DNA of 40,889 nt from the IMG/VR virus record IMGVR_UViG_3300048588_000154, positions 1-40,889 of that record. The stretch is one strand, 5' to 3'. A program made the position numbers and the translations under genes. Numbering within the stretch: the stretch's first letter is position 1; each line of letters starts with the position of its first letter. The DNA comes from a virus. Below the pieces are notes generated by a model. It had not been told where the DNA came from, did not search any database, and was given only the letters and a program-made list of their open reading frames with translations. Of the stretch, positions 1-40,889 are shown piece after piece.

Positions 1-262
1 TGATCACGAGGCGGGCGGCTTTGATCTGTGCCTCGCTCCAATCATCAACGGCGATGGTCGGCACGGAAGTCATGCCCATCTTGCTCGCCGCCTTGAATCG
101 CAAATGACCATCGACGATCTCGCCATTGCCTCTGATCAACATCGGGATCTTGAAACCGAACTCGGTCAAGATCTGAATCATCTGATCAATTGCATGATCA
201 TTGATTCTCGGATTGTTCTCATAAGGGGTAAGGCTCTCCAAGTTCTTATGAACGATTTCCAT
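1..262 (-). CDS. ParB/sulfiredoxin-fold domain protein, partial at left edge
   Basis: The minus-strand frame is open from an ATG at 262-260 to the left edge, so only the first 87 codons are visible. The protein has the ParB/Srx pattern: LTPYENNPR near residues 10-18, then EIVDGHLRFKAA around residues 47-58, then a VPTIAVDDWSE stretch. In phages this domain occurs alone or at the N-terminus of a DNA methyltransferase; the missing part would decide which. A GGAGG ribosome site (complement of 275-279) lies 12 bases upstream of the ATG. A small hairpin (GGCTT-AAA-AAGCC) sits between them, which could shorten the spacing or mask the site. The domain is clear; the full product is unknown. Confidence 0.8.
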   Translation of the reverse strand, partial: MEIVHKNLESLTPYENNPRINDHAIDQMIQILTEFGFKIPMLIRGNGEIVDGHLRFKAASKMGMTSVPTIAVDDWSEAQIKAARLVI

Positions 263-445
263 GGGCTTTTTAAGCCTCCGATTTTATTAGGGGTTTGAAA
301 TGAGTATGTAGAAAGGTCCGGGATTTTACCAATCATATTCGGTAAGTGACCGATTTTACTAAAGGTTTTCTGATTTTGCCCGATAAGGTTATTGTAAGGC
401 GGGCGAGATGAAACACAGAGCCCCCATGTGATTGGAGCCAAAGAT
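263..445. promoter_or_regulatory. Divergent control region with repeats
   Basis: This AT-rich gap separates the minus-strand ParB-like gene from the plus-strand early genes. It contains a 19-base imperfect direct repeat at 278-296 and 350-368 (CCGATTTTA-Y-TA-RR-GGTTT). Between the copies is an inverted repeat, TTACC (326-330) and GGTAA (341-345), with a 10-base spacer. The position and symmetry suit operators for a divergent promoter. TAAAAT boxes are present on the minus strand, but I see no good -35 element. Confidence 0.4.
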
Positions 446-772
446 ATGATCAACGTGAAACACAATTTTGTTACGAATTACATGAAGTTCTGTGTGATCC
501 CTGAGATCAACAAGAACCGCCCCCAATGGATGTCAAGGGTTGAACTCTTTGGAGAGGAAAACCTTGTTCGATGCCAGATCCAAGATGGAATCGAAATACT
601 TGCAACCCCCTTCTTTGATGAAGCCGATGGCCTCCCGATCTGTCTCATGAAAGATGATCAAGAGATCGACGCCGATGTCTGTGACTTCGAGTTCTCGGGC
701 GACCCCCTGACCGATGCGAAGGCATGGATCAAGATCGTCTCTCAATTCATCGAAGATCAGAAAGGTTGCTGA
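446..772 (+). CDS. Hypothetical protein, 108 aa
   Basis: I do not recognise this protein. ATG at 446 is chosen because GGAG at 434-437 lies 8 bases upstream; an in-frame GTG at 428 has no such site. It is an acidic soluble protein without membrane segments or cysteine clusters. It is the first gene of the rightward early group, just after the divergent control region, and is followed by a terminator-like hairpin at 786-812. Confidence 0.7.
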   Translation: MINVKHNFVTNYMKFCVIPEINKNRPQWMSRVELFGEENLVRCQIQDGIEILATPFFDEADGLPICLMKDDQEIDADVCDFEFSGDPLTDAKAWIKIVSQFIEDQKGC

Positions 773-785
773 AATTACCCGAACT

Positions 786-812
786 CGGGATCATCTCGAT
801 CCCGTTTATTTA
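786..812 (+). terminator. Terminator-like hairpin
   Basis: A perfect 7-bp stem, CGGGATC (786-792) with GATCCCG (798-804), encloses the loop ATCTC and is followed by TTTATTT. It lies between the 446 and 842 genes. Confidence 0.6.
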
Positions 813-841
813 ACTGGACTCATGTTCAAAGGAGAACGCCC

Positions 842-1414
842 ATGTCCAAGAAGAAAACTGTATCGAAAGTTTCTGCTCAAGCGTCTGTTGCCAAGAAGAC
901 CAAGGCTGTCAAGAAACCAGCCGAGGCGAAAGAAGAGACATCTCTTGCCGCCGAGATCATGTTGCAAGAGACGATCGACCCGAACAAGCTCATGGCTCTC
1001 AAAGCCCTGCTTGCCCAGGTCGCTCAATTGGTGGACGACATGAAAAATCCGAAAGGCTATCTCATGGAAACCATCGAACAGAAACTAAATGATCCTGCCG
1101 ATCCTGCAAACCAACCCAAGGCAGAGAAGGCAGAGAAACCCAAAGAAGAGCGAGGGTATGGAGTCAGGGCGCTCGATGATGACGAGCTTGCCTGTGGTCC
1201 CGATCTGATCAAGAAAGCCGCGAAGGCTTTGGCGAAAACCCCGATGTCGTTCAAGGCATGGGCTGTGATCATCGACGGGGCGAAGTTCCCGCCCAAAGAC
1301 ATCTACCGAAAGGCATTCGAGCTTGATGGCTTTGAAATGAATTGGGACTTCGATACGCACAAAGCCTTGACATGGCTTGCCCATCATGGGTTCCAGGTGG
1401 AACGCATCGGGTAG
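842..1414 (+). CDS. Lys-rich hypothetical protein, 190 aa
   Basis: The first 33 or so residues are rich in Lys, Ala and Ser and look like a flexible basic tail. A predicted helical stretch follows (about residues 38-70), then a charged KAEKAEKPKEER linker near residues 93-104 and a folded C-terminal part ending in a Trp-containing segment. AAAGGAG lies about 8 bases before the ATG. No known family is recognised. A basic tail suggests nucleic-acid contact, but this is only inference. The gene stands between two terminator-like hairpins, so it may be a single transcription unit. Confidence 0.75.
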   Translation: MSKKKTVSKVSAQASVAKKTKAVKKPAEAKEETSLAAEIMLQETIDPNKLMALKALLAQVAQLVDDMKNPKGYLMETIEQKLNDPADPANQPKAEKAEKPKEERGYGVRALDDDELACGPDLIKKAAKALAKTPMSFKAWAVIIDGAKFPPKDIYRKAFELDGFEMNWDFDTHKALTWLAHHGFQVERIG

Positions 1415-1428
1415 GGCGACTCCATAAC

Positions 1429-1466
1429 GAAGGGGGGAACCCACTATTCCCCCCTTCTCTCTCTCA
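1429..1466 (+). terminator. Strong intrinsic terminator
   Basis: An 11-bp perfect stem, GAAGGGGGGAA (1429-1439) with TTCCCCCCTTC (1447-1457), closes a 7-base loop and is followed by a pyrimidine run. It directly follows the 842 gene and ends 18 bases before the next start codon. Confidence 0.75.
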
Positions 1467-1483
1467 ACATTTTAGGAAAACCC

Positions 1484-1738
1484 ATGACGAATTTTCCAAC
1501 TTATGTCTGGAGCATTCGCCTCCAGGAAAATGATCTCTCAGAGGACAAGACGTTTTATATCATCGAGGCATCTGATCACAGAATGAATACCTATCCAGCC
1601 CTGCTGGGGCTCGATCTCCCCGATGGAAAGAAGGTCCTGTCAACCATGTGTAGGGTTGTCAAGACACCCTCAGGAGATGTGGCTGCGATCATCTATGATG
1701 TCGATGGAACAGAACTCCTCCATGTGATCAACGATTGA
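1484..1738 (+). CDS. Hypothetical protein, 84 aa
   Basis: This small acidic protein is not recognised. The ATG is preceded by AGGA at about 9 bases. It begins just after the terminator at 1429-1466 and is followed within 12 bases by the small zinc-ribbon gene, so the two are probably co-transcribed. The sequence has alternating hydrophobic residues typical of a small beta-rich domain and no cysteine cluster. Confidence 0.65.
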   Translation: MTNFPTYVWSIRLQENDLSEDKTFYIIEASDHRMNTYPALLGLDLPDGKKVLSTMCRVVKTPSGDVAAIIYDVDGTELLHVIND

Positions 1739-1749
1739 AGGGGGCAAAG

Positions 1750-1917
1750 ATGAAATGGTCGATCGGAGAATACTGTCTCCATTGCGCCCTTTATTGGACC
1801 CCTGAAAAGCAGGGGATGACCAGGGGTAAATGTTCCGGGTGTGGCCAGATCTCTCTTACCTGTGATCATTGCAACCTCTGCAAGCGATGTTACGAATCGG
1901 AGAAGGCAGATCATTGA
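1750..1917 (+). CDS. Small zinc-ribbon protein, 55 aa
   Basis: Eight cysteines fall in CxxC pairs: C9/C12, C28/C31, C38/C41 and C44/C47. This is enough for two structural zinc sites in a 55-residue protein. ATG 1750 is chosen because a GGGGG run lies 6-10 bases upstream; an in-frame TTG at 1735 overlaps the previous gene and is less likely. The function is unknown. It is one of several Cys4 mini-proteins in this window. Confidence 0.7.
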   Translation: MKWSIGEYCLHCALYWTPEKQGMTRGKCSGCGQISLTCDHCNLCKRCYESEKADH

Positions 1918-2171
1918 TCAGAAGGACAGGGCATCCAATCGGACAGCCCTGTCTGTTATAATGAGATCTCTCTGTAAGACTTAGCCGATTCAGGGATCAG
2001 ATCATTGCGATCTGGTCCCGATTTTATTTTCAGATCATCATCCTGATTTTTCTCCAAACCCTTTCTGGGCATGTGTTTCATCTTTCCCTCTCTTAATATT
2101 ATTGATATGATCCGACATCGTTTTAAAGGGGCCTTCCTTCGGCCCTGTCAATCCATCTTAGGAAAGGAGAC
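1918..2171 (+). promoter_or_regulatory. Intergenic control region before the recombination genes
   Basis: The region holds an 8-bp inverted repeat (GACAGGGC with GCCCTGTC, about 1925-1953), a TATAAT box at 1957-1962 without a convincing -35, a strong terminator (listed separately), and a TATGAT box at 2106-2111. It separates the zinc-ribbon gene from the Gp157/RecT pair, and a promoter for that pair is expected between about 2031 and 2160. Confidence 0.35.
1993..2030 (+). terminator. Strong intrinsic terminator
   Basis: An 11-bp stem, GGGATCAGATC (1993-2003) with GATCTGGTCCC (2009-2019), has one G-U pair and an ATTGC loop. It is followed by ATTTTATTTT. Confidence 0.85.
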
Positions 2172-2177
2172 ATGATC

Positions 2178-2960
2178 ATGAGTTCTCTGGAACTCGCGTC
2201 TGAGAAGCCCCTGCATAAGCTTCTCAGGGCTCTCAAAGAAGCCGATGATTGCATCGACAACATCAATTGGGATGAACAAGATGCCCTCATGGAGGCTGGA
2301 AAATTAAAGGTAGATTCCTACAAGTACATCCACGACAAGCTTACCCTCCAGCTCGAACACTTCTCCGATCTCGTCAAACGATTTACCGAAGCAAAAAAAT
2401 CCGCCAAGTCAAACCTAGATGGCTTTATGAGACATCTCCAATGGGCGATGGAAACAAATGGCTTTGAGATGTTCACCGGCCAGGAGTATCTGGTCAGGCT
2501 GAGATCAGATGAATACTGCGAGATCAAAGAGGACATGGAATGCCTGCCGAAGCACAAGATCATGTACGGCGACTTCGTTCGGATCAAATACGAATGGTCG
2601 AAGACGGCCATCACCAAGGCTCTTGAATCAGATGATCCTGATCTCAGAGCCAAGGCCGAACAGCTCGCCCAGATCGGCGTAAGACGCAAGCCTGAATTCG
2701 ACATCATCAAAGAGGAAAGATCTCGTGGGAAAAATAATCGTAAGCCAGCAGCAAAAAAATCAGGGGCAGGAAAGATCGCATCATCAGAGCCAGCACCAAT
2801 TCAATTGGATGCAGGAACGGGAGAGAGAGATCACCGAGATCATCATGTCGCTCTCGGAGAATATTCGATACTGTATGCCGAGCCATCTCCAGACGACAGA
2901 TCGGATGCGCTTCCTGGCTTTGAATACGTTGCGGAAGAACCAGAAGCTTCTCAGTTGTAA
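2178..2960 (+). CDS. Gp157-like phage protein, 260 aa
   Basis: The first ~180 residues resemble the siphovirus Gp157 family, which is commonly encoded next to recombination or single-strand binding genes. There is a long helical, Lys/Glu-rich region (about residues 40-90) and then a compact segment with the family's later conserved positions, LRSDEYCEI and LPKHKIMYGDF. ATG 2178 is preferred over 2172 because AAGGAG ends 8 bases upstream of it and only 2 bases upstream of 2172. The last ~78 codons (2725-2960) overlap the start of recT in another frame. This tail is low complexity and charged, and may be tolerated rather than selected. The family role is not established. Confidence 0.75.
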   Translation: MSSLELASEKPLHKLLRALKEADDCIDNINWDEQDALMEAGKLKVDSYKYIHDKLTLQLEHFSDLVKRFTEAKKSAKSNLDGFMRHLQWAMETNGFEMFTGQEYLVRLRSDEYCEIKEDMECLPKHKIMYGDFVRIKYEWSKTAITKALESDDPDLRAKAEQLAQIGVRRKPEFDIIKEERSRGKNNRKPAAKKSGAGKIASSEPAPIQLDAGTGERDHRDHHVALGEYSILYAEPSPDDRSDALPGFEYVAEEPEASQL

Positions 2961-3777
2961 TGTCGATTCATTTCTCGGCGCTCTCTTTACCGCCGCGCAG
3001 ATGGGTCTGGACATTGGAACAGGGGCGATGAATGAATCATGGATCATTCCCTATGCCGGCGAGGCAACTTTTCAGATCGGGTACATGGGCTGGCCGAAGC
3101 TCATGACCAACACAAGGATGTACTCAGAGATCGTCTGCGACAAGGTGTATGCAGGCGATGAACTCAAACATGAGAAAGGATCACAGACATACTTCAAGCA
3201 TGTGAAACAAAGATCGCTCAAGGCAGGGCTGAGCCCCACAGATTACTATGCCTATTACAAAACAATCTACGGCGGCTTTGATTATAAGATCTGGACACGC
3301 GAGGAAGTTGTCGAACATGCTAGAAAATTCAGCCGGGCTTTCAAGGCGGGCGATGGTCCATGGATTGAACACTTCGATGCAATGTCTCTCAAGACTGTGC
3401 TCAAGGATCTTTGCAAGCGTGCTCCCAAATCGACAGAGATCGGCAGAGCCCTTGCTGTTGATCAGGCGATCATCAAGATCTCTGATCGACAGACAGATCC
3501 CAACATCATCGAGATGGAACACACCCATGAGATGCCTGCTGAAAAAAATGAGAGAGGCGAAACGCTCACGCAGGAGACTCTGCGCCAGGAGAAGGAATCG
3601 AAAGCCGAGGCCGAGAGATTGGCCAGGGTCGCCGAGGTCCAGGGGCGGATCAGAGAGCTTGCGAAAGAGGGTCACAAGCGGGCTGACTTCGAGGAAGCGC
3701 TAGGGGTAAAATTGGAATTGATCAAAGATCTCGACACCGAGGCGCTGCTTGTCTGCCTCGATGTCCTGAACTTCTGA
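2725..3777 (+). CDS. recT: RecT-family single-strand annealing protein
   Basis: RecT proteins bind single-stranded DNA and anneal complementary strands in phage recombination, usually with an exonuclease partner. The family pattern is present in order: a TLRKNQKLLSC helix (about residues 68-78), SFLGALFTAAQMGLDIG (82-98), then IPYAGEATFQIGYMGW, a YAYYKTIYGG strand segment, a TREEVVEHARKFSRAF helix, PWIEHFDAMSLKTVLKDLCKRAPKS and the following AVDQA. The GTG at 2725 has AGAGGAAAG upstream, giving 350 residues including a Gln-rich N-terminal extension; a later ATG at 2845 is possible but would cut into the first conserved helix. The C-terminal ~80 residues are Glu/Lys rich and helical. No partner exonuclease is visible in the window. 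Confidence 0.93.
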   Translation: MGKIIVSQQQKNQGQERSHHQSQHQFNWMQEREREITEIIMSLSENIRYCMPSHLQTTDRMRFLALNTLRKNQKLLSCNVDSFLGALFTAAQMGLDIGTGAMNESWIIPYAGEATFQIGYMGWPKLMTNTRMYSEIVCDKVYAGDELKHEKGSQTYFKHVKQRSLKAGLSPTDYYAYYKTIYGGFDYKIWTREEVVEHARKFSRAFKAGDGPWIEHFDAMSLKTVLKDLCKRAPKSTEIGRALAVDQAIIKISDRQTDPNIIEMEHTHEMPAEKNERGETLTQETLRQEKESKAEAERLARVAEVQGRIRELAKEGHKRADFEEALGVKLELIKDLDTEALLVCLDVLNF

Positions 3778-3793
3778 TCAAACGAATCTTCAT

Positions 3794-3828
3794 GGCCGGG
3801 GATCTGACCCCCCGGCCCTTTCTTTTTT
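3794..3828 (+). terminator. Strong intrinsic terminator after recT
   Basis: GGCCGGGG (3794-3801) pairs with CCCCGGCC (3810-3817), followed by CTTTCTTTTTT. The U-tract ends directly against the AAGGAG site of the next gene, leaving no room for a promoter between them. Confidence 0.9.
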
Positions 3829-3839
3829 AAGGAGATATT

Positions 3840-4175
3840 ATGTCGCGCGTTAGTTGGCAATGGCGGACTGTTTATAGGACATCCAATGTTGCTGTGATTC
3901 AGTTGGGCGAGCATCCCAATTATCAGACGAAGAAGTTGAAGCTGGACTTCGGCGGGATCTGGAATACAAGCCGGACGGTCGATTCCGTTGACGATGCCAT
4001 GGATATATGTAAACAGATGGGCGAGCAAAGCGTTCTGACCAATGTCGGCTTTGGTCGGATCAAGATTCAGGATGCCCTGGATATTTTCATGCAGCTCTCG
4101 CCCAGACGGAAAGGACAGATCAATGACGCCATCCGGGGTGAGACTCATGCGGGCTCGAATGAAGACGACAGATGA
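3840..4175 (+). CDS. Hypothetical protein, 111 aa
   Basis: This is not recognised. AAGGAG at 3829-3834 gives a well-placed ribosome site for ATG 3840. It is basic at the N-terminus and rich in beta-forming residues in the first half, with a helical second half. Because a strong terminator lies immediately upstream, expression must come from read-through or regulated antitermination (inference). Confidence 0.7.
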   Translation: MSRVSWQWRTVYRTSNVAVIQLGEHPNYQTKKLKLDFGGIWNTSRTVDSVDDAMDICKQMGEQSVLTNVGFGRIKIQDALDIFMQLSPRRKGQINDAIRGETHAGSNEDDR

Positions 4176-4275
4176 TCCATGCTCGGCCAGCGAAATGAAT
4201 TACGGCAAACGGTTTGCTGTCGAGGTCCTGGAAAGAGCATTGAATGAAGCCAAGCAATTCAAGAAGGAGAGATAA
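4147..4275 (+). CDS. Small hypothetical protein, 42 aa
   Basis: The ATG at 4147 lies inside the end of the preceding gene (29-base overlap), with GGGGTGAG just upstream. The protein is basic and mostly helical (VEVLERALNEAKQFKKER at the end). Its stop is two bases before the next start codon, which fits a tightly packed operon. Short length keeps confidence modest. Confidence 0.5.
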   Translation: MRARMKTTDDPCSASEMNYGKRFAVEVLERALNEAKQFKKER

Positions 4276-4277
4276 TC

Positions 4278-4595
4278 ATGCGTCAGCCATCTGATCTTGT
4301 TACCGCACGGCCCCTGTCGAAGGCCGAAGAACATGCAAAGTCCTATCAGAGATGGGTGGAGTCCAGACCCAAAGAGATCCGCATCATGCTCGATGGAGAC
4401 ACCTATGCCGATGATGATCATGAAACGGAGACGACAGCCAGGATCAATGACTTTGGCGAGCTTGTCCTTGGCCGGGATCTGATCAGGATCACCGATGATC
4501 TCACGCGGCGATGCACCAAGAGGGATGATCTCATTACGTTGCACCGAAGGGCCGCTTTGGCTCTGGCGCAATTTATAACAGAGATGTATTCATGA
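4278..4595 (+). CDS. Hypothetical protein, 105 aa
   Basis: AAGGAGAG lies about 8 bases before the ATG. The protein is highly charged, with Asp/Glu-rich centre and Arg-rich second half, and has no recognised family. Its stop codon overlaps the next start in an ATGA arrangement at 4592-4595, indicating translational coupling. Confidence 0.7.
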   Translation: MRQPSDLVTARPLSKAEEHAKSYQRWVESRPKEIRIMLDGDTYADDDHETETTARINDFGELVLGRDLIRITDDLTRRCTKRDDLITLHRRAALALAQFITEMYS

Positions 4596-4771
4596 CGACA
4601 GGTCACATAACCGAGATCGAGTTAGTCGAGATCGAGCATGTGGCCGAAGAATGGCTGAGGCTCGGGATGTCGAGCCCGGCCAACATAGTCCTCTGGCTCT
4701 GTGTCGAGATCAGAGGACTCAAGGCCGAGAATGAAAGGCTCAGAAAGCAATGGGAAGGGCATCGAGAATGA
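4592..4771 (+). CDS. Small coiled-coil protein, 59 aa
   Basis: The gene is defined by ATGA overlaps at both ends (4592-4595 and 4768-4771). It encodes an acidic peptide whose C-terminal third (GLKAENERLRKQW) has leucine-zipper-like spacing. Function unknown. The double overlap is the main support that it is real. Confidence 0.65.
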   Translation: MTTGHITEIELVEIEHVAEEWLRLGMSSPANIVLWLCVEIRGLKAENERLRKQWEGHRE

Positions 4772-5052
4772 AGCGGCAGCGGAGGATGACGAGGGCTCAG
4801 GAACAATACCACAGACTTCGGCTGGCTCTTATGCAAGCAAGTCATGATGTCCTGACATGCGATCCTGCGATCACCTGGGCAGAGATGCCCGCGCGGGTGA
4901 ACGAGGCTTTCCTATCCCGACTCTCCGAGAAGGACGCCGGCCTTGCCGAGCGCCGGTACAAGATTCAGGCCGCGGTCGATCATGAGGCCAGGACCATCGA
5001 GTTCCGGCTTGTCGATCGCGTCCCGATGACCGTCATCCAGGGCTGCGGCTGA
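4768..5052 (+). CDS. Basic hypothetical protein, 94 aa
   Basis: ATG 4768 is chosen because it overlaps the preceding stop (ATGA); an upstream in-frame ATG at 4750 is also possible. The N-terminus is Arg-rich (MKRQRRMTRAQEQ) and the middle is helical. No family is recognised. It is the last gene of the rightward early group and is followed by a terminator at 5119-5148. Confidence 0.65.
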   Translation: MKRQRRMTRAQEQYHRLRLALMQASHDVLTCDPAITWAEMPARVNEAFLSRLSEKDAGLAERRYKIQAAVDHEARTIEFRLVDRVPMTVIQGCG

Positions 5053-5118
5053 TCTCTTTATTCATCCATCCTGCATAGTCGGGCTAATGGCCTACTGGCG
5101 GGATTCTTCTTTCCTGAG

Positions 5119-5148
5119 AGGGGTCATCATCTGACCCCTTTCTCTTTA
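5119..5148 (+). terminator. Intrinsic terminator ending the early group
   Basis: AGGGGTCA (5119-5126) pairs with TGACCCCT (5132-5139) around a 5-base loop, followed by TTCTCTTT. It closes the plus-strand group. Confidence 0.75.
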
Positions 5149-5354
5149 AACACAGATCGAAAATGATCATGATGCTCTGCATAAATTGTGCGGCCGTCAG
5201 AGGATTGACGCTTGGGAAAGGCGGGCCTGAGCTGTTAGATTTTCCCCATGGGTTGAAAGCCCAGGGTGGGGGATCGCGCGACTGCACGTTTCATTGGGAC
5301 CGGGGGAATGGGCTCTCGGGAGCGGGGAACATGAGTCCCAGATCCGTTGATCCC

Positions 5355-5633
5355 TCACCTACCCCCAGCAGCCTCAGGCGGCCTGCCTGTGCCCTCAATC
5401 GAGCATCCATTGCCAAAGCGCCAATCACATTCCTTGACGATCGAGGGGAAGTCAGGAAAGACCCTGTCGTCCTGGATTTTCTTGATGCACAGCTCGACGC
5501 ATTCGTTTGGCTCAAGATCGAGCGGCCTATCATCATGTCCGATCTGGGGGACGCATCGCTCGAACAGCCAGAATCCGGCAAGGGTTCCAAGCATGACCAG
5601 CAAAGCATCTCTCTTGCGGGCGGTGATCATCAT
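5355..5633 (-). CDS. Small membrane-anchored protein, 92 aa
   Basis: An N-terminal hydrophobic segment, LLVMLGTLAGFWLF (about residues 11-24), is followed by a soluble domain with four cysteines (in CV, ECVELC and KECDWRF contexts) and another in NGC, suggesting disulfides outside the membrane. ATG 5633 overlaps the preceding stop (ATGA), with GGGGGT upstream. It is the last gene of the leftward small-gene operon. A spanin-like role cannot be excluded, but there is no direct support. Confidence 0.6.
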   Translation of the reverse strand: MMITARKRDALLVMLGTLAGFWLFERCVPQIGHDDRPLDLEPNECVELCIKKIQDDRVFPDFPSIVKECDWRFGNGCSIEGTGRPPEAAGGR

Positions 5634-5947
5634 CGCTTGACCCCCACGCATTCCCAAAGATCGAAACAGATCCGGCGCCGGACAAGGATGGCTGTGTCCA
5701 TCTCGATGATGTCGGGACCTTCCCCCTCGACGAATGGCCTGGCTCCAATCGTGACCGGCGGCGCTGAGGCCATCGCAATCGTGTCGGGCTGATACTCCTC
5801 GATCTCGCGGGCGTTCTCAGAGCTGAATGCTGTCGCCATGGAAATGCTTCGCGCGATCTGCGCAGGAATCTTTGGATGGCAGTAGATCAAACCTTTCTCG
5901 AATACCTGCTTGACCTCGCGTCCCACCCGTCTGTTGTCAGAGGCCAT
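5630..5947 (-). CDS. Hypothetical protein, 105 aa
   Basis: The gene begins one base into the stop of the preceding gene (TGATG at 5949-5945) and ends in an ATGA overlap with the next, so it is embedded in a coupled operon. The sequence has no recognised motif. The junctions strongly favour this frame over the long open frame on the opposite strand. Confidence 0.65.
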   Translation of the reverse strand: MASDNRRVGREVKQVFEKGLIYCHPKIPAQIARSISMATAFSSENAREIEEYQPDTIAMASAPPVTIGARPFVEGEGPDIIEMDTAILVRRRICFDLWECVGVKR

Positions 5948-6129
5948 CAGTTAAGCTCCGCCGTCTTGTAATTATATCCATCGTCGAAAGCCTTCTCTGC
6001 GAGATCAAGCAGGATCGACTCGATCATCTTTGTATGCTCAGGGCAGCATGTGATACCAAGCTCTCTGAGTTTCTGCACCGCACGCGCGATGTGTCTCTCT
6101 CGTGTCTTCTCAGCGATGTTTGTTGGCAT
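5947..6129 (-). CDS. Small helical protein, 60 aa
   Basis: ATG 6129 is inferred. Upstream in-frame codons overlap the zinc-ribbon gene completely and read like shadow sequence, while GAGGA lies about 12 bases before 6129. The protein is helical, with one CCPEH motif. It overlaps the preceding gene by 20 bases and ends in a TGATG junction. Function unknown. Confidence 0.55.
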   Translation of the reverse strand: MPTNIAEKTRERHIARAVQKLRELGITCCPEHTKMIESILLDLAEKAFDDGYNYKTAELN

Positions 6130-6337
6130 TTGGTTTTGATTTCCTCGAAGGTTTTTCAGGAGCACAGGCGGGATGATACTCCAGCGCCCATGCTGCATGG
6201 GTTCTGCAATGAGGACAAGTCTCCCGCTTGCATTCAGGACACATGCGAAAGATGCGAACCTTTGCAGCATTGATCTCATGCTGAAAGAACTTCGCGCCAC
6301 ACGTATCACAGCTCTCGACTTCATCATATCTCGGCAT
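6110..6337 (-). CDS. Zinc-ribbon protein, 75 aa
   Basis: CxxC pairs C10/C13, C33/C36 and C41/C44 make a zinc ribbon with an extra knuckle; the C-terminus is Lys/Arg rich. The start overlaps the previous stop by one base (TGATG). It probably binds nucleic acid or a protein partner, by analogy with other phage zinc ribbons (inference). Confidence 0.7.
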   Translation of the reverse strand: MPRYDEVESCDTCGAKFFQHEINAAKVRIFRMCPECKRETCPHCRTHAAWALEYHPACAPEKPSRKSKPNANKHR

Positions 6338-6561
6338 CAGTGTCGTCTCTCTTCGATCTCAGTCATCCTCGTTCCTGGCGGCGTCTCGATCATCGGCAGG
6401 ACAGGAAGGGGCAAGGTCCCATCGTCGATCTCTTTGCGTGGGGCGATCTGCTTTCTGAGATCGTCGATCTCGCGCTGGAGTCTTTGCAGATACCAGACAA
6501 GGTAGATCAGAACAAAGAGAGTACCGGTCGATAGGCCGAGACTGATCTGTTCAATCGTCAT
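6337..6561 (-). CDS. Single-pass membrane protein with coiled coil, 74 aa
   Basis: A transmembrane helix at about residues 7-22 (LGLSTGTLFVLIYLVW) is followed by a charged coiled-coil stretch, LQRLQREIDDLRKQI, and a Pro-rich tail. ATG 6561 overlaps the preceding stop (ATGA). The layout resembles small phage inner-membrane proteins such as inner-membrane spanins, but no outer-membrane partner with a lipobox is evident, so the role is open. Confidence 0.65.
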   Translation of the reverse strand: MTIEQISLGLSTGTLFVLIYLVWYLQRLQREIDDLRKQIAPRKEIDDGTLPLPVLPMIETPPGTRMTEIEERRH

Positions 6562-6785
6562 GCGTCGCCTTTCTTTTGCTGCACATCGACATTGATCACG
6601 TAATGGCAACCCAGACGAAATGCCTGCTCGACAGCCTCAAAGGGATCATTCGATTCAGCCAGGATGGTCTTGAGCTGCGAGACGATCGCAGGCGTCAGAG
6701 GGATCTCGATCTTGATGTCAGCATCGAAGGGCGAGATCTCCTTGCCGCCGATCAGTATCCGGGCCTTGCTGGGATCGAGCTTCAT
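6558..6785 (-). CDS. Hypothetical protein, 75 aa
   Basis: ATG 6785 lies in an ATGA overlap with the upstream gene and has GAGGA 8 bases before it. It encodes a small alpha/beta protein (MKLDPSKARILIGGKEISPFDADI opening). No recognised family. It ends in an ATGA overlap with the membrane-protein gene. Confidence 0.65.
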   Translation of the reverse strand: MKLDPSKARILIGGKEISPFDADIKIEIPLTPAIVSQLKTILAESNDPFEAVEQAFRLGCHYVINVDVQQKKGDA

Positions 6786-7081
6786 GACGTTGGTTCCTCT
6801 TCGGGTGGATTGGGAAACGCAAAGGCGGTAATGTTCGGATTCAGGGCCTTGACCTTCCATTGAGGAAAGAACTTGGCCCAGATCTCGGCGCTCACAACAA
6901 CCGGGTTGTCTTCGGGTGTGCCGCGGGGTCTTCGCTTCTGGACATCTCCCATATAGAGCCAGAGCAGTTTCGATTGCTGGGGCGGATAGACAGCGGCACG
7001 CACGGATGCAAGATCCTCAGCCGGGTACATGGCAGCAGTCATTTCATCGAGGCGGGTATAGAACGCATCAAGGTTGAACAT
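6782..7081 (-). CDS. Hypothetical protein, 99 aa
   Basis: A good AAGGA site precedes the ATG at 7081. The protein has two halves joined by a basic KRRPRGTPEDNP linker and a Pro/Glu-rich tail. Not recognised. It is second in the leftward small-gene operon. Confidence 0.65.
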   Translation of the reverse strand: MFNLDAFYTRLDEMTAAMYPAEDLASVRAAVYPPQQSKLLWLYMGDVQKRRPRGTPEDNPVVVSAEIWAKFFPQWKVKALNPNITAFAFPNPPEEEPTS

Positions 7082-7149
7082 GGGTCGGGGTCCTTTCCGT
7101 TTCTTGAATTGAGGTATTGATCATCTATACCCCAAGGCCGCCATGTTGT

Positions 7150-7659
7150 TCAATGTCTCTTTGATCTCTTCGTCTCTACCATGATCTGCAAGGTCTTGTC
7201 TCTGAGCCCTTTCGGGATCACGAGCATGTCGGCCTCAGCGATCGGGGTAATCGTATAGCCAACCTTGCCGGGCATCTCATGGAGATGGAGCCGATCAGTC
7301 TGAATCAGAAGCTCCAAAGCCCCCGCCACCACAAAGACGTTCAGCTCAATTTCCTCGACGATGTCAGAGAGCACAGGCAATGGATCATCCATGAAGATCT
7401 CGTAAACAAGCTCTGCTACGCTGTTCAGCTTTCTGAGATCTCTGAGCACATCATAAGACCTTTGGCGAGCTGCGGCGCGTTCTCGACCTCTTGCTTCTCT
7501 TTCCTTTCGCTCTCTGTCTTTCTGTTCCTTGCGCTTCTCCTGCTCGCGGGCTTTGACCAGACGAGGCGATGGCTTGATCTCAATTGATCCGCGCTTTTCA
7601 TTCTCTCGTCTGATCTCGTCAGGCGTCCACCGTCTAATCGGGCTGATCTCGGTATCCAT
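7150..7659 (-). CDS. Hypothetical protein with charged helix and possible winged-helix C-terminus, 169 aa
   Basis: The start at 7659 has GGAGGT 9 bases upstream; the open frame extends further but the added residues look non-coding. Residues about 36-70 form an almost pure Arg/Lys/Glu helix. The C-terminal ~90 residues (DVLRDLRKLNSVAELVYEIF, then a segment ending in a beta hairpin like GYTITPI) could form a winged helix, hinting at DNA binding. It is the first gene of the leftward operon, where a regulator would be usual. The fold call is tentative. Confidence 0.6.
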   Translation of the reverse strand: MDTEISPIRRWTPDEIRRENEKRGSIEIKPSPRLVKAREQEKRKEQKDRERKEREARGRERAAARQRSYDVLRDLRKLNSVAELVYEIFMDDPLPVLSDIVEEIELNVFVVAGALELLIQTDRLHLHEMPGKVGYTITPIAEADMLVIPKGLRDKTLQIMVETKRSKRH

Positions 7660-7859
7660 AATCAAAAACCTCCATGATGATTTTAAGCAATACCCCGGCC
7701 CCTCTCTGCTTGCGGCCCCCTCTCGGACTCGGGCATAAGCAGAAACGATTGGGCTATGTATCTGATCTTGGATCTCTGTTTTTCCTTCTCCTATGGGGCG
7801 GCTAACTCCCATGTGTAAAGATCCGCAAGGACCAGAGAGAATCAGGGAACAGAGGGGAG

Positions 7860-8162
7860 ATGTCTTTCGACATCCTGGATAATGGAGCTCTCGGGTTAAG
7901 AGCCAACAAGATCCTTGATCAGAGTCCGGTCAGTCTCAGCCCACCCCAGTTTCCATCCAGTCATCAGACCCCGACGCATCGAGCATCCCCAGACAGAGAC
8001 AGAGAGACATGGCTTTTGATCAGACCTTTTGTTCAGAGGATGGAGCGAGCGATGTGTCAGCCATGGGGCTTTATTCCTGATTCAAGGCTACGGCACATCT
8101 CAAGGCGGCAGAGGGATCTGTGTCCATGCAAGCCTCCTTCCCCTGATCCCGAAGGCTTTTAA
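7860..8162 (+). CDS. Possible hypothetical protein, 100 aa (weak)
   Basis: An open frame starts just after AGAGGGGAG, though that site is only two bases from the ATG. The product is Pro/Ser/Arg rich with no recognised domain. A bulged terminator-like hairpin overlaps its stop codon, which weakly supports a transcript. It may be non-coding. Confidence 0.2.
   Translation: MSFDILDNGALGLRANKILDQSPVSLSPPQFPSSHQTPTHRASPDRDRETWLLIRPFVQRMERAMCQPWGFIPDSRLRHISRRQRDLCPCKPPSPDPEGF
8130..8161 (+). terminator. Possible terminator
   Basis: AAGCC (8130-8134) can pair with GGCTT (8154-8158), extended inside by CTTC/GAAG with a two-base bulge, and is followed by TTTT. Confidence 0.35.
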
Positions 8163-8681
8163 CCCTCGGTGAGAGATCCAGTCCTGTTTCAATCCCATGG
8201 CCGGATCTCCCCCCATGAGATGATTGCTACCCGTATCGCCGCAGCAGACTCCGCATCGGTCCATGTTGAGTTGGGGGGTGTATGATTTTCAGGTCGGGGG
8301 AAAATCCGCAAAGCTGATTCCGGCCTGATCTTGAGGACTTGGGAGAGCCCTGAGAGATCATCGGAGATCTTTACTTGACTGCGAGAAGCGGTCATAATAA
8401 GAACCCGGTAGCCGAGATCTGGCTTGAGGATTTTCGTGATCGGCCTGCAAAACTAACCACGATAATCAAATCTCAACATGAACAAGATCTCTATGATTGG
8501 GCGGGGAAAAAAAATCCACGTAAAAAATGGGTTCCATCCCCGCCCTCAATCCCCCCAAGGCTTTCCCCGATTCAATCCCCAATGACATGAGCCATCTGTC
8601 CTACAGCGTTTTGTCTATTCGTCTGTCCAACATGATCAGGTTTTTAGTTCGAGGATCATCGAACATGATCGAATAAACAAA

Positions 8682-8705
8682 GCCCCTGTCAATCCTGACA
8701 GAGGC
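8682..8705 (-). terminator. Terminator-like hairpin
   Basis: CTGTCA (8686-8691) and TGACAG (8696-8701) form a stem extended by GCC/GGC across one mismatch. On the minus strand it is followed by CTTTGTTTATT; on the plus strand the downstream run is weaker. No gene clearly feeds it. Confidence 0.5.
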
Positions 8706-8854
8706 CGAAATCAATTTTCCTTGAAACGGAAACTGGCAGGAACATCTCACAGGGGGTCATGACCTGCAAGCCCTTCCCCGATCTGTGTTTCATCTTGATG
8801 ATCTGATCATCATGGGATATGAAGACACATCAATTTTTTTCTGGAGATGAAACG

Positions 8855-9097
8855 ATGAAACACAAGAGTCTGGTAAATACCCTCAAGCGTCATGGATTGA
8901 AGGTCGAGCCTTGGGAAAATTCCTATCGCGTCGAGACTTCAAAGAGCATCGGAAGCTGGTGGGTCCAGGATGATGATGCGGTCTGCGTCTCGACCCTGAG
9001 CCGATCGGTCATCGACCAACATGATCCTCTCAATGACTGCAACATGAAAAGCTATCACCGAACGATCCGGGGTTTCATTCAAAGCCTTGGGATCTGA
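8855..9097 (+). CDS. Hypothetical protein, 80 aa
   Basis: ATG 8855 has GGAG 8 bases upstream and is preferred over an upstream ATG at 8819. The protein opens MKHKSLVNTLKRHGLKVEPW and has the layout of a small alpha-beta-beta domain with a central SWWVQDDDAVCV strand. No family is recognised. It starts the rightward accessory operon. Confidence 0.7.
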   Translation: MKHKSLVNTLKRHGLKVEPWENSYRVETSKSIGSWWVQDDDAVCVSTLSRSVIDQHDPLNDCNMKSYHRTIRGFIQSLGI

Positions 9098-9099
9098 TC

Positions 9100-9522
9100 A
9101 TGGCAACACTGAAGCCGATCAGGTGTTCAGTCTGCGGGGCCTTCATGGGAAAGGTCCCCGCTGCCGATAACGAACATCCTCGCCTCTGCAAGATCTGCCT
9201 ATCCATGGAAGCCCCTCGCAAACGAAAGAAGGGTGGAGACATGCGCCCCATGTTTGAATGCCCCCGATGCAAAGCTGTGACCCACAACCATAACGACATC
9301 GAGCAGAGCTATTGCCCGAAGTGCAAGATCTTCTACCGGGCCAACATCGTCGGGCTCAGAAAGATCATGGCCGACATGCAAAGCCTCAAGCGATCTCTAC
9401 TGGATCATGGCGATGGCCTGATCACAGCATCTGAATTCAATTCAATCGTCGCCGCCATACACGACATGCAAGTCCTTCTTGAAGGAGTCATGAAGCATGA
9501 ACTCGAACACGGAAAATCGTGA
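9100..9522 (+). CDS. Double zinc-ribbon protein, 140 aa
   Basis: Four CxxC pairs (C9/C12, C30/C33, C54/C57, C72/C75) form two Cys4 zinc ribbons separated by a basic KRKKGG linker, followed by a helical C-terminus. It probably binds DNA, RNA or a polymerase (inference). It starts two bases after the preceding stop and overlaps the next gene by 26 bases. Confidence 0.75.
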   Translation: MATLKPIRCSVCGAFMGKVPAADNEHPRLCKICLSMEAPRKRKKGGDMRPMFECPRCKAVTHNHNDIEQSYCPKCKIFYRANIVGLRKIMADMQSLKRSLLDHGDGLITASEFNSIVAAIHDMQVLLEGVMKHELEHGKS

Positions 9523-9997
9523 GGTCCTGGTCCATGATGAGTTTGGAAACATCCTCAACCGATGGGCTCCTCATCTAGTGAAACTCAGCGAGGTCCCGGT
9601 ACAGGATGTCAGACCAACCGGCAAATGCTTTGATGATGCCCTCGACTGGCTTTGGTATCAGGCCAAGGGCCTTGGCCGTGACGCGACTCATGATGAACTC
9701 AAGACCCTCGACTATAAGCTTGTGCATGGCATCTCCCTTGCTCCAAAGGATCGCAAGCCTTTCGCCCACGCATGGATACAGAAAGGCAAGCGAACCGTTA
9801 TCAACTCTTCTCTGGTCTTTGGTCAGAAGTATTTTATCACATGGGATAGACACGAGTTCGAGAAGACCTGGAGGATTCAGGAGAAGCATTACTATTCACT
9901 CGCAGATGCTTTGGAGATGAATCAGATCCAGTGCAACTATGGGCCATGGCTTCCGCATCTGCTCAGGCTCTGCAAACCGAAATACACTAAGGAGTAA
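9497..9997 (+). CDS. Papain-like fold cysteine protein, 166 aa
   Basis: The sequence matches a layout I know from small phage proteins of the papain/transglutaminase-like fold. There is a Cys at the start of a helix (GKCFDDALDWLWY, C44), then LVHG (75-78), then HAWI (H91 to I94), followed by a VINSS turn with N103, and a late YYSLADALE...YGPW segment. C44, H91 and N103 would be the catalytic triad. Substrate unknown: peptide hydrolysis, amidase or transpeptidase chemistry are all possible. GAAGGAG precedes the ATG at a good distance. Confidence 0.65.
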   Translation: MNSNTENREVLVHDEFGNILNRWAPHLVKLSEVPVQDVRPTGKCFDDALDWLWYQAKGLGRDATHDELKTLDYKLVHGISLAPKDRKPFAHAWIQKGKRTVINSSLVFGQKYFITWDRHEFEKTWRIQEKHYYSLADALEMNQIQCNYGPWLPHLLRLCKPKYTKE

Positions 9998-10001
9998 CAA
10001 C

Positions 10002-10178
10002 ATGCTTCCCAAGTATTACGTGAACCTGACCCTCTCTGTTTCCGTTCTCGCCAATCAACTATCGAGACTCATCAATCATGAAACGAATGATCGTGAAAGG
10101 GATCTCCTGCTTGATCTTGAGCAGGCTGTCCTGACAGCTCTCGACAACTATCAGAAAGCAAGAAAGGCAAGCGCATGA
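10002..10178 (+). CDS. Small hypothetical protein, 58 aa
   Basis: AAGGAG precedes ATG 10002. The protein is mainly helical (SVSVLANQLSRLI, then an Asp/Glu/Leu-rich helix). It ends in an ATGA overlap with the next gene. Not recognised. Confidence 0.65.
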   Translation: MLPKYYVNLTLSVSVLANQLSRLINHETNDRERDLLLDLEQAVLTALDNYQKARKASA

Positions 10179-10324
10179 GTGAGGAAGGACAAGGCAAGGA
10201 CTATGCTGTCGAATGCGATGGCTGTATGCACAACTTCAAATTAAAGAACCTGCGTGAGTGGGGCGATGGCCGGATTTTTTGCAAGACCTGCTATGCAGAT
10301 CTTCAGGAGAGCGACGAAGTATGA
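10175..10324 (+). CDS. Zinc-ribbon mini-protein, 49 aa
   Basis: This gene is bounded by ATGA overlaps on both sides (10175-10178 and 10321-10324). C14/C17 and C36/C39 form a Cys4 zinc site around a short basic loop. Function unknown; the coupled context shows it is a genuine gene. Confidence 0.7.
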   Translation: MSEEGQGKDYAVECDGCMHNFKLKNLREWGDGRIFCKTCYADLQESDEV

Positions 10325-10674
10325 GATGGCACTGGCTCTGGTATCTTGTGGCTCTGATCACAACTGCTGGCATGTGGCTTGACTGGACATGGGTCCAGAC
10401 ATGGGGCCTTGATGGATGGTTCCCCCTGTTCGCTGTCGTCACCGGGCAGCTTGTTCGCTCGCGCTCGGGCCTGCCCCCCGACATCTTTGATCGAGCCTTT
10501 CGATCAATGAAAACTGAAAGGCTGGCCATCGGCTCGATCCTCCTGCTGATCTTTGGCATCTCGATCTGGGCCGCATGGCTCAACTATTACGAGATGCCCC
10601 GCCAGAGAGCTGAATCAATCGAAGAGTTCAAGAAGGAATGGAAGGAATCAGGCCGTGCAACAAACTCAAACTAA
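10321..10674 (+). CDS. Membrane protein, 117 aa
   Basis: Hydrophobic segments at about residues 5-23 (LWYLVALITTAGMWLDW), a weaker one near 35-46, and 69-86 (LAIGSILLLIFGISIWAAW) give two or three membrane passes, with a charged cytoplasmic tail. It starts within the preceding stop (ATGA). Size and topology are compatible with a holin, but Trp content and the soluble tail make other roles equally possible. Confidence 0.65.
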   Translation: MRWHWLWYLVALITTAGMWLDWTWVQTWGLDGWFPLFAVVTGQLVRSRSGLPPDIFDRAFRSMKTERLAIGSILLLIFGISIWAAWLNYYEMPRQRAESIEEFKKEWKESGRATNSN

Positions 10675-11161
10675 AGAGATCCGCTGGTATGCCATGGAAC
10701 TCAATCTTAAGCAGCTCTCGATCACAGGCATCCCCTTCGTTGTCGATCCCTACACAGATCATGAGGAACCTGAGGTTCTTGAGAATGGCGATGTGCCCAT
10801 GGTCCAGTTTCATTTCATCAAGGATGATTTTCAGATCATCAGGGATCTCGTTACAAAGATGACCCCGATCTCAGGCGATCCCCTCAACATGATCCAGTGG
10901 GAGATCGAAGCCCTTGGCAAGCGCCTGCTCTCGACGATGCTCAAGGAATATATCGAGCAGGGGGAAACCTATCGGCTGACCCCTGAGTTCAAGCGCAAGG
11001 CTCAGGAATTGATCGCTAGAGAGATCGAGAAAGATCCATCAAAGATGACCCTTCGCTCGCGCGATGTCCGATGTCCATACTGTGAGAGAATGACCACCTT
11101 CATCGAGGGATGCACCAAAGGCATCTGCCAGTTCTGTGGCCAATCCATGGAGGTCAAATGA
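10655..11161 (+). CDS. Hypothetical protein with C-terminal zinc ribbon, 168 aa
   Basis: The GTG at 10655 has AAGGA 8 bases upstream and overlaps the preceding gene by 20 bases; ATG 10694 is the alternative but lacks a ribosome site. The N-terminal two thirds is an unrecognised alpha/beta domain. The C-terminus carries C140/C143 and C158/C161 (CPYC...CQFC), a zinc ribbon. The end overlaps the next start by ATGA. Confidence 0.65.
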   Translation: MQQTQTKEIRWYAMELNLKQLSITGIPFVVDPYTDHEEPEVLENGDVPMVQFHFIKDDFQIIRDLVTKMTPISGDPLNMIQWEIEALGKRLLSTMLKEYIEQGETYRLTPEFKRKAQELIAREIEKDPSKMTLRSRDVRCPYCERMTTFIEGCTKGICQFCGQSMEVK

Positions 11162-11961
11162 AAAGCATCGCCCTCGCTTTCCTTATCATGACCCCGCCGC
11201 CCTCGATCGGTGTGGTCGACGACATGATGGCATTCAGGCCGAAGCCCCCGACCGCTGAATCGCTCAAGCGTGTGCCCTGGACCCTTGCCGGTGGACAGTT
11301 TCTGATCGAGTCCGCAAGGGAGATGTGCCAGGGCTCCGATGCTGTGACCTATTGCCAGACTGTCGGCGGCGGCCATGATCGCGGCTTCTCTGTGCATGAT
11401 AAGAGAACCGGAAAGTTCATGTTCTATATGGACCGGGCCATCGCCGAAGAGGTCCAGCAGGACTATGCAGCAACAAGACGCGAGGCTCAGGAACATCATC
11501 CCTACAGCAACCAGATCGCAAAGCTGGAGGCTCAGAAAGGACAGTGGGAGTATGTCGCCATCGCCTGCAATACCGCGATGGGTCCCTACTGTGGAGCCAT
11601 GGCAGCCAAGATGAAGAAGTTCAAAGAGACAGTCATCGCCCTCTGCGCGGGCGGCCTTGGCGTCTGTCAGAAGTTCGTCACAGACAAGAAAGCCGAGATC
11701 GACAAGGAGATCAATCGCATCCTGAAAGAGTGTGCGATCTCAGATCAAGCCTGCTTCGATGCGATCACAGGAGGCCAGGAAACACAGGCCCGCCTGGAGT
11801 TTCAGGCCGAGGCGAATTCAGGAGCGCGGCCACCGCACACCCCGACAAGACCAGGGTATCGCCCGATGTTCCTGCCGGGAGGTGATGTCACCGGGGGATC
11901 ATGGGACTCATCATGTGAACACTGTAAAATCTACGACGGCGAGGATGCCGAAAACTATTAG
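11158..11961 (+). CDS. Possibly exported cysteine-paired protein, 267 aa
   Basis: The first ~20 residues (MKSIALAFLIMTPPPSIG) resemble a short signal peptide. The mature part has five spaced cysteine pairs: C57/C66, C137/C145, C163/C170, C192/C199 and C253/C256. Such pairs fit disulfides in the periplasm better than zinc. A GGAGG site lies 5 bases before the ATG, which overlaps the preceding stop. No family is recognised. The envelope location is inference from the leader and cysteine pattern. Confidence 0.65.
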   Translation: MKSIALAFLIMTPPPSIGVVDDMMAFRPKPPTAESLKRVPWTLAGGQFLIESAREMCQGSDAVTYCQTVGGGHDRGFSVHDKRTGKFMFYMDRAIAEEVQQDYAATRREAQEHHPYSNQIAKLEAQKGQWEYVAIACNTAMGPYCGAMAAKMKKFKETVIALCAGGLGVCQKFVTDKKAEIDKEINRILKECAISDQACFDAITGGQETQARLEFQAEANSGARPPHTPTRPGYRPMFLPGGDVTGGSWDSSCEHCKIYDGEDAENY

Positions 11962-11972
11962 GAGAGAAAGAG

Positions 11973-12137
11973 ATGTTTGAACTGACCGATTGCGCCTGCT
12001 GCCACAGGCCCGTCAAGCTCGAAGCCACAGCCAGGATCGGCGACATGAACTATTGCAGCAATTGCTTCAAGCTCGTGGGCGATGAACTTTACAAGCTTCA
12101 GATGGCCGCAAAGGAAAATCCATCTGCCCCTACTTGA
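11973..12137 (+). CDS. Zinc-ribbon mini-protein, 54 aa
   Basis: AGGAGAG precedes the ATG at 11973. C7/C10 and C28/C31 (with an extra C9) give a Cys4 site resembling the other mini-proteins here. It closes the rightward run that began at 8855; its stop codon overlaps the -35 box of the small-RNA promoter. Confidence 0.65.
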   Translation: MFELTDCACCHRPVKLEATARIGDMNYCSNCFKLVGDELYKLQMAAKENPSAPT

Positions 12138-12162
12138 ATTGATAAGATGCTGCTGATATAAG
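12134..12162 (+). promoter_or_regulatory. Sigma-70-like promoter
   Basis: TTGAAT (12134-12139) and TATAAG (12157-12162) are separated by exactly 17 bases. Four of six and five of six bases match the consensus. This is the best-formed promoter I found in the window. Confidence 0.6.
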
Positions 12163-12168
12163 CAGACC

Positions 12169-12247
12169 GATCTGTAGTCTCGTTGACTCGGATGGTATTG
12201 ACAACCGAAGGTAGAGAAGCCCGCGCGATGAGCAGCGGGTTTTTTTT
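12169..12247 (+). ncRNA. Candidate small RNA, about 79 nt
   Basis: A good promoter predicts a start near 12169, and a terminator ends at 12247, with no open frame or ribosome site in between. The interior can fold weakly: AGTC-TCGTT-GACT inside CCGA...TCGG, then GGT...ACC. The alternative is that this is only the leader or end of the operon; the perfectly spaced promoter argues for a separate transcript. No known RNA family is recognised. Confidence 0.45.
12220..12247 (+). terminator. Intrinsic terminator
   Basis: CCCGC (12220-12224) pairs with GCGGG (12235-12239), followed by eight T residues (12240-12247). Confidence 0.8.
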
Positions 12248-12257
12248 CGCCCGAAAG

Positions 12258-12273
12258 TGTTCCATGTGAAACA
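12258..12273. promoter_or_regulatory. parS-like 16-mer
   Basis: TGTTCCATGTGAAACA matches the bacterial chromosomal parS consensus (TGTTTCACGTGAAACA) at 14 of 16 positions. It lies in a non-coding gap just after the small-RNA terminator. A single site could be chance. It could also recruit host ParB. Confidence 0.3.
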
Positions 12274-12431
12274 TTTTCCATCTGATCAACCACAGGATGG
12301 AGGCGACATTGACGCTGTAACGCCGCCTCTCCTGTGATCATCCGTGCAAAATCGAGCACGGTTTCTCTATCATCCGAACCCTGAGCCTGTCCATCTCCCA
12401 TGCTAAAATCTCACCCAGGGGGATCAATCGA

Positions 12432-12578
12432 ATGGCGCTGAAATATCTGCCGCCCGGAAAGCTCCGACGCGCGCTCGTCATCACCTGTGCCCTTGCTCTG
12501 ACTGCACAAGGACTGGCTCAGGCGGCTGTCTCTCTCGTCCAGCTCATCAAGGAGGTCTTGCCGTTCGTGCATCCATAA
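12432..12578 (+). CDS. Small protein with hydrophobic segment, 48 aa
   Basis: After a basic start (LPPGKLRRA), the segment LVITCALALTAQGLAQAAVSLV could be a signal peptide with an AQA-like cleavage site or a membrane anchor. AGGGGG lies about 10 bases upstream of the ATG. Not recognised. Confidence 0.5.
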   Translation: MALKYLPPGKLRRALVITCALALTAQGLAQAAVSLVQLIKEVLPFVHP

Positions 12579-12674
12579 CGGTATAACAGGACCAAATAGA
12601 TCGAGATCATCATCCCAAGGAACCAAGCGCGGATCTTGCCGCGTGAACATAAACCCTTTATGGGAGTTTTCGAG

Positions 12675-12887
12675 ATGTCTGAAGCCCTTTACGTGAGCAT
12701 GTTTACCAAGGTCCAGTCGTCATCGTTCGATCGCAAGAGAAGACTCAAGGCGAGGATCATGGAAAGGCTCGGGCGCTTTGCCATCTACGGGACGATGATC
12801 TCTCTGTTCGCTGCCCAGGCGGCTGACCCGACCTTCTACGCCTCTGTGGCTGCTGGCTGCTGTCTTGCGCTGGAGTGCTTTCGATGA
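12675..12887 (+). CDS. Small membrane protein, 70 aa
   Basis: ATG 12675 has GGGAG 8 bases upstream. A basic stretch (RKRRLKARIMERLGR) precedes a hydrophobic C-terminal half (FAIYGTMISLFAAQA, then FYASVAAGCCLALECF), giving one or two membrane passes. The positive-inside layout resembles small holin-like proteins. It overlaps the next gene by ATGA. Confidence 0.6.
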   Translation: MSEALYVSMFTKVQSSSFDRKRRLKARIMERLGRFAIYGTMISLFAAQAADPTFYASVAAGCCLALECFR

Positions 12888-13222
12888 AATTTCTTCCCCT
12901 GGAGGAACAGGTCAGGCGACTGAACCAGATGTTCCCGCTTATATCCAGGACGCCAATCAAACGTAGACACTCACACGATCAGGCCGAGAAGCCTTTCGTC
13001 GAGGTCGGCGCTCAGATCGTCTGCCCCAATCAGTATTGCCGCAGGCCGATCGCCACGTTCGTTGAAAACCTGTACGCCGGACAGATCATCAGGGCCAGAC
13101 ATCTCTACGGGCCGGGGATTCACCCAGGCGGCGAAATGAAATGCGTCTCCTGTAACATGCCCTGGTTTTTGAAAGAGACAGGACAGATCCATCTCAAGTC
13201 GGGATGGCTTCCAAAATATTAG
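12884..13222 (+). CDS. Zinc-binding protein, 112 aa
   Basis: C47/C52 (CPNQYC) and C87/C90 (CVSC) make a probable zinc site across an intervening helix. The N-terminal 40 residues are basic and may be disordered. The start overlaps the preceding stop (ATGA), with GGAG 8 bases upstream. Function unknown. Confidence 0.65.
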   Translation: MKFLPLEEQVRRLNQMFPLISRTPIKRRHSHDQAEKPFVEVGAQIVCPNQYCRRPIATFVENLYAGQIIRARHLYGPGIHPGGEMKCVSCNMPWFLKETGQIHLKSGWLPKY

Positions 13223-13327
13223 TCGTTCCGGTTGGTTCCGAAGATGGGCCGACTCGAGTCCGATGATTCCGGTAGAGCTGAAACTCAGTTCCGGGCTATC
13301 TCCTATGCTCGAAAGGAGATACCGCAC

Positions 13328-14155
13328 ATGAGTAAAATTGAGCAAGCATCGCTGACGCTGACAGCAGAAGAACAACAAATTCTTGACGCACTTGAAGATC
13401 AAGGCGGCCTTGAATGGGATCGCTTCCGGGCGAGACGAAACAAGAACAAGCGCGAGAAGGGCCTTGATGAAGTGGCGGCCACGCGCATCGCATTGGAGCC
13501 CCTTATGCCCCCTTCATCATCCAACGTCATCGACATGGCCTCACGCCGATCCCAGGAGCCCGAGCGGGGATCCTTCGAGTTCTGGCGACCGTTCATTTTC
13601 CCCGCGCTTTGTGCCATAATGCTCTGCATAATAACCATCTACCAGATCAGCGCACAGCGATCCTTATACGGGGATGGCAGGGACGGGCTGATCCTGGCAA
13701 CGCTGCTGGAGTTGACACTTGTTGGGGTGACTCTGGCGCGATCGCAATCGACTCTGCTGAACTTCTCGCGGGTCCTTATCATCGGCGTCATACTCGGCCA
13801 CATCTTCAACACGATGGATGTCTCGGCCAGGACATCAGCCGAACGATCCAGCCCTGAGCTGGCCCGCCTCCAGGAAAGATACCAGCAGACATCAGCCCTG
13901 CTTTCCACCATCCCCGAAAGCAGGGTTTCCGATCGAATGAAGGTCAACACCCTGGCCGATGACTACAACAAGGCCATCGTCGCCGAACGCCAAAAGCTTG
14001 ACGCCGCCTGGACAGATCGCCTCACAGGATCGACCGCGGCGGATGTCAAAACGAGGATGCTTTGGATTAACATCATGGCGCAGTTGTTCTTTGCACATCT
14101 CCTGGCTTTGCAAATCCCCAGGCTCGATTTTTCAAGGCTGACAAGACTCAGATGA
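13328..14155 (+). CDS. Four-helix membrane protein with coiled coil, 275 aa
   Basis: AAAGGAG about 9 bases upstream fixes ATG 13328. A cytoplasmic N-terminus of ~85 residues is followed by three hydrophobic segments (FIFPALCAIMLCIITIYQI; ILATLLELTLVGVTLA; VLIIGVILGHIF), a soluble helical segment of ~85 residues and a fourth (INIMAQLFFAHLLALQI). The topology recalls sensors or exclusion proteins, but no family is recognised. It is in the accessory region just upstream of the PLA2-like gene. Confidence 0.7.
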   Translation: MSKIEQASLTLTAEEQQILDALEDQGGLEWDRFRARRNKNKREKGLDEVAATRIALEPLMPPSSSNVIDMASRRSQEPERGSFEFWRPFIFPALCAIMLCIITIYQISAQRSLYGDGRDGLILATLLELTLVGVTLARSQSTLLNFSRVLIIGVILGHIFNTMDVSARTSAERSSPELARLQERYQQTSALLSTIPESRVSDRMKVNTLADDYNKAIVAERQKLDAAWTDRLTGSTAADVKTRMLWINIMAQLFFAHLLALQIPRLDFSRLTRLR

Positions 14156-14179
14156 TGAACCTATAACGATGGGGCGAAC

Positions 14180-14584
14180 ATGCCGGATCTTTGGGCTCCT
14201 GAAGGGTACGCGGAGGCAAGAGGTTGTGAGTGTGGACGCCCAGGCTGGCATCGGGATCTTGTTCCCGACAGCCTTCTCGGACTCGACATCAAGCCCGCCT
14301 GCTGCATCCATGACTTCATGTATACCTATCCAAATGACGCCGGCCTTGACTACAAGGCAATCGCCGATCATGTGTTCCTCAACAACATGCTGCGCCTGAT
14401 CGAGGCGGGAACAAAACAAGGCTGGCTCAAGAAGTTGAGGTCAGCCCTGGCCTGGTTGTATTATCAAGGGGTCGTTGCTTTTGGCGGGCCATCATTCTGG
14501 GCAGGCAAAAATGATCCAGCAAACCTCATACATCCCGACCTCGTGCGAGCCAGGATATCCGATCGACTCGCCGATTCAGCATGA
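14180..14584 (+). CDS. Phospholipase A2-like protein, 134 aa
   Basis: Two PLA2 hallmarks occur in the right order. A cysteine-rich loop, GCECGRPG (residues 15-22), resembles the calcium loop (GCxCGxGG). CCIHDFMY (41-48) resembles the catalytic CCxxHDxCY, giving H44/D45. D63 (AD) could be the second catalytic acid. The C-terminal half (YYQGVVAFGGPSFWAGK) is a pattern I associate with small phage proteins of this type. It could hydrolyse host phospholipids during lysis or be exported to the envelope. The end overlaps the convergent SDR gene by 59 bases. Confidence 0.6.
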   Translation: MPDLWAPEGYAEARGCECGRPGWHRDLVPDSLLGLDIKPACCIHDFMYTYPNDAGLDYKAIADHVFLNNMLRLIEAGTKQGWLKKLRSALAWLYYQGVVAFGGPSFWAGKNDPANLIHPDLVRARISDRLADSA

Positions 14585-15131
14585 TCTGCATGATCTCGTT
14601 CGCCACAACATCAGCTTGCATCAGAGAGCCCTGATCCTCATCAGGGAAGAGGCCCCGCCGCATTTTGCTTGCCGTCCTGCCAATGTTCAAACACCACGCA
14701 TCGACCCCCTCTTGAATCATGCACTCGACGAACATCGACAGTCCGGCTTTCGATGCACAGTATGCGCTCCAGGTTGCCCTGGCCTTCCGAGCCGCCGATG
14801 ATCCGATCAGAATGATCCGGCACTTTGGATTGACCGACAGAGCTGCCTGCACGCAGTTGTAGGACCCAAGGAGATTGACATTGATCTGTCGATGCCATGC
14901 GCTGACCGATCCACCCGTCACAGGCTCGGGCGTGATGACCCCGGCGAACACGATCAACGTGTCGGGCCGCTGCATGGTGATCCTCGTCATCTGGCTTTGG
15001 TTCGTGACATCAAGCTCCCCGCTCGTAAATGCCTTTACCTTCGCCGCCTCCAGCCAGGGGCCCGATCTGATCCGCATGAGAAGCGCCTGCGCGATGTCTG
15101 AGCCCGCCCCGATCACGACTATCTTGTGCAT
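14526..15131 (-). CDS. SDR-family reductase, TarJ/Bcs1-C-like
   Basis: This is a short-chain dehydrogenase. GAGSDIA (8-14) is the nucleotide loop, FAGVI (62-66) replaces the usual NNAG, N86 lies in NVNLLGS, and SSAARKARATWSAYCASK gives S111/S112, Y124 and K128. The later segment GRTASKMRRGLFPDED resembles the RTATPMR region of the SDR half of bifunctional cytidylyltransferase/SDR enzymes (Bcs1/Acs1), which reduce ribulose 5-phosphate to ribitol 5-phosphate. The start lies inside the cytidylyltransferase gene, with GGAG 10 bases upstream. It is the last gene of the cassette. Family is firm; substrate is inferred from context. Confidence 0.85.
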   Translation of the reverse strand: MHKIVVIGAGSDIAQALLMRIRSGPWLEAAKVKAFTSGELDVTNQSQMTRITMQRPDTLIVFAGVITPEPVTGGSVSAWHRQINVNLLGSYNCVQAALSVNPKCRIILIGSSAARKARATWSAYCASKAGLSMFVECMIQEGVDAWCLNIGRTASKMRRGLFPDEDQGSLMQADVVANEIMQIMLNRRVDRISWLARGRDV

Positions 15132-15711
15132 TGAAAGCCATCTCCATGAGTTCCAGGTCGCCTGGATACGTCAGCTTAAGCCCAGTCCTCCAGCTCCCCG
15201 GAATGAGCCGGCAGTCCCATTGATTCAAGGTCGCCATCAAGGACCATTCATCGCCATCAGAAAGATGCCCGAAGCGATCCAGGACTTGACGAAGCAGCCC
15301 CGCATCAAATACCTGAGGGGTATGAATGATACTCATCAGATGACGAGGAATCGGCGTGAAGCTTCCCGATAGTTTGAGCACAGCGGAATTGATGGAAGGT
15401 GATCCGAAGGCCACGGCTGACCCCTCGGATCGAATGGCAAGATCGTAATCAGAGGTCGATGGTAAAAATCTTGCACCCTCGGCGATGATAACACGATCAG
15501 TTTTCACATGGGCGAGCCCCCGCAACACACTCTCCCGCCTTGTCTCACCGCCACATATATCCTTTCCCACAACCACCAATGAATCGACGAGAGGCCGAAG
15601 GCAACCCTCGACGATCTCCCACGGTCTCAGCCCATTGATGAAAACCTCCATCTTGTCAGCGCCAAACCTCGTTCCAGAGCCAGCCGCAAGGACAAGAGCG
15701 GTAATGCTCAT
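15010..15711 (-). CDS. IspD/TarI-like cytidylyltransferase
   Basis: Enzymes of this family join CTP to a sugar-alcohol phosphate. The family landmarks are present: LAAGSGTRFGADK (8-20, with R15 and K20), GGETRRESV (54-62), EGAR (78-81, in place of DAAR), HTPQVF (130-135), DGDEWS (152-157) and LKLTYPGDLELME (178-190). This fits an IspD/TarI fold, divergent at the acidic motif. ATG 15711 overlaps the preceding stop (ATGA), with GGGAGG 7 bases upstream. The last ~40 codons overlap the SDR gene in another frame and lie past the usual family end. The reductase and transferase neighbours suggest CDP-ribitol or CDP-glycerol rather than isoprenoid synthesis. Confidence 0.82.
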   Translation of the reverse strand: MSITALVLAAGSGTRFGADKMEVFINGLRPWEIVEGCLRPLVDSLVVVGKDICGGETRRESVLRGLAHVKTDRVIIAEGARFLPSTSDYDLAIRSEGSAVAFGSPSINSAVLKLSGSFTPIPRHLMSIIHTPQVFDAGLLRQVLDRFGHLSDGDEWSLMATLNQWDCRLIPGSWRTGLKLTYPGDLELMEMAFNAQDSRDRGGLRHRAGASHADQIGPLAGGGEGKGIYERGA

Positions 15712-15896
15712 CGCATGGCCTCCCAATCGCATCTGATCCGTTCATTGATCCGCTTGATCGGATCATCATCGAGCCTGATCGAAATATGCTCCAGACGCTT
15801 GTGCCATGCGTCGCTGAGCATTTTCAGATACCGCTTGGACTCCTCCAATGAATCGAGCAAGGCCAGAGCTGCATCACGATCATTCGGGCTTATCAT
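15708..15896 (-). CDS. Small helical protein, 62 aa
   Basis: ATGA overlaps join it to both the transferase (15893-15896) and the cytidylyltransferase (15708-15711). It is charged and almost all helix. No family is recognised; its fixed place in the cassette suggests an accessory subunit or regulator (inference). Confidence 0.65.
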   Translation of the reverse strand: MISPNDRDAALALLDSLEESKRYLKMLSDAWHKRLEHISIRLDDDPIKRINERIRCDWEAMR

Positions 15897-16873
15897 CGCA
15901 GAGCCTCCCGGATTGCCTGGACGATGTCTTTCCCATCCTTGATATAAAGATCAGGATACTGCCCAGGCTTGAAGTCAAGGATCGCATCATGGATCGCTCG
16001 ATCGACCCGCCTGTCCTCGCCGACATGGAACAGGCTGGGCTCAAGGTGTCTGTTGTCGCGGGCGTTGTGTCTCATGTTCCGATCCGGTCCGCCTCTCAGG
16101 ATCACGATCGGGCGATCAAGCAATGTGTATTCACAGACCACAGACGAGAAGTCAGAGACAAGGCAGCTCGATTGCTTCATCAGCTCATCATAGCGGAAGT
16201 AGCGGGGATCATCATGGGTGATAAGCTGGGCGCGTTCTGTATGGCGAAAGAGTTGATGGACACCTTGCATGAAAGCCTCATGGAGGTGATTGATCGGATG
16301 CAGCTTGACCATGACATCAAGGCCCGATGTGATCATCAGTCTTATGTTCTCTCTCAGAGCAAGAAGCCCCGCATCCCTGTGCGATGGCATATAAAGAACA
16401 GGACCTTTCTTGTTCCACTCGGGAAGGTTCTCATAGCATGACGCTCTGGTGAATGATGTTCGCTGCATCCTGTGAGCATACTCGGGGTATCTCGTTGTAT
16501 AAGGCTCCCAGAAGTGTTCGCCCTGGACCATTAGATGCTGCCAGCGTTCCGGCTTCCAGTTGCCGAGATCCGGCCCCTTGAATGAAACCCCATGGAAGAT
16601 CTGAATGGTATTGAGAGCGCGCCAATCCCCTGTCAGCTTCTGATAGCAAGAGATCACGTTAAGCATCTGGCGACGCCTGACCTCGTGCCACATATGCTCA
16701 TCCCTTTGAACACAGACAGCATCAATCCCCAGGATCTGCTTTGCGTAGATGGCTGTTTCCTTGACTGTCGTGATGATGATCGGCTGTATCTCGGGCATCC
16801 GTTCGATGATCGGCAGGAAGTGGGAGATGTACCCATGGTTGTTGACAAAGAACGCGACCGGCTTTCTGCTCAT
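15893..16873 (-). CDS. TagB/TagF-family polyol-phosphate transferase
   Basis: The family (CDP-glycerol:poly(glycerophosphate) glycerophosphotransferase and CDP-ribitol relatives) moves polyol phosphates from a CDP donor onto a glycan or polymer. Its motifs appear in order: FHGVSFKG (93-100), YMPSHRD (161-167), VKLHP (189-193), SDFSSVVCEY (240-249) and DRPIV (253-257). At 326 residues it holds the GT-B catalytic core without the N-terminal glycosyltransferase or membrane-anchoring parts of full-length TagF. Start and end are both ATGA overlaps. Its acceptor is unknown; lack of a membrane helix suggests a cytoplasmic acceptor or one reached peripherally. Confidence 0.85.
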   Translation of the reverse strand: MSRKPVAFFVNNHGYISHFLPIIERMPEIQPIIITTVKETAIYAKQILGIDAVCVQRDEHMWHEVRRRQMLNVISCYQKLTGDWRALNTIQIFHGVSFKGPDLGNWKPERWQHLMVQGEHFWEPYTTRYPEYAHRMQRTSFTRASCYENLPEWNKKGPVLYMPSHRDAGLLALRENIRLMITSGLDVMVKLHPINHLHEAFMQGVHQLFRHTERAQLITHDDPRYFRYDELMKQSSCLVSDFSSVVCEYTLLDRPIVILRGGPDRNMRHNARDNRHLEPSLFHVGEDRRVDRAIHDAILDFKPGQYPDLYIKDGKDIVQAIREALR

Positions 16874-17304
16874 ACGAATTCCCCCACAAGACTGATCATA
16901 ATTTCCCGCCCTCTCGGATCATCAAGCTCGAACGCGAGCAGACGCTGCCAGCGTCCGAGATGAAGCATGTTGTCAAGAACTGGTATCGTTTCAGAAGTAT
17001 TTACCAGAAGGCTCTTGATGTGGCTATGACCATTCACCGGCTCGTCGGGCGGGACATCCCGGCAATCAAGATCATCATGCGCATAGCGGGCTGAGCGGGG
17101 GGCGAACTCTTCGAGCTTTCGCATCGTGTCCGACATCAGCAAAGGCTCGAACTCATAGATCCGGACGCCCAATGTTGTATGCCTTGAATAGACATTGCAG
17201 AGCCCCGAGCGAAGATTCAGAGTCCTAACAGCAGCCTGGACCCTCTCTGTTATATCAATGACTCTCTTGCCCGGCTCGATTCGCATGATGGTGTGCTTGA
17301 ACAT
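16870..17304 (-). CDS. YjbQ/UPF0047-family protein
   Basis: The length (144 aa) and landmarks fit YjbQ: SRHTT (40-44), E51, HDD (76-78), NGHSH (91-95), LGRWQ (116-120) and DDPRGRE near 128-134. Bacterial YjbQ is a small, probably oligomeric enzyme annotated as secondary thiamine-phosphate synthase; its physiological role is poorly defined. GGGG lies 6 bases before the ATG. It is first in the cassette and overlaps the transferase start (ATGA). Presence in this coupled cassette suggests a phosphate-handling step on the polyol substrate, but that is inference. Confidence 0.85.
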   Translation of the reverse strand: MFKHTIMRIEPGKRVIDITERVQAAVRTLNLRSGLCNVYSRHTTLGVRIYEFEPLLMSDTMRKLEEFAPRSARYAHDDLDCRDVPPDEPVNGHSHIKSLLVNTSETIPVLDNMLHLGRWQRLLAFELDDPRGREIMISLVGEFV

Positions 17305-17316
17305 GATGATCCCCTA

Positions 17317-17353
17317 TAAAAAAACCACCGCCGAGCGGATGCCAAGCGGTGGT
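17317..17353 (-). terminator. Intrinsic terminator after the virion operon
   Basis: On the minus strand ACCACCGC (17353-17346) pairs with GCGGTGGT (17331-17324), followed by a T run (17323-17317). It lies between the last virion gene and YjbQ, ending only 12 bases before the YjbQ start codon. Confidence 0.85.
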
Positions 17354-17403
17354 CGAGAAGCGGAAAAAACCCCACCCAAAGGCAGGAGTTCCCTCATTAT
17401 ACC

Positions 17404-17754
17404 CTACCCCTGGCTTAGGCGCTGCCTCACGTCCAGGGTTTCGGGAAACTGGACTATATAGGTCTTGCTTGATCTCGTGATCTCGATCTCCCACGACAGG
17501 CGCTCGCCAGCCTGTAGATCATCGGTGTCGTCTGTGTCCATCGTGATCTCGATTTCCCCGCGAGAGGCATCGCCAACAACAGACACCTTGCTTGCTGCAA
17601 GCGTCAGCTCGACAAGCTCCTCGCCCGAGCCAAGAAAGATCGCCTTGATGGCGCTGGCGTTCTCAAGACTGAACGGCGCTCCGTTCGCGGTCTTGAGCAA
17701 TACCTTGATTGTTCGATCTGTGCCTTTGATGATCGAGAGAAGCTGACTCATCAT
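17404..17754 (-). CDS. Putative baseplate/fibre-associated protein, 116 aa
   Basis: This beta-rich protein has alternating hydrophobic strands (IKAIFLG; VELTLAASKVSVV; GEIEITMDTDDTDDLQAG; YIVQFPETLDV), the kind of Ig-like or BppU-N-like layout common in phage adhesion proteins. AGGAC lies 6 bases before the double-ATG start. It is the last gene of the virion operon. Exact role unknown. Confidence 0.6.
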   Translation of the reverse strand: MMSQLLSIIKGTDRTIKVLLKTANGAPFSLENASAIKAIFLGSGEELVELTLAASKVSVVGDASRGEIEITMDTDDTDDLQAGERLSWEIEITRSSKTYIVQFPETLDVRQRLSQG

Positions 17755-17757
17755 GTC

Positions 17758-18129
17758 TTAGTCCTCGCATGTGTGAACGACGCCGATCAATTGATCCTCG
17801 TCGAGTATCTGACCAATGAGCGCCCCATCATCAGAGGCCCCGCCGCCATCGTCTCTCAGGAACAGCTCATAGGCTTTCCTGATCAGGGTAATGCCATCGT
17901 TCTGAAACACAGAATAGACGACATCAATCGCCGGAACATCAGGCATGTCCAGGCTGTTGTTTTCGTACTCGCCCTCAGAGTATTCGATGAAATCGAGAAG
18001 AGTCCCATCAGCCCAGACCGTGAAAGGATCGCGCGAGGTCACGCGGGCCGAGATGATCAGATCCTCAGAGCCATCATCAATCGCAACCCAGAGGGGAATC
18101 TTGGCTCCTGTCTTTACCTTGATAGTCAT
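17758..18129 (-). CDS. Putative baseplate/fibre-associated protein, 123 aa
   Basis: The opening KTGAKIPLWVAIDDGSEDL and the GEYENNSLDMPDVP stretch recur in upper-baseplate and fibre-associated phage proteins I know. A Gly/Asp-rich linker (DDGGGASDDG) precedes the C-terminus. It sits between the main fibre and the 17404 gene in the same operon, so a virion role at the tail tip is likely. Confidence 0.6.
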   Translation of the reverse strand: MTIKVKTGAKIPLWVAIDDGSEDLIISARVTSRDPFTVWADGTLLDFIEYSEGEYENNSLDMPDVPAIDVVYSVFQNDGITLIRKAYELFLRDDGGGASDDGALIGQILDEDQLIGVVHTCED

Positions 18130-18141
18130 TTTTCCCTGCCC

Positions 18142-19965
18142 TTATGCAAACGCTTGCGCGATGGTTCCATAATGATTCGTTCCGTCGTAGACCAATTGCA
18201 CAACATCAACAGCGAATGCACCCGGCGATAACGTAGGGGCAACACCTCCAGGCCATTTCACTGAAGCAGGCCATGTAATTGCCCTGGGTGTGCTGTCCTG
18301 CGTGATCACGAGATGATAGATGTCTCCAGATTTTGAGTTGGCAAAAGTGAGAGTGCAATCGGCATTAAGGCCTATCGTGTGAACGCGGCCTTCAAGAAAA
18401 TCAACAACCTTCGAGCTTCCACTATTTCCGAGAGCATTTGTGCCAACGGCCACCCATTGCGTGGCTACCTCATAAATTCCTGACGTGAGAGTTGAGCCGG
18501 TGACTCTGAGAATTCTTTGAGCGCCGCCTGGGTTTCCGTTCGGCATCGTAATGCGATACTTTGTCGTCATGCCTGTGCCAGCACGAAGACCGAAAGCATT
18601 TGATTCATTCTGACGATTGGTTGTATGCCACCAGAAAGTATTCTCAGCAGCCGCTGTCGCTGAATCAACCCCCGCGCCCGATGGCAGGTTCAGATAATAG
18701 CCGAGCGACATGCTGCGCTTGGTGCCGCCGACCTTCCAGATATTGGCGCGTTCGTCTGCACTGAACAGAGAGAAGCCTGGGTATTTTCCAAGAGAGAGAG
18801 TTGCATCCTCAGGAGACTGAGTGTATTCCCCGAACGTGACAGCATAAAAATTGCTGCAGTTCATGAATCGGCCACCCAGCACAACCCCGAAGGTTGAAGC
18901 CGAGGAAGCATCAGAGGCATAGATCCCGCTGTTGGAGCCACTGGCTATATTATTGGTTCCGCCCAGAATGCTTGAATACGAACCACTAACCCTGTTCGTT
19001 AGACCACCACCGATGAAGGCGTTGTCAATTGAGTTGGTCATGCGATTGAAAACGCCGCCAACGATTGCGCAACCCTGTGCTCCAGAGGGTATGGGTTGGT
19101 TAACTCCATTCCATGCCATGTTCAAGTCAATGCACTTCTTGCCGATGTCTCTGGTGCCCGCTGCGTATCGCCCATCATCAAGATAGATCGCGCCGCCGCT
19201 GTAGCCAGTCGATCCTGCATTGGAAGGCTTGAACTTCAAAGCCCCGAGCATTCCATTGGAGCCGCTGAAAGTCTGAGATGAAAAAAGGAGATCGTTATCG
19301 GCCCAATCATAATCGCCATCGGTCCCGGAGTTTTTTCTTAGTACCTGATTTGTTGTACCTCCGGTCGGTCCTCCACCAGGGTCGCCTTGTGGTCCCTGTT
19401 CGCCTTGTGGTCCCTGTTCGCCTTGTGGACCCTGCGCTCCATCAGCGCCCTTGATGTTATAAAGTGGAGTATCTGGAAATCCAGCCCAGCCGTTATCAAT
19501 TGAGTATTGAAAGACATCGCCATTGGAGATGACGACGAAGATGTCACCATCAAGAGGAACGCTTACATCAGTAGTAGGATCTGTTCCGAAGTACCACTTC
19601 GCAGGGGAGATCCTGCCGATGCCTTCAAAGCCTGTGCCGGTATAGATCTGGAGAAAACCCACATCATCATAAATCACATCGCCAGGGACGAGATCGGTTG
19701 GCTCTGTGCCTGATTCATACCAGCGGCTGCCCTTGACATGGATCGTTGTGTCAACCCACTGTGAGCCATCGTACTGATAAAGCAGGCCATTGGTTTCCAG
19801 AATGAAAAGATCACCGGCCAATGCTCCTGTGACTGCCTCTGGATCTGCGCCTCTTTGAATGGTGCTGCCTCGCACACCTGCTTCGCCCGCTGCACCTGCA
19901 GGGCCTTGGGGGCCTTGTGGTCCAGGAGGCCCCTGATTTTCGCCGCCGATATTGATCAGACCCAT
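18142..19965 (-). CDS. Collagen-like tail fibre with YadA-like repeats, 607 aa
   Basis: This is a probable receptor-binding fibre. Collagen-type GPQ repeats occur at residues 12-30 and 175-197. Between them are three similar modules of the form GDLF...[11 protein letters not shown] (about 51-165). Residues 300-370 contain GGxxNxxSG-type repeats ([28 protein letters not shown]), as in the YadA head, which trimerise. A C-terminal beta-rich domain (about 500-607) probably binds the receptor or closes the trimer. AGGAG precedes the ATG. It is next to the lysis genes. Confidence 0.85.
19381..19437. repeat. 18-bp tandem repeat in fibre collagen region
   Basis: About two and a half copies of TGTGGTCCCTGTTCGCCT encode the GPQGEQ triplets of the fibre. 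Nearly identical copies can gain or lose units by recombination, changing fibre length. Confidence 0.8.
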
Positions 19966-19966
19966 G

Positions 19967-20470
19967 CTAGCTGCTCCTTTCCCATGCCGAGTTCTTGACT
20001 TCCATGTTGTATTCAGCCATCACCATCTGGACGTAATCATCTGTCGAGCAGACATCATCATTGCAATGTCGCGCGTTGCCCCGACGATAGGAGGCGATGG
20101 CCTTCTCGATGTTGTTGTTGTACCTCTGAAGCAGACGATTCAAGTAAGCCTCAGAGAAAACGATGTTCGTCTCGACATCGAGAAGTCCGGTCAGAGGCCC
20201 GTTATATCCAAGCCATCGGGCGGTGCCGCCCATGATCTGACCGAGCCCCCATGATGTCTGCTGCATGAATCGCTCGGTCTTCTGCGTGATCCCGAGCATC
20301 CGTGCATGAGCCTCGACGTTCCAGACATACTGAAAGTCGGATTCAAATCGCACAGCGTTCGGGTCATAGCTGGACTCAACACGGAAGATCGCCATCAGCA
20401 AAAGGTTCCGCGTTGGGATCTCAGAGGGCGAGAGAACCCGCCGCACATAAGGCCAATCCACATAACTCAT
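19967..20470 (-). CDS. Lytic transglycosylase endolysin (SLT-type), 167 aa
   Basis: The lysozyme-like SLT pattern is clear: AIFRVESSYDPNA (about 27-39, with the catalytic Glu), TSWGLGQIMGGTARWLGY (71-88), DVETNI (95-100), a YLNRLLQRYNNN helix and AIASYRRGN (125-133). It would cleave peptidoglycan at the MurNAc-GlcNAc bond. ATG 20470 overlaps the stop of the small membrane protein upstream (ATGA); the open frame extends further but that part is a shadow of the fibre gene. No signal peptide is visible, so export probably depends on a holin. Confidence 0.85.
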   Translation of the reverse strand: MSYVDWPYVRRVLSPSEIPTRNLLLMAIFRVESSYDPNAVRFESDFQYVWNVEAHARMLGITQKTERFMQQTSWGLGQIMGGTARWLGYNGPLTGLLDVETNIVFSEAYLNRLLQRYNNNIEKAIASYRRGNARHCNDDVCSTDDYVQMVMAEYNMEVKNSAWERSS

Positions 20471-20583
20471 GGGCCACCATCCCGATCTGTGAAGCGGTTG
20501 ATCAAAGCCACAAGCCCCGCGCAGAGGATCGTTATGCAAAGAGCGAGGATGATGTCGCCATCCCCGAGACGCTGCCAATTCAT
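20467..20583 (-). CDS. Small holin-like membrane protein, 38 aa
   Basis: A single hydrophobic segment, IILALCITILCAGLVALI (about 11-28), with a short charged tail (NRFTDRDGGP). GGGG lies 6 bases before the ATG, and the stop overlaps the endolysin start. Position directly before the endolysin suggests a holin or pinholin-type role (inference). Confidence 0.6.
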   Translation of the reverse strand: MNWQRLGDGDIILALCITILCAGLVALINRFTDRDGGP

Positions 20584-20592
20584 GAGATCCCC

Positions 20593-21465
20593 CTAGCTGG
20601 CGATATAACAGCCACCGAGAACGAATGATGAAAGGGAATTCAGAATGCCGCCGCCGTTCTCCGCGTCGCCATCCTGGAAGTTCTCGACCGTTATGTAATT
20701 GGTTCCTGACAGAACCTTGCCGTATATGTTCTGGGTCTGGCTGTCGAAGCTCCGTCCTACAACCGCCGCGATCGGAACAGCCATGTCCACCGCCGAGTTG
20801 TATGGAAGCCCCGTTATCCGAAGGAACCCAGAGGGCGCTGAGATAGAGGTAACATCGAGCCGTCCAGCGAGGTAAACCAATTTTCCATGCCGCTGCCATG
20901 TTATCGTCCTGACCGATGCGTTGAGCGTTGCAGATCCCCCGCCTGTCGTCAGGGCTGCTGTAGCTGTGCCCGCGAGATAGCCAAGGCTCTTTCCAATGAT
21001 GAACCAATCCGTTCCATCGCTATAGATCGTGATGGCTGCATATGCTTGATCAATCACAAAGGACGCGGTGGCGTTGTCGATCTTCTCCGATCCGTTCCGA
21101 ACGATCGTGATGTTGTTCGTCGGAGCATCACCCGTGATGTCTTTGAGATGGAACATCAGCCCATCGGCGGGAGCCGGAAGGTTGAAAGTGATCGCCCCGC
21201 CTGACACATTACAGAGGTAGATCTTGTTATGGTCAGTTGCTGCAGGCGATACCGATGTCGCCCCTGTCGCTGTCGCCGTCAGCTTCTCAAGACGTCGGAA
21301 GGTCGAGCGCCCGCCCGATCTCAGCTTAAGCTCATTCGATGATGCCTCTCTCCTGAATGCAGGGGTGTTGGCAATGTTCGATCGAAACACAAGATCAAGC
21401 TCATCGTTCGCCCCGCGCCCGATCTCAAATATCGTTGCTCTGATCCGTTGGATGATGCTCGGCAT
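20593..21465 (-). CDS. Tail fibre protein, 290 aa
   Basis: An N-terminal virion-like segment (residues 1-60) is followed by a beta-rich domain with LCNVSGGAITFNLPAPADG...FHLKDITG, a phrase common in phage fibre and tailspike proteins, and a C-terminal globular beta domain. The start overlaps the preceding stop (TAATG at 21465). It probably attaches to the baseplate next to the collagen-like fibre. Confidence 0.75.
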   Translation of the reverse strand: MPSIIQRIRATIFEIGRGANDELDLVFRSNIANTPAFRREASSNELKLRSGGRSTFRRLEKLTATATGATSVSPAATDHNKIYLCNVSGGAITFNLPAPADGLMFHLKDITGDAPTNNITIVRNGSEKIDNATASFVIDQAYAAITIYSDGTDWFIIGKSLGYLAGTATAALTTGGGSATLNASVRTITWQRHGKLVYLAGRLDVTSISAPSGFLRITGLPYNSAVDMAVPIAAVVGRSFDSQTQNIYGKVLSGTNYITVENFQDGDAENGGGILNSLSSFVLGGCYIAS

Positions 21466-22103
21466 TAGAAATACTCCACCACGTTGTTAATGAGTTCAGG
21501 ATACTGATCAGATGCAACCCCGGTTTCATCGAAGCACGCCGTGACGTTCTCATCGAAAACGAAATCCTGGATGCGGCAGCGATCCCCATTGATCTCGACA
21601 CAAGCGTCCGATCCCCCGCTCCAGCCCGAAGAGAAGCGGGCTCCACGCAGGACAACATCATCGCCATTGATGATGATGGCCCGCGTCAGGGCGAAGTTCG
21701 ACTTGTAGAAAGTCGTGAATAGAAAGTCGATCTCGACCTTGAAAGGAATGGTGATCGTGTTGCTCAGGAACAGGTTCGAGTTGCTGCCGACGAAGAGTAT
21801 CCGGGCACCGCTGCTGATCGCGGCAAGGCATGTCTCAAGATCTGCATAGTGAGCCCCCGAGAAGTCGCCGATGAAGTAGTTGTATTCCTGAATCCGTGGA
21901 GCCCTCTCATCGAGGTTCTTGATCCATCTCTGGGTTATATATTCCAGCCAGTTTTGATAAGGCGCTGGCGGCTTCTGTCCTGGCTGCCATGTCGCCTGCT
22001 GAAGACCGCTTGGCGGCTCGATGATGTCAACGAGAGGGGTCGTGTTTGAATCACCCCAGTTACTGAATGCTGACGGCCTGTCCTCGGTGATGAAAATCGG
22101 CAT
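21465..22103 (-). CDS. Tail fibre/tailspike-type protein, 212 aa
   Basis: After an N-terminal segment with WQPGQKPPAPYQNWLEYITQRWIKNLDE (a baseplate-attachment-like stretch), the rest is beta-helix-like with repeated ILFVGSNSN, VEIDFLF and DDVVLRGARF strands. It is too short for a full depolymerase. ATG 22103 is chosen because GCGAGG lies upstream; the extra 14 codons of the open frame are unsupported. Confidence 0.65.
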   Translation of the reverse strand: MPIFITEDRPSAFSNWGDSNTTPLVDIIEPPSGLQQATWQPGQKPPAPYQNWLEYITQRWIKNLDERAPRIQEYNYFIGDFSGAHYADLETCLAAISSGARILFVGSNSNLFLSNTITIPFKVEIDFLFTTFYKSNFALTRAIIINGDDVVLRGARFSSGWSGGSDACVEINGDRCRIQDFVFDENVTACFDETGVASDQYPELINNVVEYF

Positions 22104-22126
22104 AACAAAAACCTCGCTCGGGTTGA

Positions 22127-22729
22127 TTAAATAAGACCTGACCACGCGCCGCCGATGTCGGGATCAGAGAGAGAGCCAAAGCCGCCCCCAGTCTCGCCGC
22201 CATCGAAAGCAAAGACATCATCGGGATCTGTGTCAGGAGGGGCCACAGCAACAAAGAGGATCTTGACCCCTGCTGCCGCCACCTCCTGAAGATTGGAATA
22301 GATGAACGATGAAGGCACATCGGGGGTAATGCCATTGACATACAGCCCCACGTTCGCGCCGCCAAGATTCATGTAATGAACTTCGCTCGCCTGAAAGATC
22401 AGACGGGTTGCCCGAATGATCGCATCAGGCTCACCCTTGCTAAAGTTCTTCACGATCTTGACCGCGATCAGGATGCGATAGAAGTCATCCTGTAAACCTT
22501 CCCGCTCCTGACCGACAAGATCCCCAAGCTGATCGAGGAACGCGCCCTGGGCATTCGCAAGGATCTCGGCCTCAAGGAGATCGGTCAGCACATCCTCAAG
22601 ATCCTGGATCTGCTTTGCGAGAAGTCCAACGGTGCCCTCGATGCGAGGCTTGCCCTTGTACTGTCCGGTCAGTCTGTCTTTGGCATCCTGGACATGAGTC
22701 GTTACTTTCGTGATCTTTGAATCAGCCAT
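22127..22729 (-). CDS. DUF2612-like baseplate protein, 200 aa
   Basis: The order LEDVLTDLLEAEIL, GAFLDQLGDLVGQEREGLQDDFYR, and VKIVKNFSKGEPDAIIRATR is typical of the DUF2612 family found after the J-like baseplate gene in myoviruses. It is thought to sit at the baseplate edge near fibre attachment. A Gly/Asp-rich C-terminus follows. GAGGG precedes the ATG. Confidence 0.8.
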   Translation of the reverse strand: MADSKITKVTTHVQDAKDRLTGQYKGKPRIEGTVGLLAKQIQDLEDVLTDLLEAEILANAQGAFLDQLGDLVGQEREGLQDDFYRILIAVKIVKNFSKGEPDAIIRATRLIFQASEVHYMNLGGANVGLYVNGITPDVPSSFIYSNLQEVAAAGVKILFVAVAPPDTDPDDVFAFDGGETGGGFGSLSDPDIGGAWSGLI

Positions 22730-22736
22730 GATGCCC

Positions 22737-24227
22737 TCACGATGATGCGATGTTGATCGTTATCCGCGAGCTGTCGAAGCGGGCGATCTCGTCAGGCGCT
22801 ATGCTTATGTTGTCGTCAAGGGTCGGGCCGGATGATGTCCCGATCCTGACGGCCGCATCCAGGATGCCCCGGCTGATCACATCAAGAGTACAGATGAAAT
22901 ATGGGTAGACGATAACATCATCGCCCGTCCCAAGTCCCTCACCATAAGCGAGGATGGCTGCAATGATCTGATCCTCGCCATCGAGCGGGAAGTCCTCAGG
23001 ATCAATCGTCAGGTCGATCTCGACCCAGATGGAAACTTCTTCGGCATTGTCCCAGCGAAGGATCTGCGGAAAGCCTGAGTCATCCGTGATGGTCTGACTC
23101 TGTGCCCCATAAGTTCTGATACCGCCCGCCACGGATGCAAAGAGCTGCCTTGCAATGGGTAGAGGATCACCGCCGAGCAGAACGACGCGAACAGATTTTG
23201 GCGGGAGGCTATCGACTGTCGCCTCCGTGTTGTTGATATAGACGACACAAGACTCGACACCCTCAACCTCAAGCATCCTCGCCCTGATCGCATCCGGGGT
23301 ACAGAGAGCGCCGAGCGCGATCTGCTGAGCCCTACGAATCTTGAATGCAGCATCGGTTTCCTCGATCTCGCCTTGCTCCGCATCGAGCGGGTTCGTAATG
23401 CTATCCCATCCTGAAACCGTGTCCTCTCTGACTGTCAGACTTCCAGCAGGTGCAGGTATCGGTCCCGATGTCTGCGCGGTCATCGTTCCATCGACCCCTG
23501 GAAGCACACCGAGCTGGACCCTGGCGATGGTCGGAATGATGTCGCCGACAGCGATGCCATCAGAGCTGAGTGTGTTCGAGCCGAGAGAAATAAGGCTCTG
23601 CGGCTGCTGTCCATCTGCCCCGGTAAAGGTGATGGTAAAGCCGGAATAGAAACTACCAATCACCGTAACCGCTGAGACTCCAGACAGGGCCTCCAGCGCG
23701 GCCTCGATGTCGCCCGCTGTATCATCCCATTGGATGGCCGATGTTGCCTCGCCTCCAAAGACAAGAGTAAAGGCACCCGCGACAGGTTCATCAGGAAAGA
23801 TGATCTCCTGGATCTCGTTGATGCCTGCCTCGATCGTGTACTCTTCATCGGTTTCAAAGATCGACTCAGGGTTTCCATCGACAGACGCCCTGGTTCCCTG
23901 AGGAATGACTGTGCCCTCTGTACCCGACAGACGGACACCAACGGTTGAGAAGGTCGCCGCGCGTCTCACAAGGCCATTGAATGATGCAACATCATCGAAC
24001 TGTTTGCCCTCGGCTGTGCGAGGATAGCGGGCAAGATAGACCTGCTCGACGAGTTCCCAGATCTGAGCAAATCGTTCCGACATGATCCCCAGGAATTGAC
24101 CGAACGGCCTGCGGGGATCGAGATCGACAGCGTTCCCGTAAACCCCGCGTGCGTCTTCATTCAGCTCGGTCTGGATGTCCGCGAGCCTCTTTATAACAAG
24201 GCCCTCTGGCGTTACACCAAAAGTCAT
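22737..24227 (-). CDS. Baseplate J-like protein, 496 aa
   Basis: Baseplate J (Mu gp47/T4 gp6-like) forms the wedge ring. The N-terminus (VIKRLADIQTELNEDARGVYG) and the conserved DEYTIEAG-like, WDSITNPLDAEQGEIEETDAAFKIRRAQQIAL and EGVESCVVYINN segments fit the family. Residues ~150-250 hold an inserted beta domain. The start overlaps the gp25-like stop (TAATG). Its length matches usual J proteins with an insertion. Confidence 0.88.
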   Translation of the reverse strand: MTFGVTPEGLVIKRLADIQTELNEDARGVYGNAVDLDPRRPFGQFLGIMSERFAQIWELVEQVYLARYPRTAEGKQFDDVASFNGLVRRAATFSTVGVRLSGTEGTVIPQGTRASVDGNPESIFETDEEYTIEAGINEIQEIIFPDEPVAGAFTLVFGGEATSAIQWDDTAGDIEAALEALSGVSAVTVIGSFYSGFTITFTGADGQQPQSLISLGSNTLSSDGIAVGDIIPTIARVQLGVLPGVDGTMTAQTSGPIPAPAGSLTVREDTVSGWDSITNPLDAEQGEIEETDAAFKIRRAQQIALGALCTPDAIRARMLEVEGVESCVVYINNTEATVDSLPPKSVRVVLLGGDPLPIARQLFASVAGGIRTYGAQSQTITDDSGFPQILRWDNAEEVSIWVEIDLTIDPEDFPLDGEDQIIAAILAYGEGLGTGDDVIVYPYFICTLDVISRGILDAAVRIGTSSGPTLDDNISIAPDEIARFDSSRITINIASS

Positions 24228-24601
24228 TACGCGCCCCCTGTTGGAGTGATGATGGATGTGAAGTCAAGAATACCTTCAACGGTATAGGCTTGAAACTCGA
24301 TTGAGAGGACACGGTTCGCCTTGTCAGTGAGCTGACTCGAATAGTTGACCAGAGAGATCACGCCAGGGCATGCCCCGATCTCGTCGATGAAAATCGTGTC
24401 GATGTTCTTCTGGCTCTGACCCTTCTCAAAGATCTCGGTAAACCATGGAAGCCCGAGAGAGGAATCGAGGAACCATTCGCCCAGAACCGTTTGCAGGTTT
24501 TGCTTGATGATCTGGGAAATCTCTTCAGTGCCCTGGACCATCACCCAATTGTTCTGCTGGATGTCGATGTCACCCGTTGCATCATTGATCAGTATGTTCA
24601 T
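24227..24601 (-). CDS. gp25/gpW-like baseplate wedge protein, 124 aa
   Basis: The motif EISQIIKQNLQTVLGEWFLDSSLGLPWF is diagnostic of the gp25-like/DUF2634 family, which nucleates sheath assembly on the baseplate. The start overlaps the upstream stop (ATGA) and the gene directly precedes the J-like gene, the usual order. Confidence 0.88.
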   Translation of the reverse strand: MNILINDATGDIDIQQNNWVMVQGTEEISQIIKQNLQTVLGEWFLDSSLGLPWFTEIFEKGQSQKNIDTIFIDEIGACPGVISLVNYSSQLTDKANRVLSIEFQAYTVEGILDFTSIITPTGGA

Positions 24602-25131
24602 CCCATTGCCCTTTCAGCATCAGTCAAAGCCACAGGCGGAGATGATGAATCGCTGCCTGTCGTCGTCAATTTTAAAAGCAGGAATGCCTCACGAAAGATA
24701 GGCGGCACGAGACTATCCAGGGGATCATCCACGTTTGCCTTGCCTGCTATCTGAAGGATCTTCGCTGTGGCCAGAGCAATCGAAGCCGGGGTTATGATCG
24801 AAGTCGCCACGGCTGAGAAGGTTGTAGCGGGCGTCTTCGGTGTCGTGTAGGAGAGCGCGGCTACAACAGCAGTCGATGCTGTGAGCCCCGCTTGCATGGC
24901 CGAAGAGATCGCCGCGGCTGTGTTTCCTGAGAGCCCGGCCTGAAACGCTGACTTCCCAAACGTGAATACGGCCGCAGGCTCACCCGATTCATTTAAGAGC
25001 CCAGGCGAGCTGAGAAGATTCGTCACGAGCCCGTCAATGGTATCGGCAAGATTGGCCTTCCAGGTGTCATCTCCTACAGTGGGCATCTCCCCGAAAGCCG
25101 CGCGCCAATCGTTGTCTGATCCGAGAGCCAT
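24598..25131 (-). CDS. Virion-operon protein of unknown role, 177 aa
   Basis: It is rich in Ala, Ser and Thr, with a long helical centre (FQAGLSGNTAAAISSAMQAGLTASTAVVAALS). Its place between the spike and the gp25-like protein suggests a baseplate component. No family is recognised. Confidence 0.65.
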   Translation of the reverse strand: MALGSDNDWRAAFGEMPTVGDDTWKANLADTIDGLVTNLLSSPGLLNESGEPAAVFTFGKSAFQAGLSGNTAAAISSAMQAGLTASTAVVAALSYTTPKTPATTFSAVATSIITPASIALATAKILQIAGKANVDDPLDSLVPPIFREAFLLLKLTTTGSDSSSPPVALTDAERAMG

Positions 25132-25134
25132 ACC

Positions 25135-25875
25135 CTACCCCAGTTTCAATTGAGTCAGCTTGTCGATGAGCTGCTGATTGGTTTGCTTCTGCTGATCGAG
25201 TGCCGTTATGTTTGTAGGAAGCGGCGTCCCCGAAGGCCCAAGAGAGGTTGAGACCTGTAGCTGTTTGATCAGATCAATGAGGGCATTCTGAGCTGTCAGG
25301 CTCTGGATAGTGATGTCGATCAGCTCAACGGTCCCGTTTGAGAAACTGAACTTTCCATCTTTCGTCAGCCGGGCCTTGGCCTTGGTGACCTCCAGAGAGA
25401 TCTCGTTATTCTCGATGAGCGAGATCAGAGCCGCCCCGTATTGCAGGGTGAGGTTGTCGCCGATGGGGAATGCCTGAGGGATCGGGTAGAGCCCAGGTAT
25501 GGCGATGGCATCCGACATCGAAAGGACCCGGGTCGAGCCAGGGGTATCGAGAGCCCCTGATTGTTTCCACTTGTCGAGGGATCTCTGCGAGCAAAGGCAC
25601 ATCACCTTGTCGCCGACCTTGATCGGAAAATTCATGCGTGCCGTTCCGGCTCTGTATTGCCAGAGCGTGACCCCACGAATCACAGGCGGGTTGACAGGTT
25701 GATCCTGATCCCAGTACAGACGCTTGAAGTCTGACTGCACATCGACCAACCCCTTTGTTTTATCCACAGCTTTTACCGTGCCAGGAAAGCAGACATCGAG
25801 ATCCTTGAGGCGATCGTCGATCAGCTCAGAGATCACATCAACCAGCTCGGGAGTCTCATGGGCCTGTCTCGTCAT
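25135..25875 (-). CDS. Gp138-type baseplate spike protein, 246 aa
   Basis: Residues ~20-130 show the Gp138 N-terminal (OB-fold) layout: PGTVKAVDKTKGLVDVQSDF, PPVIRGVTLWQYRAGTARMNFPIKVGDKVMCLCSQRSLD. A beta-helical linker with ISLEVTKAKARLTKDGKFSF follows, and a coiled-coil C-terminus. It would form the central membrane-puncturing spike. The start overlaps the hub gene by ATGA. Confidence 0.82.
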   Translation of the reverse strand: MTRQAHETPELVDVISELIDDRLKDLDVCFPGTVKAVDKTKGLVDVQSDFKRLYWDQDQPVNPPVIRGVTLWQYRAGTARMNFPIKVGDKVMCLCSQRSLDKWKQSGALDTPGSTRVLSMSDAIAIPGLYPIPQAFPIGDNLTLQYGAALISLIENNEISLEVTKAKARLTKDGKFSFSNGTVELIDITIQSLTAQNALIDLIKQLQVSTSLGPSGTPLPTNITALDQQKQTNQQLIDKLTQLKLG

Positions 25876-26747
25876 GGTGTCGTTGCCTCCACATCAATGT
25901 TCCACTCGGCGCCATGCGTGTCTCCCGAATAGATTGCTTTCTGAACGATCAGCTCCCCGGTAAAGACCGAGTTCTGATCGAGCCGGACCTTCCCCCCTGG
26001 AACGATCAAAGGGATCAGCAGGCATTTAAAATTGACACCCTTGTCTGTTCTCACAGGAGAGCCGATAAGCCCCGTGCGCGGGGTCAGGTTCACGGCAGGC
26101 TGGGGCAGAGCCCCGAAGCGGTCGATGACGTTGATGGCTCCATTCTGCACGCTCCAGCGGAAGCCATACGTGGCTGCGAAGTCATCGAGGATGCGCTTGT
26201 TCAATCCATTGAGGGTCAGACCTGTGCGGACGACATCGGTTGTCAGTACCGGCTTGACATAGCCGACAGGCAGGCCGAAGCTTTGGATCACATCGAGGAT
26301 GACCCGATTCATCGAGAAGCCCGCGCCGTATGATTTCTGTATGGTGGTCGTCCGGAGCGCGGTGTATCCGTCGATGATCTCAAGCTTGGTCATCCAGTCG
26401 GGGCCTGTGTATTCAGATCCGCCCTTGGCATTGCCGGTAAGGATCGTGCGCGTGAAGTTCTGATACCCAGCCGACAGCTCGACGAACAGCCCTCTCTTTG
26501 TCTCGACCCCTGGCTTCTCGGGGGGGATGTTGCAGAAGTTTCGGCTCTGCTCTGAAAGGTTATAGATCTCAAGAGACCCTTGGTTGGTCTGTGATCCGAC
26601 CGATCTCTCGACCTGAAACTTAAAGCGCAGCTTGTCCACAGTCAGACGCTGGGCTGTGCGCAGGTTCAGGAGCACGATCTGAGCCGATCGCAAAAACAGG
26701 GGTTGCGAACCCTGCCCGGTTGCCGTTATGATTTTTGAGTCAGCCAT
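25872..26747 (-). CDS. Baseplate hub protein (gp27/gp44-like), 291 aa
   Basis: The beta-rich protein has LRFKFQVERS, GSLEIYNLSEQSRNF, VELSAGYQ and LTGNAKGGSEYTGPDWMTKLEIIDGY segments that occur in phage hub proteins, then an AATYGFRWSVQNGAINVIDR strand region. It sits directly before the spike gene and overlaps it (ATGA), as expected for the hub that holds the spike. Confidence 0.75.
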   Translation of the reverse strand: MADSKIITATGQGSQPLFLRSAQIVLLNLRTAQRLTVDKLRFKFQVERSVGSQTNQGSLEIYNLSEQSRNFCNIPPEKPGVETKRGLFVELSAGYQNFTRTILTGNAKGGSEYTGPDWMTKLEIIDGYTALRTTTIQKSYGAGFSMNRVILDVIQSFGLPVGYVKPVLTTDVVRTGLTLNGLNKRILDDFAATYGFRWSVQNGAINVIDRFGALPQPAVNLTPRTGLIGSPVRTDKGVNFKCLLIPLIVPGGKVRLDQNSVFTGELIVQKAIYSGDTHGAEWNIDVEATTP

Positions 26748-26762
26748 CCTCTCGCTCTCCCC

Positions 26763-27086
26763 TCAGCTCTCTGATTCCACGTACAGCAAAACAACATCGA
26801 CCCCGAATGATTCACGATCGGCATTGCGTTCCGCTCCTGTGAGATCCACGGCAAGGAAAGTTCCAGGTGGCCTGGTCGCGCGGGTATAGCCATCGAGTAT
26901 GGGCAGGCCGGTTAGTATGGGTACACCCATAAGTATCGGGCTCTGTGTCTCGTCGAGGACATCCATGAGCCATCTGTCTTGGCGGGTGTTGAATCGGAAT
27001 TCAAAGAAGTAGACGCGGGCCTCAAGCGTGAGCTGGAAGCGATAGGCCGGCTGATCATTCCTGACCGGAAGCTGAAGGGTCGCCAT
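26763..27086 (-). CDS. Baseplate plug-like protein, 107 aa
   Basis: The short beta-barrel layout (YRFQLTLEARVYFFEFRFNTRQDRWLMDVLDE, then PILTGLPILDGY) resembles the small plug protein found beside the hub in simple myovirus baseplates. GGAGG lies 11 bases upstream. The family call rests on layout and context. Confidence 0.6.
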   Translation of the reverse strand: MATLQLPVRNDQPAYRFQLTLEARVYFFEFRFNTRQDRWLMDVLDETQSPILMGVPILTGLPILDGYTRATRPPGTFLAVDLTGAERNADRESFGVDVVLLYVESES

Positions 27087-27089
27087 CTT

Positions 27090-27902
27090 TTAAAGTCCTC
27101 CTGTCGCGCCACGAATCACATTAAGAAAGGCTGAGGCTTTGGCCGAGGCGGGCCCAGAGGCAGGCTTGGTCCCCTGCTTGCCAAGGTCCGCTTTCGGTGG
27201 CGCCGAGTTGCCCGCGAGAAAGCCCTTGATGAATTCCCCCGATACCCCCTTGAGTTCGAGATCGACCAGCTCGATCCTTTCCGCTGAGAGGGTGAAGGGC
27301 AGGCCATCGCCTGTCTGGACAGACTGAGGAAAGCTCAGGGCGGTGATGACCATGTTGGTATAGATGTTCGATTCATTCTCGTTCGGGTAGAAGTAGGTCC
27401 GAATGGTGAAGGGCTTTCGATCCTTGTAGCAATCAATCATCGCCTTCATGGCTTTCTGTGGGTAGGAGACATCAGGGTCCTGACCCCTCAGATAATTGCC
27501 GAGAGCTCCACCCAGGCGAGCGCCGACAGCAGTCCCGAGCCCTGTACCAACAAGACTGGTTCCGCCTATCCTTGTGTTCTGGGCGAGCTGTGCACCGAAG
27601 CCAGAGAGGACACCTGTCGCAACGGATTGAGCGACCCCTGCAATCCCCCCAAGCGGAGCGTTCGAGATGAAGCCCTGTATCTGAATCCTCACAGGGCCAA
27701 GCTTGATGTGGTCCGAGATGTCCTGACTTCTCTCGACAGGCCACTTCGTAACCTCTGCTTCGAGATCTGTGGTCAATACCTCTGTGACATCCACGATGAT
27801 GCTTTCGCCGATCCGGGTCAGTCTCTTCTCATAGCCAAAGAGTCCGCTCTGTATCGCAGACAGCTTGTCCTCATAGCCAAAGATGAATTCACCAACGGCC
27901 AT
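27090..27902 (-). CDS. Dit-like baseplate/tail hub protein, 270 aa
   Basis: It lies directly after the tape measure, where the distal-tail or LysM-like hub adaptor gene usually stands. The conserved N-terminal part (ESIIVDVTEVLTTDLEAEVTKWPVERSQDISDHIKLGPVRIQIQGFISN) fits Dit-like N-terminal domains. A Gly/Ala-rich middle (about 84-140) and a second beta domain follow. GGGAG precedes the ATG. Confidence 0.65.
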   Translation of the reverse strand: MAVGEFIFGYEDKLSAIQSGLFGYEKRLTRIGESIIVDVTEVLTTDLEAEVTKWPVERSQDISDHIKLGPVRIQIQGFISNAPLGGIAGVAQSVATGVLSGFGAQLAQNTRIGGTSLVGTGLGTAVGARLGGALGNYLRGQDPDVSYPQKAMKAMIDCYKDRKPFTIRTYFYPNENESNIYTNMVITALSFPQSVQTGDGLPFTLSAERIELVDLELKGVSGEFIKGFLAGNSAPPKADLGKQGTKPASGPASAKASAFLNVIRGATGGL

Positions 27903-27905
27903 CGT

Positions 27906-29672
27906 TTACTCCCTGTTCTTGGGTATCGAATTGTTACCGGCTTTGCGCAGAAGCTCTTTCTGGCTTTGCATGAACTGTTGGGTTGCAAGCTCCTTGGCGG
28001 CCTGTTCCGACAGACCATTGGCGTTGATCTCGACCTTGTTCTCGATCATCGTCGTCCCGCCCTTGCCTGCACTTGAGATGGTCGCCGCGCGGACCTCAGG
28101 GGATGGAGCGAACCCGCCCCTCATGCCTGTGTCGTAAGAGGCGATCGGAGATGTGATGAAGTCAGCAGCGCCCTGAACCATCGACCGCCTTTGCTTGACC
28201 CCTTCCTCGCCTGTCTTCCATCCAATCGACTCCAGAACATCAAAGCCGGTAAAGCCTTTGACCGCACGATTGATCAGGATAAGCACCTTCTCCAGCGGCT
28301 GGGCGAGGTCCTCAATGATGGAGGCACCCACATCGACCATGAAGCCCTTGATGCTTTCGAGCGAGTCCTGGATGAATTGGACGGCCGCATTCCATGTCTC
28401 CTTGATGAAGTCAACGAAATGACCTGTCGCTGTCTCGACCTCGGGATCTGTAAAGAAAGTGATGATGTCGTCGATGAGCAGAGCCGCTGCCGCGACCGCC
28501 GCCCCGATGGCCAGAGGGATTGCGAAGATCTTGATCTGTGTCCACATCGCAGCAGCGCCGACCGCTCTGATCCCGGTCACAAGTCCAATGAGCGCCTGCG
28601 CAAGAGAGCCGATCCCGATGAGGACCTTGGCACCCGCAAAGGCAAGAAGCGAGACGGTCAGCAGTTTGATTACCCTGTTCCATCCTCCAAAGATCTGTGC
28701 CCCACGATCGAGCACAGAGAAGAGTCCTTTGAATATGCTGGCCACATACTTCGTCACCTTGGCCAGACCTGCAACCCACTCCTGGGCTCTTGTCTTGATC
28801 AGCTCCCGATTGGCTTTGACCCATTCGATGATGCCGCTCGTGATCTCATGAAAGATCGGGATCAGCTCAGAGCCGAGAATATTTCTCAGCCCTGTGGCGG
28901 CAAACTTCAGCCGATCCATGTTGTCGTTGAAGTCGGCGGCGGCGACCAGGGCCTCTTCATCGAGGACATAGCCGAGCTGCTCGGCCTCTCGCATCATGGC
29001 TCGAATGGCAACGCTGCCCTGGCTCAGGAAGGGCAACATGCCAGCCCCTTCCCGACCAAAGATGTTCAAGGCAATGGATGTTTTTTCTGCTCCATCTCTC
29101 ATGCGGGCAAAGGCATCAGAGCTTTCGATGATGAGCTGTTCGGAGGTTTTCATTTTGCCATTGGCATCGACGACACGGACGCCGAGAAGCTTGAAAGCAT
29201 CGGCCTGTGAGCCTGTGCCCTTGGCTGCTTCAACAGCATTCTTTGCAAGAAACTTCAGAGACTGATCCATCTTTTCGACCGATGCGCCGCCGATCTGTGC
29301 AGCGTATCTCAGACGCTGAAGCTCCTGCGTGCCGACCCCGAGAGCCTTGGCCGTGTCGGTCACAGAGTCAGCAAAGTCCGCTGTTGATTTGGCGACAAGA
29401 AAGATCCCCCCCGCCGCAGCTCCAATCGCAGCCATGGTGATGGCAATCTTCTGAAAGCTCCTGCCGACTTCATCGGCTGCGTTGTTCAGGTTCTTGAAAG
29501 CCTTCTCGGCCTCGATCACCTTGCCCGTCTTCGCATCAATCGGCTTGCGATCGAATGCGGTTTTCATTCGATCGCCTGCTGTCTTGAGCGCCCGATTCAT
29601 TCGATTGATCGGACCCTCTTGAACATCAAATGAATACCTGGTCAGAAACTCTCGAACGAATGTTGCGGACAT
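27906..29672 (-). CDS. Tape measure protein, 588 aa
   Basis: It has long helices and several hydrophobic stretches (ITMAAIGAAAGGIFLV; LLAFAGAKVLIGIGSLAQALIGLVTGIRAVG; LAIGAAVAAAALLIDDI). The N-terminal coiled region, TALGVGTQELQRLRYAAQIGG and FGREGAGMLPFLSQG are common tape-measure phrases. It sets tail length, and 588 residues predicts a short tail near 90 nm (rule of thumb 0.15 nm per residue). It lies after the chaperone pair, the standard position. Confidence 0.88.
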   Translation of the reverse strand: MSATFVREFLTRYSFDVQEGPINRMNRALKTAGDRMKTAFDRKPIDAKTGKVIEAEKAFKNLNNAADEVGRSFQKIAITMAAIGAAAGGIFLVAKSTADFADSVTDTAKALGVGTQELQRLRYAAQIGGASVEKMDQSLKFLAKNAVEAAKGTGSQADAFKLLGVRVVDANGKMKTSEQLIIESSDAFARMRDGAEKTSIALNIFGREGAGMLPFLSQGSVAIRAMMREAEQLGYVLDEEALVAAADFNDNMDRLKFAATGLRNILGSELIPIFHEITSGIIEWVKANRELIKTRAQEWVAGLAKVTKYVASIFKGLFSVLDRGAQIFGGWNRVIKLLTVSLLAFAGAKVLIGIGSLAQALIGLVTGIRAVGAAAMWTQIKIFAIPLAIGAAVAAAALLIDDIITFFTDPEVETATGHFVDFIKETWNAAVQFIQDSLESIKGFMVDVGASIIEDLAQPLEKVLILINRAVKGFTGFDVLESIGWKTGEEGVKQRRSMVQGAADFITSPIASYDTGMRGGFAPSPEVRAATISSAGKGGTTMIENKVEINANGLSEQAAKELATQQFMQSQKELLRKAGNNSIPKNRE

Positions 29673-29684
29673 CTCGATCCTCTC

Positions 29685-29906
29685 TCACGATTGGGTCAGC
29701 TTCCTCTGCATGTCATGATAGTATTGGTCGGCGGCATCCTGGAGATCCAAAGCTTCATGGCAGTCCATCAGATCCTTGATCGTCCAATACTTCATGATCT
29801 CAGTGTACGTGGCGACCTTTCTGATCACAGGTCGCCATATAAACCAATTGATGTTCAACTGCCCTGGTTCAAAGGGCGGGATTGATGATGCCCGCCCGAT
29901 GCTCAC
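29685..29906 (-). CDS. Tail assembly chaperone, downstream frame, 73 aa
   Basis: The frame opens with GTG overlapping the upstream stop (GTGA at 29906-29903) and lies one base back from it, so it can be reached by -1 frameshifting. The content (WFIWRPVIRKVATYTEIMKYWTIKDLMDCHEALD) matches the small second chaperone frame of myoviruses. It is probably made mainly as a fusion, giving a 222-residue product. Confidence 0.75.
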   Translation of the reverse strand: MSIGRASSIPPFEPGQLNINWFIWRPVIRKVATYTEIMKYWTIKDLMDCHEALDLQDAADQYYHDMQRKLTQS

Positions 29907-30352
29907 TTGCTTAAAAGTGACAGGGCCTCGTCGAAAAAATCTGCGTATTGATACCTCAGGACCTCTGCGACAACGCGGTGCATCAGAAGCAGGTTCCCCT
30001 GGAAATGGACTTGTGGCTTGAGCTTGGCGTTATCGACAAGCACATCGGAACAGAAGGAGAGCATGCGATCAGCATACTCCTTTGGCGGTACACTCTTGCG
30101 AAGAGTCTCGACGATGATGCCGAAGACCTCGATGGCAAGCTTGATGCTCTGATCCTCTTTCGTTGCCTCGGGCAGAGATGGATCAGTAGAAGGCTGGGGC
30201 TTCTGAAGTGTTTGGAACTTCTCGAAGGCTTCCTTGACTCCAGGCCCCAGCGACTCGACAAGCCATGCCCAGACCTCGATCGCCTTGGGCACATCCCAAT
30301 GACCGAGCGTGTAGGTTTTCCCGTCGATGATAATATCCTTTGGTTTCTGCAT
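29903..30352 (-). CDS. Tail assembly chaperone, upstream frame, 149 aa
   Basis: An acidic, helical protein directly before the tape measure, as expected for the first chaperone. A slippery T-TTT-TTC heptamer lies at codons 138-140, nine codons before its stop. AAGGA precedes the ATG. The role is to keep the tape measure soluble during tail assembly. Confidence 0.78.
   Translation of the reverse strand: MQKPKDIIIDGKTYTLGHWDVPKAIEVWAWLVESLGPGVKEAFEKFQTLQKPQPSTDPSLPEATKEDQSIKLAIEVFGIIVETLRKSVPPKEYADRMLSFCSDVLVDNAKLKPQVHFQGNLLLMHRVVAEVLRYQYADFFDEALSLLSK
29933..29939 (-). promoter_or_regulatory. -1 frameshift slippery heptamer
   Basis: On the minus strand T_TTT_TTC sits exactly in phase (GAT TTT TTC). 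A -1 slip continues through CGA CGA GGC CCT GTC ACT TTT AAG CAA into the downstream frame with no stop. The product would be 140 + 82 residues. Confidence 0.7.
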
Positions 30353-30393
30353 AGGTTTAAGTCCTTTCCGCTTCTCTCGTACATCATGTTCAA

Positions 30394-30825
30394 TTAGGCG
30401 TTGGCTGGCAGGCTTCCGATGTTCATCAGGATGTCGCCAGACTCAATGATCCATGTCGTCGCGCCGACCGTCTTCGATCTCTCGAAAGGAGAGGGGCGAA
30501 CGATCCAAGCCTCTGTCGCTTCAACGATGGTCGTGCCGCCGACTTCACGGATCAGAACAGGAACAACGCCAGCGTTGGTCTGCTCATCTGTGATCGCCAG
30601 GGCTGACAGAAAATCATTCGACGGGGAGGTTGACATCAGGGTGATCGTGATCCGACCCGAGCGATCATTGCTTTTCGCGCGAGCCGTCTCGCCCGATGCA
30701 CCTTTCTTGATCGCCCATGTGTCGTTGTTCCGTTCCACGTTGATGAAAGTTCCATCCTCATACTCAGACACGATATGCGTGCCGACCATGATGGATACGC
30801 TCTTGGGGTCATAGCTTCTCAACAT
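30394..30825 (-). CDS. DUF3277-like tail tube protein, 143 aa
   Basis: The pattern YDPKSVSIMVGTHIVSEYEDGTFINVERNND followed by GRITITLMSTSPSNDFLSAL is that of the tube protein group next to DUF3383 sheaths. It follows the sheath gene directly, with AGGAG before the ATG. It would polymerise into the inner tail tube. Confidence 0.82.
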   Translation of the reverse strand: MLRSYDPKSVSIMVGTHIVSEYEDGTFINVERNNDTWAIKKGASGETARAKSNDRSGRITITLMSTSPSNDFLSALAITDEQTNAGVVPVLIREVGGTTIVEATEAWIVRPSPFERSKTVGATTWIIESGDILMNIGSLPANA

Positions 30826-30858
30826 TGCTTCTTGCTCCTATCGCTTTGAGGTTGAGGG

Positions 30859-31890
30859 TTAGATCAGGATACGTCCACGGATCTGAGTCTTGTTGATCGC
30901 ACCCGACAGAGTCGCCTCAAAGGTGATGTCAGGAAGCAAACGATTGCCCTTGTCGTTCGATGAAACTTGAGATGCCAAAGGAGATGTGATCTCAAACTCA
31001 GGGGCAGAGGCGATGATCCCTCTGATCTGAGATGTCCGCAGGGCCTCACGGATCTGATTCAGGATGATCGAGATGCCATCGTCTGTGTATGGGATCTTCT
31101 CGTTGCTCACGAGCGCGGTCCAGATGTTGTTTTGCATCCGATAGTGGAGCCAATCAATCCCCTGAATCACGTCAATCCATTCGCCTGAAACCATCCGGCC
31201 ATTTTCAAAGACGTTGAAGTTGTTTCGATTGGTATAGCAGTTGCCATAGCGATCGAGGATCTGTGTCCTCTGGGTCGCATTGATGCTGCTCGATTCAACA
31301 CCAGAGAAGCGTTTGTATGCCCAGTTGCTGGAGCCAGGATTCTTTGGAAGCTGAAGACCGAAGGGAGCGCCCTCGACGTTCTCAGTGGCCGAGTCCTGAT
31401 GATAGAAAAGGAACGTCCGATCATAGCCAAGATCCTTGAGCACGCTCAGGATGTTGTACTCATCATCGGGATCGTAGACAGAGACATCGGCTGTCTTGGC
31501 TCCAAAGATCTTGACCCGCGTCTCTGCCCATGCAGCAACAGCGAGGATGTCGGCATCTGAATCAGAGTCAATGGCAACGCCATACCAATCGGTTGTCGAT
31601 CCAGCTTCTTCGGCTGCTGTCAGAGCCTGGACATAAGTATCGCCGCCGCCTTTCTTCGTCACATAAAGACGCTGGGGGCGGACGGCCTGGCCGAAATACC
31701 GACCGGCGAAATCAAGAGCATCAGAGCCAAGCTGGGCATCAGCTTCGACCTCGGTGATGTTCGCATAGCTCTTGATGCGCGGGGTGAAGGTTGAGAGCGG
31801 CGAAACAAAGTTCGCATACCCAAACCCTTCTGCGGTGGGCACCACAGGCTGGCGCGTGATCACGATGTCTATGATGTCATTCAAACTCAT
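30859..31890 (-). CDS. DUF3383-like tail sheath protein, 343 aa
   Basis: IDIVITRQPVVPTAEGFGYANF at the start, YFGQAVRPQRLYV, a DWYGVAI core and an AALVSNEKIPYTDDGI-like late segment are diagnostic of the DUF3383 sheath family. This marks the phage as contractile-tailed. The start overlaps the upstream stop (ATGA). Confidence 0.88.
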   Translation of the reverse strand: MSLNDIIDIVITRQPVVPTAEGFGYANFVSPLSTFTPRIKSYANITEVEADAQLGSDALDFAGRYFGQAVRPQRLYVTKKGGGDTYVQALTAAEEAGSTTDWYGVAIDSDSDADILAVAAWAETRVKIFGAKTADVSVYDPDDEYNILSVLKDLGYDRTFLFYHQDSATENVEGAPFGLQLPKNPGSSNWAYKRFSGVESSSINATQRTQILDRYGNCYTNRNNFNVFENGRMVSGEWIDVIQGIDWLHYRMQNNIWTALVSNEKIPYTDDGISIILNQIREALRTSQIRGIIASAPEFEITSPLASQVSSNDKGNRLLPDITFEATLSGAINKTQIRGRILI

Positions 31891-32498
31891 TCCTCGTCCT
31901 CCAATTCAAAGGTGAATGGACCTATTACTGTTTCAAACGAACCATCGAAATCAGCGTCCAGGCGGCCTGTGACTCTGACTGTTTCGATATAGCCTGGGTC
32001 TATCGTCGCCTCGATCGAGACACCGAGGATCAAGTCAAGGGCTGCTCTCGGGTAATAGACATTATCCTCAAGAGCTGTCAGATCCTGGACGCCGGCATCT
32101 CCCCAGATCGCTATGCCTCGGGATTGGAGGTTGGCGTATGCTGTCGGCTCATCAATGCAAGCCTGTACCCCGCTCAGGATGTCCGTCGCCCGGTAGAGAT
32201 CTGAATAGAGATCGGTGTATGGCTTGCCAAAGGCATTGATCGTGAGCGTGGCCTGACGATGGAGTCGGATCTTGAAAGCGTTGAGCGTCTTGTCGTATGG
32301 AAAGGAATCGGCCCGACCAAGCTTGACAAGTCCACCCACGAAACCAAACGATACGTAGGGGCCTTTCGGCTCGGGCTTATATTGATTCTCATCAACCACA
32401 GGAACGCCAGGAGGAAGGCAAGCGGCAAGCCATGCACGAACCCCGGCCCTGACTTCATCCATTCTGCGTCTAACGATTGACTGGATGACTGCACTCAT
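31887..32498 (-). CDS. Tail/neck terminator protein, 203 aa
   Basis: It fits the gp12-like neck terminator group (LIC_12616-type): a YKPEPKGPYVSFGFVGGLVKLG opening, RQATLTINAFGKPYTDLYSDLYRA helix and a late beta region. It lies just before the sheath gene, as usual for the protein that caps the tube and sheath. ATGA overlaps at both ends. Confidence 0.72.
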   Translation of the reverse strand: MSAVIQSIVRRRMDEVRAGVRAWLAACLPPGVPVVDENQYKPEPKGPYVSFGFVGGLVKLGRADSFPYDKTLNAFKIRLHRQATLTINAFGKPYTDLYSDLYRATDILSGVQACIDEPTAYANLQSRGIAIWGDAGVQDLTALEDNVYYPRAALDLILGVSIEATIDPGYIETVRVTGRLDADFDGSFETVIGPFTFELEDEE

Positions 32499-32875
32499 CT
32501 AACCGCCTTTCTCGATGCCACAGCTTCAAAATGTTGCAGGTGTCTGAATCGAAAGTTCTCGACCGATTCAATGATGAACAGCTCGCCATCTATGTCCAGC
32601 TCATCGGCGTTCTGGCCGAGAGTCTTGTCAGCAGCGACAAGCTTCTCTGTTGTGATGATGGTCACATAGCTTGAGAGGCGGGCCAGATCATTGATGGTGA
32701 TCTCGACCTTGTCCTGGTTCAGAGGCTGTACCGATGCCTCGATGTCGCGTCTGAACTCCACAGCTCCAGGCTGGAAAACCCCGCCCCTGAAAGAGCCGGG
32801 GGCATATCGGGTCAGGGTTATCTTTCTTTGACCGCCTCGCCGCGCGGCCCGTCTGATCATTCCGGCAACGCTCAT
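32495..32875 (-). CDS. Head-tail connector protein, 126 aa
   Basis: A small beta-rich protein (SVAGMIRRAARRGGQRKITLTRYAPG start; DIEASVQPLNQDKVEI; ELFIIESVENFRF) typical of head-closure or stopper proteins at this genome position. ATGA overlaps join it to its neighbours. Exact family not certain. Confidence 0.65.
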   Translation of the reverse strand: MSVAGMIRRAARRGGQRKITLTRYAPGSFRGGVFQPGAVEFRRDIEASVQPLNQDKVEITINDLARLSSYVTIITTEKLVAADKTLGQNADELDIDGELFIIESVENFRFRHLQHFEAVASRKAVR

Positions 32876-33435
32876 TGCTCACCCTTCCCCTGAGTAACCT
32901 TGAAGCCGACCGCCTGACGCATCGCACCGGTGTCGATCAGGGGATTGCTGGATCCCTTTTTCTTGATCGTCGATGGAGCATTCGGCGGGCGCTTCAGGGT
33001 TGTGATTTTTCTTTGAATGGCACCAGCCAGGAAAGCGCCGACTCGCCCGAGAGCTGTTGCGATGCTGGATTTTTTCTTGCCCTGAAAGATCTTCTCGATC
33101 TCCTTGGAAAGCATCTGATCAGCTTTCTTCCCCTGGCTGTCTATAGTCGGTCGCATGAAAGGACGCGGGGGGATGCGCCAGGGCGAGTCTGATTCAGAGG
33201 TCGCCTTGGTCTTCACGCCATGCTCATTCCAGTATGCGATCTGAGCAAGCGTTGTGCCTTCCGCCTCGCCCGCGTCCTCATGGATGCCGACAGTCAGGGT
33301 GATGCCCTGGCCGACATCCTCAATAAACTTATTGACTGCTTTCACATCAAAACCCTTGCTCCCCTTGACTTTGGTTGAATAACCTTTGCCAGACATGAGC
33401 CGTTGGATCTCTTCATCTGAAAGCAGTCTGGCCAT
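32872..33435 (-). CDS. HK97 gp10-like neck protein, 187 aa
   Basis: ATG 33435 overlaps the previous stop (TGATG), preferred over a TTG six bases earlier. It shows a LAQIAYWNEHG segment and a WRIPPRPFMRPTID motif, both typical of gp10-like minor tail/neck proteins, and a basic C-terminus (KRKITTLKRPPNAPSTIKKKGSSNPLIDTGAM-type layout). Confidence 0.78.
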   Translation of the reverse strand: MARLLSDEEIQRLMSGKGYSTKVKGSKGFDVKAVNKFIEDVGQGITLTVGIHEDAGEAEGTTLAQIAYWNEHGVKTKATSESDSPWRIPPRPFMRPTIDSQGKKADQMLSKEIEKIFQGKKKSSIATALGRVGAFLAGAIQRKITTLKRPPNAPSTIKKKGSSNPLIDTGAMRQAVGFKVTQGKGEQ

Positions 33436-33788
33436 CAGCAACCCCCGACGAGAGGCGAATAGACAACGCCGCGGCGCAGAGATACAAACATCTGCCCATA
33501 GCCTGTCGATCCCATTTCCTCTTCACTGAGGCCCGATGTGCCGTAAGAGGCGGAGGTTGCCCCGACAGTCTCCGAGGTCAATGGTCCTGCTATCTCACCC
33601 CCACGGGAGATCGAGAGCGTCATCAGATGGGCCGTTAGGTAGGAGAGCCCAACTGTGAACTTGTCACCCCAGACACTTTCGTCCAGCCAGACCTCGGCGA
33701 GAGCTTGAAAAATATCAAACTCATTGGCCGGTCGATCTTTCAGCTCGGGGGCTATGGCGCGAACGGTAGCCATTACACTCGAAGCCAT
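33435..33788 (-). CDS. DUF4054-like head completion protein, 117 aa
   Basis: Matches the DUF4054 layout: APELKDRPANEFDIFQALAEVWLDESVWGDKFTVGLSYLTAHLMTL then a Gly/Ser loop and STGYGQMFVSLRRG. It lies between the capsid genes and neck genes and probably acts as the head-tail adaptor. GAGGTGACCCG precedes the ATG. Confidence 0.8.
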   Translation of the reverse strand: MASSVMATVRAIAPELKDRPANEFDIFQALAEVWLDESVWGDKFTVGLSYLTAHLMTLSISRGGEIAGPLTSETVGATSASYGTSGLSEEEMGSTGYGQMFVSLRRGVVYSPLVGGC

Positions 33789-33799
33789 CGGGTCACCTC

Positions 33800-34246
33800 T
33801 TACTCTTCGATGTTCTGATCATTCTGATCATCATCTGTTTCATCCCCAACTGCTTCGGCATTGGCTTTCGCCTTGGCCTTGGCCAGAGCTTTCTGCTTGT
33901 TGCGTTCGAGCTTGGCGAGCTGTTCATCAATGGCCTTGATGATCGTCCCGCGTTCCTCGCCCACCTTCCAGCTATTCAAGAGAGCCACATCGAACGTGGC
34001 CCGAATGATGTCGAAAGCCTCCCGCACATTGCGGAAGACGCTGATCTGTGAGGACTTGGCCGGGGCCTCTTCCTCTGTGAGCACAGTCACATGCTCACGC
34101 TCGATGTCCTTGGCAAAGTTTCGATTGCCCTTGAGGTAGTTCCAGGTTTTCGGATCGAGCTGGCTCACGCCAGGGAGAAGAACGATGCCGCGACCGGAGG
34201 GTTCAAAGACTCTAAGAACCCTTTCCCGGTTGTTTTTGATCAGCAT
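33800..34246 (-). CDS. Virion-operon protein of unknown role, 148 aa
   Basis: The N-terminal part (MLIKNNRERVLRVFEPSGRGIVLLPGVSQLD) recalls small capsid-linked proteins next to the major head gene. The C-terminal half is a long Lys/Ala helix ending in an Asp/Glu tail. AGGAG precedes the ATG. Not firmly recognised. Confidence 0.65.
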   Translation of the reverse strand: MLIKNNRERVLRVFEPSGRGIVLLPGVSQLDPKTWNYLKGNRNFAKDIEREHVTVLTEEEAPAKSSQISVFRNVREAFDIIRATFDVALLNSWKVGEERGTIIKAIDEQLAKLERNKQKALAKAKAKANAEAVGDETDDDQNDQNIEE

Positions 34247-34300
34247 GGAAGACTCCTATCTTTGGTTTGTTAACTGGGGTTTTTTCCTTGGACTTCTCTA

Positions 34301-35260
34301 TTAGCTGGACACGTTGCCGCCGATGTCATCGGTCATCGCCTGCGACAGAGGATAAGGGATGATCACGCCGCCGCAACGCTCATGCACTGCAACCTTGTAA
34401 GCCATGCCCCGCAGCTCAGGCGCGAAGGTTTCAAACTCTTGAGGGATCTCAAGCGTGAACTTTTCAGGGTTGCGATCATAGACGATCGCCGTATCATCCG
34501 AGAGATTGCCGCCCGAGTTTGCAGCGGCGAGTTCAGCCAACCAATCAACGCTGTCGATGAACGGGGTGTTCTCAAGGAAGTAATTCAGGATCGTCATGTC
34601 GGAACCATCCGAGCGTGGCGTTGTTGCCAGCTTGGTGTAGTAAGGGATTGGGAGGAGCATCGTGTTGGGAACTTCGACCGACTTCGAGGTGTCGATCACA
34701 GAGTTCGCAAGGTTGTTGAGATCGGCGAGGATGTTGGCAGTTGTCTGCGCATCATCAAGCCAGGCCCCATGAGCCAGGGTCACATCGGGGATGTTGGCAT
34801 TGGTCAGCCAGCCCTGGAGGCCAGCGGCGCTGTCGCCCCAGAAAGCGATGTCACGCTCAAGCTGCATGATCGCGCGACGGGCTGCGTTCGCCTTGGATGT
34901 CGTCAGAGGCTTGCCTGTTTTGGCTGCTGATCTGATCTCCATCACAGAATACTGATAGGCCGCGCCCAGCGATTTGACTTGCGCTGTGAACTGCTTGCCC
35001 GAGATCTCGACATTGCGGAAGTCGGTCGCGTAATCGCTTACGATCGCGGCCATGCCCACCTGATCATACTGGTTGTATGTGATGGTCTGGGCTGCGGGAT
35101 CACCCTCGAAGCTGACAGGAATAACTTCCCGCTGGCGAAGAGTGGGGTACCGCACATCATAAGAACGCGACTTGATCGTCTCCAATTCGCGGGCAAAGAA
35201 GATGCTTTCATTCGAGTCGAGGCGGGGAAAGCGCGGGCCTTTCTGGTTGCGACGCTTCAT
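34301..35260 (-). CDS. Major capsid protein (DUF2184-type), 319 aa
   Basis: The arrangement fits the DUF2184 capsid family: an N-terminal arm (FFARELETIKSRSYDVRYPTLRQREVIPV), SFEGDPAAQTITYNQYDQVGMAAIVSDYA, the long helix AARRAIMQLERDIAFWGD and a C-terminal IPQEFETFAPELRGMAYKVAVHERCGGVIIPYP strand. It would form the HK97-like shell. AGGAG lies 9 bases before the ATG. Confidence 0.87.
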   Translation of the reverse strand: MKRRNQKGPRFPRLDSNESIFFARELETIKSRSYDVRYPTLRQREVIPVSFEGDPAAQTITYNQYDQVGMAAIVSDYATDFRNVEISGKQFTAQVKSLGAAYQYSVMEIRSAAKTGKPLTTSKANAARRAIMQLERDIAFWGDSAAGLQGWLTNANIPDVTLAHGAWLDDAQTTANILADLNNLANSVIDTSKSVEVPNTMLLPIPYYTKLATTPRSDGSDMTILNYFLENTPFIDSVDWLAELAAANSGGNLSDDTAIVYDRNPEKFTLEIPQEFETFAPELRGMAYKVAVHERCGGVIIPYPLSQAMTDDIGGNVSS

Positions 35261-35341
35261 TATGTCTTTCTCCTAAGATTTAAAAGAGTGTTCAGGAACT
35301 ACGGATTACATCGTCAAGGGTCTGAATGAATGGCGAGAGGC

Positions 35342-35815
35342 TTAGACGCGCTCGCGGAACTCGACAAGGGCCAGCTTGAGATCAGAATCGACCTCACGCA
35401 CAACGACCTTGGTGGTGATGTTGATGTTGCCAGAAGCGGAGCTTGTGAGCTTGCCTGCGTTGCCTGTGCCCACAACAACATAAACAGAACCATTTACCGA
35501 TGGGAGGTTTGTATCTGTGCACTGACACCAGACAGCGCCCCAGTTACAGACATTGAGGGTTTCATCATCGGCATAGCCGGGAGCAGATGAACCAGTCCGT
35601 GATTCAAGGGCCTGGGTCAGAGCTGCGAAGCCTGCGAACACCTGAGTGTCAGCAGAGGGCACCTTGCCCTGGCGGGTTGCTGTTCCCTCGACAACACCAT
35701 GACCAAAGGGAACTGCACCCTCAGCCAGCATGGTTCGGATGTCCTCAGACTTGAAAGCATGGGCCAGTTGACCTGCACGAGCGCGAGGCATGTTCATCGA
35801 AACAGAAGTTTGCAT
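35342..35815 (-). CDS. Capsid cement/decoration protein, 157 aa
   Basis: ATG 35815 is chosen because AAAGGAG precedes it; the open frame extends upstream without support. MPRARAGQLAHAFKSEDIRTMLAEGAVPFGHGVVEG and the following beta region fit structural cement proteins encoded just before the capsid gene. It probably stabilises the mature shell from outside. Confidence 0.75.
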   Translation of the reverse strand: MQTSVSMNMPRARAGQLAHAFKSEDIRTMLAEGAVPFGHGVVEGTATRQGKVPSADTQVFAGFAALTQALESRTGSSAPGYADDETLNVCNWGAVWCQCTDTNLPSVNGSVYVVVGTGNAGKLTSSASGNINITTKVVVREVDSDLKLALVEFRERV

Positions 35816-35853
35816 GAATTCATCTCCTTTAAAATGAAGGGGTCGATGGATGA

Positions 35854-37119
35854 TTAGCGGGCCTTGCGGGTTGCGCCGATTGGTTTCTGCCAAGCGTTGG
35901 CTTGCTTCTCCATCGCATCGGCGCGGATCTCTTCATGAGTCTTTTGGCGACCGCGCTGATCATTGCGAACGCCGGTCTTGACCCCAGAGCGAATGCGATC
36001 ATAAGCGCCAGAGCGGCCATTGCCGCCCTGGCCATGATCTTCCTCGCTGTCCTCGTCTTCGCTATCAAGGTGAACTTCTCCATCCTCGATCTCGTCATCG
36101 GCTGTTTCAATCATGTGATCGAGTCGGCTTTGCAGATACACATCCGACTTTCCTTCTGCCTTGAACTCAGGGGAATCGAGCTTGATCAGCTCGACGATGA
36201 TATCCCGATCGCTCATGGCCGACAGATCCTTGTCGTCAAGGCGGGGAGCTGCGAAACGCTCAAGAGCCACGCGGGCCTTGATGGCTTCCTTGAACTCGGC
36301 AGAGTCTGTGCGGACGCCTGCTGTTTCCTTCGCCTTCTTAAGATCAGCTTCCAGGGAATCGGCGCGAGCCTGGACTTTGGCCTTGTCGTCATCGGCCAGC
36401 TTCAGCTTGTCGTTCAATCCCTGGATCGTTTGATGGTCCTTGTTGAATTTTCCAGTCACGGCAGCATGAACATCTGCATTGACCTTGTACTCGACACCAT
36501 CAATTACAATCGTCTTTTCCATTAAAGAGTCTCCTCTAGGGTTTTCTTCGGGACTCAGGATTGAGTCCAAGCGTAAGACCTGTTCTTGAGAGTCCAGGTG
36601 GATGCGGACCTGGGAGCCGCCTCGTGCGTTTTTGCAGATGGCAACATGATTGTATCGAATATTCCGCTGGACAGCATCATACCGCTGACCCTGATACACA
36701 CCGGGTTTCATGTCGAGATCACAGACATAGCCGCACGACACTTCCCGCTTGTCGCCTGTCTCAACATCCTGAATGCTAGGGGCGTGGGTGATAGTCATGG
36801 TGGTGGCCAGAAGATCATCGACGCGCTCGACTTTCTCAGAAGTGAAGCCTACCATGTGGTCTGTGGTGTTCTCGGATGTGAGAAGACCATCATTGACTGT
36901 CGGGTGTCCATTGGTCGCCGGTACCCCCTTCAATGTCTCCATGGACGCGGGGTTGAAGACTTCTTCAGGCGGGCGGAACTCTCGCCACTCCGAGCCATCA
37001 TCGCGCCGGTAAACAAAGATCCCCGATCTTGTCGCCGTGATCGGAACCCGCAAATAGCCATTGGCAAGACGTTGAGGCTTGCCGAAGGACATGCGATCCA
37101 TCCTGATCTGCTGCTTCAT
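35854..37119 (-). CDS. DUF2213 prohead protease/scaffold fusion, 421 aa
   Basis: Residues 1-160 form the DUF2213 protease-like domain (GIFVYRRDDG, ETLKGVPATNGHPTVN, GDKREVSCGYVCDLD...YNHVAIC). A central coiled coil (about 215-270) and an acidic, disordered C-terminus act as the scaffold. GGAG lies 10 bases upstream. The cysteine in VSCGY and the His in NGHP and NHVA are candidate active-site residues. Confidence 0.82.
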   Translation of the reverse strand: MKQQIRMDRMSFGKPQRLANGYLRVPITATRSGIFVYRRDDGSEWREFRPPEEVFNPASMETLKGVPATNGHPTVNDGLLTSENTTDHMVGFTSEKVERVDDLLATTMTITHAPSIQDVETGDKREVSCGYVCDLDMKPGVYQGQRYDAVQRNIRYNHVAICKNARGGSQVRIHLDSQEQVLRLDSILSPEENPRGDSLMEKTIVIDGVEYKVNADVHAAVTGKFNKDHQTIQGLNDKLKLADDDKAKVQARADSLEADLKKAKETAGVRTDSAEFKEAIKARVALERFAAPRLDDKDLSAMSDRDIIVELIKLDSPEFKAEGKSDVYLQSRLDHMIETADDEIEDGEVHLDSEDEDSEEDHGQGGNGRSGAYDRIRSGVKTGVRNDQRGRQKTHEEIRADAMEKQANAWQKPIGATRKAR

Positions 37120-37166
37120 TTTTTTATGACTCCGAAATTTAATTGAGACTCTAACCTCAAACCGGC

Positions 37167-38054
37167 CTACTCGTCATCATCATCTGTGTCATCGAGATAT
37201 GGGATTGCCACGCATCGACAATTGTAGTCCATGCCGGGATGACCGAAAGGGGGTGGATCATCCCAGCTCATGATCTCGCCGTTAAGGGCAGCATGAGATG
37301 GACGAACCCGCTCATCCTCAGAGGTTTGCCAAATGTACTTTCTGATCCCGACCCGCTCCTGTCTCATGCGGGCGACCTGTCCATTAAGGGTTGCGACCTG
37401 ATCGCGGGCGACAAACTTGGCCCGCGCCTCCAGCGACATCCCCCGGACCATCTGGCTTTCGCGCTCATCGGCAGCTCTGAATGTATCCAGTATGGCTGAT
37501 CTCAGACCGGAAGGAGAGAGTCCTTGACGATACCCGTTAAGAACTATGTTGCTGATCTGATCCGTCTCGGCCTCGGCAAGGCGCGTAATCTTGCGGGCGT
37601 TGTCTTTGGTCCAGGCATCAATCGCCTTGATGATCTGATCATCGCCAAGGAGAAGATCGACCCCCAAAGACTTGCGGGTCGCCTGCTCGTTGTCTTTGTT
37701 GATGGCCTGGCCCACATCAAAGATCTGGGGACGGCGATCGCCAAGGGCTTTGGAAAACCGCACGAGGATTCTCTGCAAAGCCGCCTCCAGCAGATCGAAG
37801 GCATCCATCACATCAAGACGGATCGGGCGGCCCACGGAATCAACCCGCCGCGTCGCGCCCATGTCGGATCGGAACAGAGCCTCGATCGTCGGCAGTATCT
37901 CGACGATCTCTTTTTGCAGATCCTCCTTGAGCCCAACCACAAGGCCCTGGACGATGGCCTCGTATCGCCTTTCAAGATTCCGGGGGTAAGGGATGGGCTC
38001 AGGCTTCCCGCGGCTTCTGGGGATGAAGTCTGTAATTCTGGGAGCCCTTGCCAT
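37167..38054 (-). CDS. Mu F-like minor head protein, 295 aa
   Basis: The C-terminal domain is diagnostic: GYRQGLSPSGLRSAI, ARDQVATLNGQVARMRQERVGIRKYIWQTSEDERVRPSHAALNGEIM and PPFGHPGMDYNCRCVAIP. The N-terminal ~150 residues are helical. Start overlaps the portal stop (TAATG). It takes part in early head assembly at the portal. Confidence 0.88.
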   Translation of the reverse strand: MARAPRITDFIPRSRGKPEPIPYPRNLERRYEAIVQGLVVGLKEDLQKEIVEILPTIEALFRSDMGATRRVDSVGRPIRLDVMDAFDLLEAALQRILVRFSKALGDRRPQIFDVGQAINKDNEQATRKSLGVDLLLGDDQIIKAIDAWTKDNARKITRLAEAETDQISNIVLNGYRQGLSPSGLRSAILDTFRAADERESQMVRGMSLEARAKFVARDQVATLNGQVARMRQERVGIRKYIWQTSEDERVRPSHAALNGEIMSWDDPPPFGHPGMDYNCRCVAIPYLDDTDDDDE

Positions 38055-39745
38055 TACTCAGCGCCTCCGCTCTGACCCTGCCCCTGGTCGATGGTGAAGC
38101 TTCTGCCGACCTCGCCCATGATGCTTTCCACCTGTTCTGTCGATAGGCCAAAGCTCGCCTCGATGATCCTGATCCCTGTCTCTCTCGGCAGGCGATTGCT
38201 GGCGACCTCCTGGATGACTGTGATCAATGATGTGACCTGGGCTCCATTCAGGCTTGTGTCCTTCATGATCTCGGCTGATCTCTCATCATCGGTTTGATCT
38301 ACTTCCTCGACGGCCGGCGGGTTTGATTGCCCTCCCCCTGTACCCGTTGTCTGTTCTGGATTTTCTTCCTCGAGCAAAGGCGGCAAGCCTGCCTCCACTT
38401 CCTCTCTCGTCGGCGTTTCCTCCATGGTTGGCCGATCGAAATCAAGCTTCGTCTCATGGCTGTACTCTCCAGAGCCAAAGCGGGAGCGGGCGATCTCTTC
38501 GGGGGTGATCGTCTGGTTCTTGATATAGATGTCGTCGATGCGGGCCTGCTTTTCCTTGCGATCGAGGACCTCGCCTTCCGGCTCCTGCCAGAGAGGGCAA
38601 AACTCGATGTCCCAATCCGGGGGCTCGATCCCTCGGGTGGGGCCCGACTTGTTCAGGAAGCAGAGCTTGATGAATTGGCGAAGCGCAGGCTTAAGAACAA
38701 CCTCCTGCTCCTTGCTCACAAAGTCATAGTAATCGTGTCGCTCAGACTTTCCTGTCTCGCCCATGCCGCCGCCAGGGGCCTCGCCCAAGAGAACGGTATG
38801 GGTATATCCGGAGGCCGTGACCAGTCGCCTTTCCATCCTGTCGATCACATCAGCCACACCCGTCAGCGGTGTTTGCTTTCTTTCGTAATCCTCTTCGGCA
38901 TCAATCATGATGCTGTTTACAACGGACTTGGCGAGATCCATCAGGTTCAGGCGCTCTTGCAGAAGGTTCTTGCCGCCCTTCATCGACATCAGGCGCTGCA
39001 TGTCCTTGACCTTGAACACGCCGACCGCCATCTCAGTCATCAGGGTTGCAACGCCATCCTGGGTCTGTGAATAATTCGAGAGCGGCCCCCGGAAGGTTGC
39101 CAGCACAGAGTTCGACCAGAACCCATTCTGAATAAAGAGCTGCCTGGGGAGGGTGGCGCCATCGAAGCGAATGATCCGACTATGATGGATCATCGTGATG
39201 CCCGCGCCCTTCATCGAGAAGCGGGGTTGCATCTGATAGATCAGGGGCATCCCCATGTTCTTCGATCGGGGGTCCTCATCAATCATGTGCCAGATCAGCT
39301 CATGCCGATTCAGAACAGTGGCGAAGTCAAAGCGTCGTATCCGATTCGTATTGAGGGGCGACCAGGGGTTGGGCGCTCCATCGTCGATCCCGAGCACAAC
39401 ACCCGAGCCACCATAGAGGCGAGCCCAGCTCAGAGCTTTCTGGAAAGTCGCTTTCCAATTCATCTCCTGCTCAAGGTAGGTCACGAAGTTTCTGATCTCC
39501 TCCTCATCCCATGAGGGGATCTTGAGCTTGAATCCCTCGCGCACCATGTCTTTGGGCAGCATGTCCACAACCTTCGCCGCGATGTCGTCGCCAGCATAAG
39601 TCTGTTCGGCTTCGGCCTCAGACATAAGGTAGGCTTGTGCTTCAGCGCCGAGACGCTTGTCCTTTCCAAGCACATTAAGATTGGTCAACGTGTTGACCCA
39701 ATCATCAAGACGAACCGTGATCTGTTGTTTCAGGGTATCAAGCAT
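38054..39745 (-). CDS. DUF1073-type portal protein, 563 aa
   Basis: The DUF1073 portal pattern is clear: AYLMSEAEAEQTYAGDDIAAKVVDMLPKDMVREGF, ALSWARLYGGSGVVLGIDDG, HHSRIIRFDG, TLMTEMAVGVFKVKDM and HTVLLGEAPGGGMGETGKSERHDYYDFV. A charged, disordered C-terminus (about 450-563) follows. It forms the dodecameric DNA channel. AAGGAG precedes the ATG. Confidence 0.88.
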   Translation of the reverse strand: MLDTLKQQITVRLDDWVNTLTNLNVLGKDKRLGAEAQAYLMSEAEAEQTYAGDDIAAKVVDMLPKDMVREGFKLKIPSWDEEEIRNFVTYLEQEMNWKATFQKALSWARLYGGSGVVLGIDDGAPNPWSPLNTNRIRRFDFATVLNRHELIWHMIDEDPRSKNMGMPLIYQMQPRFSMKGAGITMIHHSRIIRFDGATLPRQLFIQNGFWSNSVLATFRGPLSNYSQTQDGVATLMTEMAVGVFKVKDMQRLMSMKGGKNLLQERLNLMDLAKSVVNSIMIDAEEDYERKQTPLTGVADVIDRMERRLVTASGYTHTVLLGEAPGGGMGETGKSERHDYYDFVSKEQEVVLKPALRQFIKLCFLNKSGPTRGIEPPDWDIEFCPLWQEPEGEVLDRKEKQARIDDIYIKNQTITPEEIARSRFGSGEYSHETKLDFDRPTMEETPTREEVEAGLPPLLEEENPEQTTGTGGGQSNPPAVEEVDQTDDERSAEIMKDTSLNGAQVTSLITVIQEVASNRLPRETGIRIIEASFGLSTEQVESIMGEVGRSFTIDQGQGQSGGAE

Positions 39746-39753
39746 AACGGGTC

Positions 39754-40889
39754 CTACTCCTTTCCCAAGAGGGCTCGCAAGTAATGGTTCTCGCCTTCGG
39801 ATAATTTTTCCAATGCCTGAGTGGCAGCATCCACTTGATCGTCATTGTCTGCAAGCGGGAAGTTGCTGAACTCTTCTATGAACTTGTCAATGGGGAACAG
39901 GGCAATACTTTCATCGGGAAGCCAGACATTGCCAGCCTCGATCTGAGGCGACACGGAATGAACACGCGCGACCTTGGAACCATCCGGCTCGACTGGAATA
40001 AGGCCGCTGACTTTCTTCTTTAGCAGTTGGAGGATGGGCGTTCCATTCGCCTTGTCCTCGATGTAGACCGCATCGCAATCGGGATACTTCACCTTCATGT
40101 TAACAAGTTCTTTGCATGTTCGGATAATGTCCATGTGATCTCTGCGTTGATCCACAAGATACTTGTCAACACCCTTGCGACCCCAGACCTGGATGACCAC
40201 ATAGTCACTCGTCTCGAAGTCTTTGAATGCTGCATCGCAGGAGATGATCATCTCTTCAAAGTCATGAGGAAGGACACGATACCGCCGCCACCATTTGGGA
40301 TCGACTATGTTGCCGGTCGCCGATCTTGGTCGTTGCTGCCAGAGCGCGGCAAAGATATAAGAGCCTACATCCTTCTTGATCCTTGATAGCTTCGCGGCGT
40401 CCCCTTTGACTTCTGGCCAAAGGGCCTCGCCCATCTTTCTCGGATCGTCGGGGTGCAGCTCATCCATTGATTCAACGATCGCAGGGAAATTAAGCAGCTC
40501 CCATTGGGTTGCATCATGATCCTCCAGCGCCCGCTTGAGAAGGTAGCCGGACAGATCGCCCTCATGCCATCGGGTCTGGACGATCACGACATTGGCATTG
40601 AGAGACAGACGCGACTCGATCACAGAGCCGAACCAATCAATCACGTTCTGCCTGCGCACAGGTGAAAGAGCTTCTTTCCAGTCTTTGAATGGATCGTCGA
40701 TGATGAGCAGGGGATCTGCCGATCGCCCTGTCGTCGAGCCGCCAACGCCCACCGTATAAAGATATCCATACTCGCTCGTCTCACAGAGCTGAGCTGTGCG
40801 CATGAATTTTCTGGGTGCGAATGGTCTGATCAGAGTATCGGGAAAGATCTCTCGGTATCGGTCGGACTCCATGACCGATTGCGCGGCCC
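39754..40889 (-). CDS. Terminase large subunit, 5' end beyond the window
   Basis: The frame stays open through the right edge (AAQSV before the first internal Met), so the N-terminal Walker A part is missing. Visible are the Walker B motif LLIIDDPFKD, the coupling motif TRWHEGDLSG, and the RNase H-like nuclease acids in ISCDAAFKD, IEDKANG and DDQVDAA. It packages DNA and cuts concatemers. The portal gene follows nine bases later, the usual order. Confidence 0.92.
   Translation of the reverse strand, partial: AAQSVMESDRYREIFPDTLIRPFAPRKFMRTAQLCETSEYGYLYTVGVGGSTTGRSADPLLIIDDPFKDWKEALSPVRRQNVIDWFGSVIESRLSLNANVVIVQTRWHEGDLSGYLLKRALEDHDATQWELLNFPAIVESMDELHPDDPRKMGEALWPEVKGDAAKLSRIKKDVGSYIFAALWQQRPRSATGNIVDPKWWRRYRVLPHDFEEMIISCDAAFKDFETSDYVVIQVWGRKGVDKYLVDQRRDHMDIIRTCKELVNMKVKYPDCDAVYIEDKANGTPILQLLKKKVSGLIPVEPDGSKVARVHSVSPQIEAGNVWLPDESIALFPIDKFIEEFSNFPLADNDDQVDAATQALEKLSEGENHYLRALLGKE

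What the first reader, a model, noticed from the sequence alone, without database searches (positions are those of the whole stretch)
14526..17304. Phage-borne CDP-polyol synthesis and transfer cassette
Five genes linked by ATGA or longer overlaps encode a YjbQ-family protein, a TagB/TagF-type transferase, a 62-aa protein, an IspD/TarI-like cytidylyltransferase and an SDR reductase. Seen in sequence: the family motifs and the coupling. Known: bacterial Bcs1/Acs1 or TarI/TarJ pairs make CDP-ribitol, and TagF-type enzymes transfer polyol phosphate. Inferred: the phage makes and attaches a polyol phosphate, possibly to the host surface (receptor masking), to its own fibres, or to another acceptor. 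I do not know of this exact set in phages.
Basis: partly seen in the sequence, partly recalled or inferred. Interest (0 to 1): 0.85.

Follow-up and report, generated by a model that had tools for sequence, protein, structure and literature searches.

The report
Phage-borne CDP-polyol synthesis/transfer gene cassette
A rare group of bacterial viruses carries its own compact gene set that looks able to make an activated sugar alcohol (CDP-polyol, perhaps CDP-ribitol) and attach its phosphate to something late in infection, a chemistry known mainly from bacterial capsules and cell walls; what it is attached to is not known.

Summary
Five minus-strand ORFs (17304-14526), joined by three ATGA overlaps and one 122-nt overlap, encode a UPF0047/YjbQ protein, a TagB/TagF-type transferase (PF04464), a 62-aa protein, an IspD-superfamily cytidylyltransferase and an SDR. 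Family scores, catalytic motifs and purifying selection support real enzymes. The order YjbQ-TagF-IspD-SDR persists in a relative only 42-64% identical in protein, which lacks the 62-aa gene. All relatives found are four IMG/VR contigs; the TagF-like protein has no match in 50,697 phage records or 72,556 plasmids.

IspD and SDR match, end to end, the two halves of one fused protein in Yersinia phage YerA41, the architecture of Haemophilus Bcs1 (CDP-ribitol synthase). CDP-polyol synthesis plus polyol-phosphate transfer is therefore the best reading. The polyol is unproven and the acceptor unknown. With one transferase and no other glycosyltransferase, a pre-existing host envelope glycan is most likely, then a virion part, then DNA: YerA41 and SP-15 carry their homologues in DNA-hypermodification clusters, and a sibling phage has a 7-deazaguanine DNA set.

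New here: a conserved GGGTATAAT element and terminator-like hairpins before the cassette, and a second viral context pairing YjbQ with a cytidylyltransferase and SDR.

The parts
16870..17304 (-). YjbQ/UPF0047-family protein, 144 aa, first gene of the cassette
   Evidence: PF01894 2.3e-30; TIGR00149 above cut-off; PDB UPF0047 structures, e.g. 1ve0 8.5e-22; family His/Asp/Glu residues invariant in five viral copies
15893..16873 (-). TagB/TagF-type polyol-phosphate transferase, 326 aa, GT-B-like
   Evidence: PF04464 1.1e-10 over cut-off; motifs IQIFHG (H94), KLHP (H192), SDFSSVVCEYTLLDRPI align with Listeria TagB/TarL-type enzymes (hhalign E 3.4e-7); low-confidence AF2 model still finds Bcs3, TagF and other GT-B folds
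15708..15896 (-). 62-aa protein, no family; under purifying selection (dN/dS 0.05) but absent from L008
15010..15732 (-). IspD-superfamily cytidylyltransferase (likely start 15711); last ~35 codons overlap the SDR gene
   Evidence: PF01128 5.2e-11 over cut-off; PDB IspD 5ddt 1.4e-11; hhalign to YerA41 gp151 N-half E 4.9e-12; HDxARP replaced by AEGARF
14526..15131 (-). Short-chain dehydrogenase/reductase, 201 aa
   Evidence: PF00106 2.9e-17; catalytic S/Y/K invariant; hhalign to YerA41 gp151 C-half E 1.4e-15 with shared NxGRxxSKxRxxxFxxED motif
17391..17404 (-). GGGTATAATGAGGG, -10-like element at the stop of the upstream tail gene; GGGTATAAT kept in L002, L003 and L008; GGTATAAT occurs once in the window
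17318..17395 (-). Two hairpins followed by T runs (stems 17395-17363 and 17353-17324), terminator-like, just upstream of the YjbQ start
   Evidence: fold z-score -3.6; terminator scan; paired hairpins also predicted in L003 and L008
17404..17754 (-). 116-aa late-gene protein (phrog_1084, unknown function), last gene before the cassette
18142..19965 (-). Collagen-repeat tail-fibre-like protein, 607 aa, upstream context
   Evidence: PHROG tail fibre matches

Best explanation
The cassette is a phage-owned CDP-polyol pathway. The SDR reduces a host keto-sugar phosphate (most likely ribulose 5-phosphate) with NADPH to a polyol phosphate, and the IspD-like enzyme couples it to CTP, giving a CDP-polyol (CDP-ribitol or a close tetritol/pentitol analogue; the two steps may occur in either order). 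The TagB/TagF-type enzyme transfers the polyol phosphate as a phosphodiester to a hydroxyl of an acceptor. YjbQ acts in the same pathway in a step not yet defined, perhaps on a phosphorylated intermediate. Because the cassette has a single transferase and no other glycosyltransferase, the acceptor is most likely a glycan or glycolipid already made by the host envelope, so that late in infection the phage alters the host surface (receptor masking, exclusion of other phages, or keeping progeny off cell debris). Shown: genes, families, motifs, order, selection. Inferred: reactions, polyol, acceptor, purpose.
For: Family and motif evidence for all four enzymes. Four-gene order kept in L008 at 42-64% protein identity. 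IspD and SDR each match, end to end, one half of YerA41 gp151, an IspD-SDR fusion, the same architecture as H. influenzae Bcs1, a characterised CDP-ribitol synthase (PMC10299916; bifunctional, reduction before cytidylyl transfer per Zolli 2001, cited in PMC10918830). PF04464 transferases CpsA and TagB add a polyol phosphate to a glycolipid acceptor (PMC11666461). The TagF-like domain CroT uses CDP-ribitol in Bcs3, and Bcs3 is among the best fold matches of a low-confidence model. YjbQ sits beside a cytidylyltransferase and SDR in a second, different viral glyco-cassette (L031/L032). GC of the cassette equals that of the phage (0.542 vs 0.537), consistent with long residence.
Against: No product or acceptor is shown. 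TarI similarity is weak and the SDR resembles EntA-type SDRs as much as any. The conserved IspD Asp of HDxARP is Glu here (also in YerA41). The nearest phage relatives of the parts lie in DNA-hypermodification clusters. No host is known, so no acceptor can be checked.
Confidence: 0.45

Rival explanations
1. The polyol phosphate is put on the phage's own particle, for example the collagen-like tail fibre or its neighbours, changing adsorption or stability.
For: The cassette directly follows the tail-fibre module; sibling L003 has an extra protein that looks by eye like a glycosyltransferase inside that module (L003:6608-7186; no family match).
Against: No enzyme that would start a chain on protein; TagF-type enzymes are not known to modify protein (own knowledge); the fibre's outer part is different in L003 while the cassette stays about 82% identical in DNA, so the cassette is not tied to one fibre; terminator-like hairpins separate it from the tail genes.
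Confidence: 0.2
2. The cassette hypermodifies phage DNA: a polyol phosphate is added to a modified base, as a late protection step comparable in timing and gene position to mom of phage Mu.
For: YerA41 gp151 (IspD-SDR) lies in a cluster proposed to make sugar-modified nucleotides, and its thymidine carries a ~1 kDa substitution; SP-15 gene 151 (PF04464 type) is assigned to its thymine hypermodification; sibling phage G001 has QueC and QueD, QueE- and FolE-like ORFs (read by eye), a DpdA homologue and a ParB-like gene for 7-deazaguanine DNA.
Against: No thymidylate-synthase or Thy1 homologue was found in window or siblings, though YerA41, the intended positive control, also gave none, so this is weak. 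The G001 set should end at preQ0, which lacks a nucleophile for transfer (inference). These phages were recovered from ordinary metagenomes, unlike YerA41 DNA that blocks polymerases. The cassette lies with tail genes, not with dpdA.
Confidence: 0.17
3. The pathway makes a CDP-activated metabolite for another use (isoprenoid-like CDP-methylerythritol, a cofactor, or a soluble nucleotide that interferes with host CTP or envelope synthesis), and the transferase is a GT-B glycosyltransferase or epimerase-like enzyme rather than a polyol-phosphate transferase.
For: IspD matches exceed TarI matches; the TagF-like protein also matches UDP-GlcNAc 2-epimerase weakly (Pfam 0.0014, below cut-off; fold search).
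Against: IspD equivalog score far below cut-off; PF04464 cut-off and both TagF histidine motifs are met.
Confidence: 0.15

Closest known systems
Yersinia phages YerA41 and vB_Yru_GN1, gp151 (IspD-SDR fusion)
   Same: Same two domains in the same order; full-length similarity of both halves (hhalign E 4.9e-12 and 1.4e-15); Glu replaces the IspD Asp in both; shared SDR C-terminal motif
   Different: Fused in one 455-aa protein; neighbours are annotated KpsC-like glycosyltransferases, a deacetylase/esterase-like protein and a GDPD; no PF04464 gene in the genome; large phage with hypermodified thymidine
Haemophilus influenzae Bcs1/Acs1 CDP-ribitol synthase and Bcs3 (CroT)
   Same: IspD-type plus SDR-type activities for the donor; TagF-like transferase for transfer (PMC10299916)
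   Different: Bcs1 is one bifunctional protein, Bcs3 a multi-enzyme polymerase with ribose-phosphate transferase and phosphatase; capsule export genes present.
Gram-positive TarI/TarJ with TagB/TagF/TarL
   Same: IspD-superfamily cytidylyltransferase next to PF04464 transferases; transferase motifs align
   Different: TarJ is annotated ribitol-5-phosphate dehydrogenase and is not an SDR (own knowledge); TarI keeps HDAVRP; belongs to a bacterial wall cluster (L039)
Campylobacter jejuni HS5.18/HS5.17 CDP-6-D-glucitol pair
   Same: PF01128 cytidylyltransferase plus SDR-superfamily reductase making a CDP-polyol (PMC10918830)
   Different: HS5.17 is PF01370-type, here PF00106-type; cytidylyl transfer comes first
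Bacillus phage SP-15 gene 151
   Same: PF04464-type gene in a phage, weak similarity to the window group (BLAST 7e-5 to L008; hhalign E 0.002)
   Different: Lies among UDP-sugar genes for a thymine modification; the IQxFHG motif was not aligned in it; no IspD or YjbQ gene beside it

Membership tests
PF04464 CDP-glycerol glycerophosphotransferase family (TagB/TagF/TarL) | Curated family score | tested here: met
   41.5 vs 22.1 bits; also over cut-off in all four relatives
PF04464 CDP-glycerol glycerophosphotransferase family (TagB/TagF/TarL) | Two conserved histidines (QxWHG-type and KLHP) | tested here: met
   H94 and H192 align with Listeria enzymes and are invariant in the three phage lineages
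PF04464 CDP-glycerol glycerophosphotransferase family (TagB/TagF/TarL) | Transfer of polyol phosphate from a CDP-polyol | not testable with these tools
   needs assay
IspD (MEP cytidylyltransferase) equivalog | TIGR00453 / NF001186 equivalog cut-offs | tested here: not met
   64.4 vs 181.3 and 51.2 vs 253 bits
IspD superfamily PF01128 | Curated family score and CTP-site motifs | tested here: met
   43.2 vs 27 bits; AAGxGxRxG...K, TPQxF, KLT kept; HDxARP changed to AEGARF
Bcs1/Acs1 CDP-ribitol synthase | IspD and SDR domains in one polypeptide | tested here: not met
   two overlapping ORFs in different frames in all copies
Bcs1/Acs1 CDP-ribitol synthase | IspD followed by SDR, overlapping genes | tested here: met
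   same order and overlap in window, L003 and L008
Bcs1/Acs1 CDP-ribitol synthase | CDP-ribitol product | not testable with these tools
   needs assay
UPF0047/YjbQ | PF01894 and TIGR00149 cut-offs, conserved His/Asp/Glu | tested here: met
Classical SDR | Family score and Ser...Tyr-xxx-Lys | tested here: met
   63.2 vs 26.6 bits; S111/S112, Y124, K128 invariant; cofactor loop is GAGSDIA rather than the usual GxxxGIG
Phage thymidine-hypermodification cluster | Hydroxymethyl-dUMP synthase (thymidylate-synthase or Thy1 homologue) | tested here: inconclusive
   none found, but YerA41 also gave none and the contigs may be incomplete

The most novel reading that the evidence does not exclude
The cassette puts a teichoic-acid-like polyol phosphate on phage DNA. 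YerA41 (IspD-SDR), SP-15 (PF04464 type) and this group would then be variants of one unrecognised kind of DNA armour, and YjbQ/UPF0047 would have a first defined role in CDP/CMP-sugar chemistry.
Probability: 0.12. Interest if true: 0.9.

Novelty: new variant of a known kind. Interest (0 to 1): 0.6.

Why it matters
Phages are known to glycosylate DNA, virions or host surface, but a self-contained CDP-polyol pathway with its own polyol-phosphate transferase has not been described in a phage as far as the searches here show. It gives a small, testable four-enzyme set, a possible way for a phage to build capsule- or teichoic-like phosphodiesters, and a genomic link between the widespread but functionally undefined YjbQ/UPF0047 family and cytidylyltransferase plus reductase pathways.

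Tried and rejected
Chimera or bacterial contamination: rejected, the cassette is embedded between phage tail and early genes in several contigs with matching GC. True IspD for isoprenoids: rejected as an equivalog. Chance ORFs: rejected (E-values, dN/dS). Structure prediction: AF2 models from three-sequence alignments were poor (mean pLDDT 57 and 43), so the fold matches are only supportive. Pattern scans of GTDB genomes for the TagF and SDR proteins found no relative. Plasmid searches gave only generic SDRs and IspD. A Bcs1 sequence could not be reached in the collections, so the YerA41 fusion served as proxy. Rfam found nothing in the region. Literature search found no phage with CDP-ribitol synthesis.
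Full report
What is there. Five minus-strand ORFs run from 17304 to 14526 as described. Three junctions are ATGA overlaps; the IspD/SDR junction is a 122-nt overlap in another frame. Pfam scores pass curated cut-offs for UPF0047, Glyphos_transf, IspD and adh_short. The 62-aa protein has no family.

Context. The window is a virus record of 40,889 bases, classed from IMG/VR. The minus strand carries a contractile-tail phage's late genes with Mu-like head proteins: terminase (cut by the window end), portal, protease, major head protein, sheath, tape measure, baseplate, fibres. The cassette follows a collagen-repeat fibre (19965-18142) and two small proteins, and ends facing a convergent region with Gp157-like and RecT proteins. 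Its GC (0.542) equals that of the phage.

Relatives. Scans of 2.9 million viral contigs found only four contigs with the cassette: one 99.9% identical (L004), one 95% (L002), one 82% in DNA (L003), one 42-64% in protein (L008). All keep YjbQ, TagF-like, IspD-like, SDR in order; L008 lacks the 62-aa gene. The TagF-like protein had no match in 50,697 phage records or 72,556 plasmids, and the GTDB pattern scans gave nothing. The pattern scans find mainly close relatives, so distant ones may be missed. The contig names have neighbouring IMG numbers, so the group may come from few sites. Against L003 all five genes show dN/dS well below 1.

The enzymes. The TagF-like protein aligns with two Listeria teichoic-acid transferases: IQ(I/L)(F/W)H, P(S/T)(H/F)RD, KLHP and (S/T)D(F/Y)SS...RPI coincide, so the two histidines critical for TagF-like enzymes (Schertzer 2005, cited in PMC11666461) have counterparts in H94 and H192; which published residue each matches was not tested. 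Its size resembles the single-addition enzymes TagB and CpsA more than the two-domain polymerase TagF. The IspD-like protein keeps the nucleotide-loop Arg and Lys, TPQxF and KLT, but HDxARP is AEGARF in all three lineages; YerA41 has VESARP, while TarI and E. coli IspD keep Asp. The SDR keeps Ser, Tyr and Lys. YjbQ keeps its family residues.

The key comparison. A protein search for the SDR in phages returned Yersinia phages YerA41 and GN1. The hit is the second half of a 455-aa protein whose first half is IspD-like. Each half aligns with the window protein along its length (E 4.9e-12 and 1.4e-15), including a C-terminal NxGRxxSKxRxxxFxxED motif that another viral SDR (L031) lacks. One protein with both activities is the design of H. 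influenzae CDP-ribitol synthase Bcs1 (PMC10299916; papers cited in PMC10918830). So the window pair is best seen as a split relative of that fusion. Another CDP-polyol route with IspD plus an SDR-superfamily reductase exists for glucitol (PMC10918830), so the polyol cannot be read from sequence.

YjbQ. Two further viral contigs (L031, L032; their YjbQ proteins 82% alike) have YjbQ followed by a CTP_transf_3 cytidylyltransferase (with a methyltransferase gene between in L032), an HMGL-like aldolase and an SDR in a long glyco-cassette. This is a second, different cytidylyltransferase family next to YjbQ, which suggests that YjbQ serves CDP/CMP-sugar pathways. Its reaction is unknown; the family shows low thiamin phosphate synthase activity (Morett 2008, cited in PMC4731195) and E. 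coli yjbQ rescues a pdxB mutant when overproduced (PMC7954711).

Control region. Between the last tail gene and YjbQ lies TAGGGTATAAT, kept in all lineages including L008; GGTATAAT occurs once in the window, and the 36 kb of sibling G001 upstream of its cassette have no second GGGTATAAT (L036 and L037 give no match). Two hairpins with T runs follow, the second ending 13 nt before the YjbQ start codon (z -3.6). The cassette thus looks insulated from the tail genes, as a moron would be; whether this is a promoter with attenuator, a short RNA or a terminator pair is open. No good -35 was found.

Acceptor. DNA: YerA41 (thymidine with ~1 kDa substitution, PMC9023294) and SP-15 (PMC5977210) carry homologues of different parts in clusters assigned to DNA hypermodification, and sibling phage G001 carries QueC and QueD and, by reading the ORFs, QueE and FolE, with a DpdA homologue and a ParB-like protein. 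But that set should stop at preQ0, with no obvious nucleophile, and thymidylate-synthase-type genes were not seen (YerA41 as control also failed). A late position does not exclude DNA: mom of phage Mu is also late and follows the tail genes (own knowledge). Virion: position is suggestive, but the outer fibre is replaced in L003 with the cassette kept. Envelope: TagB/CpsA-type enzymes act on pre-existing glycolipids, and one transferase suffices. I rank envelope, virion, DNA in that order; none is shown.

Verdict. Observation confirmed; CDP-polyol synthesis and transfer is likely (about 0.6 for that much), CDP-ribitol possible (about 0.35), acceptor open. The 0.45 given to the best explanation covers the pathway with an envelope acceptor as the leading guess; everything beyond the enzymes is inference.

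Noticed in passing
window 17318-17404 (-): Conserved GGGTATAAT at the tail gene's stop codon plus two terminator-like hairpins before YjbQ; kept in a divergent relative. Possible promoter/attenuator or short RNA.
   Followed up: partly
L036:15040-17999 and L037:230-814 (sibling phage G001): ParB-like, DpdA-like, QueC, QueD, QueE and FolE genes upstream of the terminase: a 7-deazaguanine DNA-modification set. The window is cut off before this region.
   Followed up: partly
L031:5980-9181 and L032:5992-9890: YjbQ beside a CTP_transf_3 cytidylyltransferase, HMGL-like aldolase, SDR and a small unassigned protein in two viral glyco-cassettes, suggesting a link of UPF0047 with CMP/CDP-sugar pathways.
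   Followed up: partly
YerA41 (L021), data in PMC9023294: The reported 184 mass step and 104 spacer on thymidine equal the residue masses of a tetritol phosphate (184.01) and a tetritol (104.05), which would fit an IspD-SDR product; the reported totals miss the simple structure by about 19 Da, so this is speculation on nominal masses.
   Followed up: partly
L003:6608-7186: 192-aa protein with a DVDW stretch that looks like a glycosyltransferase, in the tail module of the sibling phage; no Pfam or PHROG match.
   Followed up: partly
window 14180-14584 (+): Small convergent protein with weak prokaryotic phospholipase A2 similarity (PF09056 E=0.0012, below cut-off).
   Followed up: no
window 15010-15131 (-): IspD and SDR frames overlap by 122 nt in the +1 frame in the window (134 nt in L003) but about 20 nt in L008; a frameshift product joining the two, as in the YerA41 fusion, was not tested.
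   Followed up: no
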